DNA of 64,000 nt from positions 37,719,606 through 37,783,605 of the forward strand of contig NC_030387.2 of assembly GCF_001625215.2 (NCBI RefSeq), written 5' to 3'. How positions within the stretch are numbered: the first letter of the stretch is position 1; each line of letters starts with the position of its first letter. The DNA comes from Daucus carota subsp. sativus (Eukaryota > Streptophyta > Magnoliopsida > Apiales > Apiaceae). A program made the position numbers and the translations under genes. Below the pieces are notes generated by a model. That model searched no databases and was not told where the DNA came from. It was given only the letters and a program-made list of their open reading frames with translations. Below are positions 1 through 64,000 of the stretch, in pieces.

Positions 1-1397
1 TTTTAAGGAGATTTGTATTGAAATAAAACTAAAGATATGTAAGTCAGATTTCAAAACAAATTATTTATTGATAAAAACTATCAAATTAATAATAAAAAGA
101 ATTATGCGGGTGTATTTTAGTTGTGTAACTTTCCTGGATCATTACATTAAATACATCTAAAAGTTTAGATCAAATTATTAATTTGTATTTTAATTTGAAT
201 TCTATTTAAATAATTATATATATATAGAAAGAAATTTATTAATTAATCATAAAACTAGTAACTTGTAATAATAAAACTAATATATCGATTTTTTAAATCG
301 AGATAAAGGACATCCTCACACCCAAATTTAATTTTGTAGTACAAATATTAATAGCCCGATGTCTCTGATCTGATCTACCCAGCTGAAACGAGAAAGACTT
401 GTCCACACGTAGTGAGGCCTTTAGACAACCTTAAAAAAAGTGATTGTTTGTTTAAAATAAAATAAAAATAAAAATTTAAATATGAAATTTTCATTTACAA
501 AAGAAAAATTAAAAAAATAAATTTCAAAACTATACGATCAATGCATCTTAAGTTACGTGTCAAAGTCAACTAGTTCATCTAATTTGGGGTGGGGTGGAGG
601 GAGTAAGTCAAAAACAGAAGCAGTAGGAATGGGTCACATCTGATCGGATTTTTTGAGATCTAGAGCCAATCCACTAGTAGAGTGATTGATACCGATGACT
701 GATGTTATTTGTCCATCAGGAAACATGGGCTTATGATTTCTTTTGCCAAGCATCCTCGTTTCTCCAGGCGATAGGTGTATCTGTATCAATATATTTGATC
801 AAGTGTTGTAATTAATATATTTATTTTTTTTAAAAAATAAGTTATTAATTTATATTAATAAAATTGTTATTATTATATATTTTGCACCACTTATATTCTT
901 CTATTAAATATTAATATTTAATTACCTAAATAGAAGACAAAAATACAAAAATAAAATTCATTCTCATACCTCCGTCGCATAGCCACAGTACTCTTTGAAC
1001 ATCAAAAACCTATATACATCGCAACCAAATGTCTGGATGGGTTCAGTATCTTGAGGATTTGGAATTTTATTTTTTACAATCAAATATCATATGAGTTTAG
1101 AATAGACAAAATTCATGAATGATTCGAAATCCTCGTGAACCATCTTTTAAGATCTCAAAAGATCCGAATTACAGGAATGTGAAGCCTGATATTCCACGTA
1201 TATGGCATTATATATTGTAATAATATAAGGTGTACAATATGTCATAAATCCTGTTTGTACTCTTGTACAAAAGAGAAAAGACTCGTTAATTAAAGCTTGC
1301 GGCATGCAGTTGAATCAATTAAAAGCTTCGTGAATGCAAATATGCAATTGATCTCTTAAACTTAATACTGAGTATACTGCTGACTGCTGAGCAGCGC
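1..1397. other. AT-rich upstream region of the WSD gene
   Basis: No gene is visible. The stretch is AT-rich with many short homopolymers. It holds a decayed copy of part of WSD exon 1 (listed separately) and ends at the TATA box of the WSD gene. Confidence 0.6.
715..770 (+). pseudogene. Relic of WSD exon 1
   Basis: About 50 bases closely match the end of exon 1 of the neighbouring WSD gene (1664-1709), the part encoding the segment around HPRFSS. The match includes the shared words atgggcttatga and gcatcctcgtttctccag. Flanking bases no longer match well and no open frame is left. It looks like the remains of an older tandem copy of the acyltransferase gene. The alignment is by eye and short, so chance similarity is unlikely but the extent is uncertain. 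Confidence 0.6.
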
Positions 1398-1405
1398 CTA
1401 TATAT
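1398..1405 (+). promoter_or_regulatory. TATA box of the WSD gene
   Basis: The motif ctatatat lies about 80 bases before the chosen ATG at 1483, a normal distance for a plant core promoter with a short leader. Confidence 0.5.
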
Positions 1406-1482
1406 TTCTGCCAACATATTACATATTTCGCAACCCATTCACTCCTTTGAATATACATATAGATCTCAGTTCACCAGGATAC

Positions 1483-3642
1483 ATGAGTGAAAAGTTTATA
1501 GAACCCATCATCACCAGGAACATTAGTGCTGGTGATCACGAGGGTACCACCATGGAGGACGAGCCGTTAAGCCCATCTGCCCGATTGTTTCAGTCACCGC
1601 AACTCAACCTTTCAGTCCTAATTGTGTTGGGATCCAAAACGCTGATCGATGCTAACACTGTGAAATATGGGCTTATGAATTCTTCTGCACAGCATCCTCG
1701 TTTCTCCAGTTTGCTTGTAAGCAAAGCAATCTCCATTTGCTACTCATAAGTTACTCACTACTACCTCCGTCCCCCAGAGTAGTATACATTGGAGGACGGA
1801 GGAGCGTCACGCACTTTAATGCTTCCGTAAAGTATAATTCTGTAACTCATTTTTAAGATTTTCTTTTTTAGGAGAATAATAAAATTTAACATCTAAATTA
1901 TTCTCCTAAAAAAAATATCTTAAAAATGAGTAACAAAACTATACCTTAAAGGAGCATTGAAATACGTGTCGAGCCGTAAAAAAAAATATAGAATTAAATG
2001 GGACAGATGAGGCGATAGTAGCTTGTGCGCTTATAAGTAACTTATTGGTTACAGAAATGAACCAAAAAGTATTTTGCAAAATTATTTGCCTGCACAGATT
2101 TTGCTTGCAAACTATTTAATTTATTTGCTAATTTGTATAACTTTTATTTGCAGGTGACTGATGATGAGAATGGTGGCCGAATGAGTTGGAGAAGAACAGA
2201 AGTAGACATACATGAGCATGTGTTTACTCCGGATCTGAATCCTAATATGGAGTTGGCTGATGACTTTGTTGAAGAATACATATCAGATCTCACTTCCACG
2301 AGATTCGATTATGCAAAGCCGTTATGGGAGCTTCATATTTTGAACGTCAAGACGTCGGATGCTAATGCAACTGCAGTACTTAAGCTTCATCATTCTATCG
2401 GGGATGGAATTTCTATCATGTCTCTTTTTCTGGCTAGTACCAGAAAAGCTTCTGACCTCGAATCAATGCCTAGTGTTCCGAAGACCAGAAGGCAAACAAG
2501 CTTGTTGAATAATAACTGTAATGGTTTTTGGGGGATTTTATGCACAATTTGGACCCTGATCATGATGCTTTTCAACACTTTTGTGGATGCCGTGAACTTT
2601 GCTGCGACTGCTTTCTTCCTGAAAGACACAGACAATCCGATCAAATTACGTACTCCAGAGGATGCCAGATTCACGCGTCGTAAGAGAATTCTGCACAGAA
2701 TTGTTAGTTTAGATGATATAAAGCTAGTGAAATCTGCAATGAACGCGGTATGACATACTCCCTCGGTCCTCTTTTACATGTTCATTTTGGTTTTCAAGTA
2801 GTCAAATTGACCAATATTTTTATTAAACATTACAAATTTTCTATTCATTATTTTTAAAATTCAAAAGCATATTAAAATAGACTAAAAATATTTTTTAATG
2901 ATACTTTTTATTAATTTTTTCAATTATATAATACATGTTTTTGAGTCAAAGTATAGTCAATTTGACCGGTCAAAATTTAAATATGGAAATGTATTTAGGG
3001 ACGGAGGGAGCAGTAGATAAGCTGTTAGTTTTACAACATTAGTCTGTGCTACAGACTTTAGTTAAAACTTACTAACACATTGTTGATGATCTTTCAGACA
3101 ATCAATGATGTTCTACTGGGAATAACAATGGCTAGCATATCTCGTTATCTCAATGAAAAATACGGTTAGTTCAGTCAACTAATCCGTCTGATCAGGTCTC
3201 ATATTCAAAAAAAAAAAAAAAAAAAAAAATCGGTCAGATCAGGCAATATTAATCTGAACTTTATTTGAATATTTCTTTCTTCAAGTTTATCAAGCGACTT
3301 GTCAGTTTTTTTAATACAGTGTGCATGGTTTTGTTTAGCATCAAGAAGTGATGGATATAAGCAACAACACAAGGCAAGCAAAGAAGAGAACAATCTGCCT
3401 GCGAAGATTCGTTTGAGATCAACTTTAATGTATAATCTTAGACGACAGTCCACAGTGATTGAGGTAAACTCACATGATGCTTAAGATGTTTAGTTCTTAA
3501 TATGTAAAAGATTAAGGCCCGTCAGCTGTAATTTTAAACACGCCTCGTTACTTATCAGTGACAAGTTAATTATAAGTTAGAAGTAATTTTTTCTTATGTG
3601 TTTAAATAATTTTTTTGGTGTTTACAACTTACTTGGTATAAA

Positions 3643-3694
<52 letters not shown>

Positions 3695-4887
3695 TATTAT
3701 AAATTATCTTTTAAAATAATCCTCTACATATTTGTAAAATCAATCAAAAATAAAAATAAGTTTCTAAAAGATGTTAGGATTTTCAACTTCTCAGACTTTG
3801 ATTTATAAGTCGGAAATTGACTTATAAATTCGTCATACAATAAGCTATTTCTGACTTCTAAAACCAGAAGATGGACTTATAAGCCCTGCAAAACATACCC
3901 TAAGAATATCTACCAATGTTCTTTATATGGAAACAGTCCTTGGCTGAGATGAAGGAACGGACGTCAGAAGTGAAGTGGGGTAACAAATTAGCTTCAATTC
4001 TACTTCCAGTGACCATTGCTTTGCAAGATGATCCTTTAGATTATGTTCGCAAGGCCAAGGCCAGTGTTGATCGAAAGAAGCTTTCGTTTGAAGCTATGTG
4101 CTCTATTTTTATGAGTCGATTTGTACTTAAGTACTTGGGGTTTGAGGTAATGAGAGCTGAATTGATCTTGAAGCTCGTTTTCATACATTCTGTACACTGA
4201 ATCCGTTACTATTTGTACAAGATCTTACTTGACTTTCATTGTTTACGAACAGCAATATGCTGCAATGATGCACAAAATTATATCCAACACAACCATGGCC
4301 TTCTCAAATGTGGTTGGTCCGAGAGAAGAGATTAGTTTCTACGGCCATCACGTGTCTTTCATTGCTCCTAGTGTTTTCGGACATCCACAAGTAAGAACAT
4401 ATTCCCCCCGTCCCACTTATTTCTATACGTTTTTTTTTTCACAGCTCTGCGCACACACTTTAATGTTCCTATAAAATATTAGTTCTATAACTTATTTCTA
4501 AAATTTTCTTTTTACAAGTAAAAATTTGAATATCAATTTTTTATTCAGAATAAGAAAATCATAAATATAAGTTATAGAAGTATACCTTACAATAACATTA
4601 AAGTGCGTGTCACGTCCCTATTGCATACAATTCAGGGGACGGAGGGAGCATAATTTTGTCATCAACATATCTAAACGCACATTAACACTGTCTTAATTAT
4701 GTTGGAACAGGCACTGACAGTACATTGCCAGAGCTATGCAGATAAAATGATACTTGTGTTAACCGTTGATCCAGATGTGATACCGGATTACAGAACACTT
4801 TCGGCCGAGTTTGAGGCATCACTTGAACTCATTAAGAATGCTGTGATAGAAAGAGGACTGGCCGTCCGGGTGAAAAAAGAGGACTAA
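1483..4887 (+). CDS. Wax ester synthase / diacylglycerol acyltransferase (WSD type), seven exons
   Basis: Bifunctional acyl-CoA-dependent acyltransferase family (WSD1-like), which joins fatty acyl-CoA to fatty alcohols to make cuticular wax esters, normally at the ER. Exons by GT-AG sites: 1483-1716, 2154-2747, 3098-3164, 3339-3463, 3937-4146, 4253-4390, 4711-4887. All phases agree and give about 514 residues, near the usual 480-510. The catalytic HHxxxDG motif is present as HHSIGDG at about residues 157-163. The family words EPLSPSARLFQSP near the N-terminus, KPLWELHILNVKTSDA, NLPAKIRLRST, KWGNKLASILLP and SNVVGPREEISFYGH are all visible. A hydrophobic stretch around residues 205-240 matches the membrane segment known in plant WSDs. 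ATG 1483 is the first in frame; ATG 1552 (MEDEPLSP) is a possible shorter start. No lesion seen. Four of six introns contain MITEs. Confidence 0.88.
1761..2015. mobile_element. Stowaway-like MITE in WSD intron 1
   Basis: The left end reads ctacctccgtccc after a TA; the right end reads gggacagatgagg before a TA. The inside is nearly palindromic, with aattctgtaactcattttt on one side and its inverted match on the other. The ends match the Stowaway consensus CTCCCTCCGTCCC with TA target duplication. Confidence 0.75.
2758..3012. mobile_element. Stowaway-like MITE in WSD intron 2
   Basis: Starts with ctccctcggtcc after TA and closes with gggacggagggag. The interior carries inverted segments around tcaaattgacc / ggtcaaaattt. 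It is a different subfamily from the intron 1 copy. The right edge is fuzzy by a few bases. Confidence 0.75.
3207..3229 (+). repeat. Poly(A) tract in WSD intron 3
   Basis: An uninterrupted run of about 23 A residues within the third intron of the WSD gene. It could be a simple slippage tract; no SINE body is recognisable before it. Confidence 0.8.
3513..3904. mobile_element. AT-rich foldback MITE in WSD intron 4
   Basis: Most of this intron resembles non-coding stretches at 43610-43960 and 49440-49800, sharing a run of words such as acttataaatt, ataagtt and tttgtgaaatca-like segments. Its edges read aaggcccgt and ataccctaag. I read it as a MITE of an AT-rich family with weak terminal repeats; the superfamily is uncertain. 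Confidence 0.45.
3643..3693. repeat. (TAA)n microsatellite
   Basis: About 16 uninterrupted ATT/TAA trinucleotide units inside the MITE-like sequence of WSD intron 4. Confidence 0.95.
4402..4650. mobile_element. Stowaway-like MITE in WSD intron 6
   Basis: The left end is ttccccccgtccca after TA; the right end is ggggacggagggagca before TA. The inside mirrors itself around agttctataacttatttct. It is the same subfamily as the intron 1 copy. Confidence 0.75.
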
Positions 4888-5836
4888 GCATCAAAGTATA
4901 CTTAAGGCTTACTATATCTACATGTTGAATTTATTCAAAATAACTCAAGTGTGATGATGATGTATTAATAATGTGGACTCAGCCGATGTGTAGGTCTGAG
5001 GAAAGAATCATTTAAGTTTTATAGTTAATTATTTGTAAAATAAAACTGTTCTCTATATAATTTTTATTTGTCTTTTACAATAAACATCCTAACAACTTTT
5101 GTGAAGTACTAGTTGTTCTATTAATGCATGTATTGTCCAATTTAATGTGAAGTACTAGTTGTTCTATTAATGCATGTATATAAAGTCCATTTTATATTAA
5201 TTGTCCTATAACATGTAAACCTAACTCCCAAGTCTTAGTCACTGCAATTATGTTTCAGAATATGTGAACCCGTTCCTCCGTGATCTACGAGATTAAAATG
5301 TTATGGGTCGTTAGTAATTTGAACTCGAAAAAAGTTCACTTATTATTTAAAGTAAAAAAAATAGATTATAAATGATTAGTATATAATGATTTTTAAGTGA
5401 TTAAAATTATTAAGTGAAGGTGACTTAATAAGTTGATTATTTAGGTGATTTAACTTGGAATGTTTGGTAGTAATAAGAAAGAATATAGAAAGGAAGTAGA
5501 AATTATAAGAAAATGGACCAGATTTTTTGACTTCGTACTTCTCTCTCGAGAAGTGTTTCTCTTTTTTTAAAAAAACAGATCAATAAAAGTAGAAGTCAGA
5601 CTTAAAAAGAAACAGAAGCTCTTAGAAGTGGTGGTCATACATGCACTGTGATTATTTTCAATGATCAATATATAAATTTTGTTTTGAGTAACTTGAAATG
5701 AACTGAATGAAATTGCATATATAGGCATAGGTGCCGTTTAAATAAGATAGAAAACGACTGATATGTTACAGTATTATTATCTGGTTTATTTATGTTGCAT
5801 TGATCACACAGCTACCAGTTCTTAAGAATACATGAA

Positions 5837-6173
5837 CTGCATAACAGATTTGGTCATGGAAACAATGACATTGTAAAAGTGAGTGGTTTCTCTGGAGATT
5901 TTATCAGCAATAATTTCCCGGTACCTCTCGAAGATCTTGTCCATCAAAGTTTTTCCGAATTGACTGACTAGTAAGGGCTCTCTGCTACTGCTCTCATACA
6001 CTGGGTAACATTGTAATCACCGTCGTTCTCATAAACATTCCAGTTCACTCGAGTCACCTCCAGGCGATCAATGGAAAAAGACCCTTCGGATTCCACTATT
6101 TCCTTCACTTCTCTAGGAGATGGAGGTACTGAGGGATGTTAAACTCATCCAGTTTCTTCTCTTCTATCACTCC
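5837..6173 (-). pseudogene. Duplicated SABATH last exon, dead
   Basis: Near copy of exon 4 of the SABATH gene (8137-8472), same strand. Against the live exon it has a two-base gain near 5972-5985 and a one-base loss near 6124, and its stop codon position reads as a sense codon. No matching copies of exons 1-3 are present, so this is a 3' fragment left by the tandem duplication. Confidence 0.85.
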
Positions 6174-6456
6174 CTGCACCATATTCTGAAAGCATGCATT
6201 AATTCATCTTAATTCCAAAAGTTGCTCTTAGTACTATATATGATATAAAATACTTGGTGACCAAATTAAATTATGTGTTTAAGGAGTTGAGATTAATATA
6301 TAGTTACTCTCGACATATTTCATTTGTCTTTTGCAATACATCCTAACAACTTTTGTGAAGTACTAGTTGTTCTATGAATGCATGTATAGTCTTTTTTATA
6401 TTAACTGTCCTATAAAATGTAAACCTACCTCCAAACTCTTACAGTACTCACTGCAA

Positions 6457-7348
6457 TCACCGATACATATCTATGACGATTAATAGTTAATTACTATCTA
6501 TATTACATTGCTTTGCTGCTTTCTACTGTGATTTTTGTGCAAGGATAGTTCCTCATGCCGAGAAAAGGTATTGGTTCTTCAGATCTTCATATAACTATGT
6601 TTAACAGTCATAAAAATGTTATGGTTGTTTATTCCAATTTTAGATTTAGGCTTCATGTGGTGGCTTACGATCAAACTGGAAAATTGGATGTTATAATCAG
6701 TGATCGTGAGGTTTACGAGCCTCATAGGTTCATAGGTTACAGAGCTAGAGATGTTATACCGGAGGTGAAATTTGTTTTTCCCTTTAGATAACAAGTTTTG
6801 TTTTTGTTGTCAAATAATTTGATTGTTGAAAGAATTCTTTTCTTCAAAACAATTCCAGGGAGCTCTTCCGGCTTTCTTTCCAAATCAGTTGAGGCAGTTT
6901 ACAGACAAACATTCACAATCATGCTGCAAATTTGTGATGAGAACGTTAAGAAGAATGTTAAATTGTACTCGGCAACAAACATCTGCATGTGATTCAAACG
7001 GGGTAACACAGTGGACTCAGGAAAAACAGAAGAACAAAGGGCATCTACCAGTACTTGCCCAACTGAAACAACAACATCGTACTATCATCTTCAAGGCGCT
7101 ACAGAAGACAACTTAGACTCATCAACCGTTACTCAGAAACAGTAAAATGGCTGCAAAACTCTTTTGCTCTGTCCATGAGTACATGGGTGTAATTTTATTT
7201 GTGTCTGCACTAACAAACAACAGTCTGTAATTTTATCCAAATATGTATTTGGATTAACTTATGTTATCTTTTGTTATCAGACGTATTGTGCATGTTCTTC
7301 TTATATATAATCTTTTATATAGCCCAGCGGAGCGGGCAACAATACTAG
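6457..7348 (+). mobile_element. Non-autonomous Helitron with RPA70-like fragment
   Basis: The 3' end is canonical: hairpin gccc-agcggagc-gggc, then CTAG at 7345-7348 followed by T. The left end is put at TC 6457 after A because flanking host sequence, known from the unit 1 duplicate, breaks there. The inside carries remains of an RPA70-like gene. No Rep/helicase is present. A 64 bp host segment (6393-6456) is repeated straight after the 3' end (7349-7412), which simple Helitron insertion does not explain. Confidence 0.65.
6555..6992 (+). pseudogene. RPA70-like OB-fold fragment inside the Helitron
   Basis: The frame at 6555-6763 encodes RFRLHVVAYDQTGKLDVI and IGYRARDVIPE, the pattern of the C-terminal OB fold of replication protein A large-subunit relatives carried by plant Helitrons. 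A likely intron (donor after 6762, acceptor near 6859) leads to FPNQLRQFTDK. The continuation TFTIMLQICDENVKKN is in another frame, so the copy is broken by at least one frameshift. It was captured or inherited by the Helitron and is not a host gene. Confidence 0.6.
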
Positions 7349-7508
7349 TTTTTATATTAACTGTCCTATAAAATGTAAACCTACCTCCAAACTCTTACAG
7401 TACTCACTGCAATTATGTGTCAGAATATGTGTATCTCCGAGATTAAAATGTCATGGGTTGTTCGTCTGAACTTCTAAAAGGTTACTTACGTTTAAAGTAA
7501 GGAAAATG

Positions 7509-7675
7509 CTTGGGCCACATAATTGTGTACAAAATTTTGTACATAATGACATGTGTTGGGTTTTAATTGGAATGAGCTCCCTGTATTTACATCAACCACC
7601 CGATTAAAACCCACCACATTCATGGCCACATCATTATGTACAAAAATTCTGTACACAATTTTGTGCACCTAGCAC
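7509..7675. mobile_element. Foldback MITE
   Basis: The two ends form long inverted repeats of roughly 45 bases. The left half contains attgtgtacaaaattttgta; the right half contains its inverted form around gtacaaaaattctgtacaca. Outer edges are tgcttgg and its mirror cctagca. The piece is absent from the unit 1 duplicate. Confidence 0.65.
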
Positions 7676-8136
7676 TACTCAGTAAGTAAAATAGTAAAAA
7701 GGTTAAATTTTTTATGGGCGAGTTGCTAACGTGTCGCTCGTGTCGGTGTGTCGACTCGTCACATGACGAATCGGATACGTACTCAATCGAGTCGAGTCAC
7801 CTTGTCGGTTTTGTCAGACACAGATTCGGCAGTCTTTTTGGGTGACGGTGCTTCCTATTCAATAAGTGTTTCCGCTTTTTTGCACAAGCGGATCAATAGA
7901 AATAGAAGCATGTTTCTGAAGAAAACAAGCACTTAGAAAAGGTGGTCAAAGATGCTCTATGATTACTTTCAGTATCAATATATAAATTTTGTTTTGAGCA
8001 ATTTGAAATGAACTGAATGAAATTGCACAGGCAGGTGCCGTTTAAATAAGAGTAAACGACGACATATATGTTACAGTATTATTATCTGGTTTTTCATTAA
8101 TCACCCAGGTACCAATTTTTAGGAATATTACATGAA

Positions 8137-9839
8137 TTACATAACAGTTTTGGTCATGGAAACAGTGACGTTGTAGAAGTGAGTGGTTTCTCTGGAGATT
8201 TTATCAGCAATAATCTCCCGGTACCTCTCGAAGATCTTGTCCATCAAAGTTTTTCCGAATTGACTGACTAGTAAGGGCTCTGCGACTGCTCTCATACACT
8301 GGGTAACATTGTAATCACCATCATTCTCATAAACATTCCAGTTCACTCGAGTCACCTCCAGCCGATCAATGGAAAAAGACCCTTCGTTTTCCACCAACTC
8401 TTTCACTTCTCTAGGAGATGGAGTGTACTGAGGGATGTTAAACTCGTCCAGTTTCTTTTCTTCAATCAGTCCCTGCACCAATTTATGAAAGCATACATTA
8501 ATTCATCTTAATTCCAAAAGTTGCTATTAGTACTATGATATGAATTACTTGGTGGACACTATTTAAAGTAACGGATTTTGGGCACACGATAATCTCCCAC
8601 TAATAAAGATGCCCCCTGCATGCACAAAGTTTCCCACCAATCAAAATTTTCCACCTAATTAAAAAGTAGTTGTCAGCGTGTGCCCAGACACACTAGAAAG
8701 ACTCTTAAATTAGTTTGATTTTTGGTCATGCCTAAATTAAATTATGTGTATAAGGAGTTGAGATTATATATACTTGTGAAACCATGTCCCTGAGAGCCAT
8801 GGATAAAAGCTCCCATATATAACAACATTCTTTGCTTGATGGATCGTCACTCTTTCTCCCTAGAAATGTCAAGACCATGCGGCCTCCTGTAACGAGTTCC
8901 TCAGAGCGACAGTTGAGAAATGCTGTGAAATCTGTTTGAAATTGTTGATGGTATGCCTTAAGCACGCTTGGTGGGCTTGCACTCGCCATGTAGATATTCC
9001 CTTTGTTAGTCTCTTCCAGTTCAGGAACCTGTGCTCGAGATTCAATTAGTCAGTGTTCCAATCCATTAACATAACTTAAAAGCAACAATCATATAGTTCT
9101 TTAATTTTGGTACCTGAGAAAGCCATTGAAGACTGTAGGAAGAATGGACGAAATGAAGAGTTTTCGAAAGAAACAGCCTCTCATAAAATGAGCCAGGGAC
9201 ACCAGTGAAGAAACAAGGTCCAAAGGCAGAGCCCATCTGTTCCTTCAATCGGTCTTGGAATTTTGGCAAGGCCCTGAAAATGGAGTTGAAATCGTTCCGT
9301 GGAAGATCATTCAAGTAGACCTGAAACTCTGGTGACTGAAAGCCGCCTTGTTTGTGGATCTTGTCCACCGTTTTCATGATCCCGGAAATGGCTAGCAGTG
9401 TGTTTGGTCCGGATGAGCAGCCCAGGTCTGCGATGCATAGCTTTTCAGGGAAGGTGGCGTTGCAGTAAAGATCAATCACAGCTTCTTCTAGTATTGGCCT
9501 TGTCATGGATATCACTTTTTCCTGTTCAAACATTATAAAGTTGAGAAACTATTTACATATAATAAACGACACACATGGCAGAGCTAGAGAGAATGGGGAG
9601 GGAGAGAGACTGAGAGAGAGGGAGAGAGTGAGAGAGAGGGCGAGGGAGAGGGAGAGAGAGTAGAGGGGAAGGGGTGGAGAGATAGAGAGGGAGAGAGAGG
9701 GGGGGAGGGAGGGGGAGAGAGAGGGAGGGAGGGAGGGAGGGGGAGAGAGAGAGAGAGTCCATACTTGAACAAGGGAGTTGTTTGCATAACTAGCATCTCC
9801 TAATCCTCCATTCATGTGAAGCACGTTGATCACTTCCAT
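8137..9839 (-). CDS. SABATH carboxyl methyltransferase, four exons
   Basis: SAM-dependent methyltransferase of the SABATH family (salicylate/benzoate/jasmonate or related carboxylic acid substrates), normally cytosolic and a homodimer. Exons (minus strand): 9765-9839, 9114-9521, 8774-9028, 8137-8472; all junctions are GT-AG and phase 0, giving about 357 residues, the usual length. The SAM site is visible as MNGGLGDASYANNS near the start and IADLGCSSGPNT in exon 2. LNDLPRNDFN and SSYSLQWLSQVP are the other family signatures. The C-terminal part ends in an ordinary family pattern, YREIIADKIS. Intron 1 is nearly all a GA repeat. A TATA box lies 71-78 bases upstream. Which acid it methylates cannot be read from the sequence. 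A broken copy of exon 4 lies downstream. Confidence 0.9.
9592..9757. repeat. GA/GGGA-rich microsatellite in SABATH intron 1
   Basis: Almost pure purine on the plus strand (gagagg, gggagg and similar units), so the transcribed strand gives a long CT-rich tract. It fills most of the first intron, between the donor at 9764 and acceptor at 9522, and produces spurious Ser/Leu/Pro frames on the minus strand. Confidence 0.95.
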
Positions 9840-9909
9840 TCTTTTTTTTGCTTTCTGTTGCTAATAGATTTTCTTGTGAGTTGTAGAGGTTGATACGATG
9901 ATGTTGCTC

Positions 9910-9917
9910 TATTTATA
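9910..9917 (-). promoter_or_regulatory. TATA box of the SABATH gene
   Basis: On the minus strand this reads TATAAATA within ctctataaatagag, about 75 bases before the ATG at 9839. Confidence 0.65.
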
Positions 9918-10007
9918 GAGTTAATGAACTGGTGGCCGGTGCTTAAAGAGTTGCCCAGCCTCTCCAAGGTAAACTCAATATAGGTACTTGTTTTGTAGTA
10001 TTAAGTA

Positions 10008-10406
10008 CTCCCTCCTTACGTACGTGGTACATGTTTTCTTTTACTTTGAAGTACTCAAATTAGTTACCGAGGACCGCGGTACATATTTTAATTTTTTAAA
10101 TAAAAAATAATTTTAAAAATAAGGTACAGAACTATATTTTCTAAGAGGCTTAAAATACAGGCCGAGTAGTGAAAAAGAAGCGTATACAATTGAGACAAAT
10201 AGAGTATATTTTGACGAAATATATATATTACATAATTTAAAAAATTTTAAAAAAAATATTATATCATTTGAAAGTGCACTTGGTCTATTTTAAGATAGAA
10301 CTTTCAATTTTGTAATATAACTTTTTTTCTTAAATTTTTAATCAAAAATTTGTCAACTTAACTTCTTGAAAACCGAAGGAAGACATATAATTTGGGATGG
10401 AGAGAG
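10008..10406. mobile_element. Stowaway-like MITE with a second one nested in it
   Basis: The outer left end is ctccctcc after TA at 10006-10007; the outer right end is gggatggagagag before TA at 10407. The outer element resembles the WSD intron 2 MITE (the gaagtactcaaatta part). Between about 10060 and 10204 lies a piece of the other subfamily (gaactatattttctaagagg, aagaagcgtatacaat, end near 10204 followed by TA), read as a nested insertion. The element sits upstream of the SABATH promoter. Confidence 0.55.
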
Positions 10407-10408
10407 TA

Positions 10409-11470
10409 ACGATTCACTAAAATACGATAATAAAAAGATTCAACAGAATTTTTGTTGAAAAAATAATAATAATTCATCATATGAAAATATTAAAAAAATA
10501 TTTGACAAATAAATTATTTTAGTGTATATTTTTTTAACTTAAAATCCAAGACAGTTTAAATCCAGTCTTACAACCTGCAAACAGGGGTTCTTAGTAAAAC
10601 ATAACCGCCCGACACTGTTGAATCAAAATAAACAAAGCTTGTAGCTAAACCAGCCAAATATAATTGTTTATAAACCATGCACTATGCATACATGTTTACC
10701 TTTTATTTATTCACATGCAACACATTTACTAGGCATGCATGCATCAGTTTGCCTTCATCAAGATGTCGTGCATAATATTAAATCACTGACATCATCTTAG
10801 ATTAATGATTAATCTTTGCAACCATGATTCTAGTCCTCGTCCTCGGTCATTTTTTAATTTAAGATGGAGTACTCCACAAAAGTAACTAGAGGGTGATTAT
10901 TCTAGATATATAGATATCTTTTTATAAATAATATTACTTTATGTATTTTATATATGAAAACATTAAAAAAGAATTCACAGAAACTATTTTATGTAAAAAT
11001 TAATTAAAGTGTCATGTAAAACGTGATAAAGTAATATTTTATGACCTGAATTTAATAAAAAGTTATTATAAATTAAAAAGTTTGAGATTTTTTTTATTAA
11101 AAATTATTAAAGAATAGAGTGCATTAAGAATAATGTTACGGATTCCGTAATAAGTTTTTAGATTTGTTATGAGATTTCTATTATTAAATACCCATATAAT
11201 CAACTAATATTTGAAATGAATTTAATCTCAATTCAAAATCACTAACATTCATCTTATATTCATTGTTTCAAGTTTTTGATCAATATATATACTCCATTAC
11301 CGCGATCAGCTGTTCATCGCAAAGTTGATGGCATGGTGTACGGTGAAATTAATTCATCATCCTCTTGCTTTTAAGAACATGATTAGTTCAAAAATAAAGA
11401 CTTATTTTCGAGAAAAAGAAGAAATATGCAGTTTATTTGATTTTTTTTTCTACATACTGAACAAGAAATA
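10409..11470. other. Non-coding AT-rich stretch
   Basis: No gene, RNA or clear element is visible. A short open frame at 11325-11561 overlaps the MITE that follows and has no recognisable content. Confidence 0.6.
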
Positions 11471-11779
11471 CTTTCTTCCGGTGAGTAGTATACATATGAG
11501 GAATGACACAGAGGTTAAGAAAAAATGTAATTTAGTGATGAAAAGTAAGAAAAGTGGGTGAAGTGGTGGGACCGATTAATATTTAATAGGTAAAATGAGT
11601 GTAGTGTGAGTAAAGTGGTGGGACCTACTAATATTTAAGGTATAAAGTGGGTGTAGTGGGAGAAAATAGTGGGTGTAGTGAAGTTTTTATATTATAAAAA
11701 CTTATTATTTTTGGTATGTATATAATTAATGAGATGTCCCAAAAAGAAAACAGTATACAATTCAACGGGAGAGAGGGTG
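11471..11779. mobile_element. MITE with internal short direct repeats
   Basis: The left end tttcttccggtgagtagtat (11472-11491) and the right end agtatacaattcaacgggag (11752-11771) with gagaggg following look like degraded Stowaway-type termini. Inside, the words gtggtgggacc and taatattta recur two to three times. Similar sequence in the opposite orientation flanks the Helitron at 13207-14216. Confidence 0.4.
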
Positions 11780-11969
11780 TATGTGTGTGGAAGTACTAAT
11801 TCTCATGTTCCATCCTATTATTTATATTGGTGGTATTTGGTTTGGTCGTAAGACTTTCATAAAATATAATTTTATAATATTTAAACTAAATTGTTAAATT
11901 TTGTTTTATATACTATTTATACCAATAATAAAAAATAAGTAAAATGGAGAAAGTCCTATCCACAGTAAT

Positions 11970-12285
11970 TAAAAATCACAAAATATTAACTCTGATTAAT
12001 ATAATCGTACAAAGATCAGTATATATTTTGGTGCAAGGTTTCATCGTAAGTGGTCCAACCCCTGCTTTCTGTGCAGCCAACATTAACAACACAATGAAGA
12101 AGCTGTACTAAAATTTGACCACATAGTCGCCGGTAAATCAAAAATCGCATATTATTAATCTAGTACTCATATAAGTGTACAAGGATATCAGTACATATTT
12201 TGGTGCAACGTTTCATCGCAAGTGGTCCAACCCGTATTCCGGCACAGACAACATTAACAACACAGTGAAGAAGTTGTACTAAAAT
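11970..12285. repeat. Diverged direct repeat, two units of about 150 bp
   Basis: Units about 11970-12120 and 12135-12285 share tattttggtgcaa, agtggtccaaccc and acattaacaacaca in order, with scattered differences. No coding content. Confidence 0.7.
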
Positions 12286-13206
12286 TCATAGTCACCGTGT
12301 GTTTGAGAACCTGTGCTTGCATGTAGCTATTACACGCGGATACAACACGTGATTTATGAACCGGCAATTATTATTTATTTATACATTCTTAAAATTTGTT
12401 TAGGAATTTTCTTTTTTAACTAAAATTTAAAATTATACCTAATTGTATGTCAGTTGTATAATTACAATAAGCACCCCTTTTTGTTTCAGTTGTCCATTCG
12501 AGGACTTGTCCCGACGAAGAACTCAATAATTACCTTATAATATTTTATTTTACAAAATCAAATATAAAAGCGATAATATTAAGTGGAAAATTAAAAAATA
12601 AAATAAATATAGAGTAATTAATTTTGTAAACATCATCTTTCTGTGAGGGAGTTCTGTGTACCCCGTCCTCCTCCTGATAGAGAGTTCTATGTGATCGTAC
12701 ACTTGGAACTCACACACCCACCCATCCACGCTCTGTCACCGTGATGTTCGAAGAACAAATCAATCATTTTCGGAACACATGTTTAAATATATACCAATCT
12801 CCAATTCCATTTCAGAAACGTATATCTTCCATGAAAAACATTTTAGGGAAGTAATTCCGTGGAATATATATTTGAAAAATTAAACCCAAAAATTAATTAT
12901 TTACAAAAATTAAGTTACTTTCTGTCAAACAAACTGTGTCTTGAAGTCATTTTGACCACCGAAACTACACACACGGTTTTGGATTTTAACTCATAGTTTG
13001 AACTTTTTTATTTAATTCAGTCCAATAGAATATTTATAAACAAAATTCTAACTAAATTACTACTTCATCCATCCCATTTATTTATATACAGTTTCCTTTT
13101 CGAGACGTTCCACTTAGTTGTATTCATTTTAAAAATAATAAAATTTTAATATAATATAAAAATTTAACTGCACCCCAACTTTCTTCCATAACACATATAT
13201 ATATTA
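12286..13206. other. Non-coding stretch with MITE-like piece
   Basis: No gene is seen. From about 13065 (acttcatccatcccatttat) the sequence looks like the left part of a Stowaway-type MITE. Its other part (ttagttgatcccaccatt onward) appears after 14216, so the Helitron between them probably landed inside the MITE. Confidence 0.45.
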
Positions 13207-14216
13207 AAAGTTGAAAAGCCGCGCGTTGCGGTGGGTTATAAAAATTATATTTTTTTATATATTGATGATTCAATATTAATATTTGTAGAATGCAACAATT
13301 TTGTGGTTGTCTATAAAAAGTATATTAACAATTAAAAATTAACAACAACAAACATGTTCGATGAACAAAACAAATATTATAAAAAAATAACCAACAAACA
13401 TACATCACTAATAGTTAATTTATTGATATCATTTATTAATATCATGTGAAGACTATATTCTTCTCCAGTATTTGGATTTGTCGACTCTCACATAGCGGTC
13501 TATAACTACGTTTGCTTCTAATAACCTTTATATTCTTAATACCGTATTAACAGTCTTCAATTATCGTTGTAGAAGAACGACACCACCGAGTTTGAAATCG
13601 AGCAAAAGAACTATCACCAGAGAGAGACAGCGTTGTGGTATTGAGAGAGTAGGTCGTGTTTAGATAATACAAAACCCTACAACCTATAGGGGTATTTATA
13701 GGTGCTGAGAGACTTGTGTGCTACTTTTTTCCATAATTAATTAATCTAAAACAAAATTAGATTAAAACTTTCAAACTGTTATATTCCATAAATAATATGA
13801 AACAAAATCAGATTCTGAAACTTGCTTCAAATATATCCGAAACTAAAAAAAGTAGTTGTAATTTTTGATATTTTTCATCCGAAAATTTCGGAAAATTAGA
13901 AAAATAGAACGGAGCGATGTGAAAGGCGCCACTTACACGCCCCTCTCTTCCCCTTTATATAGAAACAAAATTTTCCCATAGTTAAATAATCTGAAACAAA
14001 ATCGGATTAAAACGTTCAAGTTACTATATTCCATAAATAATTTGACACAAAATCAGATTCTGGAACTTGCTTCTAATATACCCGAAATTATAAAAGGTAG
14101 TTCTAATTTTTGATATTTTTCATCCAAAAATTACAGAAAATTTGAAAAATAGAACGGAGCGATGTGAGAGGCGCCACCTACACGCCCCTCGCTTCTCCTT
14201 TATATAAGTATATTGA
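13207..14216 (-). mobile_element. Non-autonomous Helitron, family 1, copy a
   Basis: Minus orientation. The 5' end is gttatata-like sequence ending at GA 14216 before T, reading TCAATATACTTATATAAAGG on the minus strand. The 3' end near 13207 has the family hairpin (ccgcgcgttgcgg in plus-strand reading), but CTAG has decayed to an aaag-like form. It shares internal blocks with the copies at 16114 and 18094, including a remnant of the RPA70-like N-terminal exon near 13440-13500. Confidence 0.75.
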
Positions 14217-16113
14217 TGATTAGTTGATCCCACCATTACATATATTACACTTACTTTATACCTTAAATATTAGTTGATCCCACTATTTTTTTATTAAATA
14301 AACATTCATTTATTCTGATAAGTTCTATAAATATAATAAACATTCGAGAAAAACGTCCAAAACCGTGTAAATAAGTAGAGTAAGATATATAACAATTCAT
14401 TACAATTCATAACAATATAACGTAGACCAAGAATTAACAGTCCGATCAATTAACATCGCCGGACCGACTGTCCAGAAGATAGTTGACTTTACATGAAACG
14501 TGAAATCCAGTGTGATAACACATTTTTGCATGTCTGTTGAGGGAATGACATATATACATTTGGCTGGTCACTATGTTGGCTGAATAACGTAAAAATGTGT
14601 TCCGTGTTGAAAGTGTGAAAAACGGGCCAGGTATAGAACGCATCTTGAACCACACATGCAAAGAAGAGGAAATTGCAATATGTGTTGCTCTCTTTTCTTT
14701 ATTCTTCAAAGTATGAACAGGCTATATTGACTTTTTCTGTATTCTCCTATTTTCATAAACAGGAGCTCACTTGGTTTTTATCTATATCTATTTGAGTCTG
14801 ATTTCGTCAGATAATCTCCCTGTCATGTCCTTATTTTGTGAAAAAATTGGAAATAACAATATCCATCCTTTATTTTTACACAAGTTTGGCTCATTTACAT
14901 ATTTTTGGTCAAAAACTATCACATGATTAGTTTTTTTTTTGGGAGGATTTTTATCCTTTTGGTTATGTTTTGTTTCTATTTTGTGGATTTACATTATTAG
15001 GATTTTTTTGGTTTATATTTTTTTTGATTCAAGTGAAGTTTATCGAATTTGAGATTTAATCGCATATGTTGTGGTTTCGATTATTAAATCTAGATTTTTT
15101 ATTTTCAGTTTACTTTTATTTCGATTTTTGATATGTATTTTCTGATTATTTTTTCTCATTGATTTGAGGTTTGTTTTCGTTTATTGATCGTAAGCGGGGG
15201 TCTGATTAATTAGGTGATAAAATTATTTAGTCAATAACTTGAACTATAGCTTCATAAAAACACGATAAAGAAAGTGTACGTAATTTAAGGAGAATGCAAT
15301 GATACTTGTATTTGTATGTATAATATTTTCAAAATATTGTTTATCCGTCTCTTTTTTTTTTTGACAAAATTTATCCGTCTTTTCAAATTTAAAGAGCGAT
15401 GGAAATGTTATATATATTTTTAATATGATACTATATTTATTCATATTCAAATAATGAGCTTGAAAGTGTGAATTATTAATATTGATAATAAGAACATATA
15501 TCAATTTGTAAGATATTTAATTCTAAGTGAATAATCTATTTATCTTATGAGGATACGGTTCGAATATTAAATAACTAAATTATCAAATTAAATATTAATA
15601 AATGAGATAAAATTCAAATATAAATTTAATGAAATTCATATATCATCAAAACAAATTTGATCACATTAGTTAATATGAAAATTAATTATTTTCTTAAATA
15701 TATATTAAATATGAATCAAACACCCCTGCAATATGTTAATATAATTATTCTAATTATATCAGGACACAATATTATAATTTGTTGAATGCACAATTAATAT
15801 ACTTATATTTGTATCGTAGTTTCTAATAAAATTATTATATACAAGCCTGAATGAAGCTGAAGTAGCTGACCAAACAAAAACCTGAAAAAACAGCAACATC
15901 CTAGGTAATTAATTCACTTATGTCGAGTTGTTAGGATTGTTGTTAAAATAGTTATTCACTTATAAGTTATAACTTTATATAAATAGACAAAATTTAAAAA
16001 GACTTGGCAACTGGGGGCTGGGGCAAGTTGTTGTTTATATTGTGAAAAGTTTTCTTTATTAATCTGATTTAAATTTATTGAGGAAAGTATCATCAGTTGT
16101 CGTTTATGTATAA
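14217..16113. other. Non-coding stretch
   Basis: MITE-like sequence to about 14400, then no recognisable gene. A minus-strand open frame at 14446-14709 (87 codons) has no family pattern and no clear promoter. T-rich sequence at 14880-15240 resembles intron DNA but no exons are evident. Confidence 0.5.
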
Positions 16114-17758
16114 CTAGTTGAGAAGCCGCGCGTTGCGGCGGTCTATAAAAATTATATTAATGATTCAATATTAGTATTTATAGAATAAAATGATTTTGTG
16201 GTTGTCTATAAAAAATATATTAATGTTGTAAAATTAATATTTGTAGGATAAAGTAAATTTATATTATAAAAATCTTGATGTAATACCAATACTAATATAT
16301 AAAATTGCAAAATTGGTCTATAATTCATGGTGAAAAAATGAAAATAAATTGTACACGTAATTAATAATTTAAAGTTTGATAAAAAACAATTTAAAGCATG
16401 ACGAATCTTAATTTCTTTTGTTTTTTTTTGAAAAGCAGTCGTGTTCTTACATTGTCATATTTCTCCAATTTTTTTGGATTGATTGTGCACAAAAACATCT
16501 AATTTAAATCTGTGAGATAGAAGTCTATAACTACCCTCTTAAAAGTTGCTTAAACGGAGCAAACAGATATTGCATAAATAATGTTTTCCTGTATACAAAG
16601 TAAATCATATAAAAATTAACAACAAACATGTCCGATGAACAGAACAAATATTATAAAAGAATAGCCAACAAACATACATCACTAATAGTCAATTTATTGA
16701 TATCAAACGTCAATATCATGTCAAGACTATATTCTTTTCCCGTGTTTGGATTTGTCGACTCCAATATAACGGTCTATATAACTACCTTTGTTTGCAACAA
16801 CCTTTATTTTTTTAATACTGTATAAACAGCCTTCACTTATCGTTACAGAAGAACGGAACCTCCGAGTTAGAAATCGAGCAAGAGAACTATCACGAGAGAG
16901 AGGTAGGTTTGTGGTATTGAGAGAGAGGAAGTCGTGTTTAGATGATCTAAAACCCTACAATCTACAGGGGTATTTATAGGTGCAGAGAGACTTGTATGTT
17001 ACTCTTTCCCATAATTAAATAATCTGAAACAAAATCAGATTAAAACTTTCAAACTACTATATTCCATAAATAATCTGTCTTTTCCATAATTAAATAATCT
17101 GAAACAAAATCAAATTAAAACTTTCAAGCTACTATATTCCATAAATAATCTGAATCAAAATCAGATTCTGAAACTTGCTTCTAATATACTCGAAACTAAT
17201 AAAGGTAGTTCTAATTTTTGATATTTTTTATCCGAAAATTCCAGAAAATTAGAAAAATAGAACGGAGCGATGTGAGAGGCGCCACCCACACGCCCCTCGC
17301 TTAGAAATCGAGCAAGAGAACTATCACGAGAGAGAGGTAGGTTTGTTGTATTGAGAGAGAGGAAGTCGTGTTTAGATGATCTAAAACCCTGCAATCTATA
17401 GGGGTATTTATAGGTGCAGAGAGACTTGTAAGCTACTCTTTCCCATAATTAAATAATCTGAAACAAAATCAGATTAAAACTTTCAAACTACTATATTCCA
17501 TAAATAATCTGTCTTTTCCATAATTAAATAATCTGAAACAAAATCAAATTAAAACTTTCAAGCTACTATATTCCATAAATAATCTGAATCAAAATCAGAT
17601 TCTGAAACTTGCTTCTAATATACCAGAAACTAATAAAGGTAGTTCTAATTTTTGATATTTTTTATCCGAAAATTCCAAAAAATTAGAAAAATAGAACGGA
17701 GCGATGTGAGAGGCGCCACCTACACGCCCCTCGCTTCTCCTTTATATAAGTATATTGA
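16114..17758 (-). mobile_element. Non-autonomous Helitron, family 1, copy b
   Basis: Exact Helitron edges: plus-strand CTAG at 16114 after A, followed by the subterminal hairpin (ccgc-gcgtt-gcgg), and GA at 17758 before T. On the minus strand it starts TCAATATACTTATATAAAGG and ends in CTAG. It is 1645 bp, with no Rep/helicase. It contains a remnant of the RPA70-like first exon around 16690-16760 (minus strand) and an internal 434 bp tandem duplication. Confidence 0.88.
16867..17734. repeat. 434 bp tandem duplication inside the Helitron
   Basis: Units 16867-17300 and 17301-17734 both begin ttagaaatcgagcaagagaa and end cacgcccctcgc. They are nearly identical throughout, so the duplication is younger than the element family. 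Confidence 0.92.
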
Positions 17759-18093
17759 TAGGATCGACCACGATTAATAATATTTTGAATATAATGGACA
17801 CATTTTACGAAATAGAACTTAAAATACTAACAATAATAATATATAAATCTTCCCAATCAAAAAAATTTACCATAATTATAATGAAATTTTTGTAGATATT
17901 ACTAGCAACATACGTCATATTTGTTTAGAGAAAAATAATGTGCATCATGTGGAGGATGCAAAGTGCGCTAAAATATAATACTTCATATTTATTTATAATC
18001 CCGTGGGAATAATTAAAGATGACTTTCGCGTAAGTAAATTTTGTTTGTGTGATATAAAATGGTGGACGGCAAATTAAAGTCACGTTTTTCAAA
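17759..18093. other. Spacer between two opposed Helitrons
   Basis: 335 bases of non-coding host sequence separate the 5' ends of two same-family Helitrons that point away from each other. No gene is visible. Confidence 0.7.
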
Positions 18094-19668
18094 TCAATAT
18101 ACTTATATAAAGGAGAAGCATGGGTCGTTTAGGTGGCGCCTCTCAAATAGCTCGGTTCTATTTTTCTAATTTTCTAGATTTTTTGAATATACTTATATAA
18201 AGGAGAAGCATGGGTCGTTTAGGTGGCGCCTCTCAAATAGCTCTGTTCTATTTTTCTAATTTTCTAGATTTTTTGAATGAAAAAATATCAAAAATAAAAA
18301 CTATCTTTTTTAGATGCGGATATATTTGGAAAAAAGTTTAAGAAACTACCTTTTTCAAAATATCAAAATCAAATCAGAATTATCTCTATCATCATATTTT
18401 TAGAAATTGTGTATATCAAAAACAGAAAGTATTTTGATAACCCGGTCTTTTCTCAAATCAACTCCAATAAATTGAAGTCAGAATTCATAAAATTTAACAC
18501 ACACAATTTTTCTTGAGCTTATTTGTCTTCTCCATCTAATACAATAATGAGTTACACTGTCCTAGATGCTTCGAATGACGATAGAGATAATTGGCTGATA
18601 AAAGTAAGAGTTTGTCGGATGTGGGAGTCGACAAATCCAAACACGGGAGAACAATATAGTCTTGACATGATATTGTTGGATGAAAAGGTCAATAGATTAA
18701 CTGTTATAGATATATGTTTGTTCGTTATTATTTTATAATATTTGTTTCGTTCATCGGATATGTTAATTACACACACAATTTTTCTTGAGTTTATTTGTTT
18801 TTTCCATCTAATACAATAATGAGTTACATTTTGTGCTAGATGCTTTGAACGACGATAAGGATGATTAGCTTATAAAGGTAAGAGTTTATCGGATGTGGGA
18901 GTTGACAAATCTAAACACTGGAGAACAATATAATCTTGACATGATATTGATGGATGAAAAGGTCAATAGATTAACTGTTATATTGTTCGTTATTATTTTA
19001 TAATATTTGTTTTGTTCATCGGATATGTTTGTTATCGCTAACTTTTATATGGTTTACTTTGTATACATGAAAAGATTATTCATGCAACACTTCCACAATA
19101 TCTGTTTACTCAGTTCAAGCACCTTTTATGTGAAGGCCGTCTATACAGTATTACAAAAAATAAAGGTTGTTGCAAGCGAATGTAGTTAGATATCATGGAT
19201 TTGCAATTGATATTTTTGCAGACAACGGATTCACTAATAAACTCGTGCATGGACTTGAGTTCATATGTCCCGAGATGATCCATGTTCATACAACTGAAAC
19301 ATAATGTTTATCCCTATTAAAATTAGAGATGGTTTCAGAGTTGTATCTCTTTTGGACTTTTACGCACCTATGTTAAACATAACTAAAATTAAGATTTGTC
19401 GTGCGCTTTAAATCGTTAATTACGTGCAGATTTTTTATTTTCATTTTTTCACTCATGAATAATAGTCCAATTTTGCACTTTTATATATTAACAGGTATTG
19501 CATCGAGATGTTTATAATGTAATTTTTTTTTTATTCTATAAATATTAATTTTGAATCATTGATATAATTTTTATAGGCTGCTACAAATTTATTTTATTTT
19601 ATAAATATAATTATTGAATTATTAATATAATTTTTATATCCCACCGCAACGCGCGGCTTCTCAACTAG
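18094..19668 (+). mobile_element. Non-autonomous Helitron, family 1, copy c
   Basis: TC at 18094 after A; 3' hairpin ccgc-aacgc-gcgg, then cttctcaa and CTAG at 19665-19668 before T. It is 1575 bp. A 91 bp direct repeat of the 5' end occurs (near 18097 and 18188). A unit of about 265 bp carrying the RPA70-like exon is also duplicated (about 18500-18762 and 18768-19028). No Rep/helicase frame. Confidence 0.88.
18547..18738 (+). pseudogene. RPA70-like N-terminal exon in the Helitron
   Basis: Encodes MSYTVLDASNDDRDNWLIKV and then CRMWESTNPNTGEQYSLDMI, the N-terminal OB-fold pattern (DUF223/RPA1-like) of replication protein A paralogues often carried by plant Helitrons. The frame runs on into non-coding sequence after LLDEKVNRLT. 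The second tandem copy (from about 18825) has an in-frame stop and a small insertion after MSY. It is an element-borne fragment, not a working gene. Confidence 0.7.
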
Positions 19669-20511
19669 TAAAAAAAAATAGGAGAATGCATAGTATAATT
19701 CCAGTGAAGAGTGTAAATCAGTTAATCTGTCATTATCTCCTGAGAATCAAATGTGGAAGAACAGGGAATACGCGACAAAAGCAGGTTTGTTGTAGTGTTA
19801 CAACTCTGTTTAGGTTTCTGACGAAAAGAAAACAATTTTTAAGGTTACCGAAGGATCTCGATCATATATGACGTAACAGGGAATGACATTTATATTTTAA
19901 AATTAATATTCTTACAATAAATTATAGGGTTTTTTTTTAAATACCCAAGCCTATAAAGATTTTTGCAAAAGTACTGTAATTTTTACAAGAATGTTCAAAT
20001 ACTCTCTTCCAAATAAAATTGTGAATATATCATTCTTCTGAATTTTTCTTGCAAAAATACAATAGTTGCATTTGCAATTATATCTGTAATTGTTAGTAAT
20101 CTATGTGTAATTACAAATACAATTTCAAAAATTGTGAATCTGTTCCCATTCGCTACAAATAATTTCATCCCAGTCTGTTTGGCTTGTCTATCCCAATTTT
20201 TTGTAATTTATATTTCCCAAAATTCGATAAACCTCTACAAAAATTATATGATCACTTTAAAAGATAAATTTATAATATTTAATTATTATATTTACCGTTT
20301 TTATATTACTAAGTTGAGAAAACCAACAAATCTATTCAAACTTTTACTAATAAGTAAATCTTAACTTTCTAATTTTGACTATTATTGTCTCCCTAAATTT
20401 GGTGCTTATCTCCCGTGGATCGGTTGGAGTCTGACCTATTCTCCGATTGAACATATACTCCGACTGTGAATGGATACTCGTTTGTTCGGTATATAAGTTC
20501 AAATATTATTA
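19669..20511. other. Non-coding stretch
   Basis: AT-rich. Small open frames exist at 19686-19871 and 20134-20364 without family content. It ends in an ATT-rich run that forms the left target duplication of the Mutator-like element. Confidence 0.55.
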
Positions 20512-20679
20512 TTATTATCATGAGAGGGGTTCTATGGGGTACTTAAAAAAGGGAGTATTTGGAGTCCCTTAGATTAGCCATTGGATCAGATTACATCCTG
20601 CGGTCTAGATTAAAAGATGAGAAACATTTTTTGATTAATTTTTAAAACACTAAAAACTGCACATTTTTTTGTTCCGCGC

Positions 20680-22733
20680 GTGTCATACCCGTCTTCAGCG
20701 CTGGGAGACTTATCCCGCATTCAACTCCAGTTTGATCCCGCATACCACTCTACTAAAAAAGCGATTAGAAGCATTGTAGGATTCGCATCAACACGTCCTG
20801 CGGTTTTTCGAAGTGCTGTATACTTAAGGGCGAAAAGGTTCGTCGGAGAGAGACCCAAAATCGACGATGAGTTCAGGTACGTAACCGCCTAATTGATCTA
20901 ATTTTGGGGTCTATTTCAATTGCATGTAATGTTTACGGGTAAAATGAGTGTCTAATTGAGGGATTTTGGTACTTATACTGTAATGCATGTCCTACATCGC
21001 CGTCGTGTGTTGTATCTATACTCGTTTGTGCCGTGTGGATGAAATTAGTGGCTAATTATTTTGTTTTACGTTGTTTGATTGTGGTTTTTACAATGGGTAG
21101 TTGTTTTTTCCTTTAATGTGGTTCGCAAGTATAACTTGATTTGTACTGCTATCGGATGAATTTGGTAATATTTTAACTTCCAATGTTTTTTATATTATAG
21201 TGTGTTAAATGTGTGTTGTTAAAGTTTGTGTTAAAGTCCTACAGTAAATGTATATGTTGTTAAAAGTTGAGATGAGCACATAATGTGTACCCAACTTGGG
21301 TGAACCCTATTGTGCTGGAGGACTTAAAATTGGGTTTTATGTTCCTAGTTGCAAAATGTGTGTTGTATTTGTGTGTATTTTGTGTGCTTTTGGGTCCTGC
21401 TAGAAGTGTTGTAGATGAGTTAAGTCTGTTTGACTTGGTCTTCGCAGAACAAGTAAACTATTCTGTGTGTCTGACATATTTGATCTGGCTGAGCGTATAG
21501 GATTAGTCTGTGTTTTTGGGTCCTACTACAAGTGTAGAGGATGAGTTAATTAAATTTTACTTGGAATGTGCAGAACAAGGAACCTGTAATGTGCTATATA
21601 CATTTTTTGTTCTGGTTGGGCGTATAAAACATTTTTGGTCCGTGCGGTCTTGAAGTTCTGCTATAAGTGTTGGATTGCACAACACATTATTTAGTTGCAT
21701 GACATTGCATAACACATTGTTTAGTTGCATGACATGAAGTTCTACTAATGTGTAATTAAACTTATGAATCAAAGAAATTTATTTTGTAGGACGAAGGAGA
21801 AGTAGTAGACTGATAGCAAACCCAGAGTTGTACAACTGGCCAAAGAAGAAGCCGGCCTTTATAAATTTGGAAGAGGACGGTGCTACTGGTGAGGAAGCAA
21901 ACATAGTTGGTAAAAAGCAACGTGCAGAAGTCATAGTTAGTACTCCAAGAGGCGTGTCAAAAACAAAGCGTAATTTGACAAGTCCTATTGGAAAGAAGGT
22001 TGCTGGTAGCAATATTGAGACTGGGTCTGTTGAGGAGGAGGACGAATTTGTGACGCCTCGAGAGAATTTTGGCAGCTCTTGGAAGAAAGCTGCGCAACAG
22101 CATGAGGGTGAAGGCACAAGGGTTAGGATCAGATCATGTGGGAAGCAGGTAGGGAAAGATATACTTTTTGGTACAATCCCGCAATTTTTGATTTGTTTGG
22201 TTTCATCTAGTTTATAACAAAGCTGTTGTATTTTACAAAGGTTTATATCAATTTGTTTGTGTACTGCAATCAACAGGGCACAAGTGCTAATAAGAGTACC
22301 TCCCATGCAAAACTTTCTGAAAACCACAGAACAATGCTTGGGAAGAAAATAGTAGCAGAGGTAAGGTTTTTGTTGACATTTGCGAAATATTAATTTATTT
22401 AGTAGGGGAAGCAGCATTGTTATAATTATTTTATTTGTACATGTGCAGGCACGTGTACGCGCATATAAAAGGAATGTAAATAACAGTCTGTTAGGTGTCC
22501 GTAGAACACCATGCAAAGAGGTGAAGCCGAAGAAAAAGAGGAACTAAGAAGGTTATCTACAGAAAAAGTTTACGCCCAAAATTATAACAAATGTGTTGCG
22601 CAATCTTTCCCCCGCACAGACAGAATGGGTTAAGAAGGCGGGATTTGAGCATCTTTTAGGATTCCAGATGTGTAGTTATCTGCACAGGCTTGGGTACAAA
22701 ATAGTCAGTGCTGAACAGGATGGTGCAGTTTAG
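20680..22733 (+). pseudogene. Accessory gene of the Mutator-like element, probably broken
   Basis: Putative exons: about 20680-20878 (perhaps leader), 21790-22148, 22278-22360, 22449-22733. The second encodes a basic, Lys/Glu-rich segment starting near LYNWPKKKPAFINLEE. The last contains LRNLSPAQTEWVKKAGFEHL, a pattern I associate with the region before Ulp1-like or mobile domains in plant transposon-borne genes. The last exon hits a stop after KPKKKRN in one frame and continues in another, so an extra intron or a frameshift must be assumed. Function unknown; not a normal host gene. Confidence 0.45.
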
Positions 22734-23587
22734 AACTAAAAAGTTGTGTCAGTAGTTGCTTTGATTGTATTGAAGGGTTTTATATATTTTAAAACTTATG
22801 TAGTGGTGACAAAATGAAATGACACCATTGCTTTATTTGTTCCACGTTACATTGTTTTTTATGAAAACAGCCAGTAGATTAAGGATATTGGATGGTTTGT
22901 AGTTGAAGACTAAATTGCTTAATTTTAATCTATATTCATTTTGAGGCTGATTTCTGTGATGCATTTTGCTGATTGTGTTTTATGTCTTGGCAACTTAAGA
23001 TTTTTAGAATCAGAGGTGGAATACAGAACATAGAAAACCCGATGTATGCTATGACAAAAGGACTGTGGCATTATGTTCCTCATCTTAAAAGCATAGATAT
23101 AACTAGCATAGTTTGTCTACTAGAATCAGTTCATGACAACATAAAAAGGCAAACAAAGAAAAGAATAATGCAGGAACAGAAAGCAGTGGCAAATAGATCT
23201 TACTTCTTAATTCGATGCATGACAAAAAAGTTAACAACATCAGACATTATTATTATATTTTGAGAAGAAGCCATCAGGAAAAAGTTCACAACATAATAAT
23301 ATCTTGAAAGTTGCAAAAATTAGAACTTATACAAGTGCGAAATCAACTGAATAGTTTCCTCACTACTTACTCTGTTCAGTCGGCTTCTTCAGAGTAGGGC
23401 ACGTCCTATCATTAAGTCCCTCAGTCTAGTTACAAATGCTGCACGTACGCTACCCCTTTGTTTGAATTGAAATTTCCCTACCACTTTTTATGCGTGAATC
23501 ACAACCTTTATTCCTACTAACACTAGGATTTTTAACACATTCCTCATTAAGTGAGATAGGGCCGACATATTTGTCGGCTCGGTGTGC

Positions 23588-24784
23588 CTAACTTTGATCT
23601 TCAGTATCCACAGAAGGACTCCGCCATTTAGAATCTATATCCCGCAAGACTATTCTGAACATATCCATCTTGTCCTCGTCTTCAGCAGCCAAATCAAGGC
23701 AACTCTGGAATTCAAAGTATGCGCGAGTACGCTTAAGTTTTTTCCGCTCAGCACGATCACAATTTGCCGGAGTTTCTAGCGAGCCAAGTGAAGAATGATT
23801 TTTCAATGAAACTTCGTCCATTTAGATTTAACAAACTGCCGTGGGATTGTATGGATACCACATTGCTGCAGCGCAGCAAACACGTGACAACAAAAGTATC
23901 CATACCGATTATAAAAATTGCAGCTACACTTGACATCATTTTCAATTTGGCTAACAGAAACCTATAATAAAAACAAGCATAATGAATAGAAGTATATGTG
24001 AAATTTAGGGAAGCAAATAAAAATGCATATTCTAAGGTTTGAAAATGTTGGTTTGTACATGGCTTGTACGCATCATCACAGGATGGAATCCAGATTTTAG
24101 CACAAGTAGGAGAGAAAAAAAACCTTTGGGAGAAGAGCATTGGAATATACAACTGCAACTTCATTATCATTCTCTTCTTCACTGTCTTCAGAAATTTGGG
24201 TACCTTCCTCTTCAGAATCTGTATAAGAGTGTTCAGAATCTGAACTCTCAACATAAGGGACATCTTGTGTACCTACACATACGACAAAAAACAAAGTTAA
24301 AGAGAAGTGCTAAACAATAGAGCAAATAAGTTACATCAAACACGTAAACAAAAAGTAACAAAACAAAACAAAAACAATGTTCCTGGTAGCATCCATAAAC
24401 ACGCGCGCAAAGCCAAAAAAAAAACATATAAAAACGATTCTGCACCCCAAAACCATTCGGAACAGACTATCCTATACACATTGGACTAAAACATGAGTTC
24501 ATAATATTTGTTCAGAACAACATGACTCCCGAAAAATAGAGATGTGAACGATATTAATCTCGTACTGCATACACCTCTGCTTTTGCAAAACTCTTACGAA
24601 AACAGTGTTTTCAGATCGGCAGTACTATCCTTACTACCCAACACAAAAGCCATACATTTTTTACTCATACTACAATTTCTAGTACTACACAATCCAAACA
24701 CCTAGAAATACATACTACATAATGTGCTTGAAAACATTCAATCCGGATGCAGGACTTACTTGGATCACCATTTAGATTAGACAT
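23588..24784 (-). pseudogene. FAR1-related MULE transposase, core deleted
   Basis: Minus-strand pieces in order: a short first exon MSNLNGDPS (24760-24784, donor gtaagt), an acidic exon with SSDSEHSYTDSEEEG, then IPSCDDAYKPCTNQHFQTLE (about 24040-24100), which matches the start of the FAR1 DNA-binding domain. A SWIM zinc finger follows (about 23803-23965) with CSCNFYNRYGYFCCHVFAAL and IPRQFVKSKWTK, then a tail (23588-23755) with DEDKMDMF. The several hundred residues of DDE transposase between the FAR1 domain and SWIM are absent, so this is a deletion derivative that cannot encode an active enzyme. Confidence 0.7.
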
Positions 24785-25113
24785 CACCACTTATGAGGAA
24801 CTGGAGCGATAATTATGAATATGGACGATGAGGAAAGATGATTAAAAAATGATAGATAGCATGCAGGACACAACCGAAAACTGGACTCCTATAAAAAAAG
24901 GTTTAGTTGTAACTGCCTTGATTGATGCTTGATCACGTACAGACCTGGGGTCAAAAAGAAGACGCGCGTGGTATAAATAAAATGTTGTTTAAACTTTATT
25001 TTTAATAAAACTTATCTAATATAATGATAGCCGTTGGATGCAGTTTGGATGGAGGGCCAAGATTGGGACTCCAATCAAACATGGATCCCAAATAACTTTT
25101 CTCTTATTATCAT

Positions 25114-26345
25114 TTAGCAAAAAAAAAAAAGGTTCAAATATTAGGAAAAAAGAATTCATTTCACATGCTGAAAGCCTGAAACTAAGAGCCACTATTATGC
25201 AGCAAGTCAGCAACTGCATAAAATACTCGATTGATCATAAACCTTGCTGCCTGCAAAGCTATTGAACCTTTCCGGTTCTTATCATTAACAACTTTGTGGT
25301 CCGGCTATAATGCACAAACTTTTATCAGACTCCAGATATTTCCCCTGCCATCATATAATGTCGAAAATCGTGCTCACACCGATAGGTCTTCATCGCGTAA
25401 AAGCATATGGTAGTACCTTAATGGTTTTCTTCATATATCAGGGTCGCCTTTTGAAAAGTTATCCTCAACTAAGTGTACCATTTTACGTGGTGCTGACCAG
25501 ACTAGTTGTCCAAACTCGTTGGAGGAGAGAAATTCTAAAATAGTCGGTTTTTCGCTGGATGACGCTGTAGCTCCCCTCTCCATATGAACTAGTGAACCAG
25601 AGCAAATGATGTTAATTTTTGAACATACGGTTCTGCACTTCTGCTGATAAATTTTACACTACTTTAGCAGTACAAACCATAAATTCTTCAAAGGTCAAAT
25701 GCTCAATTACAGTTCAGTTCCACAAACTTATGATATTAGCCAATGCTCAACTGCTCATTCTTCCTTTCTTGTATACTCATATTCTTCCCAAATCTCCTCG
25801 TACAAAATCCAGAAATTTTCATTTTTTCAAGAACATTCTTTTATCTAAAATTAAGTACAAAAATTTCAATTTCAATTTCACCTGATTACAATCTTTCCAA
25901 CCAAATAAAACAAGAAAATGGAATAACTTTAACTCAGAGCACAGACCGTATGTGCTTTAACATTGACAAGGTCAAAATCGATAGACCAATATCATGAGGC
26001 CGCCAGCCATAATATGCATTTCTATTGCACCACATTTATGCTGGAGCTGAATAGATTGTTGAAGATAAAAACAAGAACTTAACGTTGACACCATTTGAAC
26101 TGGATCGAAAATGGCAAAGCATTTGGCGATTAAGATAATGACGAGGCTTTTTCTAAATTAGATGATTCAATCGCGATAATGTTGTATAATATGAAATAAT
26201 TGCAGCCGATCGATGTTCCGTTCATGGTATATGCTGCTGGTTTATAGTAAACATGAATGTTGAGAGCACAAATTATATGTCCATTGAGTTTCTCATTTGG
26301 TTGCTCTAATTTTGAGACGGAAGAAGTTGCGTAGCTTGCTTTTCG
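25114..26345. other. Non-coding stretch before the HIPP-like gene
   Basis: Several short open frames but none with family content or long coding bias. The final few hundred bases should hold the promoter of the gene at 26346; I see no clear TATA box. Confidence 0.5.
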
Positions 26346-27170
26346 ATGGTTCATAAGACAGTTCTGAAGGTTGATATTTCTGATGAAAGATGGAAGAAGA
26401 AGATCCTCAAAGCAGTGTCAGGAATACCAGGTATCATGTATGCATTCAATTTTGTTTGTTTCCTACACTTTTCACACACATTGATTCTCTTTTCGTTATT
26501 AGTAAAAATCACTGGAAATTGAGGATTTTCACGGGAATAGTCTCTCTACTATAGTAATAATAAGGTGTCTGTTCTAGGATTATACATTTTAGATCATTTA
26601 TATGGTTTCTAAGTTCTAATTCCGACAACTTCTTCCTCTAACACCTTAACATTATTAAAACTCGGTTTACGAGAGGTCTCGGTAAAATGAACCTGAAGAT
26701 GAATGTAACAATTCACAACACTATAACTTACAGAAGATTTGGTGAAATTGCATGCAGGTGTGGACATAGTCGAAGCTGATGTAGCCAAAGGAATTTTAAC
26801 GGTAACGGGGGCAGCAGATCCGTACGAAATCATACGTAAAACAAGAAAAACCGGCAAGTGTGTTGAAGTAGTCAGTATTGGGCCTCCAGCTGCTCCTCCG
26901 AAACCAACAGATCAAAAGAAGCCAGAAGAAAAGAAAGCCCAGCCAGAGAAAAAGCCCCCAGAGAAGAAGCAAGATGAGAAAAAGCCTGATCAAAAAGGCC
27001 AAGCCCAGAACCAGCCTCAGCTACAACTACAGCCTTACTTTCCCCAGCCATACATAGGCAACAATTACCCACCACAGTATATGGGCCCGAATTACCCCAC
27101 ATGTGACAGAGTGGCTGTTGTATATATAGGCCGGCATGATGAGCCCAGTCCAGCATGCAGTATCATGTAA
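26346..27170 (+). CDS. HMA-domain protein with C-terminal CaaX box (HIPP/HPP type)
   Basis: Heavy-metal-associated plant protein family; such proteins bind metals or protein partners and are often prenylated and membrane- or nucleus-associated. Two exons, 26346-26430 and 26758-27170 (GT-AG, phase 1), give 165 residues. The HMA fold spans about residues 3-67: MVHKTVLKVDISDERWKKKI, then AVSGIPGVDIVEADVAKGI, then VTGAADPYEIIRK. The usual MxCxxC metal loop is absent (VDISDERW instead), so classical metal binding is unlikely. A Lys/Pro/Glu/Gln linker follows, then Tyr/Pro-rich sequence, and the protein ends CSIM, a good CaaX prenylation signal. The intron falls where HIPP genes usually have one. 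Confidence 0.85.
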
Positions 27171-27803
27171 ACTTTTTTTTATCTTATTAAACATTTAATA
27201 TGTATATATTTGTTGATTAAATTACCTTTTCCTTTCTTCTCTTTCTGAACAAGTACAGTTCTAGTTTTAAAAGTCAGTCATTAATCTGATTAAATCCGTG
27301 TTTTGTAATTCGTCAAATCGATTATATCACTGATTTTTCAATTAATTATTCGATTAATTTTCAATCAATCCCATTAATCTCTTTTTTGTGTATTTTTATT
27401 GATAAAGTCCGATTCTCATTTTATGATACCGATTTCAATACATCTCAAAGAATTTGGAATTGAATCAGTCAAAATTTGAGATCATAGATGACAATCGTTT
27501 ATTCTTGGACTATCTTATCACGCTCACAAAAATACCTTTAATCGAGAAGACAAGCTTTTTATATATGTTGTGTAAATTTGTAATTTACTACATCCAAATG
27601 TGCTCCAGTTTCATGTACTGTTATGATAGAATATGATCCAGTCAATCTCCTCACATAACAAACTAAAATGCATAGAATTTCATTTTATTGCATTGAGTAA
27701 TGGTTTCCACCCCTATTAAACAACACTGAGAAACTTAGGAAAGACAATGCAATTACAAATCAGGGATCATCTCCCCACAGAGTGCATATCCACCACTTCA
27801 AAC
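27171..27803. other. Convergent intergenic region
   Basis: Lies between the 3' ends of the HMA-domain gene (plus) and the FAD2-like gene (minus). AT-rich; it must contain both polyadenylation regions. No element recognised. Confidence 0.6.
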
Positions 27804-28955
27804 CTACAACTCCTTTCTGTACCAGTAGACACCTTTAGTCTCGCCTTCATCTTTCTCAACATAAATGCACTCCTTCATTTCTCTGTACATGGCCTTAAGA
27901 ATCGGAGTCCCATCGTACTGATAGTAATCCCCAAGCACAGGCTTCATGGCTTCTGTTGCTTCGAGTCCATGGTAATGCGGGATCATGGAGAAAATGTGGT
28001 GACAAACATGAGCATTGCACACATTGTGGAACACCTTGTTCAAGATTCCGTAATCTCTGTCCACTGTGCACAGAGCTCCCCTCAACCAGTCCCATTCACT
28101 CGAATCGTAGTAAGGCACAGAAGGATGAGTGTGATTCAGGATTGTGATCAACGTGAACCATCCGTTAACAACTAGCAATGGACCTCCGTAGACAAAAAAC
28201 ACCCAGGCAAAGCCTTTAAGTAACACGAGACGGTAGAGTCCATAGATGACTGCAAGAATTGCAACATCAGAAACAATAATTTGCTTCCTTTCACGTTCGG
28301 TGTAAAGAGGGCTATGAGGATCATAATGGGAAGTCCACCTCTCGTACTTGTGCCCCGAAACATTGAACATAAGGTAAATAGGAAAGCCTATGAGAAGTGT
28401 GATCACCCACACAATTACGCGGCCTGGTGGATTATTGAGAATTTTGTAGTAATTCCTGATATTGGACCTGAATCTCGGGACATAAACCTCATCATTTTCA
28501 AGTGATTGGGTGTTGGCGTGGTGACGCCTGTGGCTAATCTTCCATGAGAAATACGGGACCAGGAGAGACGAATGCACAATTAGGCCAACAAGGTCATTCA
28601 CCCAGCCGTAGTTGCTAAACGCATCATGGTCACACTCATGGCCTACAACCCAAGCGCCAGTTAAAACGCAGCCCTGGACAGCAATGTAAGCCGCCCAGGC
28701 TAAGTAATTAACCGGACTCGGGAGATACTGGTCGATGTAATTAGTAGCCGCATAGTAGAGCGCATAGGCCATGATGAGATCTTGAATGAGATACCGAAAT
28801 GAAGTCACCAGGGATTTTTCGAAACAATGTGCAGGAATGGCCTTTTTGAGGTCACCTATTGTGAACGGTGGTTTCTCATGAGGCGCTCGTCGGAGCGCCT
28901 CAGTTTCGGTTTTTTTGACACTAGAGGGAGCGGACATACGCCCACCTGCGCCCAT
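27804..28955 (-). CDS. Divergent FAD2-like oleate desaturase / acetylenase family, single exon
   Basis: ER membrane di-iron enzyme of the plant FAD2 family, which desaturates or otherwise modifies oleoyl or linoleoyl chains on phosphatidylcholine. It is 383 residues, full family length, with an uninterrupted frame. Histidine box 2 is HRRHH (142-146) and box 3 is HVCHH (316-320). Box 1 reads HECDHD (106-111) instead of HECGHH, changing a ligand histidine to Asp. Other family words: DSSEWDWLRGAL, VDRDYGILNKVFHN, PVLGDYYQYDGTP. The end, YWYRKEL, resembles the aromatic ER-retrieval tail. HVCHHIFSMIPHYHGLEATE suits the divergent FAD2 group that includes Apiaceae acetylenase-like enzymes, so a polyacetylene role is possible but not shown. 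Start at ATG 28955, preceded by a TATA box. Confidence 0.9.
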   Translation of the reverse strand: MGAGGRMSAPSSVKKTETEALRRAPHEKPPFTIGDLKKAIPAHCFEKSLVTSFRYLIQDLIMAYALYYAATNYIDQYLPSPVNYLAWAAYIAVQGCVLTGAWVVGHECDHDAFSNYGWVNDLVGLIVHSSLLVPYFSWKISHRRHHANTQSLENDEVYVPRFRSNIRNYYKILNNPPGRVIVWVITLLIGFPIYLMFNVSGHKYERWTSHYDPHSPLYTERERKQIIVSDVAILAVIYGLYRLVLLKGFAWVFFVYGGPLLVVNGWFTLITILNHTHPSVPYYDSSEWDWLRGALCTVDRDYGILNKVFHNVCNAHVCHHIFSMIPHYHGLEATEAMKPVLGDYYQYDGTPILKAMYREMKECIYVEKDEGETKGVYWYRKEL

Positions 28956-29048
28956 TTTTTTCTCAAGAAGAATATGCAGAGATTGCTATTCTTCTGCTGT
29001 TTAGTGTTTACTCTTTGAATGGTTATGTTGCTGATATTTCAGCATGCA

Positions 29049-29056
29049 TATTTATA
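29049..29056 (-). promoter_or_regulatory. TATA box of the FAD2-like gene
   Basis: Minus-strand TATAAATA about 95 bases before the ATG. This leaves no room for the long leader intron typical of housekeeping FAD2, which fits a divergent, perhaps inducible, copy. Confidence 0.6.
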
Positions 29057-30104
29057 AAGATGTGGGTTTGGTACCGATTTGCATGTTGTCTACGAAATAA
29101 TGGAAAATAAAGGCGCCCGCCAGCCCGCCACAACTGAAACTTGGAATAAACAAGTCGCACTGAGGTTAGATTTGTTTGTGTGGTGCAATAGAAAATGCAT
29201 AAAGGATGGTGTGTTGGCACAAGCAGTACACTACTGGTGTGGTTTTGAGAGTGCCAACAAAGACTTCGGTCGTGAAAGGACTGCTTCCTCAATATTCAAT
29301 CTTCTTAGTCCTCATTGGGCGGCTAGATTTTTCAATTCATTTTATTTTTATTTTTTTGATTGTAGTTGGATTATTGTAAAACTAATTTTTCACTCTAATT
29401 TGACATCTAAAATTTGTTTTTTATATTATTTAAGCTCTGATTATTTTGAAATTGTCACTGTATATCATTGTGAGCAAATATTTTTCAATTTTAAATTTTT
29501 TTTTGATGTGTTTCATATATCATGATATTTATTTTTTTTGAAATGAGCGTAGACAATATTATCCGTTACTGGTAGGTCGTCATTTGTATGCCAGTGAGCA
29601 TAATACATAAGATGGATTATCAGCCAAAAATCAGATTGTGTATCAAGATTGTATATCAGATTTGTATTGTTCCGATTACTATTTTTTATGAAATCACATA
29701 TCAAGGTATGATCTTGTGATTTAATATATTAAGTAAGAGCATTTCCAACCATTAAAAACTCTTAACTAAAAGTTGAGTTGGCATGTTAAAAATAAAAAAA
29801 ATTTAGCCAACAACTCGAAAAACAAATAGTATTTCTTCCGTTTTAATCAAACACCGAAACAAAACAAATACGTAAAGAAATAAATGAGACCGTAAATTTA
29901 CTTATAGATATTGATTATATAGTTTAGAAAGTAATTTGTTTAAAAATTGACAACGAATGAAGTAAATGAAAGTATTTGTTGTTTCAGATAATATTTTTTC
30001 TAACACTTATAAACAAGCGGGTCAATGTTATAAAGTTCATTTTTCCGAAAATCACCATTCATAGGATACGAAGGGAGCAAGTTGGATATCATAAATGGGT
30101 TTGT

Positions 30105-30290
30105 CTAGTGCCCATGAGCACATGATAAGCACAAATATTTATAAAATTGGAAAGTTTTGATTGGTGTGGTTGTGCTAACTGTAGGGATCCATCATTATTA
30201 AAGAAGGTAAACCAATAAAAACCATACAAATTTATAGATTTTGGTGCTTAGTGTGTGCGCATGAGCACACCTTACAAAACCGATCATAAA
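30105..30290. mobile_element. MITE-like block
   Basis: The edges gtctagtgcccatgagcaca and gtgcttagtgtgtgcgcatg (then agcacac) are loosely inverted relatives. The inside holds ttttgattggtgtggttgtg and gggatccatcattatta, also found diverged at about 58015-58195. Two copies with common order support a dispersed element; the superfamily is unknown. Confidence 0.5.
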
Positions 30291-30695
30291 TTATACCCAA
30301 ATTACATGGTGCTGATTACACTGACGTGGATTCTCAATAATTCAATATATTCACTAAAATACAATCAAATAAATAATAATAAATATAATATATAAGATAT
30401 ATTAAAAATCTTGAATTACATCTGATATTGGACTGAATAAAAATAAAACGGAAAAGTTTACACAATATTAAATTTTAAATATTTAATTTTAAGATTTTAC
30501 CAATGAATTAATAATTCACAAAGTTAATTATAATGGGTAGAATATTAAATCCTCAAATTAAGATTAATGATATGTAATTAATTCATCTAGATAATTTAAT
30601 TAAACTATATGGTCCAATTTCACATATCTGGTTAAACTGAATCTTGAATAGGAATAATTCTTCTAACTTATACAAAAACAGGTACAGTTCTATCG

Positions 30696-30825
30696 TTAAT
30701 AACCGGATCGGGTATATGATCTAATTTTATTTTACTTTGCTTATCACTAAAGTTTGATGGTTAATAACCGGATCGGGTATATGATCTAATTTTATTTTAC
30801 TTTGCTTATCACTAAAGTTTGATGG
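30696..30825. repeat. Exact 65 bp tandem duplication
   Basis: Units 30696-30760 and 30761-30825 are identical as read (ttaataaccggatcgggtat ... agtttgatgg). The perfect identity suggests a recent event or an assembly stutter. Confidence 0.95.
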
Positions 30826-31667
30826 TGCTCTACTGCTCTCTTCAGAATTAATAATAATAATAACAATAATATAAATATATAATTTCATAATATCTGATGA
30901 AACGAAGGTGGCACGAGGATGCAATAATATTGATAGAAGGAATACGTTTTTCGACCTATGCATGGTGTGTATCTGTCTTTCTTTTTTGGAGTTTATAAAT
31001 TAACTTCTTCTTTTAACAAATAAAAAGAAAATTCGAATGCAATTGCTTTTCGTGATTTTACTCGTCCACTGCTTTTAGGTGAATAACTATCGTGCATAGT
31101 ATTTTAGTGTAAATCAAGATTTAATAAACCAGCTTTTCAAAAGTTTAAAATTTATATAATTTTAATCAATCACTCTGCAAATAATTTATTTAAAACATAT
31201 CGCTTTTGTCTCAAATGTCTTCAAACAAAAAAGTTAAGCAACTGATTAGCTAGCTAGTAAAGCAACTTAAGGAAGTGAAAGGCGTTCTCACTGAAACGTG
31301 GGGAATTAAGAAAATACATAAGATAAAGAGAAATAGGTGACAGAGGAAGAAGTTTCTAAGAAATAAAGTTATAAAGGATGGCAAGAAAGTTGTGAGGTGC
31401 CTTGCAGTAAATTTAAGTCCCATTCATTAATATATTTTTATTCAAATTTAATTAAAATTATATGATTGATTTTATTCACACTAATAATAATGGAAGTACT
31501 TGTATGCACATACATTATCCAAGTGTAATTAATTATTTATCTGCAATTTTATTTGAAAATAAAAAATTAAAAACAGATTTTGGAGTATATTCTATTAATT
31601 TAATTGGAGATTCATTACTCTAAAAATTAGGGAATTCATTTTCGACTTAATTTTAAATTGAACCTTT

Positions 31668-31670
<3 letters not shown>

Positions 31671-31736
<66 letters not shown>
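31671..31736. repeat. (AT)33 microsatellite
   Basis: Uninterrupted AT dinucleotides for 66 bases in the promoter-distal spacer upstream of the first AAA-ATPase gene. Confidence 0.97.
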
Positions 31737-31740
<4 letters not shown>

Positions 31741-32255
31741 TGGAGATAGTTTCCTAAAAATTCTCAATTTATTAAAAAAATCTTCGATTAATTTTCAAAA
31801 CAAATTTATCAATTTATCAATCACATTTCAATTTGACTAAAAAATTTTGATTTATCAAAAAAATCTCCGATAAATCTCGTATAAATATATGAATCAGCAT
31901 GTCAATCGATTAGATTCGATTTTCAATCAAGAACAATAAGATTATTGCACTAAATTTGTTTTCTGGTAACAAGGGGTTATTCTGTTGTTGTCTCCTGAAT
32001 TCGACTCATGCTTGCTTAAAAATTGTATAAAAGTAAAACTTAATAATTCAAAGAAGTTTCGATTTTAAGTCCACTGTCCACACCTAAAAAGGACCAATGC
32101 TACAATCCACAAAAGCAAATTCTACTATGAATGGTATCCAACACTTTATTAGATTTTTCCTTAGCAAATTAATATTCTATAAAATTTTACTTGCGGAGGA
32201 AGTTCTCTAATCAAAGTCGGGTTTGAAAAAAACAGATATATGGTACTTAATTAAC

Positions 32256-32264
32256 TATATAAAC
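32256..32264 (+). promoter_or_regulatory. TATA box of AAA-ATPase gene A1
   Basis: The motif tatataaac stands about 250 bases before the ATG at 32509. The leader probably contains a small intron with donor gtaaaa at 32387 and acceptor gcag ending at 32474, which explains the distance. Confidence 0.55.
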
Positions 32265-32508
32265 AGAGCTTTCTCCTCGTTCAAGAACCCAAATATCCTA
32301 TCCTGTTAAATTTCTATCTCGAACTAATCATCCGTCCCTGGGAGTCTCGTTGGTTAGTGGTGATCAACAATAACCTAATTTTTCAGGTAAAATTCTACAA
32401 TATCAACCATGCAGTCAATCATGTTGACGATTATGCACGGGTGATTTTTAATATTTATCGTGTTCTTGTTGCAGTGCCGCCAACCCGACTTGAATTCGAC
32501 AAAGCTCA

Positions 32509-34104
32509 ATGGCTCCGAGAACAAAATCAAAACTGTCAACAACCAAGACAATCATATCGGCCCTCGGGACCGTGGCTGCCACAGCCATGGTAGCTCGAAG
32601 CTTAGCCCAGGATTACTTGCCCTCTGAGGTGAAAGACTACTTAAAATCCGGTCTCGAAAGCTTTTTAAGCCGATTCAACAATGAAGTGACCATGGTGATC
32701 AATGAGTACGAGGGCTATGAAAACAATGCAATCTACGAGGCTGCATTGGTCTATCTACAATCCAAAGTCTCTACGAGCGCTCGTCGTCTCAGAGTCAATA
32801 AGGCCGAGGAAGAACAGAGCTTCTCCCTCGGCATGGAGCATAACCAAGAGGTGATTGACACATTCAATGGTGCTCAATTTAAGTGGGCTTGGGTGCGCGA
32901 TTTGAGACACTCAACACAGTACAATTATCACCATGGTAAATCAGAGTATCGATATTTTGAGCTGAGTTTTCATTATAAACACAGAGAAGAAGCACTTGAA
33001 TTTTACTTGCCATTCGTGATGAAAGAGGCTAAAGAAAAGAAGCAAGCTAATAGGACTCTCAAGATATTTACTATTGACACGGAGGATGATACGTGGGAAT
33101 CAGTGAATCTTGATCATCCTTCCACTTTCGAGACTCTTGCAATGGATGTGGAGTTGAAGGAGGCGGTGATGAGGGATTTGGATATGTTTGTGAAGAGGAA
33201 AGAGAAGTATAAGAGGATCGGAAAGGCTTGGAAGAGAGGGTACTTGTTGTATGGACCACCAGGGACCGGGAAGTCTAGTTTGATTGCAGCAATGGCTAAT
33301 TATCTGAAGTTTAATGTTTATGATTTGGAGTTGACAGATTTGAAGTGTAACTCGGAGCTGAGGAAGCTGCTGATTGCAACTGAGAATCGGTCAATTTTGG
33401 TAGTGGAGGATATTGATTGCAGCATTCAGTTGCACGACAGGGTGAGCGGAGCTAAAGCAGTAAAGCCTAATGCAGAACAAAAATCTGATAAAGAAAAACA
33501 ATCCAGCAAGGTCAGTTTTTCGAACTAGAAAACTATGGTAGTACTCTGTGTTAATTTGATTGAACTAAGATTTGGAATATCTGGAAACGTTCGTGTGCAG
33601 GTGACATTGTCAGGTTTTCTGAATTTCATAGATGGATTATGGTCAAGTTGCGGAGATGAGAGAATCATAATATTTACAACGAATCACAAAGAGAAGCTGG
33701 ACCCTGCATTGCTACGTCCTGGGAGAATGGACATGCACATTCACATGTCTTATTGCACTCCATGTGGCTTCAGACTTCTAGCTCATAATTACCTTGAGGT
33801 TAAAGATCATAATCTTTTTGAAGAGATTGAGGACTTGATTCAAATTACAGAGGTGACTCCTGCTGAAGTAGCTGAACAACTACTAAAGAGTGATGATCCT
33901 GATGCCTCGCTTGCTAGCCTGATTAGTTTTCTTCACACAAAGAGAAAGGACAATGAAGAGGCAAAGGCCATGGACAAGAAAGCAACAGAGGAGGTTGCTG
34001 AATCAGTTTCACAGGAGGATGACGATGACAAAGAAGATGACAATGAAGAGGAAGATAAAGATGAAGATGAAGATGACGATGACCCAGGAGGTGATCAAAA
34101 TTGA
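32509..34104 (+). CDS. AAA-ATPase, BCS1 clade (ASD/HSR4/OM66-like), gene A1
   Basis: Membrane-anchored AAA-ATPase; Arabidopsis relatives sit in the mitochondrial outer membrane or ER and respond to stress and salicylate. Two exons, 32509-33510 and 33601-34104, give 501 residues. Residues about 14-32 (IISALGTVAATAMVARSLA) form the N-terminal membrane or targeting segment. The AAA-associated domain follows, including EYEGYENNAIYEAA. Walker A GPPGTGKSS starts at residue 249, Walker B is ILVVEDIDC, and the second exon has the sensor and arginine-finger region NHKEKLDPALLRPGRMD. The C-terminus is a highly acidic Asp/Glu tail of about 30 residues, unlike the other copies. No damage seen. First of the cluster; subtype A with A2 and A3. 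Confidence 0.9.
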
Positions 34105-35232
34105 GGAAAAGAGAATATTCAGACACTGGAAGTTTAATGTGTTAGCTGTTTCCATATCTATTAAGTATTATTCAGTTTTGTGCTACTATTGTAAACACCT
34201 TCTTTTCCGGTCTAAACACTATTATTACCTATATAGTTTGAAGAACACTTACAGGACATATGTCACCTCTTACTCCGGCTGCTAATAGTCTAATACAACT
34301 ATGTCTAAATGTTATCAAACCCTTTCTTCCCCTTCGTATCCCCATGTAGAATATTTAAAGTTTATTAAGGAAGGAGCAAAAATTAAACCAAGAAAATTCA
34401 GGTCCTGTCATCATGTCTTCTTCCTACTCATATCAGTCTTAAATCTTTATGCTAATAGTAATTGTAGTTACCCCTGCTAGTCAGGAGTCAGGATTACTAT
34501 GCGACTTATTTCAGAAAAGCAAATGTCTTCGTGCTCTCATAAAACCAAACTGTTTTTATCAGCATCTTTTATTTTCGCCTAAAACAGAACTGGAGCCAAA
34601 TCTCTAGGCAACTAATACTCGTATTAATATGAGGTAAGTCAAGAAAGAAGTACGAAGTATAGATAAGGCCGACAAAGCAACAGAAGAGGTGGCTGAATCA
34701 GGAACAGAGGGCCGGAGGCAGGGGAAGATATCCACAAAGGTGATCAGAATTAAGGAAGAAAGAATTTGGTAACTAGAACTTAAGTGGATTAACTGTTACA
34801 TCGACTAAGAGCCACCATTATTAAGTTTTACGCTACTGTGGATAACACAGACTATAAATTCAACAACCCTATATTCTCTTTTAGTTTGTAGCTTATCAAT
34901 AGGTGTTAAGAATTGATAAGGTCTTAGGGACCAAGGGTCATGCATGAAATGATGGTCTGACACTGACTAATCAGATTACAAGACTTGCTTATTGCCTGAT
35001 TTACACGCACCAGAGGAGTATTCAAATCATGCTATCCAGATGCAAATTGAAATTTCAAAGCTGCCCACAGTGAACTCATACTGAGCTTCCTAGAACTACA
35101 AATGAAACTTACTACCTTCACCAAGTCAATGCTGGAACTATAACAAGCATTCGAAAATCATATTTAACCGATGATCTTCTGCAGGTTTTAACCATAAGCC
35201 ACGCTTAACATTTTAAACTAGAAAGTAGCAAA
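34105..35232. other. Intergenic region between A1 and A2
   Basis: 3' flank of A1, then a decayed C-terminal fragment of another subtype A copy (listed separately), then the A2 promoter with ctataac near 35132, matching in place the tataaaca box of A3. Confidence 0.55.
34660..34850 (+). pseudogene. Fragment of a subtype A AAA-ATPase 3' end
   Basis: The stretch gccgacaaagcaacagaaga followed by ggtggctgaatcagg matches the C-terminal Lys/Glu-rich coding end of A1 (33972-34010). Later bases (aagttttacgctactgtgga) match the A1 3' flank. Exon 1 and the AAA core are absent. It is a dead remnant of an extra gene copy between A1 and A2. Confidence 0.6.
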
Positions 35233-36724
35233 ATGTCATCAACAACGGGATCCAACATTGCAATGGCCAAGACCATCGTATCCACCATTGGAACTATTGC
35301 TGCCACGGCTATGGTGGCACGTAGCATAGCCCGAGATTACGTGCCCCCTGAAATCCAGAATTACTTTTACCTCGGCCTCCACAACTTTTTCAGACGCTTC
35401 TCCAATCAACTCACTATGGTGATCAATGAGTATGATGGGATCGTCAGCAATGAAATCTATGATGCTGCGGTGGTCTACGTAGGATCAAAAGTATCTCCCA
35501 ACACGCGTCGTCTTAAAATCACTAAACCAAAACAAGAAAACAACATCTCACTCACCATGGAGCGTGATGAAAAGGTGATTGATACGTTCAATGGTGTCGA
35601 ATTCAAGTGGACTTGGGTGTGCCAACAAATGGAACAATCCAATACATACTACTATCGTAACCAGACGAGATCATTTCGATCTGAAGTCAAATTTTTCGAG
35701 CTCAATTTTCACAAAAAACACAAACAACAAGCTCTCAATTCATACTTGCTATTTGTTTTAAAAGAAGCTAAAAACAAGAAGCAAGAGGTCAAAACATTAA
35801 AGATATTCACTCTTCACTCGGAAGACCATTTTTCATCGTCGGATAGCTGGCAATCAGTTAGTCTTGATCATCCAGCAACATTCGAGACACTTGCGATGGA
35901 TGTAGACCTCAAGGAGACAGTGATGAAAGATTTAGAGAGGTTCGTGGCGCGGAAAGAGAAGTATAAGAAAGTCGGAAAGGCTTGGAAAAGAGGCTACTTA
36001 TTGTATGGACCGCCCGGGACAGGGAAATCTAGCCTAATTGCAGCCATGGCTAATTATTTAAAATTTGACATATATGATTTGGAGTTGACGGATTTGAGAC
36101 GTAACTCGGAGCTCAGGAAGCTACTGATTGCAACCGCGAACCGGTCCATTTTGGTGGTGGAGGATATCGATTGCAATATTGAGTTGCAAGACAGAGTGAG
36201 TGCAAAATCCGAAGACAAAAAGCCTCACCGCCGAGAAGAAAACAGGGTCAGTCTTTTCTATAGCTTTGTTATTCATATTCAGTTAATTAATCTTGTTAGT
36301 ATGTTTTTCGAAAGGTTTTGTAATTTTTGAAAAATGTACATGTGCAGGTCACGCTATCAGGTTTTCTGAATTTCATAGATGGACTATGGTCAAGTTGTGG
36401 AGACGAGAGGATCATAATATTTACGACGAATCACAAGGAGAAGCTGGACCCGGCTTTGTTACGCCCTGGTCGAATGGATATGCACATCCACATGTCGTAC
36501 TGCACTCCATGCCAGGGGCGGACCCAGGATTCTAAATCTACTGGGGCTGGAGTTTTAAAAAAAAAATTCACGAATTCAATGAAGAGATAAACAAGTAAAC
36601 TAACATATACATGTAAATCAAAGCCACAAAATTCAGCCATTTTATTGAATAATACAGTAACATATGTAAAAAGCAAGTAATAACATACTAGTTTCAACGA
36701 AAAACAAAAGAAAATTTACTCACA

Positions 36725-39245
36725 TCATTTGAGTTGTACCCGGCGATTCTTTTGAGCGTAAAATTCATCTATCACCTCATCCACATCAATGTTTTCAGCA
36801 TACTCCCTCTCAATGTTAATAAGCATAGAGTCTCTCAAATATTCTTCCTCCATTTTATTTCGAAGACCAGTCTTCATTAATTTCATAGCTGAAAAAACTC
36901 TTTCTGTAGTTGCTGTAGAAACAGGGAGTGTCAACACAAGACAAATCAACCTATAAATCAAACTGTAGTGCTCTGACTTTCCTGTATCAACCAGTCGTAC
37001 ACATAACTCGGAAAGAGTAGACAAATCCTGGAAGTTAGTATGAGTAACCACATCAATCTTGTAGTGATCAAGTTGGAGTTTAAGATGGTACATCTCTTGT
37101 TGTCCAAAATCAGCAGGATAAAAGGTAGTAACAAGTGTACAAATATTCTCGATGTCAAACAACCTGAAATTGTTCTTCGGTTCCAAAGATGTACTTAGTC
37201 TCAAAAGCTGCACAGCATCATCATTGAACCTGTAATGAAGCTCTTCCAACTGAAAATCAATTGCAGAATTAAATACATCATAATGATAATGATGCTCAAC
37301 GGATATATTATCTCTCTGTCTCACAGAACGAATACCATCCATATAACGAGCATTCATATCTGGTATGTCAATGTCATATTTTTCACACACCGACATGACA
37401 TAATCCAAAAGAATATCAAAACCTTCATCTCTCAAAGATTGTAACAATTCTTTTGTTGTTGCCACTAAATCCATGGCATTCAAAATATCAATTGATTTAC
37501 TTTGTAAGGCTCGACAAAGCAAATCTGTAATGCCCATGATCTTATGCATCAAATGTAACACAAATACAAAGTCAAATGATTTCAATGCCTTTAAAGAACC
37601 TCTGGCTTCTCCACGCATAGAGTTCGAAGAAGTACTACAATTATTAATACTTTCCAACACAATAATTATTGAACCAAACTTATCAATCAAGCTACAAACA
37701 CAATTAAAGTGAGAACTCCACCTTGTTGATCCTGGTCGTTGCAAATTCCCAATCTGATTAAGTCCCCGACCAGTCTCACGTTCTCCACTAGCCACAGATT
37801 TGTCAACCTCTATGCCATGTGCAATCTGTAACTCCAATAAGCGTTTAGAAGAACCAGTAACTATATTCACAACATTAGACAACATTGAAAAGAATTCCCA
37901 AATAGAATCTTGTTTCTCAGCAGCCCCAACCAATGCTAGTTGTAAACGATGAGCAAAACAATGTACGTAATAAGCATATGGACAATCTTTAAGAAACAAA
38001 GCTTGTAAACCATTAAATGCACCACGCATATTACTAGCACCATCGTATCCTTGACCTCTCATATTATGAATGCTTAAGTTATTCTGTGTGAGAACATCAG
38101 AGATTTCTTTCTTAAGAGTTGATGATGTTGTATCAGCCACATTAACAATATCAAAATAACGCTCCCGAATAACACCATGAACATCAACAAACCGAAGCAC
38201 AATAGCCATTTGTTCTTTATGTGATACATCTATGGCTTCATCAACTAAAATACAGAACTTAGAATCTCCCATCTCACCACGGATTTTATTTCTTACTTTA
38301 GAAGCAAGGATATGCAAAATATCTTTTTGCACTTTTGGAGAAGTATACATGCCATTTTTTGGTGCATTTTCCAAAACAACATTTGAGATATCAACACTTA
38401 GTCTACCAAAAACTTTAATCATCTCAATAAGATTACCTCTGTTACGAGAAGTTGATGATTCATCGTGACCCCGTAATGCACATGCTTGCAAAGTCAAGTA
38501 TCGAACAGCCTCTATAGTAGCTCTCAAACGCAGTCTATTCTTCTTTACCTCTTCCAAAGATTGACGATTTATGACCTTATCAATATGCCTTGTAACATTC
38601 TTCAACCCTTCAAGAGAATTCACTGCCTTTCTATGTGGGGAATTTAAGCCTCCAATATGTATCAACAAAGGACATCTCTCATTATCATTAACTCTTTTCC
38701 AGTTCCTGAATCCATCAATAGTAAATGTATGTTGTGCAGATGTATCACTTTCAAATAAATAGCACGGAAAACAGAATGCTGCATCTTTAGAAACTGAATA
38801 CTCTAGCCAAGGCCATGAGTTGAACCAAGATGCTTGAAATCGGCGACGTTGACTTTTATAATCAGTATGTGGATATTGATCTTTGTGTAGTTTAGGTTGA
38901 AATGCTCCCAGTCTAATGTATTCACGCCTAACGTCATCACGAACATTAGGTGGATACTTCCAAATTGGACAACGAAGACCTGGATCACGTTCAAGAGATG
39001 CAAGATCAATAGGATTAGTTGTAGCCGTATTAGTCGCAGTAGCCGGGCCAGGAGCAATAGGAGGAGCACTAGGAGTAGTTGTAGGAGGAGCACTAGGAGT
39101 AGCTGTAGGAGTGGCACTAGGAGTAGCTGTAAGGGGAGCACTAGGAGTAGCTGTAGGAGTGGCACTCGGAGTAGCTGTAGGAGTGGCACTAGGAGTAGCT
39201 GCAGAAAAATAGGATAACAACGTTTTCCTCTTTCGATCTTGACTC
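36725..39245 (-). CDS. hAT transposase (TTF zinc finger / DUF4371 type)
   Basis: Cut-and-paste transposase encoded by the element above. The open frame from the acceptor at 39246-39247 encodes about 839 residues ending at 36725. Domains in order: an unusual TPSATPTA-type repeat (39040-39215); TTF-type zinc finger region with RRFQASWFNSWPWLEYSVSK and AAFCFPCYLFES; DUF4371/RNase H-like core with ILVDEAIDVSHKEQ, RGQGYDGASNMRG and YVHCFAHRLQLALV; C-terminal hAT dimerisation region with LTLPVSTATTERVFSAMKLM. The frame upstream of 39246 has no ATG before a likely intron (acceptor ttgttgcag), so a short first exon probably lies nearer the right terminus; I could not place it. No internal stop. Confidence 0.88.
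39040..39215. repeat. Short tandem repeats coding Thr-Pro-Ser-Ala
   Basis: Units near 15-30 bases built on ggagtagctgtaggagtggc and variants, all in frame within the transposase, giving a TPSAT/TPSAP repeat of roughly 50 residues just before the zinc finger region. Confidence 0.85.
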
Positions 39246-40372
39246 CTGCAACAAGTCAAATTTAAATAACTTGAAAAATATTTATCAAACAATATTATAG
39301 AATATTATTATAATCACTTTCATTGATTACTACTCCGGCCAACGATTACTAGCACTAAGAGTTTGTGTGTTGAACCACTAAGATTATTAAATTTAATTTT
39401 CTCACATGGATTCTAGCCAAAAAATTTGAAATATTATATTAGTCCTACTTTTTGTTTCATGGGACTCACTGGCTAACACACGGCATAAAATATTGAAGTC
39501 TAGGTTTTAGGACAACCAAAGAACACCAAACAATCAATATTCTAATGATCCTGATTAAAACAAAACCTAGATTCTTTTGTCAATTTTTAATTAATTACTC
39601 AACATTGTTTTTCATACTTGATTATAATAAGAATTTAAAAAAGAAAAAGTTCAGAATTTTACATTGCAGTGAGCCGAGGCAGAGAGCTGAAGAGTCAAAT
39701 TCAAGAAAAATAATCACCGGATACCAAGCTTTTTGGGGGCTTAAATTAATTTTTTTTGTTCCCAGGCTCTCAATTCATACACACGTCGTGTATGTGTATT
39801 CTCTCTTTTGTTTTTTTTAATTGATTTGCAAAGCAGGGTCCAAAGCAATGTTTCGGCCCGATCTTTCATTCTGGCCCAATTTTGTTATTTAAATTTATGT
39901 GGGCTGAGCCTAAGCTAATATATATATATATAACTGGGCTGCTTATTTTTTCTACCTGGGCTAGATAATATTGGACTATAAAATGTTAAGAGGGTTACTG
40001 GACTTTGACCTGGGCTGGAGCCAACCCTAGCCCAGCCCATGGTCCGCCACTGCTCCATGCGGCTTCAGACTTCTGGCTGGCAATTATTTGGGAGTTGAGG
40101 ATCACAAGCTTTTTCGTGAGATTGAGGAGTTGATTCTGACTACAGAGGTGACTCCGGCCGAAGTGGCTGAGCATCTACTAAAGAGTGATGAGCCTGATGT
40201 CTCGCTTGCTGGATTAATCAGTTTTGTTCATACAAAGAGAAAGGAAAATGAAAAGGCCGAATTGGAGAATGCAACAGATAAGGTAGCAGAATCTGTTCCA
40301 GAGGCAGGTCAAGACGGCGAAAAACATGATCAGCACAAAGAAAATGGAGAGATTCAGAAGCCGCGAGTATAG

Positions 40373-41235
40373 TAATCACATTTTTCTCATCTGTCCAAAT
40401 TTTACGACATCAGAGGACAACACAATAATTTTGAAGCATACTTATAGCTTATAGGACACATATCAAAGATAACACCGCTCACTTCTGCAAGATTGCAACT
40501 AATAAATTTGCATTTCATGCTTCTTCTATGTCGTAATTTCATCACACACTTTCCTCTTCTCGGTATCCCATGTAAAATTACACTTAAGTTTGTATGTATT
40601 ACATTTTTCTAATGTACTACATTGAAAGCTTAGTGAAGGAGTGAAGATTAAACCTAAAGAAAAATTAGTGTCGTCACTAGTCTTCCTCTGTTCGTCGCAC
40701 TCTTATAAGGTTTAATTCTTTCTTGCTACCATCGAATATGAAATTTATCCCGATTCCTCTTTATAATTGTCGATCACTTCTAGAAAATATTATGGGCTTG
40801 AAAATTGGGGGTCTCCAGGTTTTAAGACCTTGCGACTGTTTACACATGATATTTACCCGCCATGCATAATATTTCCGGCATGTAATTTCTTTGTTGAGAA
40901 AATCACTACTTGTAAAGTTGAGATTCAGCACATGTAGATTGCTTGAATCACAGGGAGCTTCCTAGATTCCCAACTGAAATTTCCAAACTCCAAGCATCAA
41001 TCTCGTGCCAAGGTTCCCAGAACCACTACAGAAACTTCCCAAGTCCACCAAGTCAATGTGCAAAAAGACCAACACTATAAACAAATGTCTAGATTCATCT
41101 TAACAAACAAGACTCATTTTTCTAACATTCAGACACCTTTAATTACACATCATAATCATACTATATATTCAGACATTGATCAAGTACAGATTATAACAAC
41201 AGAGTAAGCCCACCACAAATCCGCAAAAAAAAAAA
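40373..41235. other. A2-A3 intergenic region
   Basis: A2 3' flank and A3 promoter. A TATA box tataaaca stands at 41076-41083, about 155 bases before the A3 ATG; no element recognised. Confidence 0.6.
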
Positions 41236-42819
41236 ATGTCTTCAACTACAGAGTCCAAGATTGAAACCACCAAGGCAATCATCTCCACCATCGGAACAAT
41301 AGCTGCCACGGCTATGGTGGCACGTAGCATAGCCCGAGACTATGTCCCCCCTGAAGTTCAAGAGTACTTTTATCTCGGCCTCCAGAGGTTTTTCAGACGC
41401 TTCTCCAATCAACTCACGATGGTGATCAACGAGTATGAGGGCATCGAAAGCAATGAAATCTACGATGCTGCAGTGATCTACCTAGGATCCAAACTCTCCC
41501 CCAGCACACGCAGGCTAAAAGTTAATAAACCAGAGCACGAAAGCAGCATCTCTCTCGCGATGGAGCGTAATGAAGAGGTGGTGGATAAATTCAATGACGT
41601 TAAATTCACGTGGACTTGGATTTGCGAAAAATTACAACAAGCCGATTCATACTACAATCGTAACCAAATGAGGTCATCTAGATCAGAAGTCCGATATTTC
41701 GAGCTAAGTTTTCATTTTAAGCACAAGGAACTAGTTGTTAATTCTTACTTGCCATTCGTGTTAAAAAAGGCCGAAGAACAAAAACAAGAGACGAAAACTT
41801 TAAAGATTTTTACTATTGATTCGGAGGACAGCTATTCATTAGCTGATTCCTGGCAATCAGTTGGGCTTGATCATCCAGCGACTTTCGAGACGCTTGCAAT
41901 GGAAGAAAAATTGAAGGAGACTGTGATGAAAGATTTGGAGATGTTTGTGCAGAGGAGAGAAAAGTATAGAAAAATTGGGAAGGCGTGGAAAAGAGGGTAC
42001 TTGTTGTATGGACCTCCCGGGACTGGGAAATCTAGCTTAATTGCCGCGATGGCTAATTATTTGAAATTTGATATTTATGATTTGGAGTTGACGGATTTGA
42101 AGCGTAATTCAGAGCTCAGGAAGCTGTTGATTGCTACCGCGAATAGGTCCATTTTGGTTGTGGAGGATATTGATTGCAACATTGAGTTGCAAGAGCGGGT
42201 GAGTCCAGCTAAAGAAAAGAAGCCTGCAGACGAAGAATCTCACCGCGAAGAAGCAAGCAAGGTCAGTCATTTTTCAGGTTTTGTTTGTGTTAAATTAGAT
42301 TTTTATTATGAATTGTGGCCTTATGGGTGATTTTTTTTATATGTGCAGGTGACACTATCAGGTTTTCTGAATTTTATAGATGGATTATGGTCGAGTTGTG
42401 GAGACGAAAGGATCATAATATTTACGACGAATCACAAGGAGAAGCTAGACCCGGCATTGTTACGTCCTGGTAGAATGGACATGCACATTCACATGTCGTA
42501 TTGCACTCCATGCGGTTTCAGGCTTCTGGCCAGCAATTACTTGGGAGTTAAGGATCATAAACTCTTCGAAGAGATCGAGGAGTTAATTCGGACCATAGAG
42601 GTGACTCCAGCTGAAGTAGCTGAACAGCTGCTAAAGAGCGATGAACCTGATGTCTCACTTGCTGGCCTGATCAGTTTTCTTCATGCAAAGAGAAAGGAAA
42701 ATGAAGAGGCCAAGGCCAAGAAAGAAACAGAGGTGGCTGCATCAGTTGCAGAGGCAGAGGCAGTGGGAGATGGTGAAAAGAGCGATCAGAGTCAAGAATC
42801 TGACAAAAATCAGAAATAA
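41236..42819 (+). CDS. AAA-ATPase, BCS1 clade, gene A3
   Basis: Same family and architecture as A1 and A2. Exons 41236-42261 and 42349-42819 (gt-ag, phase 0) give 498 residues. Membrane segment about residues 14-33 (AIISTIGTIAATAMVARSIA); AAA-associated domain with LTMVINEYEGIESNEIYDAA; Walker A GPPGTGKSS at 259; Walker B ILVVEDIDC; exon 2 begins VTLSGFLNFIDGLWSSCGDE and carries LLRPGRMD. The tail is Lys/Glu/Ala-rich and ends SQESDKNQK. It looks intact, and is the closest relative of disrupted A2 and of the orphan C-terminal piece at 54034. Its TATA box and the poly(A) tract just before the ATG are the visible leader features. Confidence 0.92.
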
Positions 42820-42984
42820 CAAGCTGTTTTCTAATTGTTCATTGAGTATTATATTACCCGACACTTTATTTTGATTCGAATATCTGTGTCGGACAAAATT
42901 TAGAATAAAAACATGTAATTCTCAAAATCTGTGTAATTTAAATTGAGCCACAGTTGTTCAAATATGTAACCAAACCAAAAAATA

Positions 42985-45390
42985 TAACCGGATCAACATA
43001 CATGATTCTTGATCTGTATCTTTAAGCTTTTTACCATATTCAAAACTCAGCACTTAACCAAGGAACATAAAAACCCTGATGAAAGACTTGAGAACAAATC
43101 AAATATTCTCATATAATTTCGAGCAATGCTAAAATCCAACTTTTTCTTGAATATGTGCATAAAATATTGACACGCATGGGAAATGGTCAGAATTCCATTT
43201 CCGTTTCACATCTCTTTCATTTTGCCTTTTGTGTTTTTTAAAGCTAAAACGTCGCTATAATTCAGTTTTGTGCTACTAATGCAAACACTGGGGAATAACT
43301 TTTGCTCCATCACGACAATGCAGAAACCTTTCGTATTAGCTAGGCAATCGAAACTTTTTAAACGTGTGGCACCAGATGTTGGATTTTCTCAAAATATTTA
43401 ATTCTTTTAAATATGAATTAGCACCTAAAATGGAATGAGTAACCAATAAAACAGACCTTACAAGAAATATTCCTTAAACATAAATACGTCTTAGACACAT
43501 AGACTTGAAGTTTGATGTGATTTTTGTACGAATCTAAAACCGACAATAATAGAGACTTAGGAAGTTAGTTTGGTTTAACCTAAAGAAGATGTTTATTATT
43601 TACAAGTGAAAAGTTATTTATAAATTTAAAATAATTTTTAATCTATGTGTTTGAAATATTTTTTGATATTTACAACTTTTTGTATATAAAATTAATTAAT
43701 ATAATAATAAATTTTAATAAATTATATTTTAAAATAGTTCTTTACATGTTCGTGAAATCAAAATTTTATAAATAAAATTAAGTTGCTAAAAAAAATAGAA
43801 TTTTCAATTTATAAAATTCTTACATATAAGTTAGAAATTGACTTATAAATTATTATATGAATATCACGAATAAACTAGAAATAAGTTTAACATCTAAAAT
43901 TTATTTTAATAAAATTAGAAATAAATTAAAAATAAGTTGTTTCAACTCACCAGCCAGAAACTGGGTTTAAAACGCTACCTAAGTTAGATGCGGTTTCTAT
44001 ACAAATCACGAAACCAAATTTGATACAGGGATGGAAGATACAAATGTTCTGGTAAAGATGAACCAAATGAACCAGATCTGAATGAATCGTATACGCAGAT
44101 CCCCAGAATAGAAACAAATTCAACCAGTATCAAAACCGATCCGTATATTTCAAGAAGCTGGAGATTTGAGCGTCAAAAGCTTGTACCAAAAGTCTTGCAA
44201 TGAGATCCTAAAGGATAACCTGGCATATTCAGCTTTAACAGATCAGAGACAAACAAGGAAACTCTTGATTCCTGCTAAACAGTCACATGGTAAATTTCTA
44301 TAACATGCATGCATAGTGAAACCCAATATTCCTACCTACTATTATTATTTGCTAATCCATCACTTGATTGGTGTGGACTAACCATACACATGGGGACAAC
44401 ATGTCCGTCTCTATAATGTATCTTTTCATACCAGTTGTATTTTTTGATAGAAACAAGCAGCAAAAGCATGCTTGGACACTTCTTTCAGGTGGCAGTGGAA
44501 AGTCCAGTCATAAGTCATGTCCTCGCGTGAAAATAATATACCAATGCTTGCCTCTTTGGCATTGTTCCATCACTTCCGGTCATTTTCTTTGGGTTTTTCG
44601 TTACTGGATTGATGCATCAGTAAGGTTTATCCTCTGTGGATTTCCGATTCGAAATTCATAAATTTTGATATTCCATCTGTCCCATTCATTTTTATACAGT
44701 TTTGAAGATACCAGTAAGTTTTATTTTATGTCCGTTCAAAGATTTTAATATGGCTTATCCTATAATATTCTGTCAATTCGCGATTAGGAGATTTTGATAA
44801 GACTACCTACTAAGAGATTCGAAAATTTTCATACATTTTAAAATTCGAAGATTTAATAAAATTTATCCCCTTTTGATTTGAAATTCGTAGATTTCTTTAA
44901 TGAAATCAAGATTCCGGACAGCCGGTGAGCCGGACACTATGCAATCTATACTATAATATAATAAGCCAACATAGGTTTAATTTGTAGTCGTACAAAATTT
45001 TGGTTTGGTCATCTCCTTTATAACTCATGGAGACTTCTTTTACTCTTACAATATTAAAGAGTTTTATACCATTCAAATTACAAACACATGTGATGTAATA
45101 CAAGGTAAAAAAACTCCACCATTATTCTTTTAGATATAATTTATATATTATTTATATACTATATTATATATACCGATATTGGTATAATTCGTAGTCGTCC
45201 AAAAAATGTAATCAGTTGGTAATTATAATATGGTTAAAATCTAATTTATTAATAATAAAATGATATTAAAATTTAAATTATAATTAATAAATTACGAATT
45301 CTATACCCGTCTGTGCTTCGCACGGGTTAAAGGCTAGTATATGTAAGAAGTAACATTTCATTTCGCACAAGGCCACAACCCCACCGAGTC
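42985..45390. repeat. Spacer repeat X, copy 1
   Basis: Non-coding block following A3. It recurs at 48861-51063 and in part at 54470-55100, all in the same orientation and order (words such as ttcttgatctgtatct, gaacataaaaac, aaacactggggaataacttt). This copy carries a 393 bp Helitron that copy 2 lacks. A frame at 44368-44661, also present in copy 2, has no recognisable domain, and I do not call it a gene. Confidence 0.9.
44945..45337 (+). mobile_element. Small Helitron with an empty site in the paralogous spacer
   Basis: Starts TCTATACTATAATATAATAA after A and ends with hairpin acccgt-...-acgggt then CTAG before T. Spacer copy 2 has the uninterrupted site at 51017/51018 (tatgcag|tatatgtaag), which defines the element to the base. 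It is 393 bp, with no coding content. Confidence 0.93.
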
Positions 45391-45832
45391 ACTAAACTTC
45401 TCTTTTAACTTTATGCACTTTAACTAAGCAACTCCTCTTGTCAGTATTTAACGGTGCTGGCTAGTTTAAAATCTGGCTCCTGACCCACCAACTGATATGG
45501 AGTTCACTAAAACCTAAAAAGTCGCCAGTACTCACAAATAGTCCTACAAGAAATTTCCACACACTTTCCATGCGAGACTTTGGGTCCGTCTGCTGTGTTA
45601 AATAGAAGGGCTTAATGTTTATTTTTAAATGAAAATAATTTATTTCTAAAATTATTAATATAATAATAAAGTATTTAAATTATTTTTTAACATTGTCTGT
45701 TATTTTTTAAAATCAGAATTTAAAATTAATTTAAAAAAAATGATTTCAACTTCTTAGATCCTGAATTATAAATCAAAAAATAATTTATAAAATTTTTACA
45801 CAAAAAATACGAATGAAATGCTTGAGACCAAA

Positions 45833-46328
45833 TTAAGGGTCGTTTGGGTGAGTTTAAAATAAGTGCTTCTTGCTTAAAATAAAAAAGTGGAGCAAAAGTT
45901 AGAAGCAAGTTAAGATTTACAAGTGACTAAAGTGTTTGGAAAAGAAGTAAAAGCCCTAAAACAAAAGTTAGCATTCCTGACTTTTTATAAACGTTTCTTA
46001 TTTTTTACACAAACGGCACGAATAAGTGCTTTAAACACAGAAGTCGGGCTTCTAAGTCATAAACAAACACCCTCTAAGTGGGTGTTTGTGTGGGACTTTT
46101 AAGTCCGGCTTCTGAAGTTATATATTACAAGCATTTATTTGTACAGTTCGTATAAAAAGTCGAGCAATACCCGTAAAAAGTTAAAAATCCTAACTTTTAT
46201 TCATAATTTTTTACTTTTTTCCCCAAACACTTTAATTATTATACGTCTTACCTAACTTCTAACTTATTCTTCACCCTTTTTATTTTAAATAATAAACATT
46301 TATTTTAAACTCACTCAAACTGCCCTAA
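45833..46328. mobile_element. Two adjacent hAT-like MITEs
   Basis: First, about 45833-46076: left agggtcgtttgggtgag, right acaaacaccctctaag. Second, about 46077-46328: left gggtgtttgtgtggg, right actcaaactgccctaag. Both have the GGGTGTTTG-like terminal inverted repeats and aagtccggcttct-like interiors. They lie directly upstream of gene B1, so may contribute to its promoter. Confidence 0.5.
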
Positions 46329-46438
46329 GTTCAAAGGTAACCTTACTAGTTACACAGGAAAGCCTCTCTCAAATAAAGCTCACACCAAGTCACTCATAAG
46401 TTATTACACAACTCAAGAGTTCAATTCTGAAACTAAAC

Positions 46439-48116
46439 ATGGTGAGTCTCACCGACTTGCCTTCCCCATCAACAGCTTACGCTGCATACGCTTCGATCTC
46501 AGCTTCTTTCATGCTCCTGCAGACCACTTTTCACCAAATAGTCCCTCGCCCTGTGCAAGATTTTCTCCTCTCGGCCTTCTTCCGAATCTTCAAGCGCACC
46601 AACACCTCTCTACTCAACCTGGTGATCGATCAGTTCGATGGCATGTCACGAAACGACCTCTTCGATTCCTTCGAACTCTACATGTCTACCAAAACCAATC
46701 CCAAGACTCACCGTCTCAAGCTAACCAAGAGCTCCAAAGAGAAACACATTAACATCAAACTAGCCCAGTCTGAAAAAATCATGGATGTTTTCCAAGACAT
46801 TGAGATAAAATGGCTATTTATCTGCGAAGAATCAGATAATTCCGCGAGGAATAGCAGTGGCAGACCCAGCTCCAAAATTCCGGACGATTTTGGAAATCGT
46901 CCGTGGCAGTTCAAGACTAAGCAGTGGTTCGAGCTTAGTTTCGAGAAGGTTCACAAGGATGTTGTGATCAATTCTTACATACCTTACGTCCTGGAAGAAT
47001 CGAAGGCTATTAGGAATGCGAAGAAAGTTGTGAAGCTGCACACGCTGGCTAACAACGCGTATTTTGCGGAAACGCCTGCCTGGGATTCGATCAATTTGGA
47101 GCATCCTTCCACGTTTGAAAAATTGGCGATGGAGCCGAGCGAGAAAAAAGCGCTGAGAGACGATCTGGATTTGTTTGTGCAGAGGAAAGAGTATTACAAG
47201 AGTGTGGGAAGGGCTTGGAAAAGAGGGTACTTGTTGTACGGGCCTCCGGGGACAGGGAAATCGAGTTTGATTGCTGCCATTGCTAATTATCTAAAATTTG
47301 ATATCTATGATTTGCAGCTTATGAATGTGAAGCACGATTCGGGGCTCAGGAAATTGTTGTTGGCGACGGCAAATAGATCGATTCTTGTGATTGAAGATAT
47401 TGATTGTAGTGTGGAGTTACCGGATAGAAATGCTAAACCAGTTCCATCTGATCGCCATCCTCGCGATGTGCAGGTAAAGTTCAGCCACCGCTCTGTAATT
47501 TACTCCATTCTAAAAATTTGTGTTAGTTTTTTTTTAACTTAATTTGATAGTAACTATATCTGAATTAGTACACAATGCTCTTGTTTCGGGTAATTAAGTG
47601 TTTGTTTTGTAATTTGAGTAGTGATTATTATAACCCAACTGGGACAATTGATGATTGTGGTTGTTGCAGTTTACATTATCAGGACTATTGAACTTTATTG
47701 ATGGGCTATGGTCAAGCTGTGGAGACGAAAGAATCATAATCTTCACGACGAACAACAAGGAGAAGCTGGATCCTGCATTACTGCGTCCTGGACGGATGGA
47801 CAAGCACATTCACATGTCTTATCTGTCATTTAACGGATTCAAAACATTAGCTTCTAATTATCTGGACCTAAGAGATCAGCATTGGCGATACGGGGAGATA
47901 GAAGAGCTAATTGGGAGTACTGAAGTCACCCCTGCTGAAGTTGCTGAAGAACTTATGAAGACCAGTGATGCCGATGCTTGTCTTGGAGGACTTGTTAGTT
48001 TCCTCAGAGGAAAGAAGAGAGAAAGGAGCGTTGACGACAAGGATGATGAAGAATGTGCTGATGGGATTCAACCCATCCCGGAAGCCAAAAGAATAAAAGC
48101 TAATGGCTGGCAGTGA
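46439..48116 (+). CDS. AAA-ATPase, BCS1 clade, gene B1
   Basis: Second subtype of the cluster. Exons 46439-47473 and 47670-48116 (donor cag|gtaaag, acceptor ttgttgcag) give 493 residues. The N-terminal hydrophobic stretch is AYAAYASISASFMLLQTTF (residues about 13-31), replacing the AATAMVARS segment of subtype A. AAA-associated domain with LVIDQFDGMSRNDLFDSFEL; Walker A GPPGTGKSS at residue 268; Walker B ILVIEDIDC; exon 2 FTLSGLLNFIDGLWSSCGDE and LLRPGRMDKHIHMSYLSF. The C-terminus ends EAKRIKANGWQ, a basic tail rather than the acidic one of subtype A. Intact; likely the parent type of the stub at 48445 and of gene B2. Confidence 0.92.
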
Positions 48117-48444
48117 TCTAGCTTGTTAAGTTTTTTTATTTAGAGCTTGATTAGCCTAGTGTTATCTTTGGCCTTACTGATGTTCGATTCTCGCTCACCT
48201 CAGATTCATCGACAAAACAGAAAAGATGTCTGATTACTGTATGACTTACGGTAATTGTTAATTAATAGTCCCAAGATTAAGGTTTTTTCCTGCATGCTAC
48301 GTTTCTATGCAGGGGTGAAGTCCCTAATGGAAACAAATGCCTTTGATCAATTCTCTCTTTAAATCACAATGCACGTATGTACCTAAACCGCCAGTTAATT
48401 ATAAACTTGTAGATTAATCAAAACTGTAGATCACTTGAACAAAA

Positions 48445-48818
48445 ATGACTGCAATGACGAGTTTGAATGCTCTGCCTTCAGCCAGAAGTGTTTATGCTGC
48501 ATACGCTTCCATTTCATCATCAGTCATGCTTCTTAGGAGCACTTGCCACCAAATAGTCCTCGTAAAGTTCAAGAATATTTTCTCTCTACGGTCTCTGGCT
48601 TCATCCACCGGATTGCTCACTCTGATTGTCGAGAAGTTTGATCAATCTTCATAACAGAACTATCTGTTTAGATCCTTTGAAATTTACATGTCCACCAAAG
48701 CTACTGCAACAACCAATCATCTCAAAATTACAAAGCTGAGCCAGAAAAGCAACCAGCTCGCTACCAGATTAACCCAAGCCGAAACGACTACTGACTTCTA
48801 TAAAGGTGTTAAGATTGT
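48445..48818 (+). pseudogene. N-terminal stub of a subtype B AAA-ATPase
   Basis: Begins MTAMTSLNALPSARSVYAAY and follows the B pattern through LRSTCHQIV. An early stop (about 48652) and a frame change precede the next homologous part, IYMSTKATATTNHLKITKLS. Homology ends near 48818, where spacer repeat X takes over within about 45 bases. The AAA module is entirely missing. It arose by a duplication whose breakpoint fused the front of a B gene to spacer X. Confidence 0.88.
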
Positions 48819-48860
48819 TATACAATCTGTGCAAAAAGAAACAGTGTTTGTGTGTGCAAA

Positions 48861-51063
48861 ACAGGATCAACATGCATGTTCTTGATCTGTATCTTTAAGC
48901 TTTTTATTATATTCAAAACACAGAACTTAAGCAAGGAACATAAAAACATTGATGAAAGACTTGAGAACAAATCAAATATCCCCATGTAATTTGGAGCAAC
49001 GCTAAAATCTAACTTTTTCTTGAATATGTGCATAAAAAATTGACACACATGGGAAATGGTCAGAATTCCATTTCAGTTTCACATCTCTTTCTTTTTGCCT
49101 TTTGTGCTTTTTAAAGCTAAAACGTCGCTATAATTCAGTTTTGTGCTACTAATGCAAACACTGGGGAATAACTTTTGCTCCATCACGACAATGCAGAAAC
49201 CTTTCTTATTAGCTAGGCAATCAAAACTTTTTAAATGTGTGGCACCAGATGTTAGATTTTCTCAAAATATTTAATTCTTTTAAATATGAATTAGCACCTA
49301 AAATGGAATGAGTAACCAATAAAACAGACTTTACAAGAAATATTCCTTAAGCACAAATAGGTCTTAGACACATAGACTTGAAGTTTGATGTGATTTTTGT
49401 ACAAATCTAAAACCGACAATAATTGAGACTTTAGGAAGTTGTTTGGTTTAACCTAAAGAAGATGTTTATTATTTTTAAGTGAAAAGTTATTTATAAAATA
49501 AAAATATTTTTCAATCTAGGCGTTTGAAATATTTTTTGATATTTATAACTTTTCAAATATTAAATTTATTAATATAATAATAAATTAAATTTTAAAGTGG
49601 TTCTTTACATGTTTGTGAAATCAAAATTTTATAAATAAAATTAAGTTGCTAAAAAAATAGAATTTTCAATTTATTAAATCCTTACATATAAGTTAGAAAT
49701 TGACTTATAAATTATTATATGAATACCACGTATAAACTAGAAATAAGTTTAACATCTAAAATTTATTTTAATATAATTAGAAATAAATTAAAAATAAGTT
49801 GTTTTCAACTCACCAGCAGTGTTGTAAAAAGCGGGGATCGGACTTAATAGGTGAAGTCACGAAAGAAGGATTAATCGGGGATTAATTGAATTGATCGGAA
49901 ATTAATCGGATTGATCGGTGATTAATCGGAGATTTAATCAGTTTGGCAAGCTACGGAACAGAAATTAATCGGTGATTAATCATGATTAATCGGCGACTTT
50001 TTAAACAGAGCTCATCAGCCAGAAACTGGGTTTAAAATAAGTTGTATAGATGCGGTTTCTATACAAATCACGAAACCAAATTTGATACAGGGATGGAAGA
50101 TACAAATGTTCTGGTAAAGATGAACCAAATGAACCAGATCTGAATGAATCGTATACGCAGATCCCCAGAATAGAAACAAATTCAACCAGTATCAAAACCG
50201 ATCCGTATATTTCAAGAAGCTGGAGATTTGAGCGTCAAAAGCTTGTACCAAAAGTCTTGCAATGAGATCCTAAAGGATAACCTGGCATATTCAGCTTTAA
50301 CAGATCAGAGACAAACAAGGAAACTCTTGATTCCTGCTAAACAGTCACATGGTAAATTTCTATAACATGCATGCATAGTGAAACCCAATATTCCTACCTA
50401 CTATTATTATTTGCTAATCCATCACTTGATTGGTGTGGACTAACCATACACATGGGGACAACATGTCCGTCTCTATAATGTATCTTTTCATACCAGTTGT
50501 ATTTTTTGATAGAAACAAGCAGCAAAAGCATGCTTGGACACTTCTTTCAGGTGGCAGTGGAAAGTCCAGTCATAAGTCATGTCCTCGCGTGAAAATAATA
50601 TACCAATGCTTGCCTCTTTGGCATTGTTCCATCAATTCCGGTCATTTTCTTTGGGTTTTTTGTTACTGGATTGATGATGCATCAGTAAGGTTTATCCTCT
50701 GTGGATTTCCGATTCGAAATTCAAAAATTTTGATACTTCCTCCGTCTCATTCATTTTTATACAGTTTTGAAGATATCAATGAGTTTTATTTTTGTCCGTT
50801 CGAAGATTTTAGTATGGTTTATCCTATACCAATTCTGTCAATTCACGATTTGAAGATTTTGATAAGATTACCTATTAACAATTTGAGATTCGAAAATTTT
50901 CATACTGTTTAAAATTCGAAGATTTTGATAAAATTTATCCCCTTTTGATTTGAAATTCGTAGATTTCTTTAATGAAATCAAGATTCCGGACAGCCGGTGA
51001 GCCGGGACACTATGCAGTATATGTAAGAAGTAACCTAACATTTCATTTCCCACAAGGCCACAA
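48861..51063. repeat. Spacer repeat X, copy 2
   Basis: Second copy of the block at 42985-45390, including the same open frame (50430 onward) and the same closing words cacaaggccacaac. It differs by an extra 194 bp MITE (49817-50010) and by lacking the Helitron of copy 1. The frame at 50430-50912 is longer than in copy 1 only because stops differ, which argues against a conserved protein. Confidence 0.9.
49817..50010. mobile_element. hAT-type MITE, present in spacer copy 2 only
   Basis: Flanked by 8 bp near-duplicates ctcaccag (49809-49816) and ctcatcag (50011-50018). The ends cagtgttgtaaaaagcgggg and, read inward from the right, ctctgtttaaaaagtcgccg form imperfect inverted repeats. Copy 1 shows the uninterrupted ctcaccagccagaaac. 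The inside has repeated attaatcgg words. Confidence 0.85.
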
Positions 51064-52055
51064 CTAGGGCTGTTAACGAAACGAATTTTCTGTCAAAAAA
51101 AAAAAAACGAAATGAATTCGAAACGAATATCTTAATTTTCATATTTGTATTCAGTTTAGATCCATATATTCGGATTTGTATTCGTTTATTATCCGAATAA
51201 TTATTTGTTTTCGTATTCGGATTCGGTTAGATTCACGAATTATTCGTATTCGTTTAAGGTACTCATTTAAAACAAAATGGAACTAAATAACTGACGTGCT
51301 AGCCGATGACAAAAGTTATAAACTCTCATACTTCACCGATTCAAGCAAACTATAAGCAAACTATAAGGTACTATGGTTTGGACTAACCATAGTACCATAC
51401 ACATGGGGACAACATGTCCGTCTAGTTTCTATGTGGGACTCTATGTGGGACTCTAGTTTCTTTTCCAATTTTTCCACTACTAAAGAAGCAACTTTGGATC
51501 ATCACAATTCATCCATTCCTTAGTCATTTTGAGTGAATAAACATGCATTGGAAAGCTCTCTCGGAGGAGAACATAATACAAGCATAACCCGCCACGAACA
51601 CGTAGCCGAGCCTCACTCAAATTTGTGCTCAAAATGACAAACTTCCAAGAAAGATTACATGGCAATTCTCTAGCAAAAATTCTTCACCAAATAAATATTT
51701 TATTTCGTTTTTATAAAGGCCTGGTCCCTGACTAACCATATCCAATTCAAGGACTCCTAGGGAGAGTGTGGCAACAAACTTCATTTGCTTATGGTTATAC
51801 TGAGCTCCTTGCCTCCTTGTGTATTGAAAATGTTCTGTTCACCTCACTGTTCATGTGTTAAGACTAATATGGGAGAATTGGTCACTTAACATGATATCAT
51901 AAGAGCTCAGACCTGCTGGACACTCGAGTTCAAAATGTCAAGATGATCCGAAAGGTTGAAAGAAAATGTTAAGATGATGTAAACATGATAAGGTCAGCAG
52001 TCTCATGTCACTGTCTTGAATCTACTTTTTCATACTTGGGGGCTAAGTATCACTT
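51064..52055. other. Region upstream of gene B2
   Basis: Starts with a block (tagggctgttaacgaaacga) that looks like the terminus of another MITE; its partner end is not clear. Near 51375-51425 a piece of spacer X (actaaccat, acacatggggacaacatgtc) recurs, so the duplication history is layered. The sequence ccttgtgtattgaaaatgtt near 51809 is repeated downstream of B2 near 53951. Confidence 0.5.
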
Positions 52056-52065
52056 TCTATAAATT
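52056..52065 (+). promoter_or_regulatory. Probable TATA box of gene B2
   Basis: tctataaatt about 80 bases before the ATG at 52142. Confidence 0.5.
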
Positions 52066-52141
52066 ACAGTCTCCTCATTTTTCAATATACAGCTACATTT
52101 TATATTCTACCTCCTTTTCTCTAATCTTATATACACCAATC

Positions 52142-53697
52142 ATGAGTTTAATTCCTCTGCCTTCTGCGGGAAGTGTTTATGCTGCATACGCGTCGATTTC
52201 ATCAGCAGTGATGCTTCTGAGGACTACTTACTACCAAATAGTCCCTCGTCAATTTCACGATTATGTTCTCTCTGCCGTCTCTCGCTACTTCCACCGCACT
52301 GTCCTTGAAGAAAACTCCTCATTCACTCTGATTGTCGAGAATTCTGATGGACCTCCTTGTCATAACTATCTGTTTAGTTCATTTGAAGTTTACATGTCCA
52401 CCAAAGCTTCTCCGACGACTAATTGTCTCAAGATCGCTAAGCTGAGCCAGAAAAGCAACGAGCTCACTACCAAATTAGCCCGAGCTGAAACCATGACTGA
52501 CATTCATAAAGGTGTTGAGATTGAGTGGAAATTCAATAGCAGCGATTCACAGGATAAAACTGATCGTAGGAAGAATCATTATTGGTTTGAGCTTCGTTTT
52601 GAAAAAGTACATAGGGAATTCGTTGTGAATTCGTACATACCATTTGTCATGAACGAAGCAACAGACATGCAAAATGCAAGGAAGGGTCTGAAGTTGTACA
52701 CTTATTCACACGACGTGTGGTCTCCGATTAATTTAGAGCATTCATCCACATTTGAGACACTGGCGATGGAGCCGGGTGAGAAGAAAGCTTTAATGGATGA
52801 TTTGGATTTGTTTGTGAAGAGGAGAGATTTTTTTAAGAGAGTATGAAGGGCTTGGAAGAGAGGCTACTTGTTATACGGGCCTCCAGGGACAGGCAAATCG
52901 AGTTTGGTTGCAGCCATAGCTAATTATCTCAAATTTGATATATATGATCTGCAGCTCTCGAATGTGAACAATGACTGGCAGTTCAGGAGATTGTTGCTGG
53001 GAACTGCAAACAGATCCATTCTTGTGATTGAAGATATTGATTGTAGTGCCAGCTTGCCTAACAGGAAGACTCAAACTCAAGCAAAGAATGGGAAATCCAA
53101 ATCTCCCAAGGTATTATTACCCAATTGCAAATTTGGGCTTCTAACTTGATAAAATAGTTTTCTAATTTATTTGCAGTAGTTAATATGTGGTGGATTCAGT
53201 TTTCACTCTCAGGACTACTGAATTTCATAGACGGGCTATGGTCGAGCTGTGGAGACGAGAGGATTATAATCTTCACAACCAATCACAAGGATAGACTTGA
53301 TCCAGCATTGTTGCGTCCAGGACGGATGGACATGCACATTCACATGTCTTATCTTACGATGAATGGTTTCAAAACATTAGCCTCCACCTATCTGGAAATC
53401 AATCACCAGCACTGGCGTTTCAGGGAGATAGAACAGCTATTAGGCAGCGTTGAAGCAACGCCTGCTGAAGTTGCTGAGGAACTAATGAGGACATGTGATG
53501 CTGATGCTTGTCTTGGAGGACTTGTCAATTTCCTCAAGGATAAGAAGAGGAAAAGGACTATTGTTGAATCCGGGGAGGATGCGAATCCTGGAGCTGAAAC
53601 CACGGATGGGGATGACACTACTCCTGGAGTTGAACTCATCCCAAAAGCCAAGAAAATTAAAACTAATGGCTTGCAGGATGTTTTTTGTCACAAGTGA
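52142..53697 (+). pseudogene. AAA-ATPase gene B2 with one nonsense codon
   Basis: Full-length subtype B gene: exons 52142-53110 and 53200-53697. The N-terminal segment is VYAAYASISSAVMLLRTTYY, Walker A GPPGTGKSS lies near 52880, Walker B is ILVIEDIDC, and exon 2 has FSLSGLLNFIDGLWSSCGDE and LLRPGRMDMHIHMSYLTM. The only visible defect is TGA at 52844-52846, where B1 has GGA in the ...VGRAWKRGYLL context just before Walker A. Everything after it remains open, so the loss is recent, or a base-call error, or the codon is polymorphic. As written, the product is 234 residues without an ATPase module. The intron acceptor is shifted relative to B1 (cag at 53197-53199). Confidence 0.85.
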
Positions 53698-54033
53698 GGG
53701 GCTATAATGGTCGCAGATATTAAATCTTCTGATTTTGTTATTCGCGTAAGTTCTATTTAATGTTTTGAATAATTTTATTAAATCTCAGACTATTTTCTCA
53801 CAGTCTTCTTCAACATTGTACTTAAAAAGTAAGCAACTAGACAATGTTGAATTGATCGATGTATAATAATTCAAAACGTCAACTTTAAATTCGATCTTTC
53901 TGATCTCGGCTATACAATTCTTGAAAATAGTGAACTCTGTATCGATGGTTTCCTTGTGTATTGAAAATGTTCTGTTCACTTCCACCCTTTATGTTTCAAG
54001 GCTAATCTGGATGTTAGTAGAAAGTGATGATCT

Positions 54034-54275
54034 ATGAGGAGTTAATCAGGACTACAGAGGTGACTCCAGCTGAAGTGGCTGAACAGCTGCTAAAGAGCGA
54101 TGAACCTGATGTATCACTTACTGGATTAATCAGTTTTCTTCATACAAAGAGAAAGGAAAACGAAGAGGCCAAGGCCAAGAAAGAAGCAGAGGAGGTGGCT
54201 GCATCAGTTGCGGAGGCAATGGGAGATGGTGAAAAAGGCGATCAGAGTCAAGAATCTGACAAAATTCAGAAATAA
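54034..54275 (+). pseudogene. Orphan C-terminal piece of a subtype A AAA-ATPase
   Basis: Encodes EELIRTTEVTPAEVAEQLLK and onward to SQESDKIQK with its stop, nearly identical to the end of A3 (42577-42819). Nothing of exon 1 or the AAA core precedes it; the upstream bases resemble the B2 5' flank instead. It is followed by spacer X copy 3, just as A3 is followed by copy 1. It has no start codon context of its own. Confidence 0.9.
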
Positions 54276-54469
54276 CAAGTCTAGCCCATTTGCTGTTTTT
54301 TAGTTGTTCATCAAGCATAATCTTTATTTTGACTCGAATATCTACGGCATACACTCAGACATGGATATGAACATTCTGACTTTTATTTCAGACTAAAAAC
54401 ATATAATATTTTCAGAACCAGTGTAATATAAATTGAGCTACAGTTGTTCAAATTCGTAACCAGATCAAT

Positions 54470-55100
54470 ATAACAGGATCATCAATTCAACATACATGTT
54501 CTTGATCTGTATCTATAAGCTTTTTACCATGTTCAAAACACAGCACTTAACCAAGGAACATAAAAACACTGATGAAGGAGGACTTGAGAACAAATCAAAT
54601 ATCCCCATATAATTTGGAGCACTGCTAAAATCTAACTTTTTCTTGAATATGTGCATAAAAAATTGGCACACATGGGAAATTGTCAGTATTCCATTTCCGT
54701 TTCACATCTCTTTTTTTTTTTTTGCCTTTTGTGTTTTTTAAAGCTAACGTCGCTATAATTCAGTTTTGTGCTACTAATGCAAACACTGGGGAATAACTTT
54801 TGCTCCATCACGATGATGCAGAAACCTTTCTTATTAGCTAGGCAATCAAAACTTCTCACATGTGTGTAAAAAAATAAAGAGATTACGAGCAAAAAAATGA
54901 ACTGAATCACCAAATACACCAGATGTTAGATTTTCTTAAAATATTAATTCTTTCAAATATGAATCAGCACTTAAAATGGAATGAGTGACCAATAAAACAG
55001 ACCTTACAAGAAATATTTCTTAAGCATGAATAGGTCTTAGCCACGTAGGGACTTCAGAAGTCGTTTAGTTTAACCTAAAAAAGATATTTATCCTATCCTA
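54470..55100. repeat. Spacer repeat X, copy 3 (partial)
   Basis: Third copy of the spacer, same order of words as copies 1 and 2 up to the gtttaacctaaaaaagat region, then interrupted by a Helitron. It carries local differences such as an insertion near 54865-54905. Confidence 0.85.
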
Positions 55101-55115
55101 TATTCGGTTCCCAAA

Positions 55116-55759
55116 TCCTCATATATACTATAGAAAATTATATATTAATATTACATAATTGTTGAAAATAATATTATTTTATATGAGTCCACCCTTAAAT
55201 TTATATATGACTAATGAATATTTTCAATTTTGGATCAATTAGATAGATCTTTTTTTAAATTATGCGAGTCTTGACACCCTACAGACTAGAACGAGTTTTT
55301 TTACGGATTTTAATACTTCAATAAAGTATAGTTCTGTAACTTATTTTTAGGATATTCTTTTTTGTATAAAAATATGACAAAATATGACACATTCATATTT
55401 TTATACAAAAAAAGAAACTTTTAAAAATAAATTATAGAACTATATTTCATAAGAGCCTTGAAACGTGTGCCGCACGGTGAAAAAGAAGTGTATACAATCG
55501 AATGGGACGGAGAGAGAATGATATTTGATTGAAAAGAAAATATGGTTATTTCGTTTAATATAATACGAGGCACATTTACTGTTAATCAAATTAGAGTATT
55601 TAAGAAATAATATTATTTTTAAAAAATATTATACCTAAATTATGTAATAAAATTTTATGAATAATATCAAAATATTATATACTTGAATTTATAAATATAA
55701 AAAATTATTTTTATTTTATAAAAATAATCATTCGGTGCGTAGCACGGGTAAAACACTAG
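55116..55759 (+). mobile_element. Helitron containing a Stowaway-like MITE
   Basis: The 3' end is clear: cggtgcgtagcacggg hairpin, then taaaacaCTAG at 55756-55759 before T. The 5' end is likely TC at 55116 after A (followed by ctcatatatactatagaaaa), but TC at 55119 is an alternative. Near 55290-55520 it contains the same MITE subfamily as WSD introns 1 and 6 (ends in aatgggacggagagag). Confidence 0.7.
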
Positions 55760-58680
55760 TTATATTATAATACCCGAGTCTACCACACTCCAGATAACCA
55801 ATAAGAAAAAAAAATTATTTTAGAGTCAATAAGAAATTAATCCCAAAATTTAGCTCGCTATGTTTAGTGATAACCAATAAAAAAAGAGGAATTATTTTAA
55901 AGTCAATAATAAATTGATCCTAAAATTTAGACCAATCAAATTATAACACTCTTTTAATTAATTAACTTGAGTTTCAACCATGATTAAGTTTTAATTTTTA
56001 ATAATAAAAGACCAATCTAAAATTTAGACCACTTAAAATTTAGACTAATCAAATTATAATATCCTTTCTGTTAATTATCTAAAATTTCAATCATAATTAA
56101 TATTTAAATTACACCAGTGAGACGATATTAACAAAACAATAGTAATTAACTACAATGCACATCAAATACTGTTCTGAGTTATGAACTCATATTTTTACGG
56201 CATGCTCTATTGAATTTAATAATTTATATTATTTCATAATTTATTCAATTCAAATTATATAAATTATATAAATACCTAATAATTTTCATGAAATATGTAA
56301 ATTTATGTTTTTTCCTAAAGAAGTAGCTTACTAGGACTAAAGCACGTGCAAGGCACAAGCTTCTATCCTAAACTCATATTTTTCATATATAAAGCCCGCC
56401 CTGAAAGCAAAGTTGAAAAACTTATTGTTATTTGTGATATGAAAAGGAATCGTAACGATTAAAAATTTGAACACTTATTCTGGGTTTTTATTATACAATC
56501 AATTGTATGAAATTAAACGTGAGTGTAAAACACCAACCCTATGCCATTTGTACATGTTTCTCATTTCAAACATGTATTAGTTTGGTAATGTGGGTACTGA
56601 GACAAAGTGACGACGGTAAAATGATCCCGGTGATCCCGGGTACCCTTTTGCTCAAGTATCGGATTATATTATTTTTAGTTTGTCTAGATTTGGGTCCGGG
56701 ATCGTTTTATTCGGATATAGACCAATCTCGGGTATTTGAGATTCGGATCTGAACCGGATATGATCCAGTATCGTATTTTCTATTTTTTAACCGGGTAGTT
56801 TATGATCCATCGAATATGAGCCGGATATGATCCACTAACACTAAATATCATTATTATTTCAATTGTTCAAAAAATTATCATTTAGTCTAAGTAAACATAA
56901 TATTATAAAGTTTAATAATTTTATATTAAAACATATAGTTATATGTTGGTATATATCATTTATTAAATATATACGAAGATAATAAGTATGATCACATTAA
57001 ATAAATCATATTCTATGAAGATATAAACTTAAATAAGATATTAAAAATTTTATAAAATGATGGCATTTTTTTTTGTCAGGTAAAATGTTGACTATTTACT
57101 TGCAAATATGATGATGTTAAAATATAATATGTATATGAGTTTGAATCGAATATGAACTGTGGATCATATTCGGTTATTCGGGTAGGACCATATTATGAAA
57201 AATTATATGAGACCGAATCTGAGCGGGTATAAGTGTGCTCGTATCCGGGATCATATATTATACGGGCTTAATTTTTCCGCTAGATTTGGATCATTTTCAA
57301 AACGGATATGAGTGTATCATATTTTCGAGCCGAATATGAGTCGAGACACCGGATAGTCCGAATCGATTTACAGCCCTATATGTGAAAAATAGTTTGATGC
57401 CGAAGAAAAAAAAATATTAATATCGTTTTATCATGTGTAATTTAAGGGAGGTTTGTAAATAGTAAAGAACTTGTGATGAGGAGGTGGACAGTCACACTAC
57501 TAGGAGTGGATATCGTCTGAATGTTCATCGTGAGTATTTTTTGTAGAACGTAGAAAATGGAGTTTAACAACAATTTCAAGCTCTCGAAGAACGAGTGAGG
57601 TACCGTTTCTATAACTAATACATATTTTTATAAAAAATCTTATTCTGCTTAATGAAACTACCATGCCTTCAATTCTATTTCTTGAAGATATGTCTATGTT
57701 CGTCTGTTCTCGTGATGGTAATCCATATATGCGTTTTCAATGATGAATTTTCAGGATTAATGTTATTTATGGTTCATTTATCTTCAAGCACTACCTCGAT
57801 ATTCCTAGTACAATTGAACTTGGTTCACAATTCATTTTGGATTATTATTCAAAATTTAATGAAGTTATTTCAATGGTATTGTGAGGAAACACATGCACCT
57901 CATTACTGCAAATTTCATCTACAAAAATAAATGACTTATGGCCTCATATTCAGCAATCAAAGTAACTTAAGCACAATTGTGTGCTCAAGTAAAAGCTATT
58001 GCAACATTATCTGTGATGTCTAGTGTATGCCCATGTGCCCATGCTATGCGCGGAAATTGTTATGTTTGGGAGATTTTGATTGATGTGGTTGTTGCATTTG
58101 CAAGGGATCCATCGTTATTAAGATAAGAGAGCCAATCAAATTCTTTCAAACTTGTAAAATCCCGCGCTTAGGCACACATTAGAAAAACCGAATGAGAATA
58201 CATCTCTTAATTGTTTCATTTGCATATCGTTTTATGCAAAAGACCATTTACATCTAACAACATTCATACCGGGAGTTGCCGACACCAATGACCCTGTTCC
58301 ATTCCTTATCAATATGATAAATGTGAAAATCAAGAATTTTATTATTATTTTATTTTTATAATATTTAAATTTTATGCAATCACGTGAAAATTATGAAATT
58401 ATGTGACTTAGTTGCTAAATGTATATTTATTTTTTTGAAACAAAGGTGTTAATCTAATAATAAAAAGCCATACGTCATCTACACCAATGATCGAGTCGAA
58501 CAAACAGTGATTTGCAATCGCCTGTTCTCGTAAAAAGACAGTTAAGCGATTTTTTGAAGAAAATGTATATACAAATACAAGTACCCGCTTCATGCATCCT
58601 CGTTGAATTACTGGTACCCTCTTCATCATGCCCTGACAGAGCTATCGACCAAAACGGCGATTCCATACAAACTCTCATCA
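55760..58680. other. AT-rich region with element debris
   Basis: No gene recognised. At 56331 plus-strand CTAG after A, followed by gactaaagc and the hairpin gtgc-aag-gcac, looks like the 3' end of a minus-strand Helitron whose other end I could not find. From about 56600 to 57385 runs a GGTA/GATC-rich repeat-like block (ggatatgatcc-type words) ending near tttacagcccta. At 58015-58195 there is a diverged copy of the block at 30105-30290. Confidence 0.45.
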
Positions 58681-58687
58681 CCAAATC

Positions 58688-59100
58688 AAAACCCCACTTA
58701 CAATTAAGAACCGAAAACCAAAACTCTCACCAGGGAGAGAAAACAACCTTAGATCTGAAGCAAAACCACAAAAACAAGAGAAATCGGACTGAAAATCCAC
58801 CCGCTTGAAACAGAGAAAAAAGACAACAAAACCCCACTTACAATTAAGAACCGAAAACCAAAACTCTCACCAGGGAGAGAAAACAACCTTAGATCTGAAG
58901 CAAAACCACAGAAACAAGAGAAATCGGACTGAAAATCCACCCGCTTGAAACAGAGAAGAAAGACAACGAAATCCCCAATAGTTTTAGATCTAAGAATTCT
59001 CCCGAGAACAGATCCGGAGCAGAACCACAAAAACAAGAGAAATCAGGCTAAAATTCACCCGCTTGGAAGAGAGACAGCTAAATCTCCGATGGTTTTAGAT
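58688..59100. repeat. 140 bp tandem repeat, about three units
   Basis: Units start near 58688 and 58828 (aaaaccccacttacaattaa), with a diverged third from about 58967 (share accacaaaaacaagagaaat). Period 140 bases. Read on the minus strand they give similar hydrophobic frames, but no conserved protein is recognised. The sequence to about 59270 looks like a transcribed leader or a dispersed repeat. Confidence 0.85.
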
Positions 59101-59639
59101 CAAAGTTCCTGAGAAGATGTATTATTCAAAAATTAGGAAGAAAAACAGAACAATCAAATGATTCGGGGTTTTCCACCGGTGAAAGCCGATGGAAGCCCCG
59201 GGCGGCTACGACAAGAGAGAGGTTAGACCAGAGAGAATTAGGGTTAGGAGAGATTAACACCTCTCCTAAATGTATTTTATTGATATGTGTATTATGTGAT
59301 GTATACTTGTTTGAACGACTGATCCGATATATTAATAATTATTATTTTTAGATATATTAGTTTATCTTTTAAATTCGAAACATAGTTAATTTGTATCAAT
59401 TATTGTATACAGAATTAAATTACAAAACTATGCAAGTGATAATATTTTTATATTTTGAAATTATTTATATTTAAATATTGTAAAAGAATTATTTTAATTA
59501 TTTACATTAAATATAATATCCAAGTATTTATTTTTGAAATGGATTAATTATTTTTTAAAAATTATTTGACATTTAAAAATGATTTTTTTAAAATAATTTC
59601 AATAATTTATTTTAAAAATATTATCGGATAGCTTATTAT

Positions 59640-60732
59640 TTCCTTTATATATGCAACAAAAACAACCAGTATACCCATAAACACAGAGTATTACTATCGG
59701 TGGAAGCTAGGGTTTGACACAGGTCTCCGCCGAGAGTATTGACGGAGAAAATCGAAAGTAATTCCTTCGATTCTTGTGTTTAACGCTCAAATTTCTATAT
59801 TCTATTTATGTTTTGTCGTGTATCTGAGTTGGGGATTGAAGTTTCGAAGGGTTTGAGGTGGTTGTGTACGATATTAGCGGGTTAGGGCTCGCCGGAGTCG
59901 TGTGGCGGCGTTGGTGGATAACTAGGTTAGGCGATTGAGGGGTTCGAGGGGGGGCTGCTACGGCGGTGACGCCGCCGTGACTGTCCGGAGAGGAACGGCG
60001 TAGGGAGATGGTTGGGTGTGGTGCGGGCGGCGATGCGGTTGAAACGAGGAGGGGCTGCTGTGGGGTGAGTATTTTGTGTGTGTTTGTAAATGGAGATTTA
60101 CAGTGTTGTGGGTAGGGTTTCGATGGCGGTTACAGGGCTGGTAAAAGGAGGGTGGGAATAAGAGTGTGGATGGTTTTTTTTTTTTTTGGGGGGGGGGGGG
60201 GGGGCTCCCGGACTGCAGTCCCGCTTTTCTGAGGAAGGATGATTAATTTATTATTGCGAATTATATTTGAGTTATGATTCAATAAGTGTTATATGCTCTG
60301 TGATTTAATTGTGGTAATTGTTTTAGAATTACATCTAGAAGTTATTATCGAGTCATTGACAAATTGCTCCGGTTTGAATGATTGATTGTGTTGGGAATAA
60401 TACATTAATTGGAGTTGGATTATCCTTGAGATTTGGAGCATGATTATTTATAGAAACAGTATTGATTCATTTGCATTTTATTTTGTGTGATTTTGTTCGA
60501 TTACTATTCGATTTTTTTATATGAATGTGATATTAGTTCGAAACTGTGTTGATTATGTGTTAATTAGGGTTCCAATTAGGGATAAATTAGTTTAGGTTTC
60601 CAATTAGGGATTAATTATTATTGCCATTGATGAATATTGTAAACTTCCGAGGAACATGTTTGTCGTTTGTATTATGGAATTGAATCTCTTTTTTGTGGAC
60701 TTATGTATTTTGGCGTATCACAGGTATTTACC
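59640..60732 (+). other. Probable leader and first intron of the HMG-box-like gene
   Basis: GC rises sharply here relative to the flanks (59690-60070), as in plant 5' leaders. A donor ggtgagt near 60064 and an acceptor cacag ending at 60723 would join this to the exon with the ATG at 60733. The poly-T/poly-G tract lies inside this presumed intron. Confidence 0.4.
60174..60204. repeat. T14-G17 homopolymer junction
   Basis: Fourteen T residues followed directly by seventeen G residues, in the presumed first intron. Such junctions are prone to sequencing error. Confidence 0.95.
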
Positions 60733-63334
60733 ATGGTTTCTACCAGATCAATGTCCGGAACAACTAAGAAACCAGATACTAAGTAAGCTTTTTTCTAATT
60801 TTATTTTGTTATCAAGACTTTACTGGACTTTATTGACCTCAATTATATTTATTTTGCACAAGAATGACTCATTTTATATACCAAGTAAGATGATTGCATT
60901 CCGTCAAATTTAATTAACATATAAATACACAGACCAACCTTATTACTTTAGCGCTGTTACACACATAAATGCACACATTAGCCTTATTACTTTAGTTTAT
61001 GGTTGGGTTTATTATATTGTTTGATCGGAGATTATGTTGATGAATCAACCTAGTTTTTTGTTGACATTCAAGACAAGCTGTTAGGCCCGATATATTAATA
61101 CGAATCTTATATTTTGGCTTTTATCTAGCTTGTGCTAAAATGATGAATTTCTTAAGATAGTTCATATTCTTGCATGTATTGCGGAGATGGATTCTGAGGA
61201 AGATATGTATATAGTTCGTTACTTGATTTATTGTGATAGTAGTAAGCTTGATAGGGGAAAGGGAGTGTTTGAAAAAATATATGGGAAAGATGTTGGGTCT
61301 TGAACTAGCTTAAATTTGTGGATATTTGGTTGTGATTGTACTGAGAAGGCTATTTTTTTTCATGACCTGGTGAATAAGGGTGTGATCTTACAGATTTTGT
61401 ACGAAATAATAATACTCAGTTGACAATGAAAATTGTCCAGAGATACCATTTTACCTATATTAGTACAACAGAGTTCATTTGAGCAAGTGATTGAGCATTT
61501 TCGTATAAGGTAGGGTGATGCAATTAAACCAAGATAAGTGATAATGATTAGCAAGAAGCATGGAGCGATGTCCGTGAGACGACATTGAGACCCATCAATG
61601 ATCGTGATTGGGTGATGAACAGCGGGATGCTGAGTGTGACAATTTTGTGTATAATAGAAGTAAAATAAAGTGAAAAAATAAGAGACAAATATACCTCCAA
61701 TCATTTGACGTCGGTTAATAAAATTTGAAGGAATGCAGTTGTATGCTTAAAAAATATTATTTTGGTATATTAATTGTTCACTTCTATTCAAGATTGAGGC
61801 CATTAAAGTGCAATTAAGTCTATTATAAAATTGATTTAAATTTGATTCCTTGGCTAAGAATTGTTTATTTATTTATTTGATTAGGGTTGCTGTGAATGAC
61901 AAACAGGAAGCCTCCACGACAGCAAGGAACAAAGCAAAGTTCAGAAATACTAAAAAAATTGCCAAGTCTGGGGCAACTAAAAAAGTGGCTCATGAGTAAG
62001 TTTTACTATTTTCTTTAATTGATATATTGATCTGAATCTGGTTTCAAATCTAACAAATTTAAAATTCCACACTTTTGGTTATTGCCCGTAAGGATTATAT
62101 TCGTAAGTCTCTGGACATTATTAGAAGATTGCTCTTTTTCTTGTTCTCTCTCCCTCGTCTCTTGCTTCTTCTTCTTTTTAATAGAAAAGTTAATGAGTCT
62201 TGAATATAAATGCTTGAGAGGTATATACAAAAGGCTTTGTGATGCACATAAGAAAATATGTGCTTGTCTGAATTGAAGAGAAAGAGAACTGTACTTGTTG
62301 TTTTGAGTACATATGCTTCCAAATGAGTACAATCATGAGTAAAGTACCGTTGTAGCATACATTTCCGGAAAACAATTGGTAACTTTTAAATTTCCTGTCA
62401 TTAGAACAAAATATATAATTACAGTAACCATACAGTAGGCCTTAGGCTGTAATCATGGGAAAAGAAAGCCTTAGGGTGTGCGAAGGCCTTAGGCCGTATC
62501 CATAGGGAAGGCCCTAAGTGGTGCCGATAGACTTAGGCTGTCGCCATACTGATGTATGTAAGTTAGGCCATAACAATGAAACCGATGACTAAGATCAGTT
62601 TAAAATTGTTCATTATTTAAGGTGTGATAGTGTATTTTAGGATCTATCAATTATATATTATTACATTAATATTATATTGTACTGCATAAATATTATATTG
62701 TACATTTTATTTTCTTTAACAAACAAATTCATGTATGCATATGTCTGTATGTATGTCTGTGTGTGTGTGTGTATAATTTTGAGATGCTGTGAAACATAAA
62801 GTTGTTGAAAGACTAATATCTTTTTGTCATGATTTAGGGGATGCACAACAGCGCCCTGGTCAATGATTACCGATGCTTACTGCTTTTTCATGTAACTTCC
62901 TACTTCATTCTTTTTTCCTTTTCTGTCTATGCATTGTATATCTTGCTGTGATTTTGTTTTTTGATTACAGGAAGGACTCGAAGGCAAAATATTATGAGAA
63001 GAATGCAAAATATTATGAGAAGCATCCACGAGGCCGAATAGTAAGATCTCCATTTTTCTAGTTAGCTTTTAAGTATTCCTTTCTCAATCAGTATAAATTC
63101 ACTTTTTCGTGCTTTTTTCATCATAGATGCCAGAGGAGCTCCGAGATGTTATCATGCAGAAATGGAGGGATATGAGTGATGCGGAAAGTAATTTTGCTGA
63201 AAAGTAATATCGATGTAATATCAAAATGATGGGACATGAGATCTCAAATTTCTCCTCCTATTTCACTTTTTGCAGGACAAAGCTCCGTATGTTGAATGTG
63301 CTGAGGAATTGAAGGCTCAAGGACTTACCTATCT
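60733..63334 (+). CDS. HMG-box-like small basic protein (possibly incomplete)
   Basis: Spliced reading from GT-AG sites: 60733-60782, 61885-61995, 62838-62891, 62971-63040, 63127-63187, then about 63283-63334. The N-terminus is basic and disordered, with TKKPDTKVAVNDKQEASTTA and many Lys/Thr. The later part looks like a degenerate HMG box: PWSMITDAYCFFM, KYYEKNAKYYEKHPRG, then LRDVIMQKWRDMSDAE and PYVECAEELKAQG (the W..MSDAEK.PYV..AEELK pattern). HMG-box proteins bind and bend DNA in chromatin. The last junction is awkward: the obvious acceptor tgcag at 63271-63275 gives a shifted frame, while an AG at 63281-63282 keeps the HMG frame. The box is short, so this may be a decayed or divergent member. 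A donor gtaagt at 63335 suggests further exons, perhaps beyond the window. Confidence 0.55.
62432..62575. repeat. Degenerate short repeats in the HMG-like gene intron
   Basis: The word ccttaggctgt and variants (gccttagggtgtg, gccttaggccgta, gacttaggctgtc, gttaggccata) recur about every 25-35 bases five or six times. No coding frame; function unknown. Confidence 0.65.
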
Positions 63335-63339
63335 GTAAG

Positions 63340-64000
63340 TTTTCTCTTGTTTCTTGCATTTAGTAGTGGTATTGGCATATATGCTCCATCCAATGCAACA
63401 AAGGATGAGCCTCTGATATGCAACTTAGTTTTCAGTCACTGTCCTATGAAGATCTGCGTATGCTCACAAACAATTTAGATAGTACCCAAAAAAATCAATG
63501 GCTAGTATTATAATCAGATCAGTCATGTAATTTCTTGGTTTTAGTTTGTGCCACTTAGAAGCATGATTCTGTTTGATTTCTTAATTTCAAGTGCCCCACT
63601 CAAAAGCCAATTTTTGCTGGTCATTGTATCAATTCTCAGAGACATTGTTTACAAATAGGTAATGTCTTGTGTGGTTTTGTTTTATCTTCTTGGATCATGT
63701 TTCTAATGTGGTAGCTGGTTTGGTTTTCTCTTCTTTATCTATAGGCAAGTCAACTGCGATAGTTTGTTTAATAGTAATTCTCTACTTATTCTCTATTAGA
63801 TCCGATGAGAAAAAGATACTGATTGTTTTGTGGGGATATCAGTTTTATGAGTAGATATATGGGTTGATGGCTGTAATTTTAGGCACAAAAATAGTGTATA
63901 TCTTTTGTAGTTTCCTGTCCGTGCAGATTTATGTATTTACTCGCTCTACCAACTTTAAATTTCTGTGTCAGAAGTCAAAGGAAATATTTTCTTAGTTCTT
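63340..64000. other. Right edge, probably intron of the HMG-like gene
   Basis: AT-rich with no recognisable exon; a small open frame at 63669-63854 has no family content. The window ends here. Confidence 0.45.

Follow-up and report, generated by a model that had tools for sequence, protein, structure and literature searches.

We identified a 3,540-bp transposable element of the hAT superfamily (36513-40052) inside exon 2 of a carrot AAA-ATPase gene, within the window, the 64,000-nucleotide stretch of DNA at C7:37719606-37783605 that we analysed. Very probably, the explanation as a whole is a young insertion of a hAT element in one member of a tandem AAA-ATPase family. A hAT transposon with Tip100-like ends would have entered exon 2 of this gene by cut and paste, duplicating 8 bp and leaving the remainder of the host frame untouched; the host protein would thereby be shortened and its lid separated, with the paralogs as a possible backup, and the selected changes in the element would precede the insertion, with few neutral ones following it. 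Events of this kind are known, and the present one, a recent hAT insertion into one member of a tandem gene family, is a clean yet ordinary case. In the literature on carrot we found no paper describing the insertion or the element, as judged by title or the start of the abstract.

Anatomy of the insertion

The features of the insertion are as follows:

36505-36512, no strand: left copy of the target site duplication (TSD), CTCCATGC, from the sequence at the junction
36513-40052, minus strand (transposase): hAT element of 3,540 bp, from its ends and the stop points of genome matches
36513-36524, plus strand: left terminal inverted repeat (TIR), CAGGGGCGGACC, from the terminal sequence
40041-40052, minus strand: right TIR, CAGTGGCGGACC (reverse complement), identical to the left TIR at 11 of 12 positions
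40053-40060, no strand: right copy of the TSD, CTCCATGC, from the sequence at the junction

A preliminary description made from the sequence had claimed a hAT insertion with a perfect 8-bp duplication and matching ends, and all three points were borne out. The two TSD copies are identical, both ends carry the pattern CAGNGGCGGA, and the insertion is further supported by the transposase domains and by the junction searches. Without mismatch, this end pattern occurs in the window solely at the two element ends, and with up to one mismatch it has seven matches against 2.46 expected. For the junction searches, about 120 bases spanning each junction were queried against the genome. The right junction returned 18 matches (itself, two host paralogs, and 15 element ends) and the left junction 20 (itself, two host paralogs, and 17 element ends). 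On the right, both paralogs begin immediately past the element, at query base 54, and the element ends terminate at query bases 48-57; on the left, both paralogs finish at query base 59, and 13 of the 17 element ends begin at base 61, the first base of the element, with the other four beginning at bases 53, 57, 60, and 64. Element and host matches end on opposite sides of both junctions, which locates the junctions.

The 8-bp TSD is as expected for the hAT superfamily, and the 12-bp TIRs and the length of 3,540 bp agree with a published definition of hAT elements, namely short TIRs of 10-25 bp and a length of 2.5-5 kb (PMC3942097). Among the closest known systems is Tip100 of Ipomoea purpurea, a member of the Tip group of hAT elements, which has an 8-bp TSD, a single transposase of about 800 amino acids, and a length of about 3.5-3.8 kb (PMC12511174), figures that the carrot element shares. 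The ends were compared over their first 10 bases: both elements begin with CAGGGGCGGA, but the carrot ends go on with CC rather than G. The carrot element also differs in that its transposase requires a first exon.

The host gene and its tandem array

The host gene and two of its paralogs in the window are laid out as follows:

32509-34104, plus strand: tandem paralog P32, an open frame of 501 codons
35233-36246, plus strand: host AAA-ATPase exon 1 (AAA_assoc and AAA), from the domain search
36348-36512, plus strand: host exon 2, portion left of the insertion, from paralog comparison and frame
36588-36590, plus strand: first stop on reading host exon 2 into the element, preceded by 25 element-encoded residues
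40061-40372, plus strand: host exon 2, portion right of the insertion, with the lid (AAA_lid_At3g28540) and C-terminus, from the domain search
41236-42819, plus strand: tandem paralog P41, an open frame of 498 codons

The host matches the AAA_assoc (PF14363) and AAA core (PF00004) models to the left of the insertion and the At3g28540-like lid model (PF25568) to the right of it, and is therefore an At3g28540-type AAA-ATPase, differing from other proteins of this type in that a transposon breaks its frame ahead of the lid. As had been proposed, the exon is in frame on both sides and no other lesion is visible: with the TSD counted once, the gene has 496 codons and no stop. The splice donor GTCAGT was considered as a possible second lesion and rejected, as P32 and P41 have the identical donor. 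The dN/dS of the host is 0.18-0.27 against four paralogs, in one of which (PA) the start was placed by alignment at a non-ATG codon.

In the present sequence, the frame of exon 2 continues through 25 foreign residues to the stop at 36588-36590, so the predicted product would consist of 393 residues of its own and 25 from the element, instead of the normal 496, and would lack the lid domain. Because of this loss, the truncated protein is probably non-functional. The knock-out claimed in the preliminary description therefore stands insofar as the AAA-ATPase frame is cut before the lid; loss of function is what we infer from that. It is unlikely that the host escapes being knocked out, either because the element is spliced out of the transcript or because the truncated protein works. 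Splicing has a precedent in the hAT-like MITEs of carrot, reported to create splice variants (PMC8227079). The present insert, however, is 3.5 kb long; in 36441-36720, the only donor-like sites that a simple scan detected are those at 36595, 36613, and 36666, all of them past the stop, and a scan of 39951-40090 with two patterns found no acceptor-like site. As for a working truncated protein, the product would retain the AAA core up to RPGRMD, but the lid domain is encoded beyond the insertion.

The array to which the host belongs, which the preliminary description does not mention, includes four further copies in the window, starting at 32509, 41236, about 46400, and 52142, and at least three more beyond it, at 37.789-37.798 Mb of C7. 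Redundancy within this array may be the reason that the loss of one member is tolerated. The copy from 52142, the fifth of the array, has an in-frame TGA at 52844-52846, just before the Walker A motif, with the frame open on either side; going by its sequence, it is another damaged gene of the cluster besides the host.

Transposase frame and predicted exon structure

The coding part of the element, on the minus strand, has these features:

36725-39245, minus strand: main transposase exon with DUF4371 and Dimer_Tnp_hAT; 839 codons plus stop counted from 39244, base 39245 being part of a split codon
39246-39251, minus strand: TTGCAG, predicted to be the splice acceptor for the main exon, its AG conserved in four close copies and in four of the five more distant ones compared
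39406-39407, minus strand: possible end of exon 1, AT before GTGAGA, conserved in four close copies

The frame extends over 859 codons from stop to stop, and from the acceptor it has the 839 codons plus stop that match the previously claimed stop-free frame of about 840 codons. That claim needs one qualification, as the frame has no usable Met at its start: there is no Met in frame in the stretch upstream of DUF4371, and a first exon is therefore needed to supply the start codon. The four close copies all have the acceptor AG with GAGTCA after it, as do the more distant relatives L013, L014, L018, and L021; in L015, the last of the five distant relatives compared, the stretch covered has no acceptor AG. 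An unproven candidate for the start is an ATG assembled across the splice (AT/GTGAGA ... CAG/G), an arrangement that is kept in the four close copies. The relatives L062 (MASQ) and L065 (MSDQ) have a Met at the corresponding place or one residue before it. An alternative exon 1 beginning with MPCVS (39486) was dropped, as the three closest copies have AAG in place of its ATG.

Domain searches identified DUF4371 (Pfam E 2.2e-53) and the hAT dimerisation domain Dimer_Tnp_hAT (PF05699; E 1.5e-8, with a score of 34.7 bits where the cut-off is 21.4). Residues D335, D401, and E781 are invariant in all six aligned transposases of the same genome, and the motifs that hold them are presumably the hAT catalytic ones. 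The structure model of the transposase had a mean pLDDT of 48, which is too poor for a fold search. Matches to solved structures were limited to circumsporozoite protein and antibody chains, nearly all of them in the repeat-rich start of the protein, and were set aside. This start has a Pro/Ala/Thr-rich tandem repeat with a 12-base unit at 39002-39204, and the length of the repeat varies between copies. The element may still be autonomous.

Related copies in the carrot genome

In the genome, at least 44 matches were obtained with the leftmost 1,001 bases of the element and at least 30 with the rightmost 1,000, the window copy included; these counts are lower bounds on matches, and some copies yield several of them. 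Relatives with similar ends are thus present in the genome, and one outcome that the preliminary description had named as refuting it, that no other copies with similar ends exist, does not occur. Besides the window copy there are three near full-length copies, on C2, C8, and C4, all of which are broken. The C2 copy (L009) differs at 4.3% of aligned sites and has three stop changes and an 8-bp deletion; the C8 copy (L010) differs at 3.6% and has an extra 87-bp stretch as well as short indels in its coding part; and the C4 copy (L011) differs at 7.3% and has six stop changes. The frame stays open for at most 393 codons in C2, 192 in C4, and 583 in C8. The idea that the C8 copy is open throughout was refuted by this length and by its match being split across two frames. 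The near-identical copies for which a search had been suggested were not found: none of the copies detected was more than 99% identical, the closest full-length ones being those 3.6% and 4.3% away, so nothing points to a burst now under way.

When the 17 left-end and 15 right-end matches from the junction searches were paired, both ends stood in the correct order at 13 places: the full-length C2 and C4 copies and 11 shorter ones, which measure about 0.35-1.6 kb. The C8 copy has a deletion in its left end and is for this reason missing from the set. Distant transposases without a stop inside a long match were also found, at about 41-64% identity. Two of the short copies, L025 (C6, about 4.07 Mb) and L026 (C9, about 40.33 Mb), are non-autonomous, about 1.48 kb long, and have identical internal deletions; of 584 sites compared in the right part, 6 differ between them. 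The identical deletions are a sign that a deleted form was itself copied.

Age of the insertion

The insertion had been called recent in part because of its perfect duplication, but this feature says little about age. Of nine other copies with printed ends, six have perfect 8-bp TSDs (C2/L009, C8/L010, C4/L011, C5/L016, C9/L026, and C2/L034), two (L012 and L025) do not, and in L017 the right end was not located. Since the six include decayed copies, such as C4 with its six stop changes and C5/L016, which is about 82% identical over the left part, a perfect TSD is weak evidence of age. What does indicate an insertion that is recent in evolutionary terms is the pattern of private changes. In an alignment of four copies, the changes unique to each copy were classed as silent, replacement, or stop; 814 of 840 codons were kept (stop codon included), and those gapped in any of the four were excluded. 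The window copy has nine silent, four replacement, and no stop changes, whereas under neutral mutation 72% of changes would be replacements or stops (P=0.0024). The C8 copy (7 silent and 16 replacement, 70% replacement) and the C4 copy (26 silent, 73 replacement, and 6 stop, 75% replacement or stop) fit neutrality, and the C2 copy (17 silent, 19 replacement, and 3 stop, 56%) is intermediate (P=0.027). The window copy also differs from the other three pooled (Fisher P=0.0105), and its signal persists at P 0.0024-0.0071 under each of three settings of the alignment, whether the repeat-rich start is included or left out. As the broken C2 copy is also below the neutral replacement share, the pattern alone is no proof of a working copy. 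The excess of silent changes suggests that most private changes of the window copy were probably made while its ancestors were under selection as working elements. Three of its private replacements, at codons 38, 323, and 737, are at sites that are also variable among five distant relatives; the fourth, at codon 105, puts Val in place of an Ile common to all five, a point against the favoured reading.

The four replacement changes allow for no more than about 0.23% divergence after the insertion, the upper limit being 0.58%. The substitution rates used for dating are assumed values: at 7e-9 substitutions per site per year the age is about 0.3 million years (upper limit 0.8), and for rates of 1.3e-8 to 4e-9 it is 0.2-0.6 million years (upper limit 0.5-1.5). 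We therefore infer an age of well under about 1.5 million years. Splitting selected changes made before insertion from neutral ones made after it provides a way to date a single DNA transposon, which has no long terminal repeats.

The non-coding sequence fits this age less easily. The right non-coding part has changes found only in the window copy at 34 of 780 sites; the main coding stretch has 14 such changes in 2,462 sites, and the left end has 2 in 88. Part of the excess on the right is a misaligned CT run; the rest is not fully explained and needs earlier divergence or an exchanged segment. If all of these changes postdated the insertion, its age would be much greater, so a young age requires either selection on the coding part before insertion or such an exchange. 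In the upstream non-coding part (39463-40052), 57 of 585 sites differ from C2, against 21 of 628 between C2 and C8, and this stretch looks as if it had been swapped in from another lineage.

This private non-coding divergence, together with the distance of 3.6-4.3% at aligned sites to the nearest full-length copies, would suit an old insertion, in which the copy is long dead and fixed in the species and its frame is open by chance. We consider this very unlikely, as neutral divergence of 2% would be expected to bring about five disabling lesions, with a probability of about 0.007 of finding none (assuming one indel per ten substitutions). The silent-rich private changes are also unlike neutral decay, and the host, which would have been a pseudogene for equally long, is without another frame lesion. 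That the host retains the transposase as a domesticated gene, the insertion being tolerated on that account, is highly improbable: the open frame and the signature of purifying selection would agree with it, but the latter is accounted for by the period before insertion, the ends, TSD, and shorter non-coding relatives are typical of a mobile element, and the site is within the exon of another gene.

The hAT-like MITEs of carrot are also among the closest known systems. These are short and non-coding (PMC8227079), which sets them apart from the full-length window copy with its coding frame; they belong to the same superfamily and, presumably, to the same genome. It is conceivable, if rather doubtful, that the window copy is currently autonomous and mobilises the related short copies in carrot, and that the insertion is still polymorphic among carrots. 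If polymorphic, it would provide a naturally occurring loss-of-function allele for one ATPase of the tandem array, and the element would be a candidate for the autonomous source of hAT elements in carrot.

Elsewhere in the window, a long minus-strand frame at 27804-28985 resembles a FAD2-type desaturase, with histidine boxes recognised by eye.
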